In this document: positions 1 to 61,100 of the stretch, piece by piece
Numbering within the stretch: the stretch's first letter is position 1
How the letters are laid out: each line of letters opens with the position of its first letter
The notes under the pieces: model-generated
Database searches by the model: none
What the model was told of the DNA's origin: nothing
The model's input: the letters and a program-made list of their open reading frames with translations, nothing else
Position numbers and translations under genes: made by a program
NCBI GenBank assembly: GCA_036339585.1
Contig: JAYZAS010000013.1
Coordinates: 1 to 61,100, forward strand
Reading direction: 5' to 3'
From: Pseudomonadota bacterium
GTDB taxonomy: Bacteria; Pseudomonadota; Alphaproteobacteria; UBA8366
Length of the DNA stretch: 61,100 nucleotides

Positions 1-147
1 TTTGTTCGAATATTTCCTATTTTAGAGCAGACGCCGTCTATTTAGTACCGACAAGAGGTGCCGCACGAGACATAATCCATCAGTTACTTTGAAAACGACA
101 AATGACGAGGCGAGTTCGACAAACATTATATTTATGGAGAAAAGGAT

Positions 148-273
148 ATGGCTAAACATTTAGATTTATCTGATGCGCATTACAAAACCCATAATGTTTT
201 TTTGCTTGAGTTGCTGAACCGTTCAACTTGTTCTTTCGCAAACCTTGGATTTAATGGAATTATTTATTCGTAA
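148..273 (+). CDS. Possible 41-residue small protein
   Basis: Not recognised. A 41-codon frame opens with ATG directly after a strong purine-rich ribosome site (GGAGAAAAGG, about 3-12 bases upstream) and ends with TAA. The last ten bases overlap the 3' end of the convergent dioxygenase gene. The peptide is mixed, with a short hydrophobic stretch (VFLLELL) near residue 18 and one Cys. It could be a real small protein or the surviving 5' end of a truncated gene. The good ribosome site is the main support; no homology was recognised. Confidence 0.3.
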   Translation: MAKHLDLSDAHYKTHNVFLLELLNRSTCSFANLGFNGIIYS

Positions 274-1130
274 ACATCCGTGTAACCGACGGTGGTACGC
301 CACATCATACGCCGCATCGGTAATTCATAATCATGGATAGCGAGATGCTGAACCGCGCAATTATCCCACATCAAAATATCGCCCACCTGCCATTTATGTC
401 GATAAATGAATTCTTCGCGAATAACGGTCATTGCTAGCTCGTCAATCAATGACACAGCATCCTCAGTCTCCATGCCATCAATATCAACGCACTCTCCCTT
501 AAAAACGTAGAGCGCCTTTTTGCCCGTGTAGGGGTGGGTCCGCACAGCCGGGTGTCTTATCACCGGCACCGACTTACGTTTGTCATTATCCTGTTTACCG
601 CTTCCTGTTTCACGACGACGGCCTAGCACGTCATGCACGACTTGCTTGCCTTTGAGGCTTTCCTTGATTTCATCGCTTAGAGACTCATAAGCCCTAACGC
701 CGCTAGCAAATAAAGTATCACCTAAAATCGTGCCATCTTCCGTTACCGGCACTTCCTTTGCGTGCAATACAGTCGCCCGCGGCGGATTTTTTTCGAATGA
801 CATATCGGAATGCCAAACTACCCCAGCATCGGCGTGGCCAATGTCCCTGCCGTCTTCTTGAATGTTTGAGACATATAAAATTTCGGGATGACCAGGCATG
901 GCGTAGTTATTTAGGTACAAGTTTTGGGGCTCACCATAGCGACTGGCATAAGCAACAAATGTCGTAGGATCCAAATTCTGATTGCGAATACAAATAACGG
1001 AATGCTCGTTGAAGGCTGATTCAATTGCCAAAAAGGTTTCATCAGCTAGTGGTTTGGACAGGTCAACGCCAAGCACTTCTGCGCCCAACGCATCACCGGA
1101 GGGCACAATTTCAATTAAGGTTTCTCCCAC
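264..1130 (-). CDS. TauD/TfdA-family 2-oxoglutarate-dependent dioxygenase (copy A)
   Basis: Non-haem Fe(II)/2-oxoglutarate dioxygenase of the taurine/2,4-D dioxygenase family, cytoplasmic. These enzymes hydroxylate a substrate next to a leaving group, for example releasing sulfite from sulfonates. Visible features are the N-terminal GAEVLGVDLSKPL signature, the facial-triad HxD in VVWHSDMSF, the distal His in DNCAVQHLAIHDY and the closing Arg in MRRMMWRTTV that binds 2-oxoglutarate. An ATG exists at 1172, but the GTG at 1130 has GGGAG six bases upstream and gives the usual family N-terminus (288 aa), so it is preferred. It is most like copy D (28131-28976), sharing the WDNC..QH and LMWRTTV-type ends. 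The substrate is unknown. Confidence 0.9.
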   Translation of the reverse strand: MGETLIEIVPSGDALGAEVLGVDLSKPLADETFLAIESAFNEHSVICIRNQNLDPTTFVAYASRYGEPQNLYLNNYAMPGHPEILYVSNIQEDGRDIGHADAGVVWHSDMSFEKNPPRATVLHAKEVPVTEDGTILGDTLFASGVRAYESLSDEIKESLKGKQVVHDVLGRRRETGSGKQDNDKRKSVPVIRHPAVRTHPYTGKKALYVFKGECVDIDGMETEDAVSLIDELAMTVIREEFIYRHKWQVGDILMWDNCAVQHLAIHDYELPMRRMMWRTTVGYTDVYE

Positions 1131-1369
1131 TATGATCTCCCAAGATAACGTCCTAAAAACTTGCGCATCCATAACCAGGATACCATAGAATGGTAATCAA
1201 ATCGCGTTTTTTATTATGAGTGTTAACCACCTACTAGACAAAATGTACAGCGAGAAGGATGGACATATAAAGAAGAAGCCGAAAGGATATTACCTAGCGA
1301 CGTGTCATTTTTTTGTAGTCGCTCTCTTTAGCCTTGCACCCGTCTTATCCAGTTTGGAAGAAGCACACT

Positions 1370-1891
1370 TCACCAAAATCGCCACCATCCATAAAGCTTC
1401 CAAGGTTTCCACCATGGGACAGAAATATTCATCATCTTTTGAGCTCCATAATGCCCCTGTTCTGCCGCAATTTTCCAATACTTTCTCGCCATTATTCTGT
1501 CCGTTGGAAAGTCGCCTCCTCCGAGTGCTCCAATGTAAATACCACCAAGTTTATAAGCAGCATCCTTATCACCATTATCAGCAGCAATTATAAGCTTCGC
1601 ATCTGAATGACCCTGTTCAGCAGCAAGCTTGTACCACTTCATTGAAATCTTATTGTTTTTTGGTACACCGAGGCCGTGTCTGTACATTAGGCCCATTTTG
1701 CCTTCGGCAGCGGCATCTCCCTTTTCAGCAAGTGGTATCCATTCACGCAAGGCAGCAGCAAAATTACCGCTTCTATATGCATCAAGCCCTTTTTGGAAAT
1801 CAGCACCTGCAGACAACCCCACACTTCCAAAAAGCACGGCAATCGTCAAACAGAGTATTGTGGCGTATTGTCCTAAGGATGATTTGTTCAC
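1370..1891 (-). CDS. Secreted Sel1-repeat (TPR-like) protein
   Basis: Small exported alpha-solenoid protein. After a hydrophobic signal segment (about residues 7-30, ending near SAGA) come Sel1-like repeats with the usual signatures (AALREWIPLAEKGDAAAEGKMG; MYRHGLGVPKNN; WYKLAAEQGH; YWKIAAEQGHYGAQ). The GTG at 1891 is chosen because it has AAGGAGATGAAATT directly upstream; a TTG 12 codons earlier extends the frame. The C-terminus is unusually tryptophan-rich (VPWWKPWKLYGWWRFW). Sel1 proteins usually act as protein-interaction scaffolds. Two paralogues lie at 10240 and 10693. No specific function can be assigned. Confidence 0.8.
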   Translation of the reverse strand: MNKSSLGQYATILCLTIAVLFGSVGLSAGADFQKGLDAYRSGNFAAALREWIPLAEKGDAAAEGKMGLMYRHGLGVPKNNKISMKWYKLAAEQGHSDAKLIIAADNGDKDAAYKLGGIYIGALGGGDFPTDRIMARKYWKIAAEQGHYGAQKMMNISVPWWKPWKLYGWWRFW

Positions 1892-1945
1892 AATTTCATC
1901 TCCTTCAGGCGAAGTGGACTTGGTCAACTATGTCCGCAGTCCTAA

Positions 1946-2149
1946 AACGAAGACTATCCACAGTGGTTACAAAAGCAACAGGAATTATGGGCTCCCATAG
2001 ATGTCCTTAAGAAGGGGAGCCAGCAGGAAAACACGATGCTAAACGGCCAATTCTGGTTTATTGAACCCGAATATGAAGAAGATATTCTCACGGAACTCAG
2101 ACGACGTGGGTTGAAGGTTTTAAAGAGAGATGATCTCTTTTTCTATTAA
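1946..2149 (+). pseudogene. Decayed gene remnant, unrecognised
   Basis: From 1946 to the TAA at 2147 an open frame without a good start reads as ordinary protein, ending FWFIEPEYEEDILTELRRRG and then LKVLKRDDLFFY. The only ATG is at 2036 (37 residues) and has no convincing ribosome site. Acidic and basic residues alternate as in a folded domain, and the frame is closed upstream by TAA at 1943. It is most simply the 3' end of a lost gene; a genuine 37-residue protein is the alternative. The family is not recognised. Confidence 0.3.
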
Positions 2150-2447
2150 GGATTTTTGCGATGGTAAATGCTCAATAATAAAAAATGAAATGCAACGTGT
2201 GATTCAAAATAGCAATATACTTGCTGGAACATTAAAAAATCCGCCGCGATGGGAGAGGTAAAAGATAAAAAATTTTTAAATTGGCAAAAATGGCTGAATA
2301 GTTTTTATTTTCCCATTTACTATATTTGGTCTGTTATCTTGTGTTAACGTCGGTGGTATTGGCAAGGCCATTCAGGGTAATGGCCCTCAGTGGAGTAAAA
2401 TGTCATGGCAAAAAACACGAATTAACTTTTGATGTTGGAAGTGGCAT
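2150..2447. other. Intergenic stretch with one weak small frame
   Basis: About 300 bases, AT-rich, without a convincing gene. The only item of note is a 32-codon frame at 2249-2347 on the plus strand (MGEVKDKKFLNWQKWL start, then an aromatic-rich hydrophobic tail). It could be a membrane peptide but has no clear ribosome site. The promoter for the 2448 gene presumably lies here. Confidence 0.3.
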
Positions 2448-2732
2448 ATGAGTGACACTTGGATGATTTATGGTGTTCAGTTGTTTACAATATTCGTATC
2501 TTCAGGCTTGGCACTCTCATCTGTAGCAGTATGCGGACGTTGGTGGGTTGGTTTTCAACTTAAAAGAAATGCCAAAAATAAAGAACCGGAACCTTTGGAT
2601 GAGAACATAAAAGATTTTGTTCTCACCCCGCCACAGATGGTTCTTGCTACAATTGGTTTTACTTTTCTGTATATCTTTCTGGCGCACAAATACATTGAAC
2701 CATACATGGTCAGTCTTATCTTGGGTCGATAG
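2448..2732 (+). CDS. Small two-helix membrane protein, unknown
   Basis: Not recognised. A 94-residue protein with two predicted membrane helices, about residues 8-28 (VQLFTIFVSSGLALSSVAV) and 64-84 (MVLATIGFTFLYIFLAHKY), joined by a charged loop containing KNKEPEPLDENIKDF. GGAAG sits about ten bases before the ATG. It is the only gene on this strand between convergent neighbours, so it is probably transcribed alone. Confidence 0.6.
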   Translation: MSDTWMIYGVQLFTIFVSSGLALSSVAVCGRWWVGFQLKRNAKNKEPEPLDENIKDFVLTPPQMVLATIGFTFLYIFLAHKYIEPYMVSLILGR

Positions 2733-2922
2733 TTGGTCACATTTGTCCTTTTTTGATTAAGGTAGCAGGAGATTCGATTAATGAATATCTCCCTGAAATT
2801 ATCAGGATTACTATTGCATGCGTTTTAGATGCGATAAATCATGAAAAAACGGGTAATTTTGATTAAGGTCGGAAGTTACCAGATAGTAAGAATTATTATG
2901 ATCTCGTTGAAACACAGGAAGA

Positions 2923-3645
2923 CTAAATGGCCGTCATTGTTTTGACTTCTGCCATTATCTTTCTAAATTTTTTTATGAGATAAATGAGAACCCCAATCCA
3001 AAAAAGTATTGATACGATTTTTAGGGGGTCGCTGGCATTGTGGTGGTCAAAAGTCATAAGAGGCCAATTATACAAACCATGAATGATTATCGGGAGAATT
3101 AAGGCTCTTTTTATTGTCTCCCAAGTGAAGTACTTTTTCTTGAGTGTTTGTTTGCCCCTCTTCAGCAGGCCGTAACCTAATATCGCTCCACAAATTGCAT
3201 GCATCGGAACCGCTGTAAATGCTCTCGCAATGCCGACCTCAAGGCCGTATTGATAAACATACATTACGTTTTCTATGGCAGCGAAACCGATCGAAATCAT
3301 TGCTCCGTAAAATATAAAATCATAGGGCTCATCTGCTTCTTCTGAATTTATATAACGTCTCAAGAAGACAAATTTGAAAAATTCTTCGGGTATGGCTGCC
3401 AAGAAAAATGCAAAGATAAAACCAGAAACCAACGAATTGTTTTGAAATATTCCGCCAAGTATCGGCGTTAAGAGAAGCAATGGCGCTAAAAATAATCCAG
3501 CAATTAGCAAAACGGGGAGACAAACTAAGGCGCCAGACAAAATTGCCTTGACCGTATGAAGCATCGGTTCGGGGTTCTTATCATTCTTATAAAACCAGGC
3601 AGCCACTATTATAGGCGGACCTAAAGCTAAAAGGAGATATATCAA
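2923..3645 (-). CDS. PrsW-family intramembrane metalloprotease
   Basis: Polytopic inner-membrane protease of the PrsW (glutamic-type CPBP/Abi-related) clan. Members cleave membrane proteins such as anti-sigma factors, though that target is known only for the Bacillus enzyme. The hallmarks are visible: EExxK at residues 87-91 (PEEFFKF), EN at 125-126 inside a helix, His149 (VPMHAICG) and His189 (IIIHGLYNW). There are about seven hydrophobic helices. Length (240 aa) is normal. No sigma or anti-sigma gene is adjacent, so the substrate cannot be inferred. A perfect palindrome (3704-3717) lies in its upstream region. Confidence 0.85.
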   Translation of the reverse strand: MIYLLLALGPPIIVAAWFYKNDKNPEPMLHTVKAILSGALVCLPVLLIAGLFLAPLLLLTPILGGIFQNNSLVSGFIFAFFLAAIPEEFFKFVFLRRYINSEEADEPYDFIFYGAMISIGFAAIENVMYVYQYGLEVGIARAFTAVPMHAICGAILGYGLLKRGKQTLKKKYFTWETIKRALILPIIIHGLYNWPLMTFDHHNASDPLKIVSILFWIGVLIYLIKKFRKIMAEVKTMTAI

Positions 3646-3703
3646 ATCCCGGATCCCTCTGGTACGAGCTCTGCAAGTCCTGCAGAAATATGCTGGAGTA
3701 TAG

Positions 3704-3717
3704 ACCCTGATCAGGGT
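3704..3717. promoter_or_regulatory. 14-bp perfect palindrome upstream of the PrsW gene
   Basis: ACCCTGATCAGGGT is exactly self-complementary and lies about 60 bases upstream of the prsW-like start, where an operator would be expected. No regulator for it is known. It could also be chance. Confidence 0.3.
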
Positions 3718-3776
3718 TGTACGAAAGGTCAGATAGAAGATAAAAAAACATGCCTTAGGAACCCCTGAGAAGCGAT

Positions 3777-3800
3777 ACCCCTACTGAAAACAGTAGGGGT
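3777..3800. terminator. Perfect 10-bp hairpin, likely transcription terminator
   Basis: ACCCCTACTG, an AAAA loop, then CAGTAGGGGT: a perfect 10-base-pair stem between the 3' end of the CMD-family gene and the 5' region of the PrsW gene, both on the minus strand. No U-tract directly follows on either strand (a T7 run appears about 28 bases further on, minus strand), so intrinsic termination is plausible but not textbook. Confidence 0.5.
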
Positions 3801-3893
3801 TCGATCACGATAATTATGTTGGTCCTTTTGGAAAGTTTGATTTTCCCGCAGCTTTATTCTGCCGGATCCTAATGCGTCGATGGCACTGTTTAA

Positions 3894-4274
3894 TTACTCT
3901 GCATCAAGTTCCTTGAAAACCAAATTGGCAATGCGGAAACACGAAACCGCCGCTGGAACACCACAATAGATACCAACAACGTGAATAAGCGAGCGCACTT
4001 CGTCGCGGGTAACTCCTGTACGCACTGAACCGCGTAGATGCAATTCCCACTCGTCCATTCGGTTCAGAGCTGCGATCATCACCAGGTTCATTATCGAACG
4101 GGTTTTCTTGTCGAATGTATCGTCACCCCAACCAAAACCCCAACACCATTCGGTCATTGCCTCTTGAAATGGCTTGTTGAAATCATTTGCCTCCATGAGT
4201 GCTCCTTGCACTCGCTCCTCTCCTAGCACTGCGGTACGTTGTTTAACGCCGAGATTAAATCGTTCCTTATCCAT
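3894..4274 (-). CDS. Carboxymuconolactone decarboxylase (CMD)-family protein
   Basis: Cytoplasmic all-alpha CMD-fold protein of 126 residues, like PcaC (4-carboxymuconolactone decarboxylase, protocatechuate branch of the beta-ketoadipate pathway). Visible: FNKPFQEAMTEWCWGFGW, then DKKTRSIMNLVMIAAL and the HVVGIYCGVPAA segment typical of PcaC-like members. It lacks the CxxC pair of AhpD peroxidases. The ATG at 4274 is chosen because GAGGAAA precedes it; an upstream in-frame codon adds 19 non-conserved residues. It is divergent from the PrpF-like isomerase, so a shared role in degrading an aromatic acid is possible but not shown. Confidence 0.8.
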   Translation of the reverse strand: MDKERFNLGVKQRTAVLGEERVQGALMEANDFNKPFQEAMTEWCWGFGWGDDTFDKKTRSIMNLVMIAALNRMDEWELHLRGSVRTGVTRDEVRSLIHVVGIYCGVPAAVSCFRIANLVFKELDAE

Positions 4275-4595
4275 AATAAATTTCCTCTTGTTGAAGTAAA
4301 TTATTGCATTCCAAAAAAATCGTCGAGACATTCGGCGCTTGGTTGCGGAATGTCAATCGCGCGAAGTCGGAACCGTACTCGTTTGATTAAGGGTTGGTTT
4401 CTTTGCCTGAAAAAAACACATTTATACAAAACTCTCTTTAATAGCAGTCTCATTTTTGCAAAAGGGTTAGCAGCATAAGACGATGACATACCGTGCTTGG
4501 AGTGATGTAAAATAATTGCTTGATCCATTATAGGTTTGCAGGCTTAGAATAAGGACATATTGGTAATGTTCTTAGAGAATGGAATGGAGAGGTTC
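4275..4595. other. Divergent intergenic region between CMD and PrpF-like genes
   Basis: About 320 bases holding the 5' regions of two divergent genes. No strong palindrome or recognisable promoter stood out. Two short frames here do not look coding. Confidence 0.4.
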
Positions 4596-5762
4596 ATGTC
4601 TGATCCTGTGCGCTGCATGATCCTTCGCGGAGGAACGAGCAAAGGCATATATCTAAGGGAATCGGATTTGTCTTCAGAGCCTGGTGAGCGCGATAAGACT
4701 ATCCTGAGGATATTTGGCTCACCAGACAAACGTCAGATCAATGGCCTTGGCGGTGCTGACCCTCTTACAAGTAAGGTTTGTGTTATTGGACCGCCCCCTA
4801 TAGATAACCCACGGGCAAACGATGCTCAGCTTACCTATACTTTTGGTCAGGTAGAGATTGATAAACCAGAAGTGGATTATCGATCACTATGCGGTAATCT
4901 AACCTCTGGGGTCGGTGCGTTCGCTATTTGGGAAAAAATGGTGGAAGCTGTCTCTCCTGTAACAACACTGCGTATTTACAATACTAATCTGGACCGGATG
5001 TTGTACGTTGAGGTCCCTGTTGAAAATGGTTGTCCAGTTGAAATAGGGAACTTCTCTATTCCCGGCGTGCCCGGCACCGGTGCGCGCATACAAGTGGACT
5101 TTTCTGACACTGCTGGTGCTAGTGCTGGGGCACTCCTGCCGACAGGTAATTCAATCGATGTATTGGACGTGCCCGGTGTTGGGAAAATCGAGGTTTCATT
5201 GGTCGACATTGGAAATGCACATGTTTTTCTGCGTGCCGTTGACTTAGGGTTAACAGGAGCCGAAACGGCGGCTGAAATAGATGCTAATGTAGAGCTGACC
5301 GATAAGTTAGAAAATATTCGTGCCCATGGGGCAGCTATTATGGGAATGATTAAGGGACCGGAGTATAGTCGAGAAGAAAGCCCCGCGACGCCCTTGATCG
5401 GTATGATTGGCGTGGCCCAGGATTACGAAAATGTGATTGGTGGCGTTACGGTCATGGCCCATGAGTGTGACTTTGTCTCCCGCTTGATGTTCATGCAGCA
5501 GATGCACAAGACGTATGCAGGCACCAGCACAGTGTGCACCGGCGTTGCAAGCAGACTTCCAGGCACAATCGTTAATGAGGCGTGCAGACCTGAAACATTA
5601 GATAATAAAACTGTACGTATCGGTCATCCCGCAGGTGTTATCGAAACCGAAACAGAGGTGGAGGTAAAGGGCAATGAATACGTGGTCAAGCGGGCAACAT
5701 TAGGTCGTACCGCAAGACGAATTATGGAGGGCCATGTTCATCTGCCTTCGCAGAATTATTAG
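4596..5762 (+). CDS. PrpF / 4-oxalomesaconate tautomerase-family isomerase
   Basis: Cytoplasmic isomerase of the PrpF fold (two diaminopimelate-epimerase-like halves). Characterised relatives isomerise aconitate in the methylcitrate cycle (PrpF) or 4-oxalomesaconate in gallate degradation (GalD). Signatures: CMILRGGTSKGIY at the N-terminus, GLGGADPLTSKV, and YRSLCGNLTSGVGAFA, which contains the Cys-Gly-Asn active-site loop. The ATG at 4596 has GGAGAGG just upstream; the frame is open 12 codons earlier. With a CMD-family gene next door, an aromatic-acid role is favoured over methylcitrate, but no prpBCD or gal genes are in the window. Confidence 0.85.
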   Translation: MSDPVRCMILRGGTSKGIYLRESDLSSEPGERDKTILRIFGSPDKRQINGLGGADPLTSKVCVIGPPPIDNPRANDAQLTYTFGQVEIDKPEVDYRSLCGNLTSGVGAFAIWEKMVEAVSPVTTLRIYNTNLDRMLYVEVPVENGCPVEIGNFSIPGVPGTGARIQVDFSDTAGASAGALLPTGNSIDVLDVPGVGKIEVSLVDIGNAHVFLRAVDLGLTGAETAAEIDANVELTDKLENIRAHGAAIMGMIKGPEYSREESPATPLIGMIGVAQDYENVIGGVTVMAHECDFVSRLMFMQQMHKTYAGTSTVCTGVASRLPGTIVNEACRPETLDNKTVRIGHPAGVIETETEVEVKGNEYVVKRATLGRTARRIMEGHVHLPSQNY

Positions 5763-5886
5763 TTGTTTATAGGTGCTGAGATAGTTGTGGGTGCGCAGCA
5801 TCCCATTAATTGTCTGCTGTTAGTAGCAGTATTCTGAAGCGAAGGCGGCACAATGGGTTTGTCTTGAAAAAATAGCCGTCATTAAA

Positions 5887-6105
5887 CTAATATTTATTAT
5901 TTTGTTTCAGTAATATACTGGCTAAACCTATTAAAATAGTTAAAGCGTTTTGTTTAATGCCCTCCCACATTTGTGGTGTCATCGGTGAGCCCCCTGCTGC
6001 ACAGTTTGGTGTAATAATCAGAGCACTCGCTTTATTTTCCTCTATGGTGTTGAGATGATTTAGCCATTCAAAGCCTATTAAAAATATCTTTCTAAAAGTA
6101 TGAAC
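5887..6105 (-). pseudogene. 3' remnant of an unrecognised gene
   Basis: A 72-codon frame closed upstream by TAG (6106-6108) and lacking any ATG, GTG or TTG start near its beginning. It nevertheless reads as real protein: FLIGFEWLNHLNTIEE, then ASALIITPNCAAGGSPM, then a hydrophobic amphipathic end. Codon use and composition resemble the surrounding genes. It is best explained as the C-terminal part of a decayed gene, which accounts for most of the otherwise empty 5763-6174 gap. I could not identify the family. Confidence 0.4.
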
Positions 6106-6174
6106 CTAAATGGATCTAATTGAACTATTTCTAATCTATTGAGTTGTGAGACGTGCCTAGATAAAGGCTAGAAT

Positions 6175-6837
6175 CTACATGGCGGGAATGAGGATCTTCT
6201 TCCCATTTATGACAAGGAAATCATCTATTATTTGAATTTTGTGTGCCTGACGATCCCCCAGCAAAACTTTGCCGACTTTGTTGAGGTGAAGCCTTTTTTT
6301 CTGTGATTTGTCGATTTTTGGATTTGAATATTTGGCAAAATTTTGTGCGGTGTTTTCCTTTAAATAAATTTCTTCAGTTACTTTTAAGATCAAAAGCGTT
6401 CCAAATACTCCGGAGCCTCCGCCGTTTTCGTTTACCTCTAAAAAATACAAGCCATTAGTTGTTCTACCGTGAAATATGTACGCTATCCAGCCACCCCCGC
6501 TATGATCAGCTTTTACGGAAGTTTTACCATCTGCATTTACTTGGAGAGTAACATCGGCATCACAACAATACCTATCAGCTCCCTGCGAGTCCTCAAGGTT
6601 AATTGCTACTACCTGGTCCCCATTATCAGACAACCAAGTCATTAGATCCTGAATAATTTTTGGATGAACAGGACGACCCTTAAAAACGAAATATCTCTCG
6701 AGGCAGTGTCTTTGTATGGCAATGTTGTCCGATTTTTTTTGGCATGAAGGATAAATTATTTCCTTCCCTGCACCCACACTGATACTCCCAAGAATCCACG
6801 TAGGTACAATACAAAGCGTCAAGATGAGTTTTTTCAT
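6175..6837 (-). CDS. Secreted hypothetical protein
   Basis: Not recognised. A 220-residue protein with a clear Sec signal peptide (MKKLILTLCIVPTWILGSISVGAG), so it is exported. The mature part carries Cys pairs (YPSCQKK, RHCLERY, RYCCDAD) and a beta-rich centre with many Gly (DHSGGGWIAYIF; NENGGGSGVFGT). The frame can be extended 41 codons upstream to an ATG that overlaps the stop of the amidohydrolase gene (ATGA). The signal peptide argues for the ATG at 6837, although the ribosome site there is weak. Confidence 0.65.
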   Translation of the reverse strand: MKKLILTLCIVPTWILGSISVGAGKEIIYPSCQKKSDNIAIQRHCLERYFVFKGRPVHPKIIQDLMTWLSDNGDQVVAINLEDSQGADRYCCDADVTLQVNADGKTSVKADHSGGGWIAYIFHGRTTNGLYFLEVNENGGGSGVFGTLLILKVTEEIYLKENTAQNFAKYSNPKIDKSQKKRLHLNKVGKVLLGDRQAHKIQIIDDFLVINGKKILIPAM

Positions 6838-6956
6838 TTCAATATAGTACCCAATTAAAAAGATTTTGTTTAGGGGAGGGGCCTCATGTGATTCTGCGAT
6901 AAAAAGTTTGGAACGATATGACGTTATAGAGAGTTTGCAGCTCCACATCTGGCATC

Positions 6957-8183
6957 TCATGCTTGGGGAGCAAGGATGCGGGTGACAGCATCAACATATA
7001 CCTGGGCTCCAAGTGCAATATCTTCATCTGACGTGTTTTCTGCATAGTGATGGCTTATTCCTCCAATACTTGGAATAAACATCATCGCTGCGGGTAATAC
7101 CTGGGCAATAGTTCTCGCATCATGACCAGCGCCGCTAGGCATTCTTACGTGTTTTCCAGAGGCAGAAGTCTCGGCTGCAGCTTCAATCTCACATTGCATT
7201 CTCTCGTCCATTAAAGCTGGATTACTGCGCCCCCGCATCTCTATCGAAATTTCACAGGGACCATTGTTGTCTTCGGCCTGGATAATTTTCTCAAGCAGTG
7301 ACTTAAGGTGTTTTAGAGTATTTTCATCGGCATCACGGAACTGAAATAGCATCTCAGCTGTTCCCGGTACGATGCTCGGTGCACCAGGATAGAGTGTAAT
7401 TTTACCGATGGTCCATACAGTTCTCGATCCTGCGTGCAACGGAAATTGTTGTTCGATTTGGTTATAAATGCGCATCAGAGCTGCACCTGCATCTTTACGC
7501 ATATCCATACGCGTTGTGCCGGCATGGTTTTGCATCCCGGTCGCAGTAATTTGAAATCGCCAATTCCCAACGATACTAGTGACAATTCCAATTCGGTTTC
7601 CGTCTACCTCTAAAGAACTTCCTTGTTCAATGTGAGCCTCAAACATACCGACATACCGTTCCCTATCAATTAGGGTTCTGGGTGCCGTTGCAAGTCCTGC
7701 TCGTGCAAGAGCCTCACGAAGAGGGGTTCCATCTGTGCGATTACGTGCTTTATCCAACATTTCATCAGTTAAATTACCAACTAGAGAGTTGCTGCCAATA
7801 AGTTCCCCAAAGTGTCCTTCCTCATCAGCAAACGCCATCACATCCACACCGACATCCGCTTTGTTGGATTCTGTCAGACACCTTGCAGCTTCAAGTGCAT
7901 ATACAATACCGAGTGCTCCATCCAACCAACCAGCATGATTCTGCGTTTCTAGATGAGAACCACAGAGTAGTTTTTTTCCTGGTGTTGGTGAGTAGCCAAT
8001 GACATTGGCAACGCCATCTATATGAACATCATAACGAAGCTTCGAAAGTTGTTCTCTGAGCCAGTACCGCGTTTTCATATCGTCATCAGAGAGTGTGGGG
8101 CGGTGAACGCCAGTTTTGTATTTTCCAATCTCCCTAAGGGTGTAAAGGTCTCCCAATACACGTTTTACATTTACTTGTGGCAT
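6957..8183 (-). CDS. Zn-dependent M20-family amidohydrolase (allantoate / N-carbamoyl-amino-acid hydrolase type)
   Basis: Dimetal amidohydrolase of the hydantoinase/carbamoylase branch of peptidase family M20, cytoplasmic. Members hydrolyse N-carbamoyl amino acids, allantoate or ureidoglycine. Conserved pieces: the GSHLETQNHAGWLDGALG metal site (His and Asp), MAFADEEGHFG with the Glu-Glu pair, FEAHIEQGSSLE, the NHAGTTRM dimerisation-domain His, and PSGAGHDAR with a late His in GGISHHYAE. Length is about 408 aa. The ATG at 8183 matches the family N-terminus; in-frame ATG 8222 and TTG 8249 extend it. The substrate is not decided by sequence alone. Confidence 0.85.
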   Translation of the reverse strand: MPQVNVKRVLGDLYTLREIGKYKTGVHRPTLSDDDMKTRYWLREQLSKLRYDVHIDGVANVIGYSPTPGKKLLCGSHLETQNHAGWLDGALGIVYALEAARCLTESNKADVGVDVMAFADEEGHFGELIGSNSLVGNLTDEMLDKARNRTDGTPLREALARAGLATAPRTLIDRERYVGMFEAHIEQGSSLEVDGNRIGIVTSIVGNWRFQITATGMQNHAGTTRMDMRKDAGAALMRIYNQIEQQFPLHAGSRTVWTIGKITLYPGAPSIVPGTAEMLFQFRDADENTLKHLKSLLEKIIQAEDNNGPCEISIEMRGRSNPALMDERMQCEIEAAAETSASGKHVRMPSGAGHDARTIAQVLPAAMMFIPSIGGISHHYAENTSDEDIALGAQVYVDAVTRILAPQA

Positions 8184-8353
8184 AAATAACCATAACTCCG
8201 GGATGCTAGGGTTGTCGGGCATGGAGAAAAATCGTCTGTCTTCATTCAAGTTTTAAATGAAGTGATTGAATTTTCCCCTTTATAGCGGAAATTTTCTAGT
8301 GACCATATTTTTGAATTTTTTTTGTGTCTTATATTGAATCCTTAGTGCTCGCT

Positions 8354-9481
8354 TTATGGTTTGTAACTCCGTAATTCGTTCCACTGGTCCGTAAAAGAGG
8401 AGGCCATAGCCGGACTTTTGATAACGATTACATTTTCATGGTTCCCCAAAACCGATTTGGTCACAAAGTTGTAACTCCCACTAACGACGTATAAATCATC
8501 AATCACCATAAATTTGTGATGCATGTGTGCCTTCTTCGAACCCATACGGACAGAGTGCACCGCAAGTTTTTTGTATTTCCTTTTTTTAGCCTTTTGGTAA
8601 TCGGTTATGACTTGCACCTCCACTCCTCGGTCAACGGCCTTTGCCAGGGCATCGTAAATTGGATTTGGATATTTTTTGGATCCAACACTTATGCTCCATA
8701 CAGCGACCAAAATTCTTTTTTGAGCTGCTGTAATTGATCGTTTTATTAGTTCCATTCCGGCGTCATTAAAACCAGCAGAAAAATATCCGTCTGCTACTTC
8801 AATCGAAAGACGCGCTGGTAAGCTATGGAAGACTTTTGAAAAGGCATTGGCAAGTTTTGTACTTTCAATATAGATCAAATTTTCGAAGTTGAGATCGGTA
8901 GCACGTTCAGTCCAATTGAAACTGCCTGTTAAAATGCCGTCACCCTGCTGACTTCGCAAAACGACAAATTTGTGATGCATCACAAACCACTTACGTTTCC
9001 GACTAGATTTATAAACACCAAGCATGATTGGCTCCACATTAGGAGTGTCATCAAAAACTTGAGAGCATTTGCCAGTACAATAATTACCGTCAAAAACGCC
9101 GGATGCACTGCGGTGTGATGTCAAACTTTTTACTATTTCTTCATGAGTTGGCTTATAGCTAGCCCATTCGATCGTTTGTGATAGCTCTATCCGCGATAAC
9201 AAAAGATCCTTCGGATCGGAGTCCGCTCCGGGTCGGTCGAAAGCCCAAGCGACGCGTCCAGCTAATGGACCTTTAGCGATTGCCCAAAAGGCGACCCCAT
9301 TATTAGAAAAACGTGTGGCTTTTTCGGTCGCGGCTATCGGATTACATGGAAGGCACCAAATTAGAAGTGTCGCTGTTGCAAGAAGGGTATAGGTTTTCAA
9401 CACATAAAAGAATGAAAATAAACACCGACACCTAGGGTAATTATATGGATTAATTTGGGTGTTTTGTTTGTTTGTTCGCAC
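8354..9481 (-). CDS. Exported phospholipase-D-like protein with one degenerate HKD motif
   Basis: Two PLD-like (HKD) half-domains after an N-terminal hydrophobic export segment (about residues 28-52). First half: HHKFVVL with H169 and K171, but the Asp expected at 176 is Arg, although GSFNWTERA downstream is intact. Second half: HHKFMVIDD with H321, K323 and D328, then SGSYNF. The fold pairs two halves into one active site, so activity may persist through the C-terminal motif or be altered. Relatives include secreted nucleases (Nuc) and phospholipases. The GTG at 9481 is taken as start; a second in-frame GTG at 9403 would place the signal peptide at the very N-terminus. Confidence 0.75.
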   Translation of the reverse strand: MRTNKQNTQINPYNYPRCRCLFSFFYVLKTYTLLATATLLIWCLPCNPIAATEKATRFSNNGVAFWAIAKGPLAGRVAWAFDRPGADSDPKDLLLSRIELSQTIEWASYKPTHEEIVKSLTSHRSASGVFDGNYCTGKCSQVFDDTPNVEPIMLGVYKSSRKRKWFVMHHKFVVLRSQQGDGILTGSFNWTERATDLNFENLIYIESTKLANAFSKVFHSLPARLSIEVADGYFSAGFNDAGMELIKRSITAAQKRILVAVWSISVGSKKYPNPIYDALAKAVDRGVEVQVITDYQKAKKRKYKKLAVHSVRMGSKKAHMHHKFMVIDDLYVVSGSYNFVTKSVLGNHENVIVIKSPAMASSFTDQWNELRSYKP

Positions 9482-9788
9482 GATATTTCTCGAATCTGCA
9501 TGGGGTCATGAACAGGGACACAAGGTAACATGCAATTGTTTGTAATACTCCAATGATTCGCGAACGGGATAGTTTGTTAATAATTGCAGAGATGAGGCAA
9601 ATTCGGTTCTGTTGTCTATTATTAAAAATATTTTGTCAAAAAATGATGTGGATGTTCGTTTAAAGGATCAAATACCCTTTAAATGATTCTCTGACATCTA
9701 CTTTTTTATTTTAAATATCCGGAAAATTTCTCTGTGACGAGTGGTCTAAAATGAAGTAAGGAAAGCGTAACAGGGTAGGAGTGTTACA
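9482..9788. other. Divergent intergenic region upstream of the thioredoxin-like gene
   Basis: About 300 AT-rich bases between the PLD-like gene (minus) and the thioredoxin-like gene (plus). Both promoters should be here. No gene, hairpin or known operator could be supported. Confidence 0.4.
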
Positions 9789-10199
9789 ATGATCAAACAT
9801 TATTTTAAAATCGCGACTTTATTTCTTTTACTATTAGGTGGTCCTTCTGTAGTGCAAGCAGAAACTGACTGGATAGTTTATAAGCCTGGCGTTGTTGAAG
9901 CAGCTGTATCTAAAGGGGATAGTGTTCTTCTTGGTTATCTATCTACTTGGTGAGGAACCTGCGCGCAGCAAAAAAGCGCACTAATGGAGCTCCGTGAGAG
10001 CCATCCGGAATATAATAAGTCTATAAAATTTGTTCTCATCGACTGGGATGATTACGGTTCACACTCTGTTACGACCAGTCGTGATATCCCTCGACGGTCC
10101 ACCCTTGTCTTAATAAGAGATAGGAAAGAAATCGGTCGTCTGGTTGCGGAGACCAGTGTTGAAAAAATAAAACTGCTTTTAGACAAAGGCTTAAAATAG
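9789..10199 (+). CDS. Exported thioredoxin-fold protein, candidate selenoprotein (UGTC active site)
   Basis: Reading through one TGA (9951-9953) gives a 136-residue thioredoxin-family protein: signal peptide 1-24 (MIKHYFKIATLFLLLLGG, cut after VVQA), then LSTW-U55-GT-C58-AQQK, where thioredoxins have W-C-x-x-C. The 78 codons after the TGA keep the fold: KFVLIDWDDYG (central strand), IPRRSTLVLIRD (strand after the usual cis-Pro loop; Ser104 sits where Pro is typical), then KEIGRLVAETS and a C-terminal helix. TAGGAG lies about 9 bases before the ATG, and TAG closes the frame. The only lesion is the catalytic Cys codon itself, so selenocysteine is the best reading. A single-base TGC/TGT-to-TGA mutation or sequencing error is the alternative. 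Likely a periplasmic redox protein. Confidence 0.7.
9951..9993 (+). promoter_or_regulatory. In-frame UGA and SECIS-like stem-loop
   Basis: Directly 3' of the UGA (9951-9953), TGCGC (9960-9964) can pair with GCGCA (9976-9980), leaving an 11-base loop that begins with G. An alternative register pairs GCGC 9963-9966 with 9976-9979. An outer GGA (9954-9956) can pair with TCC (9991-9993). Bacterial SECIS elements are hairpins immediately after the UGA, with an upper stem and a G near the start of the apical loop, so this is compatible. The loop is somewhat close to the UGA compared with the usual spacing. I could not compute folding energies. Confidence 0.45.
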
Positions 10200-10239
10200 G
10201 GGTTTTTTATATTCCGCTGTCGTAAATACTGTTAATTTT

Positions 10240-10623
10240 TTAACACCCTTTGTATTGTTTTTTAACGCACTCGCGAGCAAGCTCTTGTGCTTTTTCAAGT
10301 TGGGACGCAGTCATCCTTTTGGCGATTACGTCCCTGTTTGCGGTTGCGTTTTTGTGTCCTGACGACGCGGCTATATTTGACCATAAATGTGCATACACAT
10401 GGTCCTGTATAATGCCGTGTCCCAATGCATACATAAGACTGAGATTATATTGTGCAGAAACGTGACCCTTCTCAGCCAGCGGTTTCCATTCCTGTAGGGC
10501 AATCGCATAATTCCCTGCTTTATAGGCCGCAACGCCCTTAAAAAAGTCGCCACTCCAACCCGTACTCGCGCTTGAAAGAAACACGGTTATAGTGAAGCAG
10601 AGTGTTGTGAATATTTTATTCAT
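10240..10623 (-). CDS. Secreted Sel1-repeat protein (short paralogue)
   Basis: A 127-residue exported protein: signal peptide 1-24 (MNKIFTTLCFTITVFLSSAS, ending WSG), one clear Sel1 repeat (AALQ-type helix pair, EWKPLAEKGHVSAQYNLSLMY), then a partial repeat with AHLWSNIAASSGH and a C-terminal helix ending AQELARECVKKQYKGC. The end closely matches the middle of the next gene (ELAQECVHKRLRGC), so the two are tandem paralogues about 70 bases apart. Probably a scaffold protein in the periplasm. Confidence 0.75.
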   Translation of the reverse strand: MNKIFTTLCFTITVFLSSASTGWSGDFFKGVAAYKAGNYAIALQEWKPLAEKGHVSAQYNLSLMYALGHGIIQDHVYAHLWSNIAASSGHKNATANRDVIAKRMTASQLEKAQELARECVKKQYKGC

Positions 10624-10692
10624 TTTTTATTTTGCCAATTTAGAAAAAATTTTATGAAGTGTTATGGAGACGTCTTCCGTTTCTTCACTTTA

Positions 10693-11613
10693 TCACTTAG
10701 CGTTATCACCGACTAACCAATATTCTTCTGAAAACCCTATTCGGTAGGCCTGCCTACTTTTCCAAGTGCCAGAATCTGCTCCATGCCAGTCAACACATAC
10801 CAAACCAGGCCACCTCAATTGATTTTTGTCTCCGTTATACCTCCCATATAATTTACCATTCATGTCAGACCAAGACCGCACTGTTCCAAATTGCTTGGTT
10901 GGTGGATGGATTTCTTTGTCGCCCCAAGCCTCATTCCAATTTGGGTTTTTAAAAACATACATACCTTCATAGATATTTCGGGTGGTGAGAAGTACAAAAT
11001 CGGACTGCTTAGCGCAACCTCTGAGCCTTTTGTGCACGCATTCCTGCGCTAATTCTTTGGCAGATGCGAGATCTGCCGGGGTCAGATATTTTTCAAGAAG
11101 ATCTCTGTTTGCAGCAGCATTTTTATTTCCGTTTAGTGCAGCTAAATTCCACCACATATGGGCATAAATATAGTTTTTAGGAATGCCTTTCCCTTTTGCG
11201 TAAGCGTGCCCAAGATTATACTGAGACGGGACATATCCCTGTTGAGCCGCGAGTTGAAACCATTTAAATGAAGCCACCAAATTCTGTGTTTCAGCATTAC
11301 CGGTTGAGATCATTACACCAAGGTTATGCTGCGCGTTAGCATTTCCTTGTTTAGCAGCGAGCTCATACCACTTTCTTGCAGCTTTAAGGTCCTGTGGAAC
11401 ACCCAGCGCCCGTCTATACATTTGGCCAAGATTATACTGGGAAGGAGCGTGCCCCTGTTCGGCAAGCGGTTCCCATAATTCGAATGCAGTTTTGTAATCA
11501 CCGACGCCGTAAGCGGTTAAAGCTTTTTCGAAGTCATTACTCCAACACGCATTGTCGGTGCCAAAAAGTAGAAATATTACCACAGAGATTATTTTGGTTA
11601 ATTTTTTGAACAC
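10693..11613 (-). CDS. Secreted Sel1-repeat protein with extra C-terminal domain
   Basis: A 306-residue exported protein starting with GTG (AGG a few bases upstream) and a signal peptide of about 25 residues. Four Sel1 repeats span about residues 30-190 (repeated pattern WxPLAEQGHAPSQYNLG, YELAAKQGNANAQHNLG, FQLAAQQGYVPSQYNLG). The last 100 residues form a separate, aromatic-rich domain (for example NPNWNEAWGDKEIHPP and GLVCVDWHGADSGTW) absent from the shorter paralogues. That domain is not recognised and may give a binding function. Confidence 0.8.
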   Translation of the reverse strand: MFKKLTKIISVVIFLLFGTDNACWSNDFEKALTAYGVGDYKTAFELWEPLAEQGHAPSQYNLGQMYRRALGVPQDLKAARKWYELAAKQGNANAQHNLGVMISTGNAETQNLVASFKWFQLAAQQGYVPSQYNLGHAYAKGKGIPKNYIYAHMWWNLAALNGNKNAAANRDLLEKYLTPADLASAKELAQECVHKRLRGCAKQSDFVLLTTRNIYEGMYVFKNPNWNEAWGDKEIHPPTKQFGTVRSWSDMNGKLYGRYNGDKNQLRWPGLVCVDWHGADSGTWKSRQAYRIGFSEEYWLVGDNAK

Positions 11614-11797
11614 TTAAACCTGCCAAAATTCTTATTTAGATGAGAGATTGAGAGATCATGAGAAGCCGTTTTCAAATTACTCTTTCTGGGTGGCGTCTTG
11701 CTTATTGTTAGCCTAATGCATCATAATGCATCGTTCCAGCCATCCTATATTCAGTGTTAAATTTCGGTAGGGTAGAAAATAACACTTGGGGAGATCT

Positions 11798-12901
11798 ATG
11801 CCAGAGAGCAAACAAACGCTTAATATTTGGATTGCGTCGTGTGCGCATGTACATAGTGACCTGCTTCATAATCGGCGTAGTTTCGCTGAAGCAGTCGAGC
11901 AAAGTGAAAACGGGGGCAACGAGGGTGGACCATCTTTCGATTGGGATATAATGCTTTATCTCGGCGACTTCGTGGGGACACATCATCCGCCTACAGATAA
12001 AGAGGCTGAAGCCGTTTTGGCCCAACTTAATGCAGTACAAAAACATAAAACATCGCAAATTTATTCAATTGCCGGCAATATAGATGCAAGTGGGCCGGAT
12101 GAAAAAACACAATGGTGGTTTCGTAAATATATTGATCCGGCGGGCGAATGTCCGGAAACATCCGGTGTGAAAAATGAAGACAGGCCTTATCCGGTTGTTG
12201 GCACATGGGAACGCTATCGGTTTAACATTGGAAATGTCACTGTCTTAATGATGGGTGACCGGAACGATGGAGGCCCACCTCAAGGTCGTGCCGAAAAAGG
12301 CGGATGGCCGGCGGGAGCAATTACTGATGAAACATTTGCTTGGTGGCGGGATGCAGTAGAGAATAATGATGATCAGATAATGATTACTTGTGCACATCAT
12401 CTCCTCCGGAATACAACAACGGCAACGGCACCATTTGAGGGAGTTAATGGCGGTTACCACAAGCGTTATGACGACGCAGAGGGTGCCTCTTATTTATATT
12501 TTGTTGGTAACGATCCTAATACGGACCAATTCGAGGATGTATTGAAGGCTAATTCAGGGAAACTCTCCTTTTGGTTCGGAGGTCATACCCATACTCATCC
12601 CGACGATTGCTACGGTGATAAAAGTCTAGTTGAGGAACGCTGGGGCACAACCTTTTGTAATGCCGCTGCGCTTACGCGACATCACGGCAGTTTTGACCGG
12701 AATTTCACTCAGGAAGGCCAGCCTTTACGAACAGGTACACCAATGAGTAGATTGTTAACCTTCACCGAGGGATCTCAAGAGGCAACTCTTAAGTGTTATT
12801 TACATACATCAGATCACGCGCCGCAGGGCTGGTATGAGCCACAAGAACGCATAATTAATCTACCGCAGTCATTTAGCTTTGAGAATAAGAGCATTGGCTA
12901 A
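11798..12901 (+). CDS. Calcineurin-like metallophosphoesterase
   Basis: Dimetal phosphoesterase fold, cytoplasmic (no signal peptide). Motifs in order: SCAHVHSD at the position of the usual DxH (Asp replaced by Cys15), YLGDFVGTHH (GD), IAGNIDASG (GN), CAHHLL, and FGGHTHTHPDD (GHTH). Start ATG 11798 has GGGGAG about six bases upstream. Length is 367 aa. The substrate (phosphomonoester, diester or nucleotide) cannot be told from sequence. The missing first metal-ligand Asp is unusual and may change metal use. Confidence 0.75.
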   Translation: MPESKQTLNIWIASCAHVHSDLLHNRRSFAEAVEQSENGGNEGGPSFDWDIMLYLGDFVGTHHPPTDKEAEAVLAQLNAVQKHKTSQIYSIAGNIDASGPDEKTQWWFRKYIDPAGECPETSGVKNEDRPYPVVGTWERYRFNIGNVTVLMMGDRNDGGPPQGRAEKGGWPAGAITDETFAWWRDAVENNDDQIMITCAHHLLRNTTTATAPFEGVNGGYHKRYDDAEGASYLYFVGNDPNTDQFEDVLKANSGKLSFWFGGHTHTHPDDCYGDKSLVEERWGTTFCNAAALTRHHGSFDRNFTQEGQPLRTGTPMSRLLTFTEGSQEATLKCYLHTSDHAPQGWYEPQERIINLPQSFSFENKSIG

Positions 12902-13008
12902 GGGGAATATATTGATGTTTGTTTTGGAAGGGGTTACCTGCTTGCGAACACCCGCCGTGTTCTGTTGAACCAATGAATTGAACAAAAGGAAAAGGAATAT
13001 GTTGTTAC

Positions 13009-13668
13009 ATGGATGACCCAATTGGCAGTCACCCTACCAGGGAAGAACAATTAGATATTTTAGCGACTATGATCACAGACCAAGCAAAACCAAATGATCA
13101 TGTGCTCGATCTTGGTTGTGGAACTGGCTACGTTGCATCGCTGATTCTCAATAAACGCAGTGACCTTCACCTAACTGGTGTTGATATTAAAGCAGAGTCG
13201 ATAGCTGAAGCTAAAACCAATCTAATCTCTCACGAAGAAAGGACTGATTGGTTTGTTGGCAACCTTGAAGCAATTGAAGAGATCAAAATTCCGGATGTAT
13301 CTTATCAATTTATCATCACAGCTTTAACTTTCCATGATTTACCTGATAGCGCTAAATGGGATGTAATCTCGTTTGCTTCAAAACGTTTGTCTCCCGGGGG
13401 ATTTTTCTTTCTTTATGACCGACTTCGCCTCACAGAGAAAAACTTCTTTTCTTTGCAGAAGTCTATTTGGAATAGGATCGAAAGAGTTTATGGTCGGGGC
13501 ATGCGCTCAGCAGAGAGTTTTGAGGCTTACGAGGCAGATATAATGCCAAACAACAGGCCCGGGCGTTTAGGTGATTACATGGAATGGTTCGATAAAGCAG
13601 GTATGAAAGCCCAAATTTTGCACCTGCATGGCAACGTAGCACTCTTAGGTGGTTCGAAGGTAGGTTGA
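13009..13668 (+). CDS. Class I SAM-dependent methyltransferase
   Basis: A 219-residue Rossmann-fold methyltransferase. The SAM-binding motif I is VLDLGCGTGYVAS (about residues 34-46), followed by LTGVDIKAESIAEAK (acidic residue for the SAM ribose) and FIITALTFHDLPD (motif post-I/II). The product is followed one base later by TauD copy B, so the two are probably co-transcribed and act on one small-molecule pathway. A five-codon frame with a better ribosome site (ATG 12999, after AAAGGAAAAGGAAT) runs through this ATG, hinting at translational coupling. The substrate is unknown. Confidence 0.8.
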   Translation: MDDPIGSHPTREEQLDILATMITDQAKPNDHVLDLGCGTGYVASLILNKRSDLHLTGVDIKAESIAEAKTNLISHEERTDWFVGNLEAIEEIKIPDVSYQFIITALTFHDLPDSAKWDVISFASKRLSPGGFFFLYDRLRLTEKNFFSLQKSIWNRIERVYGRGMRSAESFEAYEADIMPNNRPGRLGDYMEWFDKAGMKAQILHLHGNVALLGGSKVG

Positions 13669-13669
13669 T

Positions 13670-14509
13670 GTGTCTATAGAAATAAATAAAGCTTCAGATG
13701 CAATTGGCGCTGAGATAAGTGGCGTAGACCTATCAATGCCTATTGACCCTAAAACTGTTTCTGAAATTCGCCAGGCATTTTTGGATCATTGTGTGATTTT
13801 CTTCCGCGATCAAAACTTGACAGATGCTGATCTTATGAGAGTAGGGCGGTATTTCGGCGAGCTGCAACCGTTGCCGCCACACCGTCAATTCCCTGGCATG
13901 TACCCTGAGTTGTTAGTGGTCGAGAAAAAACCAGAAGATGTGATTAACTTTGGTTGGGAATGGCACTCCGATACCAGCCACCTTCCTATTCCGTCTTTGG
14001 GATCAATTTTGTATGCATTAGAAGTTCCTAACAACGGTGGTGATACTTTATTTGCCAACCAGTATATTGCGTATGAGACACTCCCAGATGACATTAAAGA
14101 AAAGATAAACCCTCTGAATGCAATTCATGCGAATGGCCGAATTCACAACACGCTAAAGAATAATCGTATCCCGGAAAAGGGCGAAGAGGTTACATCGGCT
14201 GGTTACTCCGATGCGTGGTCGACGCATCCCATTGTCCGCACACACCCCGAAACAAAAAAGAAGGCTCTTTATGTAAATTTAACGCATACTGAGTCTATTG
14301 AAGGCATGACGGTCTCTGAAAGTCAGGATTTACTGCATTTTCTTTATGAGCATTCGACTCAGGACAAGTTTACGTGTCGTTTCAAGTGGACAAAAGGGTC
14401 CATTGCTTTTTGGGATAATCGCTGTTCTCAACATGCAGCACTCAATGATTATCCTGGGGAATACCGATTAATGCACCGAGTGCAGATTAAAGGCACAAAG
14501 CCCGTTTAG
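13670..14509 (+). CDS. TauD/TfdA-family 2-oxoglutarate-dependent dioxygenase (copy B)
   Basis: 279-residue Fe(II)/2-oxoglutarate dioxygenase starting with GTG right after the methyltransferase stop. Signatures: IGAEISGVDLSMPI, the HxD of WEWHSDTSH, GGDTLFANQY, and the distal His and Arg in DNRCSQHAALNDYPGEYRLM. Known relatives cleave taurine or aryloxyalkanoates; this copy differs clearly from copies A and D, so a different substrate is likely. Operon partner: the preceding methyltransferase. Confidence 0.9.
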   Translation: MSIEINKASDAIGAEISGVDLSMPIDPKTVSEIRQAFLDHCVIFFRDQNLTDADLMRVGRYFGELQPLPPHRQFPGMYPELLVVEKKPEDVINFGWEWHSDTSHLPIPSLGSILYALEVPNNGGDTLFANQYIAYETLPDDIKEKINPLNAIHANGRIHNTLKNNRIPEKGEEVTSAGYSDAWSTHPIVRTHPETKKKALYVNLTHTESIEGMTVSESQDLLHFLYEHSTQDKFTCRFKWTKGSIAFWDNRCSQHAALNDYPGEYRLMHRVQIKGTKPV

Positions 14510-14567
14510 TTGGAAGATACTAGTTGGGCTTTAGCGATCGCTAGCTCAAGTGTGCTCTGAATATAAT

Positions 14568-14586
14568 GGCGGGAGGAGAGCCCGCC
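14568..14586. terminator. GC-rich hairpin downstream of TauD copy B
   Basis: GGCGGG (14568-14573), seven-base loop, CCCGCC (14581-14586). It lies 60 bases after the dioxygenase stop in a gap of about 300 bases with no gene. There is no U-tract, so termination is only suggested. Nothing else is seen in 14510-14804. Confidence 0.4.
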
Positions 14587-14804
14587 GCAGTTCCCAGAAA
14601 TCCAGTGTTTACGGCGGCAACTAAATCTCAGCCCAAATTTTCTCTGGCGCAGTCTTTTTCATATTTGGATTGTGGTTAGTAGAAAAGCAAAAAGTGTTTG
14701 GCAAAGGTACAGTTTTGTTGGGTAGCTTTTTGTAAGTATTTACCTTTTTAAAATTGGTTTGTTTACAAAATAAGGTATCACTGCTTGATGGGTACAGCCT
14801 TGTT

Positions 14805-15269
14805 TTATATATCTATTGGCAGTTTTGTAGTGTAAATAAGTTCTTCCATCGAAAGCAACGCCGTAACATTAAATATGTCAATGTCTCTTGTTAACGATTG
14901 ATAGAACCGATCATAGGCGGCCGCGTCGGGCACCCTTACCTTAAGGATATAGTCAATATCTCCGGCTAGCCTGTGTGCTTCCAAAATCTCCGGCCTCCGT
15001 CTTAGAGCCTCCAAAAATCTTTTACTCCACTCAACTTCGTGCTGTGAAGTTTTTATAAGAACATAAAAACACATACCAAAGCCCAGCAGGTCTGAATCTA
15101 GCAGGGCTACTTGCTTGTTAATAAATCCATTTTTTTTAAGTTTTTTGATACGGTTCCACACAGGTGTTTTGGACGATCCCACTAAGGTTGCGATATCCTC
15201 CAAGGACTGTGAGGCGTCTTCCTGCAGAGCAGAAAGTATTTTTTGATCAAGGCTATCAATATTATTCAT
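14805..15269 (-). CDS. Lrp/AsnC-family transcriptional regulator
   Basis: 154-residue DNA-binding protein: N-terminal AsnC-type helix-turn-helix (about residues 4-50, SLEDIATLVGSSKTPVWNRI with recognition helix), then the RAM ligand-binding domain (FYVLIKTSQHE; GDIDYILKVRVPD; FNVTALLSMEELIYT). It is divergent from the cysG sulfite-reductase operon, an arrangement seen in other alphaproteobacteria, and probably controls it in response to an amino acid or a sulfur metabolite. An imperfect palindrome in the shared promoter region is a candidate site. Confidence 0.9.
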   Translation of the reverse strand: MNNIDSLDQKILSALQEDASQSLEDIATLVGSSKTPVWNRIKKLKKNGFINKQVALLDSDLLGFGMCFYVLIKTSQHEVEWSKRFLEALRRRPEILEAHRLAGDIDYILKVRVPDAAAYDRFYQSLTRDIDIFNVTALLSMEELIYTTKLPIDI

Positions 15270-15362
15270 CGTTCAATGAAGTCTGGGTTTTCTAGTAATT
15301 AATTCTAAAAATATGAATAAATGTAAAATATAATCCCTTTTATACGAAAACAAGGGTGTTTT

Positions 15363-15381
15363 TGTGGAAAAATATTCTACA
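15363..15381. promoter_or_regulatory. Candidate Lrp/AsnC operator before cysG
   Basis: TGTGGAAAAATATTCTACA: seven-base arms match in six positions around an AT-rich centre, ending 29 bases before the cysG ATG and about 95 bases from the lrp start. The size and AT-rich core resemble AsnC-family sites. The assignment is inferred from position. Confidence 0.4.
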
Positions 15382-15410
15382 TAATAGGAAAAAGGCTGTA
15401 TGGTAGCGAT

Positions 15411-16853
15411 ATGATGAATCATTTTCCTATTTTCATTAACATGCACGAAAAATTAGTGATTGTGTCAGGGGTCGGGGAAACGGCAGTTGCAAAACTTCGG
15501 CTTTTATTGAAAACGCCCGCGCATATCAAGGTTTTTGGCTCTGAACCGACCGCAGATATTGAGGCCTGGGCTTCAATCGGGAAACTAGATTTGGTCCGCC
15601 GATCAGTTGCAACGCCAGACGTCATTGGTGCGCAACTCGTTTACGCGGCGAATGACGATCATATCGAAGATAGACGGGTAGCTGACATAAGCAAACAACA
15701 AAACGTTTTGTGCAATGTGGTGGACAATATTAAAGACAGTGTTTTCATAACGCCAGCAATTGTCGATAGAAGTCCTGTCGTAGTAGCAATAGGAACAGAA
15801 GGGTCTGCTCCCATGCTTGCACGTAAAATCAAAGCTTCTGTCGAACAACTTTTACCGGTGTCCACAGGTTTACTAGCGAGTATTGCGAGGTCTTTTCGCG
15901 GTGCTGTAGCCGAAATCTCTTGCGCTCGCGCTCGCAGAAGTTTTTGGTCCGAATTCTTTGACAAAACTGGTCCAACTGCTTTTTCAAATGGTGGCACGAG
16001 TGCTGTTAAAACCGCAATAGACGAAATGCTGAATAAGGCTAAACATTCAGAGGGTTCAGGTAGCAAAAGCACTGGCGCGGTTTGGCTCGTTGGGGCGGGG
16101 CCAGGAGATCCAGAACTACTAACACAGAGGGCGGTTCAGCTTCTGGACAAAGCCGATATCGTGGTTGCCGACCGTTTGGTAAGCGTTGAAATATTAGAGC
16201 TTATTCGGCGGGAAGCAAAGCTTGTTAAAGTTGGTAAGGTACCGGGGGGGCCAAGTTGGGCTCAAGAAGATATAAATAAGCTTATCATTGCTCACGCAAA
16301 CAGTGGGGAAATAGTTGTGCGCCTTAAATCAGGTGATCCCGCTATTTATGGGCGTCTTGATGAGGAAATGGACGCACTAGATTTAGCAGGGGTGCCATAT
16401 CGGATCGTACCCGGCATAACATCTGCGTTGGCTGCTTCAGCACAAAATAAGGTGTCATTGACACGTAGGGGCAGGAACTCCGATTTCAGGTTTTTAACCG
16501 GGCAAGATATAGATGGCTTCGCTGAGCATGATTGGCATGCTTTAGCCAAGAGCAATGTCGTAGCGTCAATATATATGGGAGTAAGATCAGCCAGGTTCTT
16601 GCAGGGCCGCCTTCTCATGCATGGTGCCGATCCTATGACCCCATTGATCGTCACTGAAAATATATCACGCGTAAATGAGAAAATTATCGCAACAACCCTT
16701 GGGGAACTATCTGAGGAAATTGTCAGAAATAAAATCACGGGCCCTAGCATTATTACTATTGGTGTTGAGCCGAGACCTAACAAGTCTTACGCAGTTCAGG
16801 ACAAGAAAATCCCGAACAGCGCAACGCAACTGTCTTTCGGGGCCGGTGGGTAA
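15411..16853 (+). CDS. cysG: Siroheme synthase (fused dehydrogenase/ferrochelatase and uroporphyrinogen-III methyltransferase)
   Basis: 480-residue multifunctional enzyme making siroheme from uroporphyrinogen III. N-terminal third: NAD-binding precorrin-2 dehydrogenase/ferrochelatase (VSGVGETAVAKLRLL; AANDDHIEDRRV; SVFITPAIVDRSPVVVAIGT). From about residue 224: SUMT domain with VGAGPGDPELLTQRA, VVADRLVS, VRLKSGDPAIYGR, and PGITSALAA. It supplies the cofactor for the sulfite reductase three genes on. First gene of the operon, 3 bases before the DUF2849 gene. Length and domain order match the family. Confidence 0.93.
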   Translation: MMNHFPIFINMHEKLVIVSGVGETAVAKLRLLLKTPAHIKVFGSEPTADIEAWASIGKLDLVRRSVATPDVIGAQLVYAANDDHIEDRRVADISKQQNVLCNVVDNIKDSVFITPAIVDRSPVVVAIGTEGSAPMLARKIKASVEQLLPVSTGLLASIARSFRGAVAEISCARARRSFWSEFFDKTGPTAFSNGGTSAVKTAIDEMLNKAKHSEGSGSKSTGAVWLVGAGPGDPELLTQRAVQLLDKADIVVADRLVSVEILELIRREAKLVKVGKVPGGPSWAQEDINKLIIAHANSGEIVVRLKSGDPAIYGRLDEEMDALDLAGVPYRIVPGITSALAASAQNKVSLTRRGRNSDFRFLTGQDIDGFAEHDWHALAKSNVVASIYMGVRSARFLQGRLLMHGADPMTPLIVTENISRVNEKIIATTLGELSEEIVRNKITGPSIITIGVEPRPNKSYAVQDKKIPNSATQLSFGAGG

Positions 16854-16856
16854 GAA

Positions 16857-17204
16857 ATGGAAAAATATGACGCTCATATCGTGACTGCCAATGATTTAAG
16901 GCATGGTAATGTGGTCTATTTAAATGCCTCCGGAGAGTGGACAGGAAATCTAGCAGACGCGGCAGTTGTGTCGGGCGATGTCGATGATAGAGCCATCTCT
17001 GAAGAAATGCAGGTGCAGCGGAATTTGGTGGTAGATCCTTATCTTTTAGAGGTGTCTGTAGAGAACGGCACCCTGACGCCAAAGAAACTGCGCGAACGCT
17101 TGCGAGCCCAAGGTCCTTCTATTCAATTTGATATGTCGCCCAAAAAACAGTTCGTGCAATCCCGTACGCATTATTCAGTGCATGATTTGAGTGAGAAGGA
17201 ATAG
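16857..17204 (+). CDS. DUF2849 protein of the sulfite-reductase operon
   Basis: 115-residue protein matching DUF2849, a small family found almost only between cysG and the sulfite reductase gene in Alphaproteobacteria. Typical features: IVTANDLRHGNVVYLNASGEW near the N-terminus (read as ANDLRHGNVVYL and a following GEW), AVVSGDVDDRAI, VVDPYLLEV, and a C-terminal LRERLRAQGPSI. Function unknown; the strict gene context suggests help with sulfite reductase assembly or regulation. Confidence 0.85.
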   Translation: MEKYDAHIVTANDLRHGNVVYLNASGEWTGNLADAAVVSGDVDDRAISEEMQVQRNLVVDPYLLEVSVENGTLTPKKLRERLRAQGPSIQFDMSPKKQFVQSRTHYSVHDLSEKE

Positions 17205-17208
17205 GTCG

Positions 17209-18891
17209 TTGTATCGGTATGACGAATTTGATGAAGCATTTGTTCGCGATCGTGTTCACCGCTTTAGATCTCAGGTTGATAGGCGAATAACAGGACACCT
17301 TACCGAAGATGAATTTAAACCTTTAAGGCTTCAAAACGGCCTTTATTTGCAATTGCACGCTTACATGCTGAGAGTTGCAATCCCTTACGGGACACTCAAT
17401 GGTCGACAACTTCGTCAGCTTGCCATGGTTTCTGAACGTTGGGATAAGGGATACGGCCATTTTACGACCCGACAGAACATTCAGTTTAATTGGCTTAAGC
17501 TTCGTGATGTTGGAGATGTTTTAGAGGCATTGGCAGATGTGGGCATGCACGCGATACAAACGTCCGGTAATTGTATCCGTAATATAACGGCAGATCACTT
17601 CGCCGGTGCTTCCTGCGACGAGATTGAGGATCCGAGACCAACTGCAGAAATTCTTCGGCAATGGTCAACAGACCATCCCGAATTTGCATTTCTACCTCGA
17701 AAATTCAAAATAGCAGTAACAGGTTCGCCATTCGATCGTGCAGTTACAAAAGCACATGACATTGGTCTTCGGATGGTAAGAGATAGCGGCGGTCGGCCTG
17801 GATATGAGGTTACCGTTGGAGGAGGGTTGGGACGAACACCTATGGTCGGCAGGGTTGTCAGAGAATTCCTGCCAAAGGAGAATCTTTTAAGCTACGTAGA
17901 AGCTATAATGCGTGTTTATAATTTAAACGGACGTCGGGATAATAAATACAAAGCGCGGATAAAGATTCTAATTCATGAAACCGGCTTTGACTCATTCGTT
18001 GAGTCTGTTGAGAGAGAGTTCAAGGCCATCTCGTCGAGTGAAAATAGAGATTTGGCACAAATTGATCCTGAGGTGTTACATCGTATTGAGCAGTATTTTC
18101 AGCAACCTGATTTTACACCAGACCACGAAGGTGGAGGGGACTTCGAAAAACGTTTTGAAGTGGATAAGGATTTCCAGACCTGGGTTAAACAGAACTTGGA
18201 GGAACATCGTCAGCCCGGTTATAAAATAGTAACTATTTCGCTTAAGCCAATTGGAGGAATACCCGGAGACGCATCTGCGGAGCAAATGCGCGTTATTGCT
18301 GATTTAGCAGAACGGTTGGCACATGATGAGATAAGAATTAGTCATGAGCAAAATGTTGTTTTGCCTCATGTCCCAAAACAAAACCTGCCCGAGTTATATG
18401 ACGGGCTGCGGGTGGCCGGATTGGCTACAGCAAATATAGGTTTAATTAGTGACATTATTGCTTGTCCGGGAATGGACTATTGCTCATTAGCTACTGCCCG
18501 ATCCATACCTGTCGCGCAGGATATTGCAAACCACTTTTCAGATTCTGAGTATGCCAGAACTATTGGCGAAATGAAGATTAAAATTTCCGGTTGCATTAAT
18601 GCGTGCGGGCATCACCATGTTGGTCACATCGGTATACTAGGTTTAGATAAAAGAGGCGTCGAAAATTACCAAATTACACTGGGTGGCGATCATACAGAAA
18701 ACCTCTCGCTTGGTGACAGGATAGGCCCCGGTTTTGGCCGCGAGGAAATAGTCCCTGCTCTACAAAGGCTTATTGACGAGTATCTTGCAGTGCGTGTCGG
18801 TTCAAAAGAAACATTTCTTATGGCTTATAAACGTTTAGGTTTAGAACCGTTTAAGGCAGCCATCTACAGGAAGGATGCGACTGTAAGCTAA
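17209..18891 (+). CDS. cysI: Ferredoxin-type nitrite/sulfite reductase (siroheme, 4Fe-4S)
   Basis: 560-residue siroheme/[4Fe-4S] enzyme reducing sulfite to sulfide for cysteine synthesis. Visible: N-terminal LRLQNGLYLQLHAYMLRVAI, GHFTTRQNIQFNWL, and the four cluster ligands C419/C425 (CPGMDYC) and C462/C466 (GCINACGHHHVGHIG). Start TTG 17209 has AAGGA eight bases upstream and gives the usual YRYDEFDEAF terminus; a GTG 18 bases earlier would overlap the preceding gene. No PAPS reductase (cysH) follows, which is unusual for this operon. A nitrite reductase role is unlikely given the context. Confidence 0.92.
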   Translation: MYRYDEFDEAFVRDRVHRFRSQVDRRITGHLTEDEFKPLRLQNGLYLQLHAYMLRVAIPYGTLNGRQLRQLAMVSERWDKGYGHFTTRQNIQFNWLKLRDVGDVLEALADVGMHAIQTSGNCIRNITADHFAGASCDEIEDPRPTAEILRQWSTDHPEFAFLPRKFKIAVTGSPFDRAVTKAHDIGLRMVRDSGGRPGYEVTVGGGLGRTPMVGRVVREFLPKENLLSYVEAIMRVYNLNGRRDNKYKARIKILIHETGFDSFVESVEREFKAISSSENRDLAQIDPEVLHRIEQYFQQPDFTPDHEGGGDFEKRFEVDKDFQTWVKQNLEEHRQPGYKIVTISLKPIGGIPGDASAEQMRVIADLAERLAHDEIRISHEQNVVLPHVPKQNLPELYDGLRVAGLATANIGLISDIIACPGMDYCSLATARSIPVAQDIANHFSDSEYARTIGEMKIKISGCINACGHHHVGHIGILGLDKRGVENYQITLGGDHTENLSLGDRIGPGFGREEIVPALQRLIDEYLAVRVGSKETFLMAYKRLGLEPFKAAIYRKDATVS

Positions 18892-18965
18892 TTGGGTCCT
18901 GTTAATAAAAATACCATGTCATTCTCTTCCTGAGGGGCTTCAGTACAAAATTTTAATGAAAGTTA

Positions 18966-19397
18966 GTGGCAGTGCCAATTGTAACTAAATCAGGGCTTAT
19001 ATCTTCAGGGCGAAATGAAAACACAGGGATGTCCTCCGAGGAATGCCTTTCAGACCCAACCCAGCTCACGGTGTATCCGGATGCTAGTCTCAATGGGCTG
19101 GAAGAAAAATTATCCTCCCTAAAACTAATTACGATAATTTTCCCTACCTTTTCTGATGGCCGTGGTTTTTCAATTGGGCGATGGTTGAGGCAATTGGGGT
19201 ACAAGGGACATATGCGTGCCAGTGGACATTTAATATCCGATCAGTTTCGCTTTTTAGTGGAGTGTGGATTTGATGACGTTGAAATAAGCGAAGAGGTAGT
19301 GGCTAGGCAACCTGAACAGGATTGGTTGGAAAATTTATCAACGGATGGAACTTATCGGATAAAATTAGCAGGAAAGCCTCCCAGCAGGCATTCTTGA
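18966..19397 (+). CDS. DUF934 protein of the sulfite-reductase operon
   Basis: 143-residue protein with DUF934 signatures: TIIFPTFSDGRGFSIGRWLR, YKGHMRASGHLISDQ and FLVECGFDDVEI. The family accompanies assimilatory sulfite reductase genes in proteobacteria (sometimes called CysX-like or oxidoreductase of unknown function). GTG start. It lies 74 bases after the reductase and is probably the last gene of the operon, before the tRNA. Confidence 0.85.
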   Translation: MAVPIVTKSGLISSGRNENTGMSSEECLSDPTQLTVYPDASLNGLEEKLSSLKLITIIFPTFSDGRGFSIGRWLRQLGYKGHMRASGHLISDQFRFLVECGFDDVEISEEVVARQPEQDWLENLSTDGTYRIKLAGKPPSRHS

Positions 19398-19537
19398 CTT
19401 TTTGAAAATTTCTTCAGAGAAAGATTAGGTTTGTCATTTAAATAAGCATGTCTACTTTGTTATTTATGCAAATTTAGATATGGCGCTTTTACGTATTGGC
19501 TTAATGGGCTATTATTCTATTTTTGCTCTAAGGCTTA

Positions 19538-19627
19538 TGGCGGAGAGAGGGGGATTCGAACCCCCGATAGGTTTAACCCTATGCTGGTTTTCAAGACCAG
19601 TGCATTCAACCACTCTGCCACCTCTCC
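19538..19627 (-). tRNA. tRNA-Ser (UGA anticodon)
   Basis: Cloverleaf on the minus strand with CCA encoded: acceptor GGAGAGG, D-arm with GGTTGAATGC, anticodon loop CTTGAAA (anticodon TGA), a long serine-type variable arm, GGTTCGAATCC T-arm and discriminator G before CCA. It decodes UCA codons. It is not tRNA-Sec: the anticodon is UGA, not UCA. A recombinase stub lies 73 bases from its 5' end. Confidence 0.93.
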
Positions 19628-19700
19628 GTTCTAGGTTTCGTCTTGTGGTTGCTGTTGATTTTACTGCGTATTCTTATTCTATGGAAGTTTCAAGGAAGTT

Positions 19701-19838
19701 GTTAAGATTCGAAGAGCAGGGACTTCGGTAAAGTTCATTGAAGATCACTATGCACATCTCGACCTGTCGAAATTAATGGATAGTGCAACACGGACATTGA
19801 AGATTTCTAAGGACGGTTTCATCGTCAGGGAAGATTAG
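19701..19838 (+). pseudogene. 3' remnant of a tyrosine recombinase (integrase)
   Basis: In one frame ending at TAG 19836-19838 the sequence reads GTSVKFIEDHYAHLDLSKLM and continues to DGFIVRED. This is the C-terminal catalytic segment of phage-type tyrosine recombinases, with the nucleophilic Tyr in the HY(A)HL motif. No upstream core (Arg, HxxR) remains; the tRNA gene occupies the space. It is therefore a decayed integrase next to tRNA-Ser, marking a past integration. The tail after the Tyr is well preserved, suggesting a rather recent loss. It lies on the 5' side of the tRNA, unlike the usual 3'-end insertion. Confidence 0.65.
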
Positions 19839-19926
19839 TCCATAGACGTTTCTGGGAGTAAGTATGTCTTCCATGAAACTATTTATAAGGGTTAGTATCC
19901 CAGTTGTTCTGAAACAGGTGATTTAA

Positions 19927-20565
19927 ATGCGGAAACTTGTTCTCATACTGTCACTGATGTTCATAGTGACCCTCTCACCGAATGTGGTGATGAGTGAGAC
20001 GGTGAAGTATGAGGATTTGGTGACGAGAAAAGGTCTTTATTACCAGAAGTCCAGTGATGTTCCGTTCACAGGTAAGACCACGGGGAAAACGCAGGGGACA
20101 TTTAAGAACGGTAAGAAAGACGGTCCTTATGTACGTTACCACAAAAACGGACAGTTATTTCTTAAAACAAATTACAAGGACGGGAAGAGGGATGGTCCTT
20201 ATATCCGTTACTACGATAACGGACGTTTATCTTCTAAAGGAAAACAGAAGGACGGGAAGCAAGAAGGTCCTCATGTCACTTACCACAGAAACGGACAATT
20301 ACAGACCAAAGGAACCTTCAAGGACGGGCAGAATGAGGGTCCTTACGAGCAATACTGGGAAAACGGACAGGTAATGTTCAAAGGAACCTACAAGGACGGT
20401 AAGGAAGAAGGTCTTGGGGTCACTTACTACAACAACGGACAATTATGGTTCAAAGGAACCTACAAGGACGGTAAGCAAGAAGGTCCATGGGTCTGGTATA
20501 AAAAAGACGGAACTGTGTGGGAGAAATATACCGGCACCTTCAAGAACGGTGTGAAGGTCAAATAG
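19927..20565 (+). CDS. Exported MORN-repeat protein (YwqK-like antitoxin-repeat family)
   Basis: 212-residue protein: signal peptide 1-23 (MRKLVLILSLMFIVTLSPNV), a short linker, then six MORN_2-type repeats of 24 residues with the pattern KDGKxEGPxxxYxxNGQLxxKG. Such repeats form an extended beta-ribbon; they occur in YwqK antitoxins and in many exported bacterial proteins, so an antitoxin role is not implied. Followed three bases later by a gene with nearly the same signal sequence. No toxin gene is adjacent. Confidence 0.8.
   Translation: MRKLVLILSLMFIVTLSPNVVMSETVKYEDLVTRKGLYYQKSSDVPFTGKTTGKTQGTFKNGKKDGPYVRYHKNGQLFLKTNYKDGKRDGPYIRYYDNGRLSSKGKQKDGKQEGPHVTYHRNGQLQTKGTFKDGQNEGPYEQYWENGQVMFKGTYKDGKEEGLGVTYYNNGQLWFKGTYKDGKQEGPWVWYKKDGTVWEKYTGTFKNGVKVK
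20101..20460 (+). repeat. Tandem 72-bp repeats inside the MORN gene
   Basis: Five 72-base units plus a divergent sixth (to about 20538). The segments ggaaccTWCaaggacggKaag and aaggtcc recur almost unchanged, so similarity holds at DNA as well as protein level. This fits recent expansion by slippage or unequal recombination. Confidence 0.7.
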
Positions 20566-20568
20566 GTA

Positions 20569-20952
20569 ATGAAGAAACTCACTCTCATACTGTCACTGAT
20601 ATTCACGGTGATTTTGTCATCCCCGTCCCACGCGAAATGGACGAAAGTAACTAAGAATAGCACAGCAACGTTCTATGTCGATTTTGAGAGAATACAAAAA
20701 GTTGATGGGTATGTTAATTTTTGGGTTTTGATTGATTCCTTAAACCCAACCAACGGTATTTTGTCTACCACAATGAATTACCAAGTTGACTGTAGATCTC
20801 TGAGATATTCTATTTTGAGTGGTTCGAGGTATCCCGAACCAATGGGTAATGGAAAATTTAGGTCAACTCGCACTCTAAATCATCCTCAGTGGTATACTCC
20901 TCAAACTACCTCAGAGACTGAAAGCACCCTCAAAGCAGTCTGCAAACACTAA
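20569..20952 (+). CDS. Exported protein of the surface-adhesin-E-like family
   Basis: 127 residues: signal peptide 1-22 (MKKLTLILSLIFTVILSSPS), then WTKVTKNSTATFYVDFERIQ, VNFWVLIDSLNP, a YQVDC Cys and a C-terminal VCKH Cys, which could form a disulfide. This layout (WxxVxxxxxxxxYVDxxxIxKxxGYVxxWxLID) resembles the small 'surface-adhesin protein E'-type family of Gram-negative secreted proteins; the resemblance is to the pattern and function is unproven. Probably in an operon with the MORN gene, which ends 3 bases before it. Confidence 0.65.
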   Translation: MKKLTLILSLIFTVILSSPSHAKWTKVTKNSTATFYVDFERIQKVDGYVNFWVLIDSLNPTNGILSTTMNYQVDCRSLRYSILSGSRYPEPMGNGKFRSTRTLNHPQWYTPQTTSETESTLKAVCKH

Positions 20953-21154
20953 ACCCTATTTCTCAGTCTTTCCGGCAAAGAGACAGATTTTGGAGAAAAT
21001 GATTTTGATTAGTAAGTGGAAGCGGCAGCACCTTGGCACCAACAATCGGGTATGGTTGGTTTAAAAATCCAAAAGAATTTAAAAAAGTACACCGTTTGCA
21101 GTCTTATAAAACCCTCGGTTTTACATCAATCTACATGCCAAAAAAACATTCGAA

Positions 21155-21310
21155 ATGTTACCATTTGAGGCGACGGATTTTACAAATTTGAATGAAAATC
21201 CGTTTTTACAACTAATAGGAAACTTTCCTGAAAATATTTCTAAAGTAATGGAAACGAGCATGTATTTTAAAACATCTAGCACGAGGTTCGCAAATCCACT
21301 CAAATTATGA
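21155..21310 (+). CDS. Possible 51-residue protein or gene remnant
   Basis: ATG-to-TGA frame starting MLPFEATDFTNLNENPFLQL. The frame is open back to a TAA at about 21111 and reads as protein there too (NLHAKKTFE before the Met), with no better start and no ribosome site. It may be the 3' end of a decayed gene. The rest of 20953-21342 holds nothing supportable. Confidence 0.25.
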   Translation: MLPFEATDFTNLNENPFLQLIGNFPENISKVMETSMYFKTSSTRFANPLKL

Positions 21311-21342
21311 GTAGTTAAAACTATCACCTGTTATGACTGGTT

Positions 21343-22227
21343 CTACAGATCGTTCAAAATGTTATTTTCCATAGTAGGATGATTATCGGCGATATTTGTT
21401 CTGCGCAGAATGCGAGGATATTTATCAATCGGGTAGGGGCTTGCCCGGTGCAAACAGGAACGGTTATCATACATTACTAAATCGCCGACCTGCCATTTGT
21501 GATCATACGTAAATTTTTTTTGACCCGCAAATCTCAGCAGCCTTTCCAATTCTTTACAGCTTTCTATTTTATCCTCCCCCTCGATGTAAGCTGCATATGA
21601 ACTTATATAGAGGGCTTTTTTTCCGTTTGAAGGATTCACCCGCATCATTGGGTGCCGTACGGGCGGGAATTTTTTTGCCTCTTCATCACTTAGAAATTTA
21701 ATATTCATGTTGCGACGGGAATGTGCGTAGTGATGGACGGCCGTTTGATTTTGAAAGCGCTTTTGGTCGTCCTTTGATAGCCCATTCCACGCAGCTCTAA
21801 GGCTAGCAAATTGTGTATGGCCGCCCTCAGGAGGAACGATACATGCCCGAAGAATTGAGGCAATTGAGGGGATTGATTTATAGGACCCATCGGTGTGCCA
21901 CATTCTTTGCCCTTTACGGAAGCGGGCGCGAGGTTCGTTAGCTTTATATAAATTTCCCTCCTTGTCATAGTTTATTACCACATTGATATTTGGTTTGTGG
22001 TGATAACTCCCAAAGCTTTTGCGTGGTCTTTCAGACACACCAAAGTATTCGGTAAAAGCTACATGTGCCTCATCTGTGATGTGTTGGTTTGGAAAAAAAA
22101 GCAACGAATGCTCCTCGAATGCTTCTTTTAGTGTATCGATGATGCCGCAGTTAAGTTTCTGTGACAGATCAATGTCATGTATTTTCGCTCCAAATACTGG
22201 AGTTAATGGACTAATACTGGGCCGCAC
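21343..22227 (-). CDS. TauD/TfdA-family 2-oxoglutarate-dependent dioxygenase (copy C)
   Basis: 294-residue dioxygenase with GTG start and an excellent AAGGAGGAA site. Signatures: FGAKIHDIDLSQKL, the HxD of RMWHTDGSYKSIP, GGHTQFASLRAAW, and DNRSCLHRASPYPIDKYPR with the distal His, then RILRRTN. The WHTDGSY form and Arg-rich end are closer to alpha-ketoglutarate-dependent 2,4-D dioxygenase (TfdA-like) than to TauD itself. It is divergent from the catabolic operon starting at 22421 and may share its regulation. Confidence 0.9.
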   Translation of the reverse strand: MRPSISPLTPVFGAKIHDIDLSQKLNCGIIDTLKEAFEEHSLLFFPNQHITDEAHVAFTEYFGVSERPRKSFGSYHHKPNINVVINYDKEGNLYKANEPRARFRKGQRMWHTDGSYKSIPSIASILRACIVPPEGGHTQFASLRAAWNGLSKDDQKRFQNQTAVHHYAHSRRNMNIKFLSDEEAKKFPPVRHPMMRVNPSNGKKALYISSYAAYIEGEDKIESCKELERLLRFAGQKKFTYDHKWQVGDLVMYDNRSCLHRASPYPIDKYPRILRRTNIADNHPTMENNILNDL

Positions 22228-22420
22228 TGTCTTCCTCCTTGTAAGTATTTATATATAGTAACGACTGGATGCTTGATAATACAAGACAGAGGCTAGGCTT
22301 CAGATGCTGAGTACGGAAGGGTTGCTATAGATTATTTACAAAAGTGCAGTAACGGAAAAATGATCATTGCCAACTTGCATTTGTTACAGCGAATACGGGC
22401 TTAACGACAAAGGATAAACT

Positions 22421-23347
22421 ATGGAAACAAAGTACATCGGTGGTCCCGAAGGGCTTAAGGTATCTATTGTTGGAGTGGGATGTAACGCATTCGGCAAACG
22501 AATTGATGAAGCAGCTACACACGCTGTAATTGATGCAGCGCTGGAAGCCGGCATAAATTTTTTTGACACTGCCGAAACGTATGGAGGAGGGCTTTCGGAA
22601 GAATTTATTGGAAATGGTCTTAAGGGGAGAAGAAATGAAATGATTCTCGCCACTAAATTTGGTCACAGTCATTCTAACGTTGAAGGGAAAAAAAAGGGAT
22701 CGCCTGAAAATGTAAAGGTAACAGCTGAAAAGGCTTTAAAAGCATTGAAAACAGATCGAATTGACTTGTTTCAGCAGCATAGGCCAGATCACGAAACGCC
22801 TGTATCTGAAACTTTGGGAGCTCTTGAGAATTTAGTTCAGGAAGGAAAGATACTATTCTATGGATGCTCATATTATACGGGCCGAGAAATGCAGGAAGCA
22901 GTTGATGAAGCTGCAAGGTGTAGTCTGAAAGGTTACGTTACAGCTCAAAATAGTTGGAATATTCTAGCGCGAGACATAGAGAAAGACCTTATTCCGGTGT
23001 GTGAAGATAATAATATTGGTCTTCTTCCTTATTACCCAATTGCAAAAGGACTTCTGACGGGACGTTATAAAAGAGGTGACAAACCCGAGCTAGGAAGCAG
23101 AATGGATGGTACTAATGATATTGAAGCAGCGGATTTTGACTTGTTGGAACGTCTGGAAATATTTGCGCGGGACAATGGCTATGATTTATTGACACTTGCT
23201 ATTTCTTGGCTTGCAGCTCAGCCCTGCATAGCATCGGTTATTTCCGGTGCATCGAAACCCGAGCAATTATTAGCCAATGCAAATGCTTCACGTTGGAAAC
23301 TCAGTGCTTCAGATATGGAAGAGATTGACCGACTATTGGCATCGTGA
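22421..23347 (+). CDS. Aldo/keto reductase
   Basis: 308-residue NAD(P)H-dependent TIM-barrel reductase. The catalytic tetrad is visible: Asp49 (INFFDTAETYGGG), Tyr54, Lys79 (ILATKFGHS) and His120 (LFQQHRPD). The C-terminal ISGASKPEQL loop binds the cofactor phosphate. It resembles the YajO/IolS-type aldo/keto reductases. It is the first gene of a run of eight on this strand; the 84-base gap before the acyl-CoA dehydrogenase leaves its membership in that operon probable, not certain. Confidence 0.88.
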   Translation: METKYIGGPEGLKVSIVGVGCNAFGKRIDEAATHAVIDAALEAGINFFDTAETYGGGLSEEFIGNGLKGRRNEMILATKFGHSHSNVEGKKKGSPENVKVTAEKALKALKTDRIDLFQQHRPDHETPVSETLGALENLVQEGKILFYGCSYYTGREMQEAVDEAARCSLKGYVTAQNSWNILARDIEKDLIPVCEDNNIGLLPYYPIAKGLLTGRYKRGDKPELGSRMDGTNDIEAADFDLLERLEIFARDNGYDLLTLAISWLAAQPCIASVISGASKPEQLLANANASRWKLSASDMEEIDRLLAS

Positions 23348-23431
23348 CTAATTTGATAGTCAAGTGTGATAAGCTTGTAGCATAAATATCGTTTTCAAAT
23401 CGTGGGCTTTTTGTGCGAATTGGAGGTACGA

Positions 23432-24583
23432 ATGGAAGAGACCGGCGCCTGGGAATTGCCCCCTGAATTAGTTTTGCTTCGGGACAACATCAAAAAATTC
23501 ATGCGAGAAGAAGTATGTCCTGCGGAGGAAACGCTGGAACATGACTCCTACAGGATGCCAAACGAATTATTGGAACCTTTGCAAAAAAAAGCAAAGGAGG
23601 AACTTGGTGTTTGGTGCATGAATACCCCAAAAGAGTATGGCGGCAGTGAACTCTCACTGCTGGCTCAGGCAGTAGTGGCTGAGGAGGCTGCTCAATGTAG
23701 AATGGGTGCTTACGTTCCCGCTTGCGGCGCCTTCGGTGTTGATCCGCCGAACGTTATTTTCGATGGCTCTAAGTTGCAGATTGATAAATATGGCACACGC
23801 ACCATTGAACAAGGATTGAAGGCATTTGTTGCTATCTCTGAGCCTGGTGGCGGTGCCGATCCTGCTAGAGCAATTCAGTGCAAGGCTGAGTTAAAGGGCA
23901 ATCAATATGTTTTAAACGGCACAAAGCTTTGGATAACCGGTGCTGAAGCTGCAGAGTGGGGAATTGTGTTCGCTCGTACTGATAATGGAATAACGTGTTT
24001 CATTGTTGATAAAGAAATGGAGGGCATAGAAACCCGGCCAGTTCCAGTTATTCGCTCTTACTCGCCATCAGAAGTAAATTTTGTAGACTGTAAAGTGCCA
24101 GTGGAAAATTTACTTGGCGAAGAGGGTAAAGGCTTTGCTATTTGTCAGAAATGGTTAGTTCACATGCGTATTCCATATTCAGCCAACGTTATTGGTATTG
24201 CCCAGCGTGCTCTTGAGCTAGCCATAGATTGGGCAAAGCAACGCGAGACCTTTCGAACAAAGCTCGCTGATAAACAAGCCGTGCAATGGATGATTGCTGA
24301 CTCAGAAGTTGAAATTACAGCGGCACGATTATTAACTTATCAAGCAGCTTGGCAGGCCGACCTTGGGCACGATGTAAAGGTGGCTGCGTCTATGGCAAAA
24401 CTATACAGCACGGAGATGGCCGGCCGTGTCGTTGATCGCTGTATTCAAGTATTTGGCGGTATGGGTGTTGCTGCGGAAATGCCTCTAGAGCGTTGGTACC
24501 GAGAAATGCGTATTAAGAGAATAGGTGAGGGGCCATCCGAAGTGCACAGAATGGTTATCGCTCGTGACTTGTTAAGAAACTAA
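23432..24583 (+). CDS. Acyl-CoA dehydrogenase
   Basis: 383-residue FAD enzyme that introduces the alpha-beta double bond in an acyl-CoA. Domains: N-terminal helices, middle beta domain with AISEPGGGADPA and TKLWITGAEAA, C-terminal helices ending FGGMGVAAEMPLERWYREMR then IGEGPSEVHR, the segment near the FAD and catalytic base in ACAD10/11-like members. The ATG at 23432 has GGAGG seven bases upstream; an in-frame GTG at 23402 is less likely. First oxidative step of the putative CoA pathway. Confidence 0.9.
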   Translation: MEETGAWELPPELVLLRDNIKKFMREEVCPAEETLEHDSYRMPNELLEPLQKKAKEELGVWCMNTPKEYGGSELSLLAQAVVAEEAAQCRMGAYVPACGAFGVDPPNVIFDGSKLQIDKYGTRTIEQGLKAFVAISEPGGGADPARAIQCKAELKGNQYVLNGTKLWITGAEAAEWGIVFARTDNGITCFIVDKEMEGIETRPVPVIRSYSPSEVNFVDCKVPVENLLGEEGKGFAICQKWLVHMRIPYSANVIGIAQRALELAIDWAKQRETFRTKLADKQAVQWMIADSEVEITAARLLTYQAAWQADLGHDVKVAASMAKLYSTEMAGRVVDRCIQVFGGMGVAAEMPLERWYREMRIKRIGEGPSEVHRMVIARDLLRN

Positions 24584-24597
24584 TAGGATGGACGCAT

Positions 24598-25374
24598 ATG
24601 TCGATTGATTTTGAATTGCGTAATGATGGCATTGCGATCATTACGATGAATAGGCCGGATCAGCTGAATGCACTCGATCAAGCCCATTATCAGGGCTTGT
24701 CGGAAGCTTGGCAGCGAGTGCGTGACGACAGAGATGTCGTATGTGCTATTGTAACTGGCGCAGGCGAACGGAGTTTTACAACTGGCGCTGATATTAAGAA
24801 TGTGCTGACTAATCCAGACGAATTAACTGACATGTGGATAACGCAGCGTGATCAACTTTTGAACCGAGGCCTAGAAGTTTGGAAGCCAATAATTGCTGCG
24901 ATCAATGGGTATTGCCTAGGTGGCGGTATGACGATGCTTTTCGCGACTGATATTCGCATAGCCGCTAATCACGCAACCTTTGGTCTATCAGAGGTCAAGC
25001 GAGGAGTTGTTCCAGCAAACGGTGGGACCCAGCGTGTTTTGAGCCAATTACCATACGCTATCGGAATGGAATTGCTTCTTACTGGCGATAGATGGGATGC
25101 GGAAACTGCTGCAAAATGGGGGCTTATTAACAAGGTTGTACCCGCAGACGAATTAATGGACGCGGCTCTTAAATATGCTTCCAGAATTGCTGCCAATGCT
25201 CCTCTTGCACTACAAGCAGCGAAAGAGCTGGCGGTGAGAGCGAGAGAAATGGATTTGACAACTGGGCTTCGCGTGGAGGCTTTGACACAGCGTCTGTTAA
25301 AGTTTACCGAGGATGCGAAGGAGGGCCCGGCGGCATTTAAAGAAAAACGGTCTCCTAACTTTAAGGGGAAATAA
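24598..25374 (+). CDS. Enoyl-CoA hydratase/isomerase
   Basis: 258-residue crotonase-fold enzyme. Oxyanion-hole segments FTTGADIKNV and CLGGGMTMLFATDIRIA, then the catalytic loop FGLSEVKRGVVPANGG with Glu, and a C-terminal trimerisation helix region. It should hydrate the enoyl-CoA made by the preceding dehydrogenase. AGGATGGA lies before the ATG, and four bases separate it from the CoA-transferase gene. CaiD-like (crotonobetainyl-CoA) activity is one possibility, but the operon does not match the carnitine system. Confidence 0.9.
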   Translation: MSIDFELRNDGIAIITMNRPDQLNALDQAHYQGLSEAWQRVRDDRDVVCAIVTGAGERSFTTGADIKNVLTNPDELTDMWITQRDQLLNRGLEVWKPIIAAINGYCLGGGMTMLFATDIRIAANHATFGLSEVKRGVVPANGGTQRVLSQLPYAIGMELLLTGDRWDAETAAKWGLINKVVPADELMDAALKYASRIAANAPLALQAAKELAVRAREMDLTTGLRVEALTQRLLKFTEDAKEGPAAFKEKRSPNFKGK

Positions 25375-25377
25375 TAA

Positions 25378-26574
25378 ATGACAAAAGATCACCATCCTTT
25401 AGAGGGCGTGACCGTCCTTGATTTTGGGCAAGTTTACCATGGTCCGTATTGCGGTTTCTTACTTGCTATGGCTGGGGCGCACGTTATCAAGATTGAACCT
25501 AAAACTGGTGAACATCTTCGCAACAGGGGCACTGGAGATGTTATTACGCTCCCTTTTGCTATGCTTAATTCAAATAAAAAATGCGTGACACTCAATATAA
25601 AGACGGACCGTGGAAAAGAAATTTTAAAGCAGATGGCGGAAAAAGCCGACGTGCTAATGGAAAACTTTGCACCAACGGTCATGGATAGGCTTGAACTCGG
25701 CTACGACGTTATGAAAAAAGTCAATCCAAAGCTTGTTTATGCATCAGGCTCGGGTTTCGGGCGCACTGGTCCCCATCGCGACAAGCTGGCAATGGATCTC
25801 ACTGTGCAAGCGGTTTCCGGTGTGATGAGTGTTACTGGCGAGATGAATGGTCCTCCATTAAAAGCAGGCGCAGCATTTTGTGATTTTATGGCTGGTATCC
25901 ACCTTTACGCAGGGATAACCACCGCGTTGTTTGAACGCGAAAAAACCAACGAGGGGCGGTTGGTAGAGATTTCTATGGAAGAGGCCGTATACCAAAGCCT
26001 AGGATCAAACCTTGGTATTGTTTACAACACAAAAAAAGCGGCCCCGCGCACAGGAAATCGACATGGTGGGCTCTCACTATGCCCTTACAATGTCTATGAA
26101 AGTAAAGAGGGGCACGTGGCTATCATTTGTTCGAATGATACCCATTGGCAACGACTGTGTAGTGCAATGCAACGCCCCGATTTAGCTGGTGAAGAGAAAT
26201 ATAGACGAAATATGGGTCGTGTAGCAGAAATGGATGCAATTGATGCAATTATTAATGATTGGACCAAGACCTTAAGCAATAAAGAAGTTGATCAGTTAAA
26301 TGATAAGTTTGGCGTTCCGTCTGAACGGATACGCGATCTTCTAGAGGTAATGAATGATCCCCACATGCATCAACGCGGAGCTCTTCAGCATATGAATCAC
26401 CCCGAGATGGGCGATATCGTTGTTCCGCATTCAGCATTGCGTTTTCCTGAAACACCATTACTTCCTCTCGAACCAAGTGGGTTGATTGGAGCCCATAACG
26501 ATGAAATATATGGCGACTGGTTGGGGCTGAGCATGGAAGAAGTAGATGCACTCAGAGCTGAGGAAGTGATTTAA
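25378..26574 (+). CDS. CaiB/BaiF family CoA-transferase (operon copy)
   Basis: 398-residue class III CoA-transferase, an interlocked dimer that moves CoA between carboxylic acids via an aspartyl-CoA thioester. Visible: VLDFGQVYHGPYCGFLLAM, MLNSNKKCVTLNIK, ENFAPTVMDRLGY-type segment, SGFGRTGPHRDKLAMDL and the catalytic Asp in AFCDFMAGIHLYAG. It overlaps the next gene by one base (TAATG), indicating coupled translation. It probably activates the pathway's acid substrate as a CoA thioester. Confidence 0.92.
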   Translation: MTKDHHPLEGVTVLDFGQVYHGPYCGFLLAMAGAHVIKIEPKTGEHLRNRGTGDVITLPFAMLNSNKKCVTLNIKTDRGKEILKQMAEKADVLMENFAPTVMDRLELGYDVMKKVNPKLVYASGSGFGRTGPHRDKLAMDLTVQAVSGVMSVTGEMNGPPLKAGAAFCDFMAGIHLYAGITTALFEREKTNEGRLVEISMEEAVYQSLGSNLGIVYNTKKAAPRTGNRHGGLSLCPYNVYESKEGHVAIICSNDTHWQRLCSAMQRPDLAGEEKYRRNMGRVAEMDAIDAIINDWTKTLSNKEVDQLNDKFGVPSERIRDLLEVMNDPHMHQRGALQHMNHPEMGDIVVPHSALRFPETPLLPLEPSGLIGAHNDEIYGDWLGLSMEEVDALRAEEVI

Positions 26575-27707
26575 TGCAGGGCAAGGTTGTTATTGCAGGA
26601 GTAGGGCACACTGCATTTGGCAAGCTTAAAGGGCGTTCGCCCGTATCTTTAAATGTTGAAGCTTGTAGGAACGCATTAAACGATGCATCAATCTCAAAAG
26701 ATGAAATCGATGCAGTGCTGGTCAAGTACCCTACATCAAATTTTCAATCCAAGTTTGGCCAGACCGTCGCTGAGGCGCTTGGTATCATGCCGCGGATCGG
26801 CGGTGTTTGGGATCAAGCAGGAGCATCCGGCATTTCGATGATCTCGTTTGCAGCTATGGCGATAGAACATGATCAATGTGAGGTAGCGTTAGTTTGCATG
26901 GCCGATAATCCGCGAACGGGCACTCGGTCTGCCTATGCCAAGCCACGAGGTGGTGCTGATGGCTCGGGAACTCATGGCTGGGTCAGTACTACGGCGGGCT
27001 ATGCAATGATAGCACGACGGCACATGGAACAGCACGGCACCACAGAGGAACAGCTCGCAGCGGTTGCCATAAACAATCGTGCAAACGGGGCAAATAACCC
27101 AAACGCGCAACTTCAAATTCCAATTACGTTAGACGATTACCTTCAGAGCCGTTTAATTGTCGATCCCCTGCGGCGCGACGATTGTTGTTTGATTTCAGAC
27201 GGCGGCGCAGCGGTTGTAGTAATGAGCGCCGAGCACGCCAAAAAAGCTGGGGTAGACAAGCCGGTTCCCATCCTCGGGTTTGGTCAAGGCCAGACCTCTT
27301 GGGAGGTAGCGCAGCGGCCAGATCTTACACGTACAATGGCACATAAGTCTGGCGCAACAGCGTTTAAAATGGCCGGATTGAGCCCTAAAGACATCGACGT
27401 GGCACAATTTTATGATTGCTTCACGATTACACCGATCATGTCGCTCGAAGATTACGGCTTTTGTAAACATGGAGCGGGTGGCCCATTCGTCGGCGATGGG
27501 GGTATTGGTTGGGATGGTGGATTACCGTTTAATACTTCTGGTGGTCTTTTATCAGAAACAGGTATGCCTGGCATGCAGCTTGTTATTGAGGGCGTTCGCC
27601 AGATGCGGGGCGAGGCCAATCTTCAGGTCAAGAATGCGAAAAAGGGTATCGTTAGTAATCAAGGGGGTGAGATGCATACTCATTCTACCCTGATTCTCGG
27701 TCAATAG
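26574..27707 (+). CDS. Thiolase-fold protein lacking catalytic Cys (Ltp2/SCPx-like, probable aldolase)
   Basis: 377 residues of thiolase fold, but the catalytic positions are changed: the nucleophile segment normally N-x-x-C-A-S-G reads QAGASGISM, with Gly83 for Cys. The usual GHPxG His site reads TGMPGM, and the C-terminal CxG segment reads SNQGGEM. This pattern fits lipid-transfer-protein thiolase homologues such as Ltp2, which pair with a DUF35 protein and cleave beta-hydroxyacyl-CoA by retro-aldol chemistry rather than thiolysis. The next gene is exactly a DUF35 protein, supporting this. The true substrate is unknown. Confidence 0.85.
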   Translation: MQGKVVIAGVGHTAFGKLKGRSPVSLNVEACRNALNDASISKDEIDAVLVKYPTSNFQSKFGQTVAEALGIMPRIGGVWDQAGASGISMISFAAMAIEHDQCEVALVCMADNPRTGTRSAYAKPRGGADGSGTHGWVSTTAGYAMIARRHMEQHGTTEEQLAAVAINNRANGANNPNAQLQIPITLDDYLQSRLIVDPLRRDDCCLISDGGAAVVVMSAEHAKKAGVDKPVPILGFGQGQTSWEVAQRPDLTRTMAHKSGATAFKMAGLSPKDIDVAQFYDCFTITPIMSLEDYGFCKHGAGGPFVGDGGIGWDGGLPFNTSGGLLSETGMPGMQLVIEGVRQMRGEANLQVKNAKKGIVSNQGGEMHTHSTLILGQ

Positions 27708-27720
27708 GAGAGAAGCGAAG

Positions 27721-28134
27721 ATGAACAACGATTTTCCACTCCCTGAAGTTGACCAGATAAACAAACCCTTTTGGGATGGACTATCAGAGGGAAAGTTGCT
27801 ATTTCAAAAGTGCAACGATTGCAGTAATACTTGGCTGCCAGCTCGTCAAGAATGTCCTAATTGCTTAGCAACTGATTACACTTGGACAAAGGCATCTGGC
27901 AATGGAGTGATGAAAAGTTGGGTTGTTTATCACACTTCATTTATACCGGCCTTTAAAGATAGGCTTCCTTATAATGTGGCGATAGTAAAGTTGGATGAAG
28001 GGCCTCAGATGGCCACTAATATTGTTGGTGAAGCGGATTATTCAAAATTTAGCATCGACCATCCCGTTGAACTCGTTATCGAAAAAGAGCACGGGATCAA
28101 TGTAGCCAGATTTAGGCTAATTAACGCTGAATGA
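27721..28134 (+). CDS. DUF35 zinc-ribbon/OB-fold partner protein
   Basis: 137-residue acyl-CoA-associated protein: N-terminal helix (PFWDGLSEGKLLFQKC), rubredoxin-like zinc ribbon with C31-x2-C34 and C45-x2-C48, then an OB-fold (NGVMKSWVVYHTSFIP; LPYNVAIVKLDEG; MATNIVG). Such proteins form complexes with thiolase-like enzymes (for example ChsH2-DUF35 with Ltp2) and present the acyl-CoA. The preceding gene ends 13 bases upstream and GGAGAG precedes the ATG. Its stop overlaps the next start (ATGA). Confidence 0.9.
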   Translation: MNNDFPLPEVDQINKPFWDGLSEGKLLFQKCNDCSNTWLPARQECPNCLATDYTWTKASGNGVMKSWVVYHTSFIPAFKDRLPYNVAIVKLDEGPQMATNIVGEADYSKFSIDHPVELVIEKEHGINVARFRLINAE

Positions 28135-28976
28135 TAGGTATCAAAATTATTCCTTTAATGGAAAAGATCGGTGCTGAGGTGGCCGGTCTAGATCTCAGAG
28201 ATACCATGTCTGACGCCCAGAGTAAGGTTGTTCGCAATGCTCTTGCTAAGTACGGTGTTATTTATTTGCGTGGGCAAAAATTAGAGCCCGAGATGCAAGT
28301 TAGGTTTACAAGAGTTTTTGGTGAGCCTGCTATAAATCATAATGCAACAAAATTTGGTATTAACGGCAGTCCTGAGATCTACCGGATCTCAAATATCGTT
28401 GAAAATGGCAAACCCATTGGAACAGCTAAAGCCGGCACTGAATGGCACTCGGATATGTGTTATGCAATGAGGCCGGCTAAAGCAACTATGCTACACGCAA
28501 GAAAAATTCCACGGCTCAACGGTTTCGCGTTAGGAGATACGTCGTTTGCTAATACTGCCGCCGCCTGGGAGGCACTGCCGGTGAAGCTAAAAAGAAAAAT
28601 ATCGAAATTGAGGGTAATTTACGATTTTACGCGGCGCAAACGCGGAGCCAAACCCTCTAAAGACGCTGTACAGCAATATCCCCCAGTAGCTCATCCTCTT
28701 GTACGATCGCATCCAATTACTGGTCGTAAGAGCCTTTATGTGTCTGGAGAAAGTGCCGGCATAGAGGGTAAAAGTGAGGAGGAGGGTAGAATTTTGATAG
28801 AGGCCCTCGCCAGCCATGTCGTACACCCTGCATTCGTATATAGGCACAGCTGGAGTGAGGGGGACGTCGTTGTGTGGGATAATTGTACATGTCAACACAA
28901 GGCTGAGGTAGATTACGATCTTCCACTAGAAAGGCTCATGTGGCGGACCACCGTAAAGGGTGATATTCCGAAATAA
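28131..28976 (+). CDS. TauD/TfdA-family 2-oxoglutarate-dependent dioxygenase (copy D, in operon)
   Basis: 281-residue dioxygenase coupled to the DUF35 gene by an ATGA overlap. Signatures: IGAEVAGLDLRDTM, TEWHSDMCYAMRP (HxD), LGDTSFANTAAAW, and WDNCTCQHKAEVDYDLPLER then LMWRTTV (distal His and Arg). It closely resembles copy A at the window's left end. Being inside the CoA operon, it may oxidise the substrate before activation, for example removing a sulfonate, ether or N-methyl-type group. That order is inference. Confidence 0.9.
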   Translation: MIGIKIIPLMEKIGAEVAGLDLRDTMSDAQSKVVRNALAKYGVIYLRGQKLEPEMQVRFTRVFGEPAINHNATKFGINGSPEIYRISNIVENGKPIGTAKAGTEWHSDMCYAMRPAKATMLHARKIPRLNGFALGDTSFANTAAAWEALPVKLKRKISKLRVIYDFTRRKRGAKPSKDAVQQYPPVAHPLVRSHPITGRKSLYVSGESAGIEGKSEEEGRILIEALASHVVHPAFVYRHSWSEGDVVVWDNCTCQHKAEVDYDLPLERLMWRTTVKGDIPK

Positions 28977-29025
28977 GACATATACAAATTGTAAGAGGAA
29001 ATTAAAAAAGAAGGGGTTTAGACGC

Positions 29026-30117
29026 ATGGTTGCCAAAATTCGGATTGGTTTGGTGGGGGCTAGTGTTAGCGGCACTTGGTCTTCCCGTGCTCATATGCCG
29101 GCTCTAAAGGCTAGCGAGGAATTTGAATTGACGGCGGTTTGTACGACTAAACCTGAAAGCGCTGAGGCTGCTCGGAGAGCTTTTGGTGCTAAACACGCCT
29201 TCGACGATTTTAATAAAATGGTCACATCCAACGAGATTGATGCTGTTGCTGTGGTCGTAAGGGTTCCATCCCATTTCGCGCCGGCTAAAATGGCCATTGA
29301 AGCTGGTAAACACGTCTATTGCGAATGGCCATTGGGTAAAACTACCGAGGAGGCAGAAATACTAACGGCGCTGGCTAAAAAAAAGGACATTGTCACTGCG
29401 GTTGGATTGCAAGCTCGAGCCTGTCCGGAAATTCAATACATGAAAAGACTCGTCGAGGATGGTTATTTAGGAGAAGTCCTTTCAGTTCATTGCCATGTTG
29501 TGCGCGACGGTGTTCTTACTCGTCCCTCTCATCGCACATGGCAACGAGATATAACGCTTGGTGCCAACTCATTGACAATATTGAATGGTCACACTCTTGA
29601 TGCGTTACAGTATGTGGCTGGTGCAATCAAAAAAATTTCGGCTATTGTCGATACACGCGTTCCAAATTGGCTCGATACAGGAAAGAATGAAACTGTAACG
29701 GTTACCTCTCCCGACCACATTTTTATCCAAGGGGAGCTTTTTAACGGTGCGCCCATGACATCCCACACTGCTGTTATTCCCTTCGCTGGAAGCGGGTATC
29801 GAATGGCTATTTATGGGGATAAAGGCACGTTGGTTATCAAGGGTGATGATTCAGTGCAGCTTACAAAGCTCTGCCTTTTTGGTGCACAAGGGAATAACAC
29901 GTTAAATGAAATGGATATTCCGGATAGTCTAAACCAGGTTTCGGCAGAGACACCGAGAGGGGAGCCCTTTAACGTTGGTCAAATGTATTTTGACTTTGCG
30001 CGTTCCATAAACGAGAAGAACCAATGTGTCCCATCATTTTCTACTGCGGTAGGCCTCCATAATTTAATTGATAAGATCCAGAATGCATCCAGTAAACGAT
30101 GTATGATTTCCGTGTAA
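29026..30117 (+). CDS. Gfo/Idh/MocA-family oxidoreductase
   Basis: 363-residue NAD(P)-dependent dehydrogenase: N-terminal Rossmann domain (RIGLVGASVSGTWS at residues 4-17; FDDFNKM; AVVVRVPSHF; EAGKHVYCEWPLGK, the conserved Glu-Lys-Pro-like region with Trp for Lys), then the alpha/beta C-terminal domain. The family oxidises hydroxyl groups of sugars, inositols and related compounds; the EWPLGKT form is like D-galactose 1-dehydrogenase (Gal80-like) members. ATG 29026 is preferred to an upstream ATG that overlaps the TauD gene. Last gene of the run. Confidence 0.87.
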   Translation: MVAKIRIGLVGASVSGTWSSRAHMPALKASEEFELTAVCTTKPESAEAARRAFGAKHAFDDFNKMVTSNEIDAVAVVVRVPSHFAPAKMAIEAGKHVYCEWPLGKTTEEAEILTALAKKKDIVTAVGLQARACPEIQYMKRLVEDGYLGEVLSVHCHVVRDGVLTRPSHRTWQRDITLGANSLTILNGHTLDALQYVAGAIKKISAIVDTRVPNWLDTGKNETVTVTSPDHIFIQGELFNGAPMTSHTAVIPFAGSGYRMAIYGDKGTLVIKGDDSVQLTKLCLFGAQGNNTLNEMDIPDSLNQVSAETPRGEPFNVGQMYFDFARSINEKNQCVPSFSTAVGLHNLIDKIQNASSKRCMISV

Positions 30118-30277
30118 ATGTAATAAATTCGTAGAAACATAAACTTGAATGCTAATGTCTAATTAACCTGTATATAAAAATTGTTGTTATAATCAATGAA
30201 AATAATTTTGGTAAAACATGTCGATATGCGCGTATAATTTTGGTTAACGCGGTTACAAATACCTGAGAGCATAAAAA

Positions 30278-32017
30278 ATGAGATATGGGACCTTTCTTTC
30301 CAGATACAAAATTCGTCATACGAAGATAAGCTATAATGATCTCACGCCAAAGCCTGATAGTGAGGGTGCTAAATCTCTTCGGCCCGGACGAATAAAGGTT
30401 TCTCTGCGTTATGCATTGGGCCTTCTGCGGCCTTACCTTCAAACCCGCTTTATGGAACAAGTGAAAGCTGTTGTTCCTTTGGCACTTTATGCCACCTTAT
30501 TTCAGATTTTTGTCTTGCAGTACCCAGTGCAGGCTGCGACGACCCTATTAGTAGGTTTGTTAGCTGTAATTGTAGGGCTGGCAGCCTTTATGGAAGGCTT
30601 GAATTCAGGTCTCATGCCCTTTGGCAATGTAATAGGGTCTAATCTTCCACAAAAAGCATCAATGCCAGTCGTTCTCATAATAATAGGGATTCTAGGGGTT
30701 GGAGTTACTTTTGCTGAACCTGCCATTGGGGCTCTTCAGGCATTTGGATCATCAGTTGACGTAAAACAGGCCCCATATCTCTTTGAGGTTCTGAATAACT
30801 GGACTGTCCCTTTGGTGTTGATAGTAGGGGCGGGTGTTGGTTTGGCTGCAATTTTTGGTACCCTCCGGTTTGTGTACGGGTGGTCTTTGAAACCATTAAT
30901 ATTTTTTGCGCTAGCACCGTCAGCGATGCTTACTGTTTATTTTTGGACTGTGCCTGACCTAAGAAGCGTATTGGGCTTAGCATGGGATTGCGGCGCTGTA
31001 ACCACTGGGCCTGTCACTGTGCCGCTTGTTCTAGCCATCGGAATAGGAATAGCCAACTCAGCAGGGAAGGGGGGATCAACATTGTCTGGTTTCGGTATTG
31101 TTACCTTAGCCTCATTGTTCCCAGTAACGGCTGTTTTGCTGCTAACGTTGTTTGTGTTTTTCCAGATTACACCGGCAGAAATCATAGCCAATGCTAATGC
31201 CGCAAGCGCTTCGGCAGGTTCCGTTATTTCAATGTGGGAACAGACCCCGGCTGTAGAGATTGTTCTGGGTGTACGGGCCATATTGCCACTGGTCATATTT
31301 TTATTTCTAGTTCTGTTTTTAATATTGAAAGTCAAACTTTCAAATAAATTAGTTACAATTTATGGATTGGTCTTGTGCGTAGTAGGAATGTGCATTTTCA
31401 ATTTAGGTCTTACTTATGGTTTGGGGGCAATTGGAACTCAGACGGGTCAATCTTTACCAGCTGCGTTTATACAACTACCAATTATAGAATCATCACCGAT
31501 CTTCTCAAAAGAGATCGGGATTGCACTAGTGATTGGCTTTGCCTTAATCCTTGGTTTTGGTGCCACGCTTGCAGAGCCTGCCTTAAATGCCCTTGGGCTA
31601 ACTGTCCAGAAACTCACAAATGGTGCATTCAAGAAATCGATGTTGATGTACAGCGTAGCAAGTGGGGTTTCGATTGGTATTTCATTAGGGGTTGCCAAGC
31701 TTGTCTTGGACTTAGACCTCGCAACAATCCTTTTGCCTCTTTATGGCGTAGGTGTCGTGCTCACAATTTTTTCCTCGGAGGAGTTTGTAAATGTTGCTTG
31801 GGATAGTGCTGGCGTTACGACAGGTCCTGTCACCGTTCCTTTGGTCTTAGCCATGGGGCTGGGCCTTGGTAGCGCAGTGTCCGCTGTGGAGGGTTTTGGA
31901 ATTTTATCATTAGCCAGCATTTGCCCAATAATAGCCGTGCTCTCGATGGGAATTATTATCCAGATCAACCAAAGTCGAAATTCTTCAAAACAAAACGCAG
32001 AACTAGAGGAAGTTTAG
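30278..32017 (+). CDS. Duplicated DUF1538 integral membrane protein
   Basis: 579-residue polytopic protein made of two similar DUF1538 halves. Matching segments: FAEPAIGALQAFG and LAEPALNALGLT; AWDCGAVTTGPVTVPLVLA and AWDSAGVTTGPVTVPLVLA; GFGIVTLASLFPV and GFGILSLASICPI. A basic cytoplasmic tail of about 60 residues precedes the first helix. The duplicated, Gly/Pro/Thr-rich re-entrant-like motif looks like a secondary transporter or channel. One base later come two PII-like genes, so its flux may be gated by them. The substrate is unknown; DUF1538 has no settled function. Confidence 0.85.
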   Translation: MRYGTFLSRYKIRHTKISYNDLTPKPDSEGAKSLRPGRIKVSLRYALGLLRPYLQTRFMEQVKAVVPLALYATLFQIFVLQYPVQAATTLLVGLLAVIVGLAAFMEGLNSGLMPFGNVIGSNLPQKASMPVVLIIIGILGVGVTFAEPAIGALQAFGSSVDVKQAPYLFEVLNNWTVPLVLIVGAGVGLAAIFGTLRFVYGWSLKPLIFFALAPSAMLTVYFWTVPDLRSVLGLAWDCGAVTTGPVTVPLVLAIGIGIANSAGKGGSTLSGFGIVTLASLFPVTAVLLLTLFVFFQITPAEIIANANAASASAGSVISMWEQTPAVEIVLGVRAILPLVIFLFLVLFLILKVKLSNKLVTIYGLVLCVVGMCIFNLGLTYGLGAIGTQTGQSLPAAFIQLPIIESSPIFSKEIGIALVIGFALILGFGATLAEPALNALGLTVQKLTNGAFKKSMLMYSVASGVSIGISLGVAKLVLDLDLATILLPLYGVGVVLTIFSSEEFVNVAWDSAGVTTGPVTVPLVLAMGLGLGSAVSAVEGFGILSLASICPIIAVLSMGIIIQINQSRNSSKQNAELEEV

Positions 32018-32018
32018 A

Positions 32019-32384
32019 ATGCCTGACCGTCACATTATAGAACTGACCGATGTAAAGCTCATTACATGCGTTTTACAAAACGGTCTAGCTGAGGAAGTGT
32101 TAGAAGCGGCAAAAAATGTTGGGGTGCAGGGGGCAACCGTAAGTTTTGCCAGAGGTACGGGCATTCGTGACCGTATGGGGTTAATGGGTGTTACAGTCGA
32201 TGAGCAAAAAGAAGTGATACGGATTATTGTCTCGGAAGAGCAGGCCCCGCGCGTTTTTGACGCGATGTATTTAGCAGGAAAGCTTGACACTCCAGGAAAA
32301 GGAATAATGTACATAGCAGATCTTAATAGTGTTGCAACATATGTTCCTGAGGATGTTCTGAACACAGCGGCGGGTAAGGAGTAG
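32019..32384 (+). CDS. PII-family (GlnB-like) signalling protein
   Basis: 121-residue ferredoxin-like protein of the PII superfamily: VKLITCVLQNGLAEEVLEAA (first beta-alpha), GATVSFARGTGIRDRMGLMG in place of the T-loop, EVIRIIVSEEQAPRVFDAMY (second beta-alpha) and GKGIMYIADLNSV (B-loop region). It lacks the uridylylation Tyr of GlnB, so it is a specialised PII that probably senses a nucleotide or small ligand and controls the DUF1538 protein encoded one base upstream. Confidence 0.85.
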   Translation: MPDRHIIELTDVKLITCVLQNGLAEEVLEAAKNVGVQGATVSFARGTGIRDRMGLMGVTVDEQKEVIRIIVSEEQAPRVFDAMYLAGKLDTPGKGIMYIADLNSVATYVPEDVLNTAAGKE

Positions 32385-32391
32385 AATAGCA

Positions 32392-32682
32392 ATGCTACTC
32401 GAGATTGGATCAATGCTGTCAATCGATGCTGGTACAAAAGTATTCGATAAGCTTAAAAACCACGATAAGGTTGAGTACATCTTTCACGAAACTGGCAGAA
32501 GCGAGGATTTGTTTGAGGACAAACAATTTGGTGAGTTCGGTGAGGCATCTATTTTGACAGTCTTAGTGGACGAAACAAATAAGGATGAAATATTTGCCGA
32601 GATTTTTGAAACCGCAGGCCTGCATGACTCTGAAACGGGTGTCGTTTTTACTGGCAAGCTGGTATCTGAGAAAAATAACTGA
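32392..32682 (+). CDS. Second small PII-like protein
   Basis: 96 residues with the same ferredoxin-like layout, shorter and acidic: beta-alpha start (LLEIGSMLSIDAGTKVFDKL), a shortened loop (FHETGRSEDLFEDKQFGEFG), ASILTVLVDETNKDEIFAEI and TGVVFTGKLVS. It follows the first PII-like gene by 7 bases. The pair may form a heteromeric sensor or two outputs for the transporter. Assignment to the PII superfamily is by pattern and context, less certain than for its neighbour. Confidence 0.65.
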   Translation: MLLEIGSMLSIDAGTKVFDKLKNHDKVEYIFHETGRSEDLFEDKQFGEFGEASILTVLVDETNKDEIFAEIFETAGLHDSETGVVFTGKLVSEKNN

Positions 32683-32846
32683 ATTTCATTCGGTGTTTAT
32701 TTCTTTGAGAGCTCTGTAACAGAATTTTATACCCAAACCCATTAATAGCGTAACGCCGAAGCTCCGGCATTCTATTTCATCATGTTAAACTCCAAATTTT
32801 GCGCCTCCTTTGCCTTGTGTTGGTATAAAGCAATATTTAGGTTTAG

Positions 32847-33935
32847 CTATCTGTCACCAATGTAGATCCCTAACCCGCGCGCTGTTTTTACCAAGGTGCC
32901 ATTTAAATCCACAGTTCTATAGTCTCGAATTCCATCTTCAAGAGAGACGTCGCTGCACTCCCGATCCGACCAAACAACGAGCCGGTCAAATTTTTTCTCT
33001 GCTATCAAATCAACCGCTTTGACACCAAAAGCAGATGCGTAAAGACGGTCACTTGCATTGGGCACGCCTCCACGTTGTACATGACCAAGAACGGTTACCC
33101 GGGTCTCAATATTCGTGACTTCCTCAATAAGGCGGCCTATCTCATGGGCAACGCCACCTAATCTATATTCTCCATTAGAACGGTCACGCCCAACCACTTC
33201 CCCAGTTGGCAAACGCGCCGCTTCAGCGACAATTACTAAAGCAAAATTCCGTGTTGCAACTCGTACGTCATTGAGTTTTTGTATAAGGCTGCTCAGGTCC
33301 CATTTGATTTCCGGCAATAGTATTGCGTCTGCACCACCCGCAATGCCCGCAGAAAGAGCAATATGACCGGCATCCCGTCCCATTACCTCAAGAACCATAA
33401 CCCTGTCATGACTTGCTGCAGTTGGTTGTAGTCTATCGAGTGCCTCAGTAGCGACATCAACAGCAGTTGCATAGCCAATTGAGTTTTCAGTACGACCAAC
33501 ATCATTATCAATGGTTTTAGGGATGCCAATAAGGTTCATATCTCCTTGTTGAGCTAATCGTCTTAAGATAGCTAAGCTACCATCACCGCCAATTGCTATA
33601 ACTGCGTCGAGGCCGAGGTTGTGATATCCTGAAATGATTTCGTCAGATCGATCTAGCACGGTGCCATCTGGCATTGGAAAAGCAAAAGGGTCACCTCTAT
33701 TTATCGAACCTAAAATAGTTCCACCTCTTCTTAGAAAGTCGCCGGTAAAGAGGCTCAAATCGAGCTTATTTGTATCAACAGGTCGCTCCATAAGTCCCTG
33801 AGTGCCATATTTAATTCCAAATACATCCCATCCAAAACCATTGATGGCTCTGAATGTTATTGCTCTAATAGCGGCGTTTAGTCCCGCGCAATCGCCACCG
33901 CTTGTAAGGACACCTATTTTGGTAATTTTTTTCAT
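32847..33935 (-). CDS. 6-phosphofructokinase
   Basis: 362-residue phosphofructokinase A family enzyme (glycolysis, fructose-6-phosphate to the 1,6-bisphosphate). Motifs: VLTSGGDCAGLNAAIR, GSINRGDPFAF, IGGDGSLAI (116-124), PKTIDNDVGRTENS (139 on), MGRDAGHIAL. GGDGS is the ATP-type residue set, whereas Lys140 in PKTIDND is the PPi-type residue (ATP enzymes like E. coli PfkA have Gly). This mix occurs in ATP-dependent actinobacterial enzymes, so the phosphoryl donor is not certain. GGAGGGGGA precedes the ATG. Confidence 0.9.
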   Translation of the reverse strand: MKKITKIGVLTSGGDCAGLNAAIRAITFRAINGFGWDVFGIKYGTQGLMERPVDTNKLDLSLFTGDFLRRGGTILGSINRGDPFAFPMPDGTVLDRSDEIISGYHNLGLDAVIAIGGDGSLAILRRLAQQGDMNLIGIPKTIDNDVGRTENSIGYATAVDVATEALDRLQPTAASHDRVMVLEVMGRDAGHIALSAGIAGGADAILLPEIKWDLSSLIQKLNDVRVATRNFALVIVAEAARLPTGEVVGRDRSNGEYRLGGVAHEIGRLIEEVTNIETRVTVLGHVQRGGVPNASDRLYASAFGVKAVDLIAEKKFDRLVVWSDRECSDVSLEDGIRDYRTVDLNGTLVKTARGLGIYIGDR

Positions 33936-34393
33936 TAAAGTCCCCCTCCGTAATGTGCAACAAAAATTGCAACCAAACCCCCTACTGCCGAATTAGCGGG
34001 GTACTTTTAACAAGTCTAATAAATTCTCTTTTTGTTGTTCACAAGAGGCTGTAAATCTGAGTATGCCTCTTTTCCCACCCGTATTGTGAAAGTCAGATGC
34101 TTGCAAGGTAAGTATATTTTGAAAAATAGGATACTGAATTTAAAGTTTTGAACATTGTGTCGCAGATTTTTTTGTATGTTTTAGTGCTCACGTTTTACGA
34201 TGCTGACCTTTAGTTACGATATAGTGGGACGGCCACGATGGATAGACATTATTTGATATTAACTTTTGCTGGAATGTGGCGTTGATGATATTACAGATGT
34301 GTATCATTCATGAAGGTTAGATTTTATTGATTTGATCTGAATTGATTTTTGAGTCGGTTATTCATTTGCTAAATTCTGTTACGAGGTGGACCT
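33936..34393. other. Divergent intergenic region between pfk and purF
   Basis: About 460 bases with promoters for both neighbours. No gene was supported; a 15-codon frame (ATG 34238) lacks a ribosome site. cvpA, a common purF neighbour, is not here. Confidence 0.4.
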
Positions 34394-35857
34394 TTGAAAC
34401 AAATATCCATTTCGGAAGAAATTGAAGATAGGCCGCGTGATGAATGCGGTGTATTTGGGATCTATGGTCACTCAGATGCCGCCGCTATCACAGCGTTGGG
34501 CCTTCATGCGCTTCAGCACCGCGGGCAAGAGGCTGCCGGCATTGTAAGTTTCGATGGTTCTCATTTTTTTGCCGAGCGGCGTTTAGGGCTTGTTGGCGAT
34601 AATTTCACTAAACCAGAAGTGCTGTGCCAATTGGCGGGACAGTCAGCTATTGGCCATGTTCGTTATTCCACCACAGGAGACACGATACTGCGAAACGTAC
34701 AGCCATTATTCGCGGATCTTTCGAGTGGTGGATTTGCTATAAGTCATAATGGAAACCTGACAAACGCACGTACTTTGAGAAACCAGCTTGTAAATGATGG
34801 CTCGATATTCCAATCGACAACCGATACCGAAACAATAATGCAGCTTGTTGCGAATTCTGAACGGGATGGAGTCCTAAATCGAATTATCGATGCCTTGTTT
34901 CAAATAGAGGGTGCCTATGCATTTTCTATCTTAACAAATAAAAAACTCATAGGAGCGCGAGATCCTATAGGTATCAGACCTTTAGTGCTGGGTGAACTCA
35001 ATGGAGCTTATATTCTTAGCTCAGAAACCTGTGCTCTTGATATGGTGGGCGCAAATTTTATCCGAGAAATCGGTAATGGCGAAATAGTAGTAATCACTGA
35101 CAGTGGTATTAAGAGTTTCAATCCCTTTCCAGAACAAAGCTTAAGACCATGCATTTTTGAATACATATACTTTTCGAGACCTGACAGTATTGTTGGCGGG
35201 GAAAATATATATGACTGTCGGAAAGCGATGGGCCGACAGCTTGCGTTAGAATCCAGTATAGAAGCAGATATGATTATCCCTATACCCGATAGTGGAGTAC
35301 CCGCAGCTTTGGGATACTCTGAAACATCGAAGATACCTTTCGAACTTGGGATCATACGGAACCATTATGTAGGACGGACATTTATTGAACCTCAGCAGTC
35401 AATCAGGTCGTTGTCAGTCAAATTAAAACACAATGCGAATCGGTCCTTATTTAAAAATAAGCGTGTAGTATTAATCGATGACTCGATAGTCAGAGGCACT
35501 ACATCGACAAAAATTGTACAAATGGTTCGTGAGGTTGGGGCGTCAGAGGTTCACATGCGTATTGCAGCGCCTCCCATAAGGTTCCCAGACTTTTATGGCA
35601 TAGATACCCCGAAAAAAGAAGATCTTATAGCCGCTAACTATTCTTTGGAGGAGATGCAAACCTATATCGGCGCTGATAGTTTAGCTTTCTTGAGCGTTGA
35701 TGGTCTTTACAAGGCAATGGGGCACCCGAATGGCCGAGAAGCTTCAGCACCAGCATTCACCGATCATTGTTTCACGGGAGATTACCCCACCTTTCTTCGT
35801 GACCAGAAGAATGACAAAGAGATAAAGCAACTCTCCTTTCTTTATGAAAGTAGCTGA
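34394..35857 (+). CDS. purF: Amidophosphoribosyltransferase
   Basis: First committed enzyme of purine synthesis: PRPP plus glutamine to phosphoribosylamine. 487 residues. A 17-residue propeptide precedes the nucleophile Cys18 (DECGVFGIYGHSDAA), followed by the Ntn-glutaminase domain (LQHRGQEAAG, HVRYSTTGD, ISHNGNLTNA) and the phosphoribosyltransferase domain with the PRPP loop VVLIDDSIVRGTTS. The TTG start at 34394 has GAGGTGGA upstream. Length and order match the family. Confidence 0.95.
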   Translation: MKQISISEEIEDRPRDECGVFGIYGHSDAAAITALGLHALQHRGQEAAGIVSFDGSHFFAERRLGLVGDNFTKPEVLCQLAGQSAIGHVRYSTTGDTILRNVQPLFADLSSGGFAISHNGNLTNARTLRNQLVNDGSIFQSTTDTETIMQLVANSERDGVLNRIIDALFQIEGAYAFSILTNKKLIGARDPIGIRPLVLGELNGAYILSSETCALDMVGANFIREIGNGEIVVITDSGIKSFNPFPEQSLRPCIFEYIYFSRPDSIVGGENIYDCRKAMGRQLALESSIEADMIIPIPDSGVPAALGYSETSKIPFELGIIRNHYVGRTFIEPQQSIRSLSVKLKHNANRSLFKNKRVVLIDDSIVRGTTSTKIVQMVREVGASEVHMRIAAPPIRFPDFYGIDTPKKEDLIAANYSLEEMQTYIGADSLAFLSVDGLYKAMGHPNGREASAPAFTDHCFTGDYPTFLRDQKNDKEIKQLSFLYESS

Positions 35858-35865
35858 GCCTAAAA

Positions 35866-36519
35866 ATGATCAAGTCGGAAAGAGTACGCTTTATATCTAA
35901 AAAGCTTAACGAGATTTATCCAAAAATTCCAATTCCACTCAGTCATCAGAACCAGTTTGAATTACTTATTGCAGTTCTTTTAAGCGCCCAATGTACCGAT
36001 GAACGCGTGAATAAAGTAACTCCCAGTCTTTTTGCTCTGGCAAAAAACTCTTCAGAGATGTCGGAGTTAGCCGTTGAAGAGATTTATCAGGTGATACGTC
36101 CTTGCGGATTAGCACCACAAAAATCTAGAGCGATATCTAACCTCTCAAAAATTCTTGTCACAAATTTCAACGGTGAGGTTCCAGAGAGCTTTGAACACCT
36201 TGAGAAACTGCCTGGTGTTGGTCACAAAACCGCCAGTGTAGTCATGTCTCAAGGGTTCGGCCATCCTGCCTTTCCAGTGGATACCCATATTCACAGGCTT
36301 GCACAGCGTTGGCGGTTGACAAGTGGCAAAAATGTTACTCAAACAGAAAAAGATTTAAAACGGTTATTTCCAATGCATTCTTGGAACAATTTGCATTTAC
36401 AAATAATTTACTACGGCCGCGAGCACTGTCCTGCGAGAAGTTGTTTCGGGCTTGATTGCATTATTTGCAAGACGTGTAACCCAAACAGAAAAACACCAAT
36501 CAAAACAAAAAAGGCATAA
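35866..36519 (+). CDS. nth: Endonuclease III (DNA glycosylase/AP lyase)
   Basis: 217-residue base-excision repair enzyme for oxidised pyrimidines. Helix-hairpin-helix with catalytic Lys: LEKLPGVGHKTASVV; catalytic Asp in FPVDTHIHRLAQRW. The C-terminal Fe-S region reads CPARSCFGLDC then IICKTC, with spacing different from the E. coli C-x6-C-x2-C-x5-C but with enough Cys to bind a cluster, a variant seen in alphaproteobacterial Nth. It begins 8 bases after purF. Confidence 0.92.
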   Translation: MIKSERVRFISKKLNEIYPKIPIPLSHQNQFELLIAVLLSAQCTDERVNKVTPSLFALAKNSSEMSELAVEEIYQVIRPCGLAPQKSRAISNLSKILVTNFNGEVPESFEHLEKLPGVGHKTASVVMSQGFGHPAFPVDTHIHRLAQRWRLTSGKNVTQTEKDLKRLFPMHSWNNLHLQIIYYGREHCPARSCFGLDCIICKTCNPNRKTPIKTKKA

Positions 36520-36590
36520 TTGAACTTTTTTACAATGAGTGCTGTACAAAACTTTGTGCAATCATTAGGTGGTACCAAGCTTACTAGGGT

Positions 36591-37385
36591 TCATTCGGCA
36601 AAAGCTTTTTCAATGACATAATCACCAGGTTTACTATTTGATCCTTCTTGTAGCCCGGCTTCCTCAACGATTGCAGCAGTATCCTTTATCATCTCCATGG
36701 AGCCGCAAATCATTACTCGGTCTGTTTCTGGGTTGAGAATATCAATATCGAGATCTTTAAAGAACTTACCCGTGTTTATAAGGTTCGTAATTCTGCCGGT
36801 ATACTCATTTTCTTCTTGGGTTGTTGTGCCATAATAAGTAACGCGATCGAGGACTGTTTCAGATAATAATGGATCGGTCTTCAACCCATTAATAAGCTCT
36901 ACTCCATATTGTAAATCTGCAACTTGGCGACACGTGTGGGTTAAAATCACCTGATCATAAGCCTCATAGGTCTCTGGGTCTCGTATAATGCTCGCGAATG
37001 GAGCTATCCCTGTCCCTGTCGAAAACAAAAATAGCCTTTTGCCGGGCTTGAGACAATCTAGAACGAGAGTGCCAGTTGGTTTCTTACCCAGGATAAGTTC
37101 ATCACCAGGTTTGATATGTTGTAGCCGAGATGTTAGGGGCCCATCCTGAACTTTAATTGAATAAAAATCGAGCCCTTCATCCCAAAATGGACTTGCGACT
37201 GAATAGGCTCGAAGCAGCGGTTTGCCCTCCACCGGAAGCCCCAACATTATAAATTCACCTGATCGAAACCGAAAACTAGCGGGTCTAGCTGCACGGAATG
37301 AGAAAAGTGAATCCGTCCAATGTTGGATGTTTTCGATAGTGGTTAGACTTAAGGAGTCCGGTAATTTGAGTGTTTGGGCATCCAT
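36591..37385 (-). CDS. fpr: Ferredoxin/flavodoxin-NADP+ reductase
   Basis: 264-residue FAD enzyme exchanging electrons between NADPH and ferredoxin or flavodoxin. FAD-binding RAYSVASP, pyrophosphate/NADP motif LFLFSTGTGIAPFASIIRDP, MICGSMEM, and the C-terminal VIEKAFAE typical of bacterial subclass I Fpr. AAGGAG lies six bases before the ATG. It could feed the ferredoxin-type sulfite reductase or oxidative-stress repair. A Fur-box-like sequence lies 260 bases upstream. Confidence 0.93.
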   Translation of the reverse strand: MDAQTLKLPDSLSLTTIENIQHWTDSLFSFRAARPASFRFRSGEFIMLGLPVEGKPLLRAYSVASPFWDEGLDFYSIKVQDGPLTSRLQHIKPGDELILGKKPTGTLVLDCLKPGKRLFLFSTGTGIAPFASIIRDPETYEAYDQVILTHTCRQVADLQYGVELINGLKTDPLLSETVLDRVTYYGTTTQEENEYTGRITNLINTGKFFKDLDIDILNPETDRVMICGSMEMIKDTAAIVEEAGLQEGSNSKPGDYVIEKAFAE

Positions 37386-37644
37386 TAGAAACTCCTTGGA
37401 TCGACTTAATGTTTGAAAAGCTAATAATGTGCTGAAAGTGCTCTCATAAAACTGTACCTACAGCCGAGCATTCTGTTTTACATCAGTTATGCCATAGTGA
37501 ACGCTGAAAGATGTCTCCATATTTATAATAAAAATTCGTATTCAAATACTGTAGCAATTAATTGCAATTGGTTTCGTTTTTAATGAAGGATACTGATATT
37601 TTTCCGCTGATTCTAATCACATGCCGAGCAAACAGACTACACAA

Positions 37645-37663
37645 AATAATGATAATGAGTTGC
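37645..37663. promoter_or_regulatory. Fur-box-like sequence upstream of fpr
   Basis: AATAATGATAATGAGTTGC agrees with 14 of 19 positions of the classical GATAATGATAATCATTATC Fur consensus, including an unbroken run of 11. It is followed by TGCATTTGCA. It lies in a 395-base gap (37386-37780) with no gene, downstream of the glycosyltransferase and 260 bases upstream of fpr. In alphaproteobacteria Fur-type proteins often sense Mn (Mur), so the metal is open. Confidence 0.4.
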
Positions 37664-37780
37664 ATTTGCAATACTAATTGACCGAATCATGGTTTATGCA
37701 TCATTCATAAACTATCATCATAGGCCCTCGAAAGTCGATTTAATGACTTATTTGGATCAAGGTTAGCTTTGCGCCCTTTT

Positions 37781-39202
37781 TTAAGCTTGTCCTTCCAGAT
37801 ATTTTATGATGCGTTTATTTTCGTCCAATCTTAGCGGTTCTTCTTCTGTATTTAAGTTCTTTGCAGTTCCGACGCTTTCTATCACTGAAAGGTAGCCGGC
37901 AGCTGTATTTTGCCATGTATAAACTTCCTTTACCCGACGCATGGCCGCTTGCGATAATTCGTAATGGCGCTCCAGCCCATCCATTAAACCTTGCCCGATA
38001 CTGCTAGGAACAAGTGGGTCCACCAGTATACCCGACCCATCCGCAAAAATTTCCGACGGTCCTCCATTTTTTGTCACGACCGGGGCCAACCCTGTCGCGG
38101 CAGCCTCGATGGGTGCTAAGCCAAATGGTTCGTACAAGGAAGTAAGGGCAAATACAGAGCCGCGTTGAGCAAAGAAACGATAAGTCGCTGCCAACTCGAG
38201 TTGCGATCCGATATTAAGAAAATGTGTTTGCTGACGAATATTTGCAGTGGCAAGAAACTCTAATATTTCTTTTAATACGCTTTGCTCAGATTTACTAAGT
38301 TTACAAATGTCTCGTTCGGGGCATTCTATCCCTCTAACACATAAAATTAACAGTGCTTTCTCTGACAACTGCCTAGTTTCTGCAACTGCCTTTAATATCC
38401 CTATTATATTCTTTTTTTCATCAAGACGACTTGAAATCACTATACCCGGCCTAGCGTCTTCTCCGAACTCTGCTTCCAACTTTGGCTTTATTTGATTATC
38501 AAGTTCTGTTTCTCTTGTACTGAATATGCTTTCATTTACACCGGGGGGAGTTATCGCAAATCTTGACCTGTCAGAGCTATTTATCGCATTGCTATAAAGA
38601 TGATGTGAGTATTGCTCTTCTTTTTCCTGTCCAGTAGAGACAATAATACGTGCGGCATTTTGCATGCTAATTCGTTCGGCCGCTATGCGCTTAGAGAAAT
38701 TAAACCGAGCCTCCATCCTCGGCCAATTGATCTTATTCGTTCCCAATTTATCAAGTTTTTGTGCACCTAAGGAATGCCCGGTAAATGTAAATGGAATGCC
38801 CGTTTTTATTTGTGTTAATGCCGCCCCATAGCCGCCGTCGGCATAATGCGCTGTTACAAAGTCAGGCCTCATTTTCCCATAAAAATTGAGCATGTTTGTA
38901 ATTAGTTCCGGAATATGCGGCCATAGTTGCTCTTTTTCTAGAAATTTATCCCCGCCGCATGGAAAACGTAAAATCCTCAGTGTTTCGGGAGACGATTGAT
39001 ACCTTTCCTGATCTGCAGCAAATTCTGGCCATTCATTGTCTCGGATGCGACGTGTAACTATGTCCACATTATGACCTAGTTCAGCCATCGCTAGTGCTAA
39101 TTCTTTTACATAAACCAATTGACCGCCAAAGTCTGGGTGTTCGGTCAAGTAACTGTCTTTTTGGTCAAAATTACCTTGTGGGTTTAAAAAAATAATGTGC
39201 AT
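37781..39202 (-). CDS. GT4 glycosyltransferase, sucrose-/mannosylfructose-phosphate-synthase-like
   Basis: 473-residue cytoplasmic GT-B glycosyltransferase. N-terminal FLNPQGNFDQKDSYLTEHPD and FGGQLVYVKELALAMAELGH, the start shared by sucrose-phosphate synthase and mannosylfructose-phosphate synthase; VTAHYADGGYGAALTQ; FTGHSLGAQKLDKL; C-terminal nucleotide-sugar site with FALTSLYEPFGLAPIEAAATG (E-x7-E). Likely transfers a hexose from a nucleotide-sugar to fructose-6-phosphate, making a compatible-solute precursor. Sucrose and mannosylfructose cannot be told apart. It follows the kinase-like gene by 14 bases, same strand. Confidence 0.82.
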   Translation of the reverse strand: MHIIFLNPQGNFDQKDSYLTEHPDFGGQLVYVKELALAMAELGHNVDIVTRRIRDNEWPEFAADQERYQSSPETLRILRFPCGGDKFLEKEQLWPHIPELITNMLNFYGKMRPDFVTAHYADGGYGAALTQIKTGIPFTFTGHSLGAQKLDKLGTNKINWPRMEARFNFSKRIAAERISMQNAARIIVSTGQEKEEQYSHHLYSNAINSSDRSRFAITPPGVNESIFSTRETELDNQIKPKLEAEFGEDARPGIVISSRLDEKKNIIGILKAVAETRQLSEKALLILCVRGIECPERDICKLSKSEQSVLKEILEFLATANIRQQTHFLNIGSQLELAATYRFFAQRGSVFALTSLYEPFGLAPIEAAATGLAPVVTKNGGPSEIFADGSGILVDPLVPSSIGQGLMDGLERHYELSQAAMRRVKEVYTWQNTAAGYLSVIESVGTAKNLNTEEEPLRLDENKRIIKYLEGQA

Positions 39203-39216
39203 TTACATCTATCTGC

Positions 39217-39870
39217 CTATTTTGGATTGAGATCGACGGTATAGTCTGAGTTTATAACTATATCGGCAAGAGCCCGATGTTCGGATATAATTGCGTGTTC
39301 AGTCCTTAAGATGTTCTCCGTGAATGAATCGAGTTCTGAGATATCACGATTGCGTTTTTGCCGGTGTTCTAGCGTTTGGTTGAAATCTCTTGCGATAAAA
39401 ATACGAATATCAACATTTTTTAAAAGAGATGTGTATGTTCCTTCTGCAATTGCAACTTGTGCATTATTAAAATCATAAATTTCTTCGGTAATGGTGTCGG
39501 AAGAGTAGTCAATTAAAGGTTTTCTGATGTTCGATTTCCCTCCTTGGAAAGCCTCTAAATGCGAGGCGAGCAGTTCTATTTTAACCTCTTGCGGGCCTAC
39601 CCATTTTTTATCCTTTCGCCTTGCTGCATCGTTAGATTTTGGAGGGTAAATGAAGTAGTCATCCTGTTGGAAAATGATACTTGAAATACCGTAGTTTTCT
39701 AGAGCACGTGCAATAGCGGTCGCTGTTTCAGATTTCCCACTACCGGACTCCCCCGCTACAGTAATAGTGAATCTGTTTACTGCTGTTTCGATAGTTTTGA
39801 GTAGAGAGGATGTTATTACTTCTGCAGCACTCAGATGATGTGCTTCAACAACGATATTATCTCCTTGCAT
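39217..39870 (-). CDS. Uridine-kinase/phosphoribulokinase-like P-loop protein
   Basis: 217-residue P-loop kinase. Walker A TVAGESGSGKSETATAIARA; QQDDYFIYPPKSND, the DD-Y motif of uridine-kinase-like enzymes; DYSSDTITEE; VAIAEGTYTSLL (Walker B and lid); RRKDK/HRQKRNRD Arg-rich lid. The ATG at 39870 follows AAAAGGATACAAA. It is co-directional with the glycosyltransferase and opposite the DUF4922 gene. The gene context suggests a sugar or nucleoside kinase in the same pathway; the substrate is not known. Confidence 0.8.
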   Translation of the reverse strand: MQGDNIVVEAHHLSAAEVITSSLLKTIETAVNRFTITVAGESGSGKSETATAIARALENYGISSIIFQQDDYFIYPPKSNDAARRKDKKWVGPQEVKIELLASHLEAFQGGKSNIRKPLIDYSSDTITEEIYDFNNAQVAIAEGTYTSLLKNVDIRIFIARDFNQTLEHRQKRNRDISELDSFTENILRTEHAIISEHRALADIVINSDYTVDLNPK

Positions 39871-40006
39871 TTTGTATCCTTTTAGAAGCGTTGCCAACGT
39901 TGATAAAGATATTATTACACTTCATTTCCAGCAGGTGATGTTTAAAAATAATATATTACGAAAATAAGGGATTGACCTGTTTTAAAATTAATTTATTCAA
40001 GTATTC

Positions 40007-41050
40007 ATGGATTATGAAATTTCTTGGTCTAATTTAAACGCTAAATTACAGACCATAGCTATGACAAGCGGAGGTCTGAGTGCCGCACTGGATGAATTAG
40101 AAATTCATCAGAGAAAAAGCGGATTTATACAAGATGACCTGCAGAATGTTCGGCGTTTGGTATTTGGGCACCCCACAAACACGGACCTTAATTTCCGGGT
40201 CCAGCTCAATCCAAAACGCGCACAGCGGCACGGAGGCGCCGGAGTTGCACATCCGCCCCCGGGCGAGGAAAGTCTTAATAATGGGTGTTTTCTATGTCGT
40301 GAGAACATTCGGTGGCAACAAGGCCAGCGTCAAATTGGCTTTGAAATAGAAGCTAGTGGAGGTATCTATTACGCTTGGATGAATCCCTTTCCACTTCTTC
40401 CTAATCATGTTGTGGTAGCTTCGCAGACCCATATTCCGCAAGGATTACAGTTGTTCAGTAATAAGTCGGAAGACTTAAAGTTGGAGCGGGTTTTAACAGA
40501 TCTTTGCGAAACAGCCATGCAACTCCCTAATCACGTTGGTTTTTATAACGGGATCGGGGCAGGGGCTTCTATACCTGGGCACTTGCATTTTCAGTTCTTT
40601 CGCAGAGCTCCTGAGGCGCCAAAATTTCCTCTTGAAGAACGATTATTTCAAGAAACAAAAAGTGATGATGCCCCAGATTTTATATTAGACTATCCGATTT
40701 CAGTTGTGCGATGGCGCGGCCAGTTAACTGCGGTAGTTTTAAAGGCTAGAGATTGGATTACGCGATGGGCTAGCGTTAACGACTTCGAACAAGAGCGTTT
40801 AACTGCCAATTTTGTTGCAACGTTCTCAAATGAATGTGACGAGCTAAATCTTTATTTCGTTCCACGTCATCGAGACAAACAATTTTGGAATGGCGACAAA
40901 GGAATTGTTGGGGGGTTAGAGGTATTAGGCGAACTGGTAATGGCAAGCAGTGACGAATGTGCTTTGGTTGAAAATGGAACAGTTGACTACGGTTTTATTG
41001 AAAATGCACTGTCTTTTGTGAGTACACCAGTATCCCTGTTAGATAGCTAA
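40007..41050 (+). CDS. DUF4922 HIT-like nucleotidylyltransferase/phosphorylase-type protein
   Basis: 347-residue protein resembling the galactose-1-phosphate uridylyltransferase/GDP-glucose phosphorylase branch of the HIT superfamily. Visible: CFLCRENIRW near residue 95, AWMNPFPLLPNHVVVASQTH, and GFYNGIGAGASIPGHLHFQF with the HxHxQ-type nucleotidyl-transfer His. With a glgC on one side and a glycosyltransferase/kinase pair on the other, it may break down or exchange a nucleotide-sugar. Ribosome site weak. The family has no fixed bacterial function. Confidence 0.75.
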   Translation: MDYEISWSNLNAKLQTIAMTSGGLSAALDELEIHQRKSGFIQDDLQNVRRLVFGHPTNTDLNFRVQLNPKRAQRHGGAGVAHPPPGEESLNNGCFLCRENIRWQQGQRQIGFEIEASGGIYYAWMNPFPLLPNHVVVASQTHIPQGLQLFSNKSEDLKLERVLTDLCETAMQLPNHVGFYNGIGAGASIPGHLHFQFFRRAPEAPKFPLEERLFQETKSDDAPDFILDYPISVVRWRGQLTAVVLKARDWITRWASVNDFEQERLTANFVATFSNECDELNLYFVPRHRDKQFWNGDKGIVGGLEVLGELVMASSDECALVENGTVDYGFIENALSFVSTPVSLLDS

Positions 41051-41074
41051 TTTCTTGGTTTAACTTTTCTAATA

Positions 41075-42355
41075 TCAGCTCGATGCCTCTGGTTTGTAAC
41101 TAAGACCTTGACCCAGCATTCTCCGGTTTATAAGGGCAATGCCATTGTCGGTGATGTTGTAAGATTTTGAATCTTTTTTCGCATCAAACCCGACGATCGT
41201 GCCAGGAGGGACTTCACAGCGATTATCAAGAATAACATTTCTCAGTCTCGATCCTGCGCCTATTCGGCAACCAGGCAGAGCCAGCACTCCATCCAAATTA
41301 CAGCCGTCATCCACCCTTACATCCGAAAATAATATTGATTGTCGAACCTCCGAGTTTACAATCACACAACCGCTGCTCACCATTGTCGACTCTATTAATC
41401 TGGCACCGTCCGGACAATTGAATAGGGTAGGGGCTAGTTGCCGTTGATGTGTGACCGTGGACCAAATGGGATCATAGAGGTCTAATGGGGGATTCGGTGT
41501 GACTAATTCCATGTTGGCTTCATAATAACCATCAACAGTGCCAACGTCTCGCCAGTAGGGTGGATCATCGTTTGTAGGATTTTGGAATCGATGAGCATGG
41601 AAATGATCACCACGCCGTAAACCTTCTGGAATTACATCGCGACCAAAATCATGGCTAGAACCCTGTAGTTTTGCATCCTCACGCAATCGAGCGGCCAGGT
41701 AATCTTGAGACACCACATACACCCCCATGCTAACCAGCGCCTTATTTTTTTGACCGGGGATAGTTTTCGGGTTTGCTGGCTTTTCTTCAAAATCTAAAAT
41801 TCGGCCATTCTCGTTAACTCCCATTACACCGAATTGTTTTGCTGCCTGTTCTACGTCTACCGTCATACATGCTACAGTGAAATCAGCGCCTGTATTTACG
41901 TGCTCGGCAAGCATTTCTCCGTAGTCCATTTTGTAGATATGATCGCCCGCCAAAATAATAACATAGTCTGGCCCATGACTTTCAATTATGTCGAGGGATT
42001 GAAAAACAGCATCTGCTGTTCCTTGAAACCATGTTTCGTCGTCTGTCCATTGTTGTGCTGGAACAATATCTAAAAAATCACCTCGTTCGTTGTTAATTTT
42101 AGTCCATGCTTCTATGAGATGCCGAATTAAAGAGTGCGATTTGTATTGCGTTAAAACACAAACTTTATTGATTCCAGAGTGCATGCAGTTTGAAAGCGTG
42201 AAATCAATAATCCTAAATTTACCGCCAAATGGTACTGCTGGCTTGGTTCTCCAGTCAGTTAAAACGCCTAAGCGCTCACCGCGGCCTCCCGCCAATACCA
42301 ACGCCATAGTGTTATTTGTTAATCGACTAACAAACCTAGCTCCGGGCGATCTCAT
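41075..42355 (-). CDS. glgC: Glucose-1-phosphate adenylyltransferase (ADP-glucose pyrophosphorylase)
   Basis: 426-residue enzyme making ADP-glucose for glycogen or another ADP-glucose user. N-terminal nucleotidyltransferase domain: LVLAGGRGERLGVLTDWRTK, FRIIDFTLSNCMHSGI; IILAGDHIYKMDYG; FEEKPANPK; C-terminal left-handed beta-helix. ATG 42355 is preceded by nine G then A, which serves as ribosome site; an in-frame TTG lies 5 codons upstream. No glgA or glgB is nearby, so ADP-glucose may feed the glycosyltransferase at 37781 instead. Confidence 0.93.
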   Translation of the reverse strand: MRSPGARFVSRLTNNTMALVLAGGRGERLGVLTDWRTKPAVPFGGKFRIIDFTLSNCMHSGINKVCVLTQYKSHSLIRHLIEAWTKINNERGDFLDIVPAQQWTDDETWFQGTADAVFQSLDIIESHGPDYVIILAGDHIYKMDYGEMLAEHVNTGADFTVACMTVDVEQAAKQFGVMGVNENGRILDFEEKPANPKTIPGQKNKALVSMGVYVVSQDYLAARLREDAKLQGSSHDFGRDVIPEGLRRGDHFHAHRFQNPTNDDPPYWRDVGTVDGYYEANMELVTPNPPLDLYDPIWSTVTHQRQLAPTLFNCPDGARLIESTMVSSGCVIVNSEVRQSILFSDVRVDDGCNLDGVLALPGCRIGAGSRLRNVILDNRCEVPPGTIVGFDAKKDSKSYNITDNGIALINRRMLGQGLSYKPEASS

Positions 42356-42553
42356 TCCCCCCCCCAACAATACTGGTAATTAATAAATATCACTGCCCAC
42401 CCACTTGTAAAATCAAGCATAACAATTCACTCTCGGCACGTCTAATTAATGTCTAACTGTAAAAAGTTTTTTTCAAATATTGCTTTATATCATAAAAATA
42501 TTCATTATTTAGGCTACGACCATAGATTATGGCTAATTCTGAAGTTTAAGCTG

Positions 42554-44071
42554 CTATGATCTTAGAAAGATCCGATAGGCAGAGTTATCAGTTTCTCGAA
42601 AATAGAGGTAACCCAAGTTATCTAGAAATTTTCGAAATTGTGCGGCTCCATCTTCCGGTACTTGTATGCCACAAAGTACCCGCCCAACCGCAGCGCCATG
42701 GTTACGATAGTGAAAAAGGCTTATATTTCGAGTATTACCCATTTTCGTAAGAAAATTCATTAGTGCCCCAGGCCGCTCCGGGAATTCAAATCGATATATC
42801 TCTTCATCCAACATTCCGTTTGGTCGTCCTCCTACGAGATGGCGTATATGCGTTTTTGCCATCTCATTATTTGTTAAGTCGACTACCGGGTAACCTTTCT
42901 TTTTCAATAGTTTAATTATTTTCATACGCTCCCTATTTCCGTCGCTCAATTTTACCCCCAGAAATATTTGAGCACTGGTGTTATCCGTATAACGATAATT
43001 GAATTCCGTAACACTCCGCTTGCCGAGCATACGGCAAAATTTTCTGAAACTGCCCCGCTTCTCGGGAATAGTAACAGCCAATAAGGCTTCGCGGTCCTCA
43101 CCTATCTCGGCACGCTCAGATATATATCGTAGCCGATCAAAATTGCTGTTGGCTCCGGTGTTGATTGCAATCAAGGTCTGACCTTTCAGACGTTCGCGCG
43201 CTGCATAAATTTTCATTCCTGCTACAGCTAAGGCGCCGGATGGTTCAGCTATAACACGAGTGTCATCAAATAAATCTTTGATTGCGGCGCACATTTGATC
43301 AACGTCTGCAATTACGATATCATCAATGCATTTCCTAGCTAGTCGAAATGTTTCTTTACCAACTTGCGCTACTGCAACACCATCGGCAAATGTGCCAACT
43401 TCATCTAATACTACGCGGCGACCTCTTTTTAACGAGTGATACATCGATGCTGCGTCCGAGGCCTCCACACCAATGACTTTTATCTCAGGTCGCACCATTT
43501 TAACGTAAGCAGCCACTCCAGCGGCGAGACCACCACCGCCGACGGGGACAAATATTGCGTTTACATTTCCCATGTGTTGACGGAGTATCTCCATGCCCAC
43601 TGTTCCTTGGCCAGCGATAACCTCGGGATCATCAAAGGGGTGGAGAAAAGTAAGCCCGTTTCTTTTAATAAGCTCCATTGCCTTTCCATATGCTGCAGAG
43701 AAATCATCACCATATAGAATGACTTTTGCGCCCCGTTTGCGGACAGCTGTAACTTTAATCTCGGGGGTAGTTTGTGGCATGACAATGGTTGCCGATATTT
43801 TTAAATTTGATGCTGCTAGCGCCACCCCCTGTGCATGATTACCTGCGGAAACCGCTATCACTCCTTTTTTACGCAAGCTTGAAGGCAGGCTAATCATCTT
43901 ATTGTAGGCTCCCCTCAACTTGAAAGAAAAAATCGGCTGTAAGTCCTCTCTTTTAATTAGTATGTTATTCGAGAGTCTCGCCGACAGCCCCGGTGCAGGA
44001 TCAAGAGGGGATTCAATAGCTACATCATAAACTGGGGCTTTGAGAATTTTATTGAGATACTTTTGCGGCAT
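42554..44071 (-). CDS. ilvA: Threonine ammonia-lyase, biosynthetic
   Basis: 505-residue PLP enzyme converting threonine to 2-oxobutyrate in isoleucine synthesis. PLP-Lys in FSFKLRGAYNKM, VSAGNHAQGVALAA, PVGGGGLAAGVAAY (phosphate loop), then two regulatory ACT-like domains (AVTIPEKRGSFRKFCRML and RFEFPERPGALMNFLTKM), the layout of the isoleucine-feedback-regulated form. ATG 44071 matches the family N-terminus; a TTG two codons earlier is possible. Confidence 0.93.
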   Translation of the reverse strand: MPQKYLNKILKAPVYDVAIESPLDPAPGLSARLSNNILIKREDLQPIFSFKLRGAYNKMISLPSSLRKKGVIAVSAGNHAQGVALAASNLKISATIVMPQTTPEIKVTAVRKRGAKVILYGDDFSAAYGKAMELIKRNGLTFLHPFDDPEVIAGQGTVGMEILRQHMGNVNAIFVPVGGGGLAAGVAAYVKMVRPEIKVIGVEASDAASMYHSLKRGRRVVLDEVGTFADGVAVAQVGKETFRLARKCIDDIVIADVDQMCAAIKDLFDDTRVIAEPSGALAVAGMKIYAARERLKGQTLIAINTGANSNFDRLRYISERAEIGEDREALLAVTIPEKRGSFRKFCRMLGKRSVTEFNYRYTDNTSAQIFLGVKLSDGNRERMKIIKLLKKKGYPVVDLTNNEMAKTHIRHLVGGRPNGMLDEEIYRFEFPERPGALMNFLTKMGNTRNISLFHYRNHGAAVGRVLCGIQVPEDGAAQFRKFLDNLGYLYFRETDNSAYRIFLRS

Positions 44072-44345
44072 GGCCAAAGCTACTGTTTGCGGACACGAAA
44101 GGCTTGATTTAGCTGAACCTCCCTAATCGGTGCAAGGCAATTATTTGATGCTGACATTCTTGGTACTTTAATGAGCGAAAAAATCGCATTAGTCATGACA
44201 ACCCTGCATATGCCTAAATGTGGAGGAAAAAATAAATAAAAATCTACTCTTGTGACAATAAGAATGGCAGAATCCTACACTCTAGCAAGGGTCGATTATT
44301 TTACTTTTCATCTGACTGTCAGCTAAGCATAACGAGGGACCGCCG

Positions 44346-45680
44346 TTACTCCATTGGTATAATTCTAAATTGCCCATTGGGTGGAGGTATTACAGCGCGC
44401 TCAGCCGATGCCTCTACTTGAGGGACCCAATCGTACGGGACGCGGTAGCCTCGGAACGCGTTACTCGCAAATAATGTTTTCGAGCTAAGAAGGTTGTGCG
44501 GACTAACATACTCCCAAACAATCTCACATTTTGGTGTTACTTCAATAATTCTGCCGTGTCGCGACTCTGTAATTAATGTATTCCCGTTTGGAAGACGTTG
44601 TGCTCCGCTTTGATAGCGACTGTAAAAACGGGATTCTTCTCCCTCTGCAAAACCTTGGTCTAATGCTGTGAACTGCCAATTAATCTGCAGGGTTATGGGA
44701 TTAATTTCTAAGACACGAGAATGATCTCGAAGGGTATTCCAGGTTCCGTCTGGTGCTCCTGGATTTGGAGCACCATAACCGGCAGCTCCTCCATTATCAA
44801 AAACCAAAATATTTCCCGCACCAGGTAATCCTTTTGGAATTATGTGAGCGTGATGCGGTCCAATAACACATTCAATTTTTTGCAAAGCAGGGTCACGATC
44901 GTAATATGGGCCGATTTTCCAAACTATATTGCCAGTCTTCTTTTCTATTATGTAAATCATGGTTGCACGATCATCTGTAATTATGTTTTCTGGATGAAAG
45001 CGGTCATCGCCTGCGTCAAACCACTTGTTTGGGCCAACGTATGAACAAGTGTTTTGGAAAACTCCATTTTGATTCCTACACCGTCTCATAAGGGCATTTT
45101 TTGCTTCAGCGCTCCATCCAAATTGCTCAAAATTTTCAGCGGGCATCCATTCCCAAACTATTTCACCATCCCAAGACACTTCAACCATCCGTGTCGCACG
45201 GGGGAGATAATCACGGGTCACCTCAGGCCATTCTCCAGTCCGGTAACTCAAAAATAGCGTTTTTGCGTTTCTTGTTTTCGGCGCTTGGCCTGGTACATAG
45301 TAGCCGACTGGACAACCTTCTCGAACTACATCATGGTTTTGTCGTGCTACCCAATATTTTTGGTTATTTCTCAGCATTTGATCGGCCTTAAAAAACCTCC
45401 ATTCTTTTTCGCCGTCCCAATTTTCTTGAATAAGATCGTCTGCCCCAAGCATGTGATCGTATTTCTCATTTACCCGACCTGTTTGTCCCCCTAGCACGCT
45501 GCCATTTGGTAGCAGGTTCACCATGTAATTATTAAATTGAGGCCAATTTCTAAGTTCATTACCATTCATATCTATCAGGACAGCACCAACGTCTTTTTTT
45601 GCAGAAGGGTAAATCGTGAGGCCATTGAAACATTTATCCGGTTGGTAAATAGTTGTCCCTGTGGGAAATACAGTTTGCAT
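44346..45680 (-). CDS. Arylsulfotransferase (ASST)-like beta-propeller protein
   Basis: 444-residue protein resembling the arylsulfotransferase family (six-bladed beta-propeller moving sulfate between phenols). Recurrent blade motifs: NWPQFNNYMVNLLPNGSVLG, EVSWDGEIVWEWMPAENFE, PHHAHIIPKGLPGAGNILVF with the catalytic-type His, QRLPNGNTLITESRHGRIIEV. Typical ASST is exported, but no signal peptide is seen here, so a cytoplasmic homologue or a missed start is possible. Isolated on this strand. Confidence 0.75.
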   Translation of the reverse strand: MQTVFPTGTTIYQPDKCFNGLTIYPSAKKDVGAVLIDMNGNELRNWPQFNNYMVNLLPNGSVLGGQTGRVNEKYDHMLGADDLIQENWDGEKEWRFFKADQMLRNNQKYWVARQNHDVVREGCPVGYYVPGQAPKTRNAKTLFLSYRTGEWPEVTRDYLPRATRMVEVSWDGEIVWEWMPAENFEQFGWSAEAKNALMRRCRNQNGVFQNTCSYVGPNKWFDAGDDRFHPENIITDDRATMIYIIEKKTGNIVWKIGPYYDRDPALQKIECVIGPHHAHIIPKGLPGAGNILVFDNGGAAGYGAPNPGAPDGTWNTLRDHSRVLEINPITLQINWQFTALDQGFAEGEESRFYSRYQSGAQRLPNGNTLITESRHGRIIEVTPKCEIVWEYVSPHNLLSSKTLFASNAFRGYRVPYDWVPQVEASAERAVIPPPNGQFRIIPME

Positions 45681-46353
45681 GGAATAGTCTCACTTAGCCA
45701 GTTAACGAAAACACAAGAAAACATACCGTAATAACTTATCTACACCTAATTGGGCGTGCATTTCTAAAAATCGCAATAGTTATCATACCAATAACCGTTT
45801 TTAGTGCAGTTGTTTTGACAAGCTGCACGGGGGTAACCTTTAGTGTGCTTCCAGAACTATACTACTGCTTAATTTATAAAGGGTAGGTGCTATGTCTATG
45901 AATGGGGGCTTGGGTATGCCTTGGCACATACCCGCCGGATAAATAACATTTCGAGGTTATGCAAAAGATACCATACGCGAAACACTGATCACGTTGTATT
46001 TCATTTCCTACGATGGTGCCACAATATTGCGTGGCTTTCTGAGTGAATAGCATTATCAGTGTTCCTGCAAAACTTGTTATTAGGACCACCAAATATCGGC
46101 GTTCTTTATGTGGCTAATAGATTAACCCAAATTTCAAGCGAAATTTTTTGCCTTTTAATCCCGGCCATACTCATATGTTCAGCAGGACCACTTTTTGAGA
46201 GCTCCTTTAAGATACCTCTGGTAACCAAACTATATGTATTTTTGTTATCGATCCGAAAATGTTGAATTTATTTGAAAAACCATATTTCGCCCCGGTTTTG
46301 ATCTTAAAAACAAAAATTGTACGATCCGGCGAAAACCCTCAGAAAACACTGTG
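45681..46353. other. Large intergenic region without a firm gene
   Basis: About 670 bases between two leftward genes. Only weak short frames are found on both strands around 45874-46265, the best of which is listed separately. No tRNA, repeat or clear operator was seen. Confidence 0.4.
45874..46092 (-). CDS. Possible 72-residue membrane/exported peptide
   Basis: TTG-start frame with a hydrophobic N-terminus (VVLITSFAGTLIMLF) and four Cys in the rest, as in a small secreted or anchored protein. No good ribosome site and no recognised family; an overlapping hydrophobic frame on the other strand weakens the case. Confidence 0.25.
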   Translation of the reverse strand: MVVLITSFAGTLIMLFTQKATQYCGTIVGNEIQRDQCFAYGIFCITSKCYLSGGYVPRHTQAPIHRHSTYPL

Positions 46354-47547
46354 TTAAATTACATTACGGGTACGTAAATCGGAGATATCCTCGGCAGTAT
46401 AACCAGCTTCGGTAAGTATTTCATCCGAATGCTCACCAGCTTCCGGTGGGGCTTTCACGAAATCATGGGGTGTTCGTGACAATCGGATAGCCTGATTTAC
46501 TAAACTGATATCGCCAAGTGCTTCAGAATTTACCGTTTTTTGCATCTCGAGGTGCTTCACTTGTACATCTTCAAATGTCTTGTCGATGGTGTAAATTTGC
46601 CCGCATGGCACCCCTTGTTCGTTGAGTTTTTCTACCCACTCGTCACTTGATTTATGTTTTAAGATTTCTGCTATCTCAGCGTTCAATGCATCTCTATTCT
46701 TTGATCGTGCTTCCGCTTCTTTGTAGTCTGGATGTTCGATCCATTCCTCGTGCCCAACAGCTATCGCAAAACGTTGCCAAATTAAATTACCCGCTACTGC
46801 CAAATTGATAAAGCCGTCGGTTGTTTCAAATACACCTGTAGGTATTGATGTTGGGTGGTTATTGCCAGCCTGTTGAGGAACCTCACCTGATAATGTCCAA
46901 CGGGCTCCTTGAAAGTCGAGCATAAATATCATTGCTTGAAGGAGTGATGTTTGCACCCATTGTCCTTCCCCAGAGCTCTCACGTTCAAGAAGAGCGATCA
47001 TAATACCTTGAGCACACAGCATGCCGGCGCATAGGTCTGCAATTGGTATTCCAACGCGAACAGGGCCATTTCCCGGCAGGCCTGTAATTGACATCAACCC
47101 GCCCATACCTTGCGCAATCTGATCGAAGCCTGGCCGTTTTGCATAAGGCCCATCCTGGCCAAATCCTGATATTGAGCCGAGTATGATCTTCGGATTGATA
47201 GATTTGAGGCTATCATAGTCGATGCCAAGGCGTTTTTTAACATCAGGGCGGTAATTTTCAACAACGACATCTGCGTCTGTCACCAATCGTTTAAAGACTT
47301 TAAGCCCATCCTCCTCCTTCAGGTTGAGTGTCAAACTACGTTTATTTCGATGTAAGTTCTGGAAGTCGGGACCATGCCTAGCACCGCCCAGGGCATTTCC
47401 TCCTTCGAGCGCTGGTGGTAGTTCGATTTTTATTACATCGGCACCCCAATCAGCTAATTGACGAACACAGGTGGGTCCCGATCTCACACGCGTTAGATCA
47501 AGAACCTTGTATTTTGATAGAGCGTGGCTAGCAGCTTCGAACGGCAT
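46354..47547 (-). CDS. CaiB/BaiF family CoA-transferase (isolated copy)
   Basis: 397-residue class III CoA-transferase. VLDLTRVRSGPTCVRQLADW, LHRNKRSLTLNLKEEDG, ENYRPDVKKRLGIDYDSLKS, SGFGQDGPYAKRPGFDQIAQ, and the catalytic Asp in IPIADLCAGMLCAQG. ATG 47547 has GGAGGAAG six bases upstream; the frame is open for 81 more codons into the divergent transglycosylase's upstream region, which is not coding. It is not in an operon. Resembles formyl-CoA/2-hydroxyacid-type members, but the acid is unknown. Confidence 0.9.
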   Translation of the reverse strand: MPFEAASHALSKYKVLDLTRVRSGPTCVRQLADWGADVIKIELPPALEGGNALGGARHGPDFQNLHRNKRSLTLNLKEEDGLKVFKRLVTDADVVVENYRPDVKKRLGIDYDSLKSINPKIILGSISGFGQDGPYAKRPGFDQIAQGMGGLMSITGLPGNGPVRVGIPIADLCAGMLCAQGIMIALLERESSGEGQWVQTSLLQAMIFMLDFQGARWTLSGEVPQQAGNNHPTSIPTGVFETTDGFINLAVAGNLIWQRFAIAVGHEEWIEHPDYKEAEARSKNRDALNAEIAEILKHKSSDEWVEKLNEQGVPCGQIYTIDKTFEDVQVKHLEMQKTVNSEALGDISLVNQAIRLSRTPHDFVKAPPEAGEHSDEILTEAGYTAEDISDLRTRNVI

Positions 47548-47720
47548 AAAACTTCCTCCGGTTTTGAGACAACGGAGATCTAGCACGGGTAACCTATGTT
47601 TTGCCAGTATAGAGGTGGTTGCAGTCGCACTGTGGATGTGTTCGACTTTATTTGATTCGGGGTCTTGGGGTCCAATTCTACGATGCCATATTGTATTCAA
47701 AAGTAGTCGGAGGTCTCGCT

Positions 47721-48920
47721 TTGTTTTTTGCAAAACCACGGTATTGGTTTTTTTTCGCCATATTTTTTTTCGGTGTGAACAGTGCTTCAAGTGCTCAACC
47801 TACTAATTTTGATGACTGGCTAGTTGATTTTCGAGCTTCCGCCTCCGCCGCAGGAGTTTCAGAGCACACTCTAAGTCTTGCGCTGCGTGGTACGCAGCCA
47901 TTGCCTGACGTTATCGCAAAAGACCGTCGGCAGGCAGAATTCACACTGTCCTACTGGCGGTATATGAAGAGGGTAAACTCAAAGCGTATTCAGAAGGGAA
48001 TGGATCTTTTAAAAACGCATAAAAGTTTGCTTCAGCGTGTGACCAATAAGTTTGGAGTGCCAGCCCACTATTTAATGGCATTTTGGGGGTTAGAAAGTAA
48101 TTTTGGAAAATGGTTTGGCGGATACCCAGTTATCCCTGCGCTAGCTACACTCGCTCATGATGGTCGGCGATCGAAATTTTTTCGGGCGCAACTAATCGCA
48201 GCACTTAAGATTCTTGATAATGGCGACATTACTCTTGAGAAAATGAGGGGTTCTTGGGCCGGAGCTATGGGGCATTTCCAATTTATTCCAACGACTTATC
48301 AAGCATACGCAGTTGATTTTGATGGCGATGGGAAAAGAGATATTTGGAACAATGTGGCTGATGCTTTGGCCTCAGCAGCTAACTACCTTTCTTCATTAGG
48401 CTGGGATCCCAAACAAAGATGGGGTCGAGAAGTAAAGCTCCCCCAACATTTTGATTTTTCAAAAGCAACGCTTAACGATTGGAAACCGCTATCCGAATGG
48501 AGAAGAGCGGGTTTGAAGAAAATCAATGACACTAGTTTACCTAATATTGATATCAAAACCTGGTTGGTAATACCGGCGGGACATAAAGGGCCGGCATTTG
48601 CAGTATATCCTAACTTTAGACGCATTATGCGATGGAATAAATCTATTCTTTACGCAATTTCAATCGGTCATTTGGCTGATAGGTTGAAAGGCGCCGCACC
48701 AATAAGCATAGCTCGTCCCAAAAATTATCGACGAGTAAGTATTAAAAAAGTGAAAGAAATCCAAGCAAAGCTTAATTCAATGGGGTTTTATGTAGGTAAC
48801 CCAGATGGAGTTGTTGGCAAAAACACGAGGTCTGCCATAAGAGATTTTCAAAAGCGAGAAGATATACCAGCCGATGGGCATATAACGATAAATTTATGGG
48901 AACGCCTTGTTGGGAAATAA
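47721..48920 (+). CDS. MltB-family lytic murein transglycosylase with peptidoglycan-binding domain
   Basis: Exported enzyme cutting the glycan strand of peptidoglycan to 1,6-anhydroMurNAc. Signal peptide at the start (AKPRYWFFFAIFFFG, cut after SASSA); SLT/MltB domain with the catalytic Glu in AFWGLESNFGKW, AGAMGHFQFIPTTYQAYAVD, and DGDGKRDIW; C-terminal PG_binding_1 (about 60 residues; IQAKLNSMGFYVGNPDG). The TTG at 47721 has GGAGG seven bases upstream and begins the signal peptide; the frame opens 34 codons earlier. Divergent from the CoA-transferase. Confidence 0.9.
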   Translation: MFFAKPRYWFFFAIFFFGVNSASSAQPTNFDDWLVDFRASASAAGVSEHTLSLALRGTQPLPDVIAKDRRQAEFTLSYWRYMKRVNSKRIQKGMDLLKTHKSLLQRVTNKFGVPAHYLMAFWGLESNFGKWFGGYPVIPALATLAHDGRRSKFFRAQLIAALKILDNGDITLEKMRGSWAGAMGHFQFIPTTYQAYAVDFDGDGKRDIWNNVADALASAANYLSSLGWDPKQRWGREVKLPQHFDFSKATLNDWKPLSEWRRAGLKKINDTSLPNIDIKTWLVIPAGHKGPAFAVYPNFRRIMRWNKSILYAISIGHLADRLKGAAPISIARPKNYRRVSIKKVKEIQAKLNSMGFYVGNPDGVVGKNTRSAIRDFQKREDIPADGHITINLWERLVGK

Positions 48921-48994
48921 TGTATCATTGCTCGAGATCCTGTCGCTGTCTACAATAGCTTCTTGCGATCGCAATAATTTGGGGAAGCGGTCAG

Positions 48995-50011
48995 GTGGAG
49001 ATGATTGAAAATAGATCTTTAAACATAGTTATTATACTGGTGTCGTCTTTGCTGCTCGCAAACTGTTCAGAGACACAATTCGTCGCTAATTTAATGAAAG
49101 TTGGGGCCGATAATGCCCGGCCAACTGGGGGCGGACGCTACAAGGTTGGAGGGCCTTATCAGATAAAAGGTATCTGGTATCGACCCAGAATTGATTATCA
49201 ATACGATCAAACTGGCATAGCTTCGTGGTATGGTCCCCAATTCCATGGCAAGCTAACCGCTAACGGCGAAATTTTCGACATGAACCTTGTGAGTGCGGCG
49301 CATAAAACGTTGCCTATGCCAAGTATTGTGCGGGTTACTAATTTACGTAACGGCAAAGCCCTGAATATTAGACTGAATGACCGGGGCCCATTTGCTCACG
49401 GTCGTATAATTGACTTATCCAAGCGCGCAGCTCAGTTGCTCGGTTTCGAACGCGCAGGGACCGCACCCGTTCGTGTCCAAGTACTCGAACGCGAGAGCAG
49501 ACTACTAGCCTCTGCTTCACAAGGCGTTATCTTGCCTGGCACTCAATTGCCTAGTGAAGGTCTTGTAGGTTCCAACTCAGGCACTGTTACTCCAAAGTCT
49601 GCACCAAGTATGTCCGTTACACGGCAAGCATTACCGCCGTTTGACGGCACTCAATCTTCACGTCAATCTCCAATCAAACGGGAAGATGAGACGAACTTGT
49701 TACCTGAGAAAGAAAGCTCTCGACTGGCTGAAACAATCAAATTATCAGATGGCAAAGTATCGCGGGTAGCTGTCAAAGCCGATACTCAAATATTTGTTCA
49801 AGCTGGTGCTTTTTCGCAATTTGTTAACGCTAATCGTGTACACATTCAATTAAGTTCGTTGGGGTCTTCAACTATCAGCAGAACAAAAAAAGGAAAAGGA
49901 AAGCTTTTTAGGGTGCGTCTCGGGCCATATCGTAATGTGAAAACTGCTGATGTAATTTTGGCACGCGTCATGGGGTCGGGATTCCCTGGGGCACGTATAA
50001 TAGTGGATTGA
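48995..50011 (+). CDS. rlpA: RlpA-like septal ring lytic transglycosylase, lipoprotein
   Basis: 338-residue outer-membrane lipoprotein acting on denuded glycan at the division septum. Lipobox LLLANC near residue 25; double-psi beta-barrel domain with GIASWYGPQFHGKLTANGE, SAAHKTLPMPSIVRVTN and LNDRGPFAHGRIIDLS; a low-complexity linker; C-terminal SPOR domain (about residues 260-338, FVQAGAFSQFVNANRV). GTG start with GGGGAA eight bases upstream. Next to mltB-like and dacA in a cell-wall cluster. Confidence 0.92.
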   Translation: MEMIENRSLNIVIILVSSLLLANCSETQFVANLMKVGADNARPTGGGRYKVGGPYQIKGIWYRPRIDYQYDQTGIASWYGPQFHGKLTANGEIFDMNLVSAAHKTLPMPSIVRVTNLRNGKALNIRLNDRGPFAHGRIIDLSKRAAQLLGFERAGTAPVRVQVLERESRLLASASQGVILPGTQLPSEGLVGSNSGTVTPKSAPSMSVTRQALPPFDGTQSSRQSPIKREDETNLLPEKESSRLAETIKLSDGKVSRVAVKADTQIFVQAGAFSQFVNANRVHIQLSSLGSSTISRTKKGKGKLFRVRLGPYRNVKTADVILARVMGSGFPGARIIVD

Positions 50012-50095
50012 AAGTATTTTTAAGGAAGATGTTCAGGCGTATTACATTCGCCCAAGGAATGCCGTAAACATGACATAGATGGGTAATATTTACTT

Positions 50096-51247
50096 ATGAA
50101 AAGTTCAAGAAAGGTTACAGCAACTGCAATATTTTTGCTTGCAGCATTTTTATCAGCTGTAATGTACGCACCGGTTGCGGCTCTACCAACCAAAGCAAAG
50201 CAAGCACTGGTTGTTGAGTACAGCACGGGGCGTACATTGTTGAAAAAAAATGCCGATGCTCCCATGCATCCTGCATCGATGACCAAAATGATGACTGCGT
50301 TCATGGTCTTCGATCGCCTTAGGTCAGGCACGTTATCTCTCGACACAAAATTTCGAGTCAGCAAACGTGCTTGGAAAAAGGGGGGCTCGCGGATGTTCCT
50401 TAAACCAAACGATACGGTAAGTGTTGAGGATCTCATCAGAGGTATCATCGTTCAGTCAGGGAATGATGCATCGATTGTTATTGCAGAAGGTATTTCAGGT
50501 AGCGAGGAAGATTTTGCACGTGAGATGACTGAGAAAGCCCATGAAATTGGGATGAAGGATTCAACTTTCAAGAACGCATCAGGTTGGCCCGATGAAGAAC
50601 ATCTCACCACAGCAAGAGATTTGGCGACATTGATTGACACCACGATACGTGAATTCCCTGATTTTTATCATTATTACGCTGAGGCAGAGTTTAAGTACGC
50701 AAATATTAACCAGAGAAATCGTAATCCTCTTTTGGGGCTTGGTATAGGAGCAGACGGATTAAAGACAGGGCACACTGAGGTTGCTGGTTACGGCTTGGCT
50801 GCGTCTGCTATTCGAAAAAATAGAAGAATAATAGTTGTTGTTAACGGCCTAGCGTCCAAGCAAGATCGTGCTCGAGAGTCTAGGTATCTTCTCAATTGGG
50901 CATATAGAACGTTTGATACATATCGGTTATTTCTCGCTGGAGAAACGGTAGCAGATGCTTCTGTTTGGTTAGGGGCTGCTAGCTCAGTGCCATTAATACT
51001 AGAACGAGATCTTTTTGTGACATTAAAAAAACGGTCTCGCAAGCAACTTAGGGTAATAGCAAAATATACTGAGCCTATTGTTTCTCCTATTCGTCGGGGA
51101 GACAGACTTGGTGTTCTTGTTGTGAATGCCCCTGGTGAAGATATGGTTCAACTGCCACTAATAGCCGGTGCTAGTGTTGCGGAGCTCGGCCGCATGGGGC
51201 GGCTAAGCGCCCTTATTAATCACTTGCTCTGGGGCAAAAGTCAGTAA
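50096..51247 (+). CDS. dacA: D-alanyl-D-alanine carboxypeptidase (PBP5/6 type)
   Basis: 383-residue exported penicillin-binding protein trimming the terminal D-Ala of stem peptides. Signal peptide about 1-29; S61-M-T-K64 (HPASMTKMMT), S121-G-N123 (VQSGNDAS), K223-T-G225 (LKTGHT); C-terminal beta domain (PBP5_C) and an amphipathic C-terminal helix for membrane attachment. Its stop overlaps an ATG (TAATG) that would be the natural tmk start. Confidence 0.93.
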   Translation: MKSSRKVTATAIFLLAAFLSAVMYAPVAALPTKAKQALVVEYSTGRTLLKKNADAPMHPASMTKMMTAFMVFDRLRSGTLSLDTKFRVSKRAWKKGGSRMFLKPNDTVSVEDLIRGIIVQSGNDASIVIAEGISGSEEDFAREMTEKAHEIGMKDSTFKNASGWPDEEHLTTARDLATLIDTTIREFPDFYHYYAEAEFKYANINQRNRNPLLGLGIGADGLKTGHTEVAGYGLAASAIRKNRRIIVVVNGLASKQDRARESRYLLNWAYRTFDTYRLFLAGETVADASVWLGAASSVPLILERDLFVTLKKRSRKQLRVIAKYTEPIVSPIRRGDRLGVLVVNAPGEDMVQLPLIAGASVAELGRMGRLSALINHLLWGKSQ

Positions 51248-51257
51248 TGGAGCAGGT

Positions 51258-51896
51258 ATCATTTCAGGACAGTTTATAACAATTGAAGGAGGTGAGGGTG
51301 CTGGTAAATCTACCCAAGCCAATCTACTAGTAGAGTCCCTCAAACAGTTTGGGATTGCCGCTATATCTACTCGCGAACCTGGCGGTGCGCCTGGCGCGGA
51401 ATTAATACGGAGACTACTTGTAGAAGGAGAGGGAGACCGTTGGGCGCCATTCACTGAAACTTTATTGCATATAGCAGCACGTTACGAGCATATTTTAAAT
51501 ACGGTGCGGCCGGCTCTAGAGGCTGGTTCTTGGGTCGTATGTGATCGTTTCCTGGACTCCACAAGGGCATATCAGGGCTATGGGCTAGGTCAAAACCTAA
51601 GTATAATTGACCAAATACATGAAATAGTGCTCCCGGGTTTTATGCCTGATCTGACGCTTTTAATCGATCTCGATGTAAAGACGGGTTTAGATCGCACAAA
51701 ATTACGCGGTGACCAAACAGGCACTAGATACGAAGAGATGGACATTGATTTTCACCAGCGGGTTCGAAAAGGGTTTCTGGATATCGCAGCAGGTGACCCA
51801 GATCGTTTTGTGGTGTTGGATGGTAATAATTCAGTTGAAGATATAGCGCGTCAAGTGGTCACCTCAGTCGGTCAGCATTTTAGTCTAAGCTTTTAA
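51258..51896 (+). CDS. tmk: Thymidylate kinase with no canonical start codon
   Basis: dTMP kinase for DNA precursor synthesis. Protein: GQFITIEGGEGAGKSTQANL (P-loop), STREPGGAPGAELIR (DR(E)/REPGG loop), WVVCDRFLDSTRAYQGYG, LTLLIDLDVKTGLDRTKLRG, about 210 aa. From the closing stop upstream (near 51198) to the P-loop the frame has no ATG, GTG or TTG. The only near-start codons are ATC 51258 and ATT 51261, placed 5 and 8 bases after GGAG. A properly placed ATG (51247-51249, overlapping the dacA stop) is in another frame and ends after ten codons. So either a rare AUU/AUC start, a frameshift, or a one-base error in the sequence. Confidence 0.8.
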   Translation: MISGQFITIEGGEGAGKSTQANLLVESLKQFGIAAISTREPGGAPGAELIRRLLVEGEGDRWAPFTETLLHIAARYEHILNTVRPALEAGSWVVCDRFLDSTRAYQGYGLGQNLSIIDQIHEIVLPGFMPDLTLLIDLDVKTGLDRTKLRGDQTGTRYEEMDIDFHQRVRKGFLDIAAGDPDRFVVLDGNNSVEDIARQVVTSVGQHFSLSF

Positions 51897-51899
51897 ACG

Positions 51900-53006
51900 A
51901 TGAACGAAGAGCTTGTGCCGAGTAGAACCTATGAACTAATTGGCCATGAGTCTGCCGAGAAACAATTTATCGATGCGTGGCAATTAGATCGCGTGCCGCA
52001 TGCTTGGCTTATTTCCGGTCTCGAAGGAATTGGTAAAGCAACTTTGGCTTATAGAATCGCACGTTTCGTATTGAAAGTCGATAACACAGAGTTTTCTCAC
52101 GATGCATCCTTATTTGGCAACAAAGGGGAGGAAGTGCTGACACAGCTATCTGTTTGCAAGGATTTAACACATTGCAAACAAATAGAGGCAGGTGCCCATC
52201 CCGATTTAAGAGTATTAGAGCCGGGTTGGATCAACCCCAAGACTGGCAGGGCATCACAGAAAATTGTGATTGATCAGATTCGTAAAAGTACAGGGCTTAC
52301 TAATCTTACGACCGCCACTTGGAGAGTAATTATTATAGACCCTGCTGATGCAATGAATATAAATGCAGCAAATGCATTATTAAAAAGCCTAGAGGAACCA
52401 CCCCTAAAAACGCTTTTTTTACTTGTAAGTCACGCGCCGGGACGGCTCCTTCCAACAATTAGATCACGTTGTCGACGTTTAGAATTGCAGCCATTATCAG
52501 TAGAACAGGTAAAATCATATTTAAGCCAGACAGAAATGAAAGAAAACTCTATAGACGGTGTCGCTAGGCTCTCGGGCGGCAGCATAGGTAAAGCAATGCA
52601 ACTCATAACAGGGAACGGTTATGATCTTTATAAGGCATTTTATCGAGTGGTTTCTAGTTTGCCAAAATTAGATATTCAATCAATCCATGACCTAAGTGAC
52701 CTAGCCTCGCGCAAAAAAGATAGTGGCACAGAGACTTTTCCAATGCTTGTAAATTTAATCCCTGATTGGATCGGAAGTCTAATTTTAATTTCTGCGGGTG
52801 GTAAAAGTGGCACAGAAGTTATCGAGGGTGAAAACGAATTAAAATTACGCTTGTTTGAAGGCGGCGCTTCCATTGATCGTTGGTTAGATGTAAGAGAAAA
52901 AACGCGAGTTTTACTCTCTGAAGTCGAACGAATAAATCTTGATCGAAAGCAAGTGCTTATCGAATGTTTTTCGATGTTAGCTGCTGTTTCCTCGGTAAAT
53001 AAATAA
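51900..53006 (+). CDS. holB: DNA polymerase III delta' subunit
   Basis: 368-residue clamp-loader subunit with AAA+ fold. PHAWLISGLEGIGKATLAYR (Walker-A-like), NAANALLKSLEEPPLKTLFL (SRC-adjacent box), LPTIRSRCRRLELQPL with the SRC motif. Works with delta and gamma/tau to load the beta clamp. It begins 3 bases after tmk, the usual tmk-holB pairing. Confidence 0.9.
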   Translation: MNEELVPSRTYELIGHESAEKQFIDAWQLDRVPHAWLISGLEGIGKATLAYRIARFVLKVDNTEFSHDASLFGNKGEEVLTQLSVCKDLTHCKQIEAGAHPDLRVLEPGWINPKTGRASQKIVIDQIRKSTGLTNLTTATWRVIIIDPADAMNINAANALLKSLEEPPLKTLFLLVSHAPGRLLPTIRSRCRRLELQPLSVEQVKSYLSQTEMKENSIDGVARLSGGSIGKAMQLITGNGYDLYKAFYRVVSSLPKLDIQSIHDLSDLASRKKDSGTETFPMLVNLIPDWIGSLILISAGGKSGTEVIEGENELKLRLFEGGASIDRWLDVREKTRVLLSEVERINLDRKQVLIECFSMLAAVSSVNK

Positions 53007-53042
53007 AGCGGAAATAGCAAATAAGGTGTACACGAAATAGCT

Positions 53043-54590
53043 ATGGCAAATAAAAATACATATTACGTGACTACGCCAATTTATTATGTGAATGACGCCC
53101 CTCACATCGGGCACGCATATACAACATTATCATGTGATGTACTGGCACGGTTTAAAAGGCTTGACGGGGTTCAAGTAAAATTTCTAACTGGAACCGATGA
53201 GCATGGTCAGAAAGTAGAAAAGGCCGCCGCGATTGCTGATGTTGATCCTCAAAGATTCACCGATGAGGTGTCGGCTAATTTTCGTACATTAGCTGAAGTG
53301 ATGAACTTTAGTTTTGATGATTTTATTCGGACCACAGAAAAAAGGCATAGAGTTTCCGCACAGGCGCTTTGGGATAAACTTGTTGAAACTGGCAATATTT
53401 ATCTCGATTGCTATTCCGGATGGTATGCTGTTCGCGATGAGGCGTTTTATACGGAAAGCGATCTGAAAGACGGGCCAGATGGAAAGAAACTTGCTCCGAC
53501 CGGAGCAGAGGTGGAATGGGTTGAGGAGCCCAGTTATTTTTTTCGACTATCAGCTTGGGAACAAACTCTGCTGAAACATTATGATGAACACCCTGATTTT
53601 ATCATGCCGCAAAGCCGCAGAAATGAGGTTGTAAGTTTCGTAAAAGGCGGTCTAAATGATCTTTCAATATCGCGCACTACATTTCAGTGGGGTATTCCAG
53701 TACCCCACAATAATGATCATATAATGTATGTGTGGCTAGATGCCCTGACGAATTATCTCACGGCAGTGGGTTTTCCAGATCAAAAGAGTGCTAACTTTAA
53801 AAGCTTTTGGCCAGCCGATTTACATATGGTGGGAAAGGATATTCTTCGTTTCCATGCTGTGTACTGGCCTGCTTTTTTATTAGCTGCAGGCCTCCAGCCA
53901 CCTAAACGTATTTTTGCTCACGGCTGGTGGACCAACGAGGGCCAAAAGATCTCGAAATCAACTGGAAATGTTATCGACCCCTTAATTCTAGTTCGAACTT
54001 ACGGTCTTGATGCGGTCCGATACTTCCTACTCCGTGAAGTTCCTTTTGGGAATGATGGGGATTTTTCACACCAATCTATGGTGAGTCGTCTTAATGGCGA
54101 GTTGGCCAACGATCTTGGCAATCTTTGCCAGAGGGTGCTTTCTATGATTGCTAAGAACTGCAGCGGTGAAGTTCCACCACACCAAGATTTTCTTCCCCAC
54201 GATGTGGAGCTAATCAAAAAGGGATCTGGATTATTATCTGTCATTCGCGATCAGCTCAACCATCAAAAATTCAATCGTGCGTTGGAAGAGATTTGGAGTC
54301 TTATAGGCGAAGCAAACAGATATGTTGATGGAATGGCACCATGGGCCTTACGGAAAGAGGATCCAAACCGTATGTGCACAGTCCTCTATGTTTTGGTTGA
54401 AATAATACGCTATATAGGACTCGTCATTCAGCCATTTATGCCCGATTCCGGTTGTAAAATACTTGATCTTCTTGCCGTCGATCAAACCAAACGCGAATTT
54501 AAAGATTTTGAAGAAGCTCTTATTGTAGGCACCCCATTGCCAACGCCAGAACCTGTATTTCCAAGATTTATTGAAAACGGGCAGACGTAG
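53043..54590 (+). CDS. metG: Methionyl-tRNA synthetase
   Basis: 515-residue class I synthetase. HIGH motif in APHIGHAYTTL, TGTDEHGQKVEKAA, and KMSKS-type KISKSTGNVIDP; anticodon-binding helices at the C-terminus. It lacks the C-terminal tRNA-binding EMAP/Arc1 domain, and no zinc-ribbon Cys quartet is seen in the connective peptide, matching the short alphaproteobacterial form. Followed 2 bases later by tatD. Confidence 0.95.
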   Translation: MANKNTYYVTTPIYYVNDAPHIGHAYTTLSCDVLARFKRLDGVQVKFLTGTDEHGQKVEKAAAIADVDPQRFTDEVSANFRTLAEVMNFSFDDFIRTTEKRHRVSAQALWDKLVETGNIYLDCYSGWYAVRDEAFYTESDLKDGPDGKKLAPTGAEVEWVEEPSYFFRLSAWEQTLLKHYDEHPDFIMPQSRRNEVVSFVKGGLNDLSISRTTFQWGIPVPHNNDHIMYVWLDALTNYLTAVGFPDQKSANFKSFWPADLHMVGKDILRFHAVYWPAFLLAAGLQPPKRIFAHGWWTNEGQKISKSTGNVIDPLILVRTYGLDAVRYFLLREVPFGNDGDFSHQSMVSRLNGELANDLGNLCQRVLSMIAKNCSGEVPPHQDFLPHDVELIKKGSGLLSVIRDQLNHQKFNRALEEIWSLIGEANRYVDGMAPWALRKEDPNRMCTVLYVLVEIIRYIGLVIQPFMPDSGCKILDLLAVDQTKREFKDFEEALIVGTPLPTPEPVFPRFIENGQT

Positions 54591-54592
54591 CG

Positions 54593-55381
54593 ATGCTCGT
54601 CGATAGTCATTGTCATTTAGATTACCACGAAAGAGATGGCGATATAGACGATGTTCTTGCTAGGGCACGTAAGTCTGATATTGAAACAATCGTAACAATC
54701 TGTACAAAAATTAGTGAAGCAAAATCAGTGCAGAGGCTCGCGGCGCGTTACGATAACGTTTGGTGCACTGTCGGCGTTCATCCCCATGAGGCAAGTCTTG
54801 AATGTCAGAGAAATCCATCTGAGCTTATTGATTTAGCGGAATTTGACGAAGTCGTCGGCATTGGGGAAAGCGGCTTGGACTATTACTACGAAAATGCATC
54901 CAGAGAGGACCAAGAAAAGAGCTTTCGCACGCATATTGCGGCAGCACGTTCTACTGGACTACCCATTGTTATTCATTCTCGCGATGCCGATGAGGATTGT
55001 GCCCATATCCTTAAGGATGAAATGCAAAAGGGTTACTTCCGTGGCGTGATGCATTGCTTTTCTAGTGGGCCTAGTTTGGCACAAACCGCCCTCGAACTTG
55101 GCTTGTACATATCTATTTCAGGTATAATCACCTTCAAGAAATCTGAAGAATTACGGAGTATTGTTGCAGATGTTCCTCTGGAAAGATTACTCGTTGAGAC
55201 GGATGCACCGTTCCTGGCCCCCGAGCCTCACCGCGGCAAGAGGAATGAACCGTGCTACATGGCGCACACGGCAAATACTTTGGCCAACATAAAGAAAGTA
55301 GACCCCAAAATTCTGGCAAGCAAGACAACGAATAATTTCTTTTCTCTTTTTAGTCGGGCACAAGCCCCGAGGTCACCATGA
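54593..55381 (+). CDS. tatD: TatD-family metal-dependent DNase
   Basis: 262-residue TIM-barrel hydrolase. HCHLDYHERD (N-terminal metal His pair), VGVHPHEAS, GIGESGLDYYYENASREDQE (central Glu), IHSRDADED, MHCFSSGPS and ETDAPFLAPEPHRGKRNEP (terminal Asp). Members are 3' exonucleases or deoxyribonucleases. Typically located in the metG-tatD-metallohydrolase string, as here; its stop overlaps the next ATG. Confidence 0.93.
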   Translation: MLVDSHCHLDYHERDGDIDDVLARARKSDIETIVTICTKISEAKSVQRLAARYDNVWCTVGVHPHEASLECQRNPSELIDLAEFDEVVGIGESGLDYYYENASREDQEKSFRTHIAAARSTGLPIVIHSRDADEDCAHILKDEMQKGYFRGVMHCFSSGPSLAQTALELGLYISISGIITFKKSEELRSIVADVPLERLLVETDAPFLAPEPHRGKRNEPCYMAHTANTLANIKKVDPKILASKTTNNFFSLFSRAQAPRSP

Positions 55382-56148
55382 GGGTTACCGTACTCGGTTG
55401 TGGAAGTTCTGCCGGTGTGCCCCAAATTAATGGTGGATGGGGTGTTTGTGACCCTGCAAATCCAAAAAATAGGCGGCTTCGTTCTTCAATCTTATTGCAG
55501 ACTAAAAAATCTGATCTCCTGATAGATTGTCCACCTGATTGCCGAGAACAATTATTGAGTATAGGGCTCGAGCGTGTCGATGGAGTATTATTTACCCATG
55601 CTCATGCCGATCATTGCCACGGCATTGATGACCTTCGGTGGATTAATATGGCAATGGGCAAAGATATTCCCGTTTATGGTCGCTCCGACCACCTAGATCT
55701 TATAGAGCATAAGTTTGCATATGCTTTTGAGCCGTTGAAAGAGGGGGCTCAAAGATTCTATTACAAGCCAATGCTTTTAAGAAACGATATAGTGAACAGC
55801 TGCCAGGTCGGAGATCTTGATCTCACCGTATTTGAACAAGACCATGGCTTCTCTTCAACACTTGGGATACGTGTGGGTGACTTCGCTTATTCGACTGATG
55901 CAGTAAAACTTAACGAAGCTGCGTTTACGGCACTCGAAGGGGTGAAAGTTTGGATTGTTGACTGTTTTCGATATGAACAACATCATACGCATTCATGGCT
56001 TGAGCAAACGTTAGAGTGGATCGAAAGGGTTAATCCCGAGAAAGCGTTTCTTCATCACATGGGTAGGCAAATGGACTACGACACTGTGATGCGTGACACT
56101 CCTGAGCATGTTGAACCGGGTTATGACGGCATGATCATTGAAATATAA
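55378..56148 (+). CDS. Metallo-beta-lactamase-fold hydrolase (PhnP-like)
   Basis: 256-residue MBL-fold protein. LGCGSSAGVPQINGGWG (start typical of PhnP/ElaC-like phosphodiesterases), FTHAHADHCHGIDDLRWIN (HxHxDH metal motif), DHGFSSTLGIRVGDFAYSTD, HHMGRQMDYDT. Likely a cyclic phosphodiesterase; genes of this type follow tatD in many alphaproteobacteria with no phn genes, as here. It ends the rightward housekeeping run. Confidence 0.9.
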   Translation: MRVTVLGCGSSAGVPQINGGWGVCDPANPKNRRLRSSILLQTKKSDLLIDCPPDCREQLLSIGLERVDGVLFTHAHADHCHGIDDLRWINMAMGKDIPVYGRSDHLDLIEHKFAYAFEPLKEGAQRFYYKPMLLRNDIVNSCQVGDLDLTVFEQDHGFSSTLGIRVGDFAYSTDAVKLNEAAFTALEGVKVWIVDCFRYEQHHTHSWLEQTLEWIERVNPEKAFLHHMGRQMDYDTVMRDTPEHVEPGYDGMIIEI

Positions 56149-56183
56149 TTCGTACAATTCTATGACCAGGATCCATTATTCCG

Positions 56184-57029
56184 TTAATTCTGGAAATTAG
56201 ATCCTCTCCACCAATGTGTTTTTATCTGCGTGCAGATGAATACTGATACAAAAATAGTCGTGAAGACCAGTATCACCGTTGGCGCCGGTGCGCTATCAAG
56301 ATAGAAACTTGCATAAGTGCCAGACAGCATCGAAAAAATGCAGATACCAACGGAAGCTAAGAGCATTGTGCTGAATTTTTTGGAGATTAAAAATGCGATT
56401 GCTCCCGGCGCAATCATCAATCCTATGGCTAATATCAAGCCCGTCGTGGCCAGTGTCACCACAACCGTCATTGTCATGGCGGCCAACAGGATGTGATGAA
56501 GAATATTGTTGGACAATCCGGCTGTTTGGACCTGTGTCGGATCGAAACTGTGTAATACGAGATCATGCCATTTAAGGAGCAAGCCAATAGCAACTGCAAT
56601 TGAAACGAGACTGGTGAAAATAATTTCATCGGTTTCAATTCCCAAAATATTCCCAAAAAGAATATTATCGAGGTGAACATTGGTATTTACTGAAACGTAT
56701 AAAATAATGCCAAGGCCAAACATGCCAGAAAATATAATACCCATGATTGAATCTTTTTTGACACGACAACGATCGGACAAATAACCGGTCGCGGTGGCGC
56801 ACATCATTCCTGTTGCGAAAGCGCCGATGATGGGGGGGAGCCCAAAGATATATGCAATGACAACGCCCGGCAAGACAGAGTGGCTGACAGCATCTCCCAT
56901 AAGCGCCCAACCTTTTACCACTAAAAAACAGGAAAGTAGGGCAGTTGGTATCGCAACGATTAATGAAATCGTGAATGCCTTCTGCATAAATGGAAATTTG
57001 AAGGGTAACAGGACTATGTCTAGGTCCAT
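56184..57029 (-). CDS. Metal ABC transporter permease (second, SitD-like)
   Basis: 281-residue inner-membrane permease of the ABC-3 family (Mn2+/Fe2+/Zn2+ import), about eight helices: SCFLVVKGWALMGDAVSHSV, FGLPPIIGAFATGM, GMFGLGIILYVS, AIGLMIAPGAIAFLI. It is distal in the sbp-ATPase-permease-permease operon and pairs with the preceding permease as a heterodimer. Convergent with the MBL-fold gene. Confidence 0.9.
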   Translation of the reverse strand: MDLDIVLLPFKFPFMQKAFTISLIVAIPTALLSCFLVVKGWALMGDAVSHSVLPGVVIAYIFGLPPIIGAFATGMMCATATGYLSDRCRVKKDSIMGIIFSGMFGLGIILYVSVNTNVHLDNILFGNILGIETDEIIFTSLVSIAVAIGLLLKWHDLVLHSFDPTQVQTAGLSNNILHHILLAAMTMTVVVTLATTGLILAIGLMIAPGAIAFLISKKFSTMLLASVGICIFSMLSGTYASFYLDSAPAPTVILVFTTIFVSVFICTQIKTHWWRGSNFQN

Positions 57030-57062
57030 AAATGATTTATCCTTCCTCGTCCTTGCAATGAA

Positions 57063-57929
57063 TTACGTTGCTCGACTTCGAGCATCGGATAATGCGCGTG
57101 CCCGACGGCTAGCTATGAGGCCGTATTTGCGAGCAAAAATGAAGACCGCTAAAAAAACTAATGTCTGAAGAACAACGATAATGCCGCCAGTGGCGCCATC
57201 TAAAAAGTAGCTGGCATATGTGCCTACAAAGCAGGTTACTGTGCCGATTATTACTGAGACTGTGATGAGACGAGGAAAACTATCGCATATTAAGTGCGCT
57301 GTGGCTCCGGGTGTTATGACCATTGCAACAACAAGAAATGCTCCTACAGTTTGCATTGCTGCAACGATGCAGCCTGATAGCAAAACAAAAAAAACTAATT
57401 TTAACAAACGAGGCTTGAGCCCCAAGATTTCTGCCTGGTTTTCATCAAAAAAAGTAAGCATCAGGTCTTTCCATTTAACCAATAATAAAGCGAGCGTCAC
57501 AAATCCAATTATCGCAAGCTGCAGTGTATCACTTGGGGTAATTGCCAGAATATTTCCCATGATAATGGTTTGAGCTTGTATGCCGACAGGATAAATTGAA
57601 ACCATAAAAAGCCCGAGACCAAAAAAAGATGTAAAAATAAGTCCAATTATTACATCTGTTTTTAGGCCCGAACGTCCTGATAAAAAAAGCATTGATAATG
57701 CTGCTAGGCCTCCAGCTGCAAATGCCCCAAGTGCAAACGGTAGGCCGAGAAGATAAGCGCCCGCTACCCCCGGCACGACAGAATGCGCTAGGGCATCGCC
57801 GATTAATGCCCAACCCTTCAACATTAAATAAGCCGAGAGAAAAGCGCACACGCCACCAACAAGCGATGACACCCACATTGCATTTATCATATAGGAGTAT
57901 GTGAAGGGTTGGAGGAGGGTATCTATCAT
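57063..57929 (-). CDS. Metal ABC transporter permease (first, SitC-like)
   Basis: 288-residue ABC-3 permease homologous to the following one: AYLMLKGWALIGDALAHSVV, LPFALGAFAAGGLAALS, SFFGLGLFMVSIYPVG, AFLVVAMVITPGATAHLICD. Its ATG overlaps the stop of the ATPase gene (ATGA), so the two are translated together. The C-terminus is basic (RKYGLIASRRARAL). Confidence 0.9.
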   Translation of the reverse strand: MIDTLLQPFTYSYMINAMWVSSLVGGVCAFLSAYLMLKGWALIGDALAHSVVPGVAGAYLLGLPFALGAFAAGGLAALSMLFLSGRSGLKTDVIIGLIFTSFFGLGLFMVSIYPVGIQAQTIIMGNILAITPSDTLQLAIIGFVTLALLLVKWKDLMLTFFDENQAEILGLKPRLLKLVFFVLLSGCIVAAMQTVGAFLVVAMVITPGATAHLICDSFPRLITVSVIIGTVTCFVGTYASYFLDGATGGIIVVLQTLVFLAVFIFARKYGLIASRRARALSDARSRAT

Positions 57930-58825
57930 TCGTCGTGGTCTGTAGTTTGAACTTCGCCCCCATACTGCACAAACGGCCTTTCGTCGTCAGTAAGGATCGT
58001 TACGTTACGTTCATCGCCATCGGTATGAAGAGTTTGAGCAGGTATCGTGAGATGCCGGAGTACCCCCTCAAACGTACGTTCCAGGTTCTCGCGAGTGAAG
58101 ACTTGCTGTGTTGGACCGTATCCAATGACAGTTTGATTTATAAGAACCGACTGATCACAAAATTCAGGCACCGTCCCGAGATTATGGGTTGAAATAAGTA
58201 TCACGCGACCCTCTGTGCGAAGGTCAGAAAGTATTTCAATCATCTGGGTTTCGGTCCGAACATCCACACCAGCAAAGGGTTCATCGAGTAAAATGACCTG
58301 AGCATCCTGTGCCAATGCGCGAGCTAAAAACACACGCTTGCGTTGACCTCCTGATAATTCACCAATTTGACGGGTTCGGTATTCATCCATTCCAACACGC
58401 CTTAGAGATTTATCGACTATTTCTTCATCATGTTTGCTTGCTCTACGAAAGAAGCCCATTCTGCCATAGCGACCCATCATTACTGCCTCTTCGACCAATA
58501 CCGGAAAGTTCCAATCCACGTCTTCCGATTGTGGAACATAGGCAACGTAATTTTTTTTGAGCGCTAATTTGCTTGCCAGATCTAAAATTCGGATCTTTCC
58601 GCCATCAACCGGCACAAAACCCATAATGGCTTTGAACAAGGTTGATTTTCCTGCGCCGTTTACACCAACCAATGCAGCAATTGAACCACGGGGGATTTCA
58701 AAAGTAGCGTCCCAAAGGGCTGTATGCCCATTCCTATAGGTAACATTAATGCCGCGCACAGAGATACCATTACCCGAGTATCTCACTCGCTTGTCGCCTT
58801 GCCGGGGTTTATTTCCGTTTAGCAA
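57926..58825 (-). CDS. Metal ABC transporter ATP-binding protein (SitB-like)
   Basis: 299-residue ABC ATPase. Walker A ALVGVNGAGKSTLFKA, Q-loop AYVPQSEDVDWNFPV (the DVDW form is typical of Mn/Zn importers), signature ELSGGQRKRVFLARAL, Walker B QVILLDEPFAGVD, H-loop STHNLG. The TTG start has AAGAAGG six bases upstream. A C-terminal tail of about 45 residues with several acidic and His residues extends past the usual end. Confidence 0.92.
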   Translation of the reverse strand: MLNGNKPRQGDKRVRYSGNGISVRGINVTYRNGHTALWDATFEIPRGSIAALVGVNGAGKSTLFKAIMGFVPVDGGKIRILDLASKLALKKNYVAYVPQSEDVDWNFPVLVEEAVMMGRYGRMGFFRRASKHDEEIVDKSLRRVGMDEYRTRQIGELSGGQRKRVFLARALAQDAQVILLDEPFAGVDVRTETQMIEILSDLRTEGRVILISTHNLGTVPEFCDQSVLINQTVIGYGPTQQVFTRENLERTFEGVLRHLTIPAQTLHTDGDERNVTILTDDERPFVQYGGEVQTTDHDE

Positions 58826-58912
58826 TTTTAGCCTTCTTCAAACATTGAGTGTTAAAGCTTGTGTTCAATCCTTGTTATTTCTCGATAGATAGTCTGATCT
58901 GCTTAACATTAC

Positions 58913-59851
58913 TTAGGGCCCACCGCGTGTTTTTGCTGTTAGACCATGTGCAATTATTCGTGATGTAACCTTTAGTAAATCCAAATATGTAGGCACTTTT
59001 CCTTTGGGCCCACTAAGCGAATCTACAAAAAGTGCTCCTCCATAATGAGCTCCTGTCTCTCTTGCAATTAGTTTTGCTGGCGCTGTATTCACAGTGCTTT
59101 CGCAAAAATTTACTTTAATGTTATTAGCGCGCATTTTGTCTATGACTGAGCGAACCTGCTGTGGTGTCCCTACAGTATCGGAATTCATCGGCCATAAGTA
59201 TAACTCCTTCATACCATAATCGCGGGCAAGATAGCTAAACGCTCCCTCACATGTAACAAGCCACCGCTGTGACTTGGGTATAGTCATAATTAAAGCCCGC
59301 AATGGTCCAAGTGTTTGGCGCAGTTGTTTTTTATAATTTTGTGCATTTCTAGAATACACTTTGGTGTTGATTGGGTCGTATCTAGAAAGTGCTTCCTCAA
59401 TATTCTTTATATAAATTAGGGCACTTTCTAAACCCATCCAGGCATGCGGATTAGGTTTCCCCTTATCTACACCAGTTTCAATAAGAATAGGTTGAATACC
59501 TTTAGAGACGATCACTGAGGGTATTTTCCCAAGATTTGAAAGGAACTGTTCGAACCAAAGCTCCAAACCCATGCCGTTCCACAAAATGAGGTCCGCATCT
59601 GCAGCGCGAACAAGATCGCCTGGAGTAGGTTGATACCCATGAATCTCAGCGCCGGGCTTAGTAATGGATACGACTGTCGCAGCATCACCAGCAACATTAG
59701 CCACCATATCTGCTATAACCGTGAAAGTAGTCACGACTTTCATTTTTTTTGCGTTAGCCGTAAAGGTTATTAAGGTTGCAAAATAAAAAGATACAGTAAC
59801 AATGATCGCAAGTTGAAGGATCTTGCGGCCTTTAATTTTAGTACGCAGCAT
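58913..59851 (-). CDS. Metal-binding periplasmic protein (SitA/MntC-like)
   Basis: 312-residue cluster A-I solute-binding protein with N-terminal export segment (residues 11-34). Metal ligands by family pattern: His71 (GAEIHGYQPTPGD), His136 (NPHAWMG), Glu202 (TCEGAFSYL) and Asp277 (LFVDSLS). The His2-Glu-Asp set is that of Mn2+/Fe2+ binders; Zn binders usually have a third His and a His-rich loop, which is absent. First gene of the sit-like operon. Confidence 0.92.
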   Translation of the reverse strand: MLRTKIKGRKILQLAIIVTVSFYFATLITFTANAKKMKVVTTFTVIADMVANVAGDAATVVSITKPGAEIHGYQPTPGDLVRAADADLILWNGMGLELWFEQFLSNLGKIPSVIVSKGIQPILIETGVDKGKPNPHAWMGLESALIYIKNIEEALSRYDPINTKVYSRNAQNYKKQLRQTLGPLRALIMTIPKSQRWLVTCEGAFSYLARDYGMKELYLWPMNSDTVGTPQQVRSVIDKMRANNIKVNFCESTVNTAPAKLIARETGAHYGGALFVDSLSGPKGKVPTYLDLLKVTSRIIAHGLTAKTRGGP

Positions 59852-60079
59852 TTCTAAACCCAGATAAAAAAGGTTTTACTATCAGCATATAACAAATGAA
59901 CGGAAACATTGTTAATATCATAAATGCATTAATTTTGTAGGTTATATCAGACACTTGATGCAAATTAAATGTGAAGACCAAACCTTTGCCTGCAAGTCCA
60001 ATGTGAGACAGATGTCTTACTATCTTATAAATTCTAATTGCGATTTCATACATCAATTACGATGTCTTTCATTTTCCAT

Positions 60080-60096
60080 ATTGCAATAATTACAAT
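60080..60096. promoter_or_regulatory. 17-bp near-palindrome upstream of the metal importer
   Basis: ATTGCAATAATTACAAT is symmetric about its centre except for one pair (C/A at position 5/13). It lies about 230 bases upstream of the sitA-like start in a 336-base gap (59852-60187) that holds nothing else of note. Position and AT-rich symmetry fit a Mur, Fur or Zur operator; which one cannot be told. Confidence 0.4.
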
Positions 60097-60187
60097 GGCT
60101 TTATTTTCCATAATATACATTATGCGAATTACGGTAGTGTCGATTTTTTATCTATAATCAGCAAAAACTAGTTACAAAGACTGTTCC

Positions 60188-61100
60188 CTACCAAATCACC
60201 TTCGCTTTGAAGTACGGGCCAAGATACCCCACAATTGTGGTGTCTAACCGACCATGCGAATAGCCATCAGGTTCGCGCATAAAGTCATGAAGTCCGAGCC
60301 AGTGTTGCGTAGTGAAGCCAATCTCCAGTGCACCGTGCACAATATCAAAAATATTGTGCTCATACGCGAGCGCGATATTTGCATCTATAACCGGCACAAC
60401 ATGAAATTTCAGGCTGTCAAAGTTAGCTGTGTATGAAGTAGTAGCATGTTTTAATTCGTTATACGATTTGACAGAGCTCGCACCCGACAATATAGAGGCG
60501 ATAACATCAAACCGCCCTTTCAAACCGGCCACAATAGGCTGGTCAATGGATGCGCCGAAGGTTGGTCCGGCTCCTAAAAACCACACCTCATTGTCACTTA
60601 CAATTTCAGGGCGGCGATTACCCACACCTTTAGACACAACAACATCCAGCGTCCTGTAGATGCCTCCTATCCTGACACCCCCTTTTGCGGCTAATTGAGG
60701 CACGCTATCAAAGGTATACTCAGCGTCAACGTCTATAGAACTAACGATGGTTGAACTTTGTGCGGCAAAAGTGCGGCCATCTTCGACGTCAAAGTTTCCC
60801 GGTGTATTTCCTCGATAACCGATGTTTAAACGTTGTCTGCCTGTACTAGTACCATTGATATTTAAAACGCTACCACTCCTAGTCACATCGCCGTGATGGG
60901 AATACATCGAGAAAAATCTACCGTTGCCACCCACACTCCAATTGCTGTTTGGCAAAGAATATCGGAGCTGGCTCTCATACCCGCTGTGGAATTCCGGTCT
61001 GATGCGTTGTCGGGCACCCGGCACATTGTCCATACCAACTCTACCTTTGACCGGTTTAATAAAATTCTGATCCTCGAACGAGCGCATATGCAGCGCACGG
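60188..61100 (-). CDS. Outer-membrane beta-barrel protein (Lpg1974/MOMP-like), 5' end outside window
   Basis: At least 300 residues, open through the window edge, so the true start is probably outside. The alternating hydrophobic strands (YESQLRYSLPNSNWSVGG; LNIGYRGNTPGNFDVEDGR; VDAEYTF; GAGPTFGASIDQPIVAGL) and terminal aromatic (AKVIW) are those of an outer-membrane barrel. The pattern resembles the Lpg1974-type pore-forming family. No signal peptide is visible in this part. No role for this copy can be inferred from its neighbours. Confidence 0.65.
   Translation of the reverse strand, partial: RALHMRSFEDQNFIKPVKGRVGMDNVPGARQRIRPEFHSGYESQLRYSLPNSNWSVGGNGRFFSMYSHHGDVTRSGSVLNINGTSTGRQRLNIGYRGNTPGNFDVEDGRTFAAQSSTIVSSIDVDAEYTFDSVPQLAAKGGVRIGGIYRTLDVVVSKGVGNRRPEIVSDNEVWFLGAGPTFGASIDQPIVAGLKGRFDVIASILSGASSVKSYNELKHATTSYTANFDSLKFHVVPVIDANIALAYEHNIFDIVHGALEIGFTTQHWLGLHDFMREPDGYSHGRLDTTIVGYLGPYFKAKVIW

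Follow-up and report, generated by a model that had tools for sequence, protein, structure and literature searches.

The window, that is, the whole stretch of 61,100 nucleotides analyzed here, from an uncultured alphaproteobacterium, contains a reading frame that starts with the ATG at 9789, ends with the TAG at 10197-10199 and includes a single in-frame TGA, codon 55 (9951-9953), where the translation reads W-U-G-T-C if the TGA is taken to encode selenocysteine (Sec, U). An earlier note on this DNA, prepared from the sequence alone, had claimed that this lone TGA replaces the first Cys of the thioredoxin WCxxC motif, and the reading frame 9789-10199 bears this out; the number of codons past the TGA, given there as 78, is wrong, there being 81 sense codons (codons 56-136). 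The upstream signal peptide noted at the same time is likewise recognizable, residues 1-24 being, as judged by eye, signal-peptide-like and ending VQA/E. The putative selenothioredoxin gene and its surroundings include the following features:

8354-9481, minus strand: PLD-like gene, the upstream neighbor of the selenothioredoxin gene
9777..9781, plus strand: Shine-Dalgarno-like AGGAG, 7 nt ahead of the ATG at 9789 (sequence reading)
9789..10199, plus strand: putative selenoprotein gene, secreted UxxC thioredoxin-like, 136 residues, the sole plus-strand gene amid minus-strand genes
9789..9860, plus strand: signal-peptide-like N-terminus, residues 1-24 (translation read by eye; a low-confidence stretch of the AlphaFold model)
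9951..9953, plus strand: TGA, codon 55, predicted to specify the selenocysteine that opens UGTC (15 genomes share the TGA; 25 aligned homologues encode Cys)
9960..9962, plus strand: TGC, Cys58, predicted resolving Cys of UxxC (invariant across 40 aligned rows)
10098..10100, plus strand: TCC, Ser104, at the thioredoxin cis-proline position (column: Ser 32, Ala 6, Thr 2 in 40 rows)
10693-11613, minus strand: Sel1-repeat gene (Pfam Sel1), past a short Sel1-like frame downstream of the selenothioredoxin gene

A scan of the window for frames that contain exactly one TGA and barely overlap long ORFs listed five, the selenothioredoxin frame among them; to the eye, the other four look like short ORF extensions or a non-coding strand. 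Promoter- and terminator-like sites around the gene score within about one standard deviation of shuffled sequences. Sel1-like proteins with signal-peptide-like starts are encoded near the gene, all on the minus strand (1370-1927, 10240-10623 and 10693-11613, of which the Pfam Sel1 check covered the last), and also upstream of the selenothioredoxin gene in genome G005 (L023:2713-5384). Farther along the window, 15411-18891 appears, by eye, to hold a gene resembling siroheme synthase and, after it, one resembling a nitrite/sulfite reductase.

The read-through product matches the thioredoxin family PF00085 with 30.6 bits (gathering cut-off 23.5), whereas its score against the TrxA equivalog TIGR01068, 28.9 bits, is below the curated cut-off of 96.8. 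The label "thioredoxin" used in the earlier note is therefore valid in the sense of PF00085 membership and invalid in the sense of TrxA identity; judging from these scores, the predicted product is a secreted thioredoxin-like protein and no orthologue of the cytosolic TrxA. The AlphaFold model of the read-through product (pLDDT 88.7) best matches, among solved structures, 5zf2 (Z 17.4, rmsd 1.5 over 103 residues), the match spanning residues 27-133. The thioredoxin order of strands and helices that had been proposed for the part past the TGA agrees with the PF00085 match and with a modeled fold that matches solved thioredoxins. The cis-proline before the fourth strand is absent in all 40 aligned rows, with QST, RST, QAT and similar motifs in its stead; from matching by eye, we take the Ser104 column to be that of cis-Pro76 of E. 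coli Trx. To our knowledge, this proline is nearly universal among thioredoxins.

A search of 59 genomes, that of the window included, revealed that three relatives from the same family (hereinafter f1) also carry TGA at this codon, one of the same genus (71% identity) and two of another genus (63%); a fifth match is distant and stop-free. When 385 genomes of the class were searched with a profile, 32 gave matches, with TGA in the source genome and four more, the latter from two other families. Within family f71, 8 of the 15 genomes searched contain matches, each with the TGA, and among 15 genomes of the order that contains family f151, three of the 11 matches carry it. Altogether, the UGA form is present in 15 genomes of three families (4 in f1, 8 in f71 and 3 in f151), and the 14 other members are 37-71% identical to the window protein. 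A scan of genome contigs found three relatives, apparently the f1 members G002, G005 and G009 themselves, with search patterns that spelled the active site with Cys and so could miss UGA members elsewhere; the scan of viral contigs for relatives found none, and the search of 11 genomes from the order of G158, which encodes a Cys form, returned only two already known Cys forms.

In the column of codon 55, which the earlier note had singled out for comparison, the aligned homologues have Sec (UGA) in 15 cases, Cys in 25 and no other residue. The alignment consists of 40 rows, the 15 UGA sequences and 25 stop-free ones taken from the 29 stop-free match rows of the class-wide profile search, with G302 and G175 (no loci) and the second copies in G120 and G404 omitted; further f82 loci from the search of the f151 order were likewise omitted. 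No second stop inside the match is listed in any match row of the 59-genome, class-wide, f71 and f151-order searches. The coding sequence downstream of the UGA is subject to purifying selection: pN/pS is 0.25 for G000-G002 and 0.08 for G005-G009, both close pairs within f1, and 0.23, 0.35 and 0.26 for three further pairs. A sequencing error is very unlikely because the same TGA appears in separately deposited assemblies (three of them named).

The source genome (2.79 Mb in 25 contigs, estimated to be 100% complete) encodes the machinery for Sec synthesis and insertion that the earlier note proposed to look for, namely, all four of selA, selB, selC and selD. The selA gene scores 513.6 bits; a frame of 647 residues that starts 3 bases past selA is assigned to SelB by its position and by eye; the tRNA-Sec gene (selC) lies 181 bases past the selB frame (69.8 bits, gathering score 47); and selD (311.4 bits, cut-off 125) is part of a 766-residue frame, the N-terminal portion of which appears, by eye, oxidoreductase-like. 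About 2 kb past the tRNA-Sec gene, there is a second gene with a UGA, a member of the UGSC family (NF041046, 150 bits, cut-off 125), with an 8-bp hairpin, the loop of which is 18 nt past the UGA:

L015:9315-9863, contig C10 of the source genome, outside the window: UGSC-family selenoprotein gene, UGA at L015 9618

The UGSC-family gene of G002 likewise carries a UGA. Because both the thioredoxin and the UGSC genes contain UGA, Sec decoding would serve at least two genes in the source genome.

Full-length selA (>500 bits) was found in all 8 UGA genomes tested, as opposed to 4 of the 27 genomes whose matches are stop-free (without correction for kinship, Fisher p 2.1e-5); this test covered 8 of the 15 UGA genomes, the seven found later being left out. 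Any SelA-family match above the cut-off is present in 6 of the 27 Cys-type genomes, and the three closest of these (G158, G262 and G064) show no selA match. In G314 and G219, of family f60, there are five SelA-family matches each, one of them full length; the remainder may be other PLP enzymes. In f1, the selenothioredoxin gene was detected in 4 of the 11 genomes although 10 of the 11 searched, the source genome counted, encode SelA; either the gene is dispensable in f1 or it was partly missed by the search. In G001, a genome of the same genus that is 84% complete, selA is present and there is no selenothioredoxin match, through either loss or an assembly gap.

Formally, TGA is a stop codon, and a gene detected in just 4 of the 11 f1 members could be viewed as a pseudogene in which a nonsense mutation struck codon 55 by chance. 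This reading is untenable given the combination of a TGA shared by 15 genomes from three families, whose matches list no further stop, the alternation with Cys, the co-occurrence with selA and the low pN/pS past the TGA. We reject it in view of the conserved TGA and the conserved downstream protein and consider it exceedingly improbable. The same evidence, the recurrence of the TGA at this codon in 14 other genomes and purifying selection downstream, upholds the argument of the earlier note that a random nonsense hit is unlikely. The sequence alone cannot reveal which residue is inserted at the UGA, which might be read through as another residue, for example, by near-cognate decoding as Trp or Cys, or might terminate a product of 54 residues that has its own role. 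Such a product would have no active site and would leave the downstream protein unselected. Against another residue stand the presence of tRNA-Sec, SelA, SelB and SelD and the exact replacement of the redox Cys, the classic site of Sec; on these grounds, we reject read-through as another residue, and the whole group of explanations appears very unlikely, if less so than the pseudogene.

The bacterial SECIS model, as given in the available part of the publication (PMC13188914), calls for a loop of 3-9 nt, an upper stem of 4-16 bp, a G in the first two loop positions, a spacing of 16-37 nt and a minimum free energy of -7.5 kcal/mol or lower. Two hairpins downstream of the UGA come into consideration:

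9989..10001, plus strand: GCUC-CGUGA-GAGC hairpin, the best SECIS candidate, 39 nt from the UGA to the loop (RNAalifold on four f1 genomes, pairs invariant)
9960..9980, plus strand: alternative hairpin UGCGC-GCAGCAAAAAA-GCGCA, predicted in the window folds and nearer the UGA

The hairpin at 9989-10001 conforms to the model in its loop (5 nt), stem (4 bp) and the G at loop position 2; its spacing of 39 nt is just outside the published range, and the energy of the 33-nt window of the window gene is -7.1 kcal/mol against the limit of -7.5. When this 33-nt segment is folded by itself, the minimum-energy structure has a different pairing. The design GCUC-CGUG(A/C)-GAGC is found at +39 in all four f1 genomes, being the sole hairpin that passes the scan in all of them, and codons 67-69 and 71 are fixed in the four members. 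The stretch 9951-9995, where the earlier note proposed to look for the SECIS, cuts across this hairpin.

A possible 4-bp hairpin with the loop CGUGN follows each of the 15 UGAs, at +21 nt in the 11 members from f71 and f151 and at +39 nt in the four from f1, where it occupies a different place in the protein. In the 11 f71/f151 members, the codons around Q-I/V-R-x-I are fixed, GAUC/GAUC (or GGUC/GAUC) pairs flank CGUGN, and there is a short lower stem with a G-C to C-G swap in one member; loop, stem, G and the spacing of 21 nt are within the limits of the model in all 11, and the 33-nt energy of -7.5 is reached in two. Minimum-energy folds of the 33-nt windows contain the CGUGN loop in 10 of the 15 members, with G002 the only one among the four from f1. 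Synonymous redraws, run on 6 of the 15 UGA sequences, gave a 4-bp CGUGN hairpin in 1.2-3.5% of cases for three f1 sequences and in 5.8-8.1% for three f71/f151 sequences. The p values for codon fixation, 0.0005 (f71 and f151 combined) and 0.0069 (f1), are descriptive, the codons having been picked after the hairpins were seen. Covariation proper is weak in f71/f151, where the nine distinct hairpins include one double change and 71 of 500 shuffles do as well, and is not detected in the 3' hairpin of f1, the pairs in the RNAalifold structure being invariant among the four members; the support for the hairpins comes from the fixed codons and the shared loop. A search of Rfam with 9780-10210 detected no SECIS family among its three matches, all far below the gathering scores, and the 56 nt folded from just before the UGA are no more stable than shuffled sequences (z 0.19).

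The hairpin at 9960-9980 could itself be the SECIS of the f1 lineage, or the two hairpins could act together, the upstream one bringing the other effectively closer to the UGA. This hairpin appears in the window folds, is closer to the UGA, has a 4-bp core that RNAalifold draws for each of the four f1 members (one pair varies on one side) and forms a 6-bp version in G002; however, its loop and spacing, 11 nt each, fall outside the published limits, no hairpin passes the scan at this position in G005 or G009, and it has no counterpart in f71/f151, the members of which share the CGUGN design. We regard such a role for it as possible, at odds well short of even. The hairpin at 9989-10001 is the probable SECIS of f1, as suggested by the conserved loop and codons.

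The history of the Sec residue in this family was addressed by phylogenetic analysis. In the maximum-likelihood tree of the 40 rows, the Cys forms of families f120 and f26 fall between the UGA form of f1 and the other UGA forms; the grouping of f1, f120 and f26 is supported at 100/98, and the tree needs three changes between Sec and Cys, two of them forced by well-supported branches. Without four long rows, two changes are needed and one is forced. By the AU test, one clade of all Sec forms is not rejected (p 0.196 with all rows and 0.206 without the four long ones), and the tree is compatible with both gain and loss of Sec. We somewhat favor the scenario in which all UGA members inherited Sec from their common ancestor and Cys replaced it in f120 and f26, perhaps in lineages that lost selA. 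The AU result, the single forced change in the reduced tree and the lack of a selA match in the three nearest Cys genomes are in line with this scenario; the topology of the best tree, with its strongly supported placement of the f120/f26 Cys forms and three changes, and the different location of the hairpin in f1 speak against it. The shift of the hairpin favors regain of Sec in f1, which, overall, seems unlikely to us though not negligible. In its specific form, f1 would have regained Sec after reversion to Cys, with a new CGUG hairpin arising 18 nt further downstream, just outside the published spacing, and this version is slightly less plausible still. Were regain correct, the CGUG loop would be a motif favored by the SelBs of these bacteria in this family, reached twice independently.

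The genomic context suggests a function. Outside f1, 10 of the 11 UGA members adjoin a ccdA-like gene of the same orientation, as do 18 of the 25 Cys members; these neighbors were identified by a motif search in flanks of mostly 1.5 kb, and the Pfam check for DsbD_TM was positive in all five loci tested. No ccdA-like gene was found near the gene in the four f1 members within the flanks examined, which, for G002, comprised only 327 bases upstream. The window protein is homologous to proteins encoded beside ccdA, with 37-44% identity to the UGA members from f71/f151 and 49-51% to the Cys members from f120. The one DsbD_TM match in the source genome is a DsbD of 699 residues, with DsbD_N and a C-terminal thioredoxin domain (WCVTC). 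CcdA and DsbD proteins pass electrons through the inner membrane to thioredoxin-like proteins of the periplasm. Given this role and the CcdA-like neighbors in the relatives, the likely job of the protein is thiol reduction outside the cytoplasm.

Taken as a whole, these observations lead us to propose, with a probability of roughly 0.94, that the locus is a functional selenoprotein gene in which UGA is read as Sec55 and which encodes an exported protein with the thioredoxin fold acting as a periplasmic thiol reductase. The UGA at 9951-9953 would be decoded by the organism's own SelA, SelB, tRNA-Sec and SelD, as the comparative evidence suggests, with insertion directed by a small downstream hairpin, for which 9989-10001 is the best candidate. 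The product, with its signal peptide, would be exported and fold as a thioredoxin; Sec55 would be the nucleophile that attacks the oxidized substrate, and Cys58 would resolve the mixed selenosulfide. A periplasmic thiol reductase appears to be the most likely role. For the related families, the CcdA-like membrane protein of the adjacent gene would serve as reductant. The gene stands alone in the lineage of the window, and the likely donor there, although a guess, is the full-length DsbD, the only DsbD-type membrane protein detected in the genome. The periplasmic selenoprotein envisaged in the earlier note is thus supported by selABCD, the UGA-or-Cys column and the conserved hairpin design, which misses two of the published limits.

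Sec-containing thioredoxins are already known, and the window gene adds a well-supported further example. In the available parts of two publications (PMC13188914, PMC9312934), a Sec-containing thioredoxin family (PF00085, UxxC) is listed as experimentally verified. As described there, these bacterial proteins share with the window protein the thioredoxin fold and a CxxC motif with its first Cys replaced by Sec; the window protein differs, by description, in its signal peptide, the missing cis-proline, the ccdA neighbor in most relatives and the poor TrxA score. Marine surveys of the Sargasso Sea and the Global Ocean Sampling (GOS) reported, in the portions available, thioredoxin-like and thiol:disulfide interchange selenoproteins with UxxC (PMC1088965, PMC2398784), including, for Trx-like 1 in GOS, 321 selenoprotein sequences and 7,880 Cys homologues; to judge from the descriptions, the marine Trx-like selenoproteins resemble the window protein in the UxxC motif and may include its family. 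Among proteins with solved structures, 5zpv (named Thioredoxin H-type) is a profile match (E 1.2e-34), with WCPVC and QQST in the aligned stretch and, likewise, no cis-proline, and the fold match 5zf2, Trxlp of Edwardsiella tarda, has Cys where the window protein has Sec. Both appear to represent a CcdA-linked class of secreted Cys thioredoxins that lack about four extra residues of the clade of the window protein. The UGSC family, to which the second UGA gene of the same genome belongs, is unrelated to thioredoxin. A literature search on selenoprotein thioredoxins with CcdA, periplasm, Alphaproteobacteria and Rhodospirillales returned no title on this family, which does not prove its absence from print. 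The family is set apart by its secreted form with the CcdA link in relatives, by the lack of the cis-proline and by a single hairpin design that occurs at two places.

The change from Cys to Sec and the reverse are a described process (PMC1794560, available part), and the same 2006 survey, in that part, gives FdhA as the sole selenoprotein known in Sec-decoding Alphaproteobacteria; the source genome, with its thioredoxin and UGSC selenoprotein genes, departs from this FdhA-only picture. What a standard annotation pipeline would probably report as a truncated gene encodes a predicted exported selenoenzyme, of which 15 members were found, spread over three families of one class. The Sec and Cys forms track selA, and the hairpin design recurs at two positions. 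The family offers a natural test of the maximum distance between the SECIS and the UGA, as well as of the advantage of Sec over Cys where CcdA or DsbD drives reduction outside the cytoplasm.
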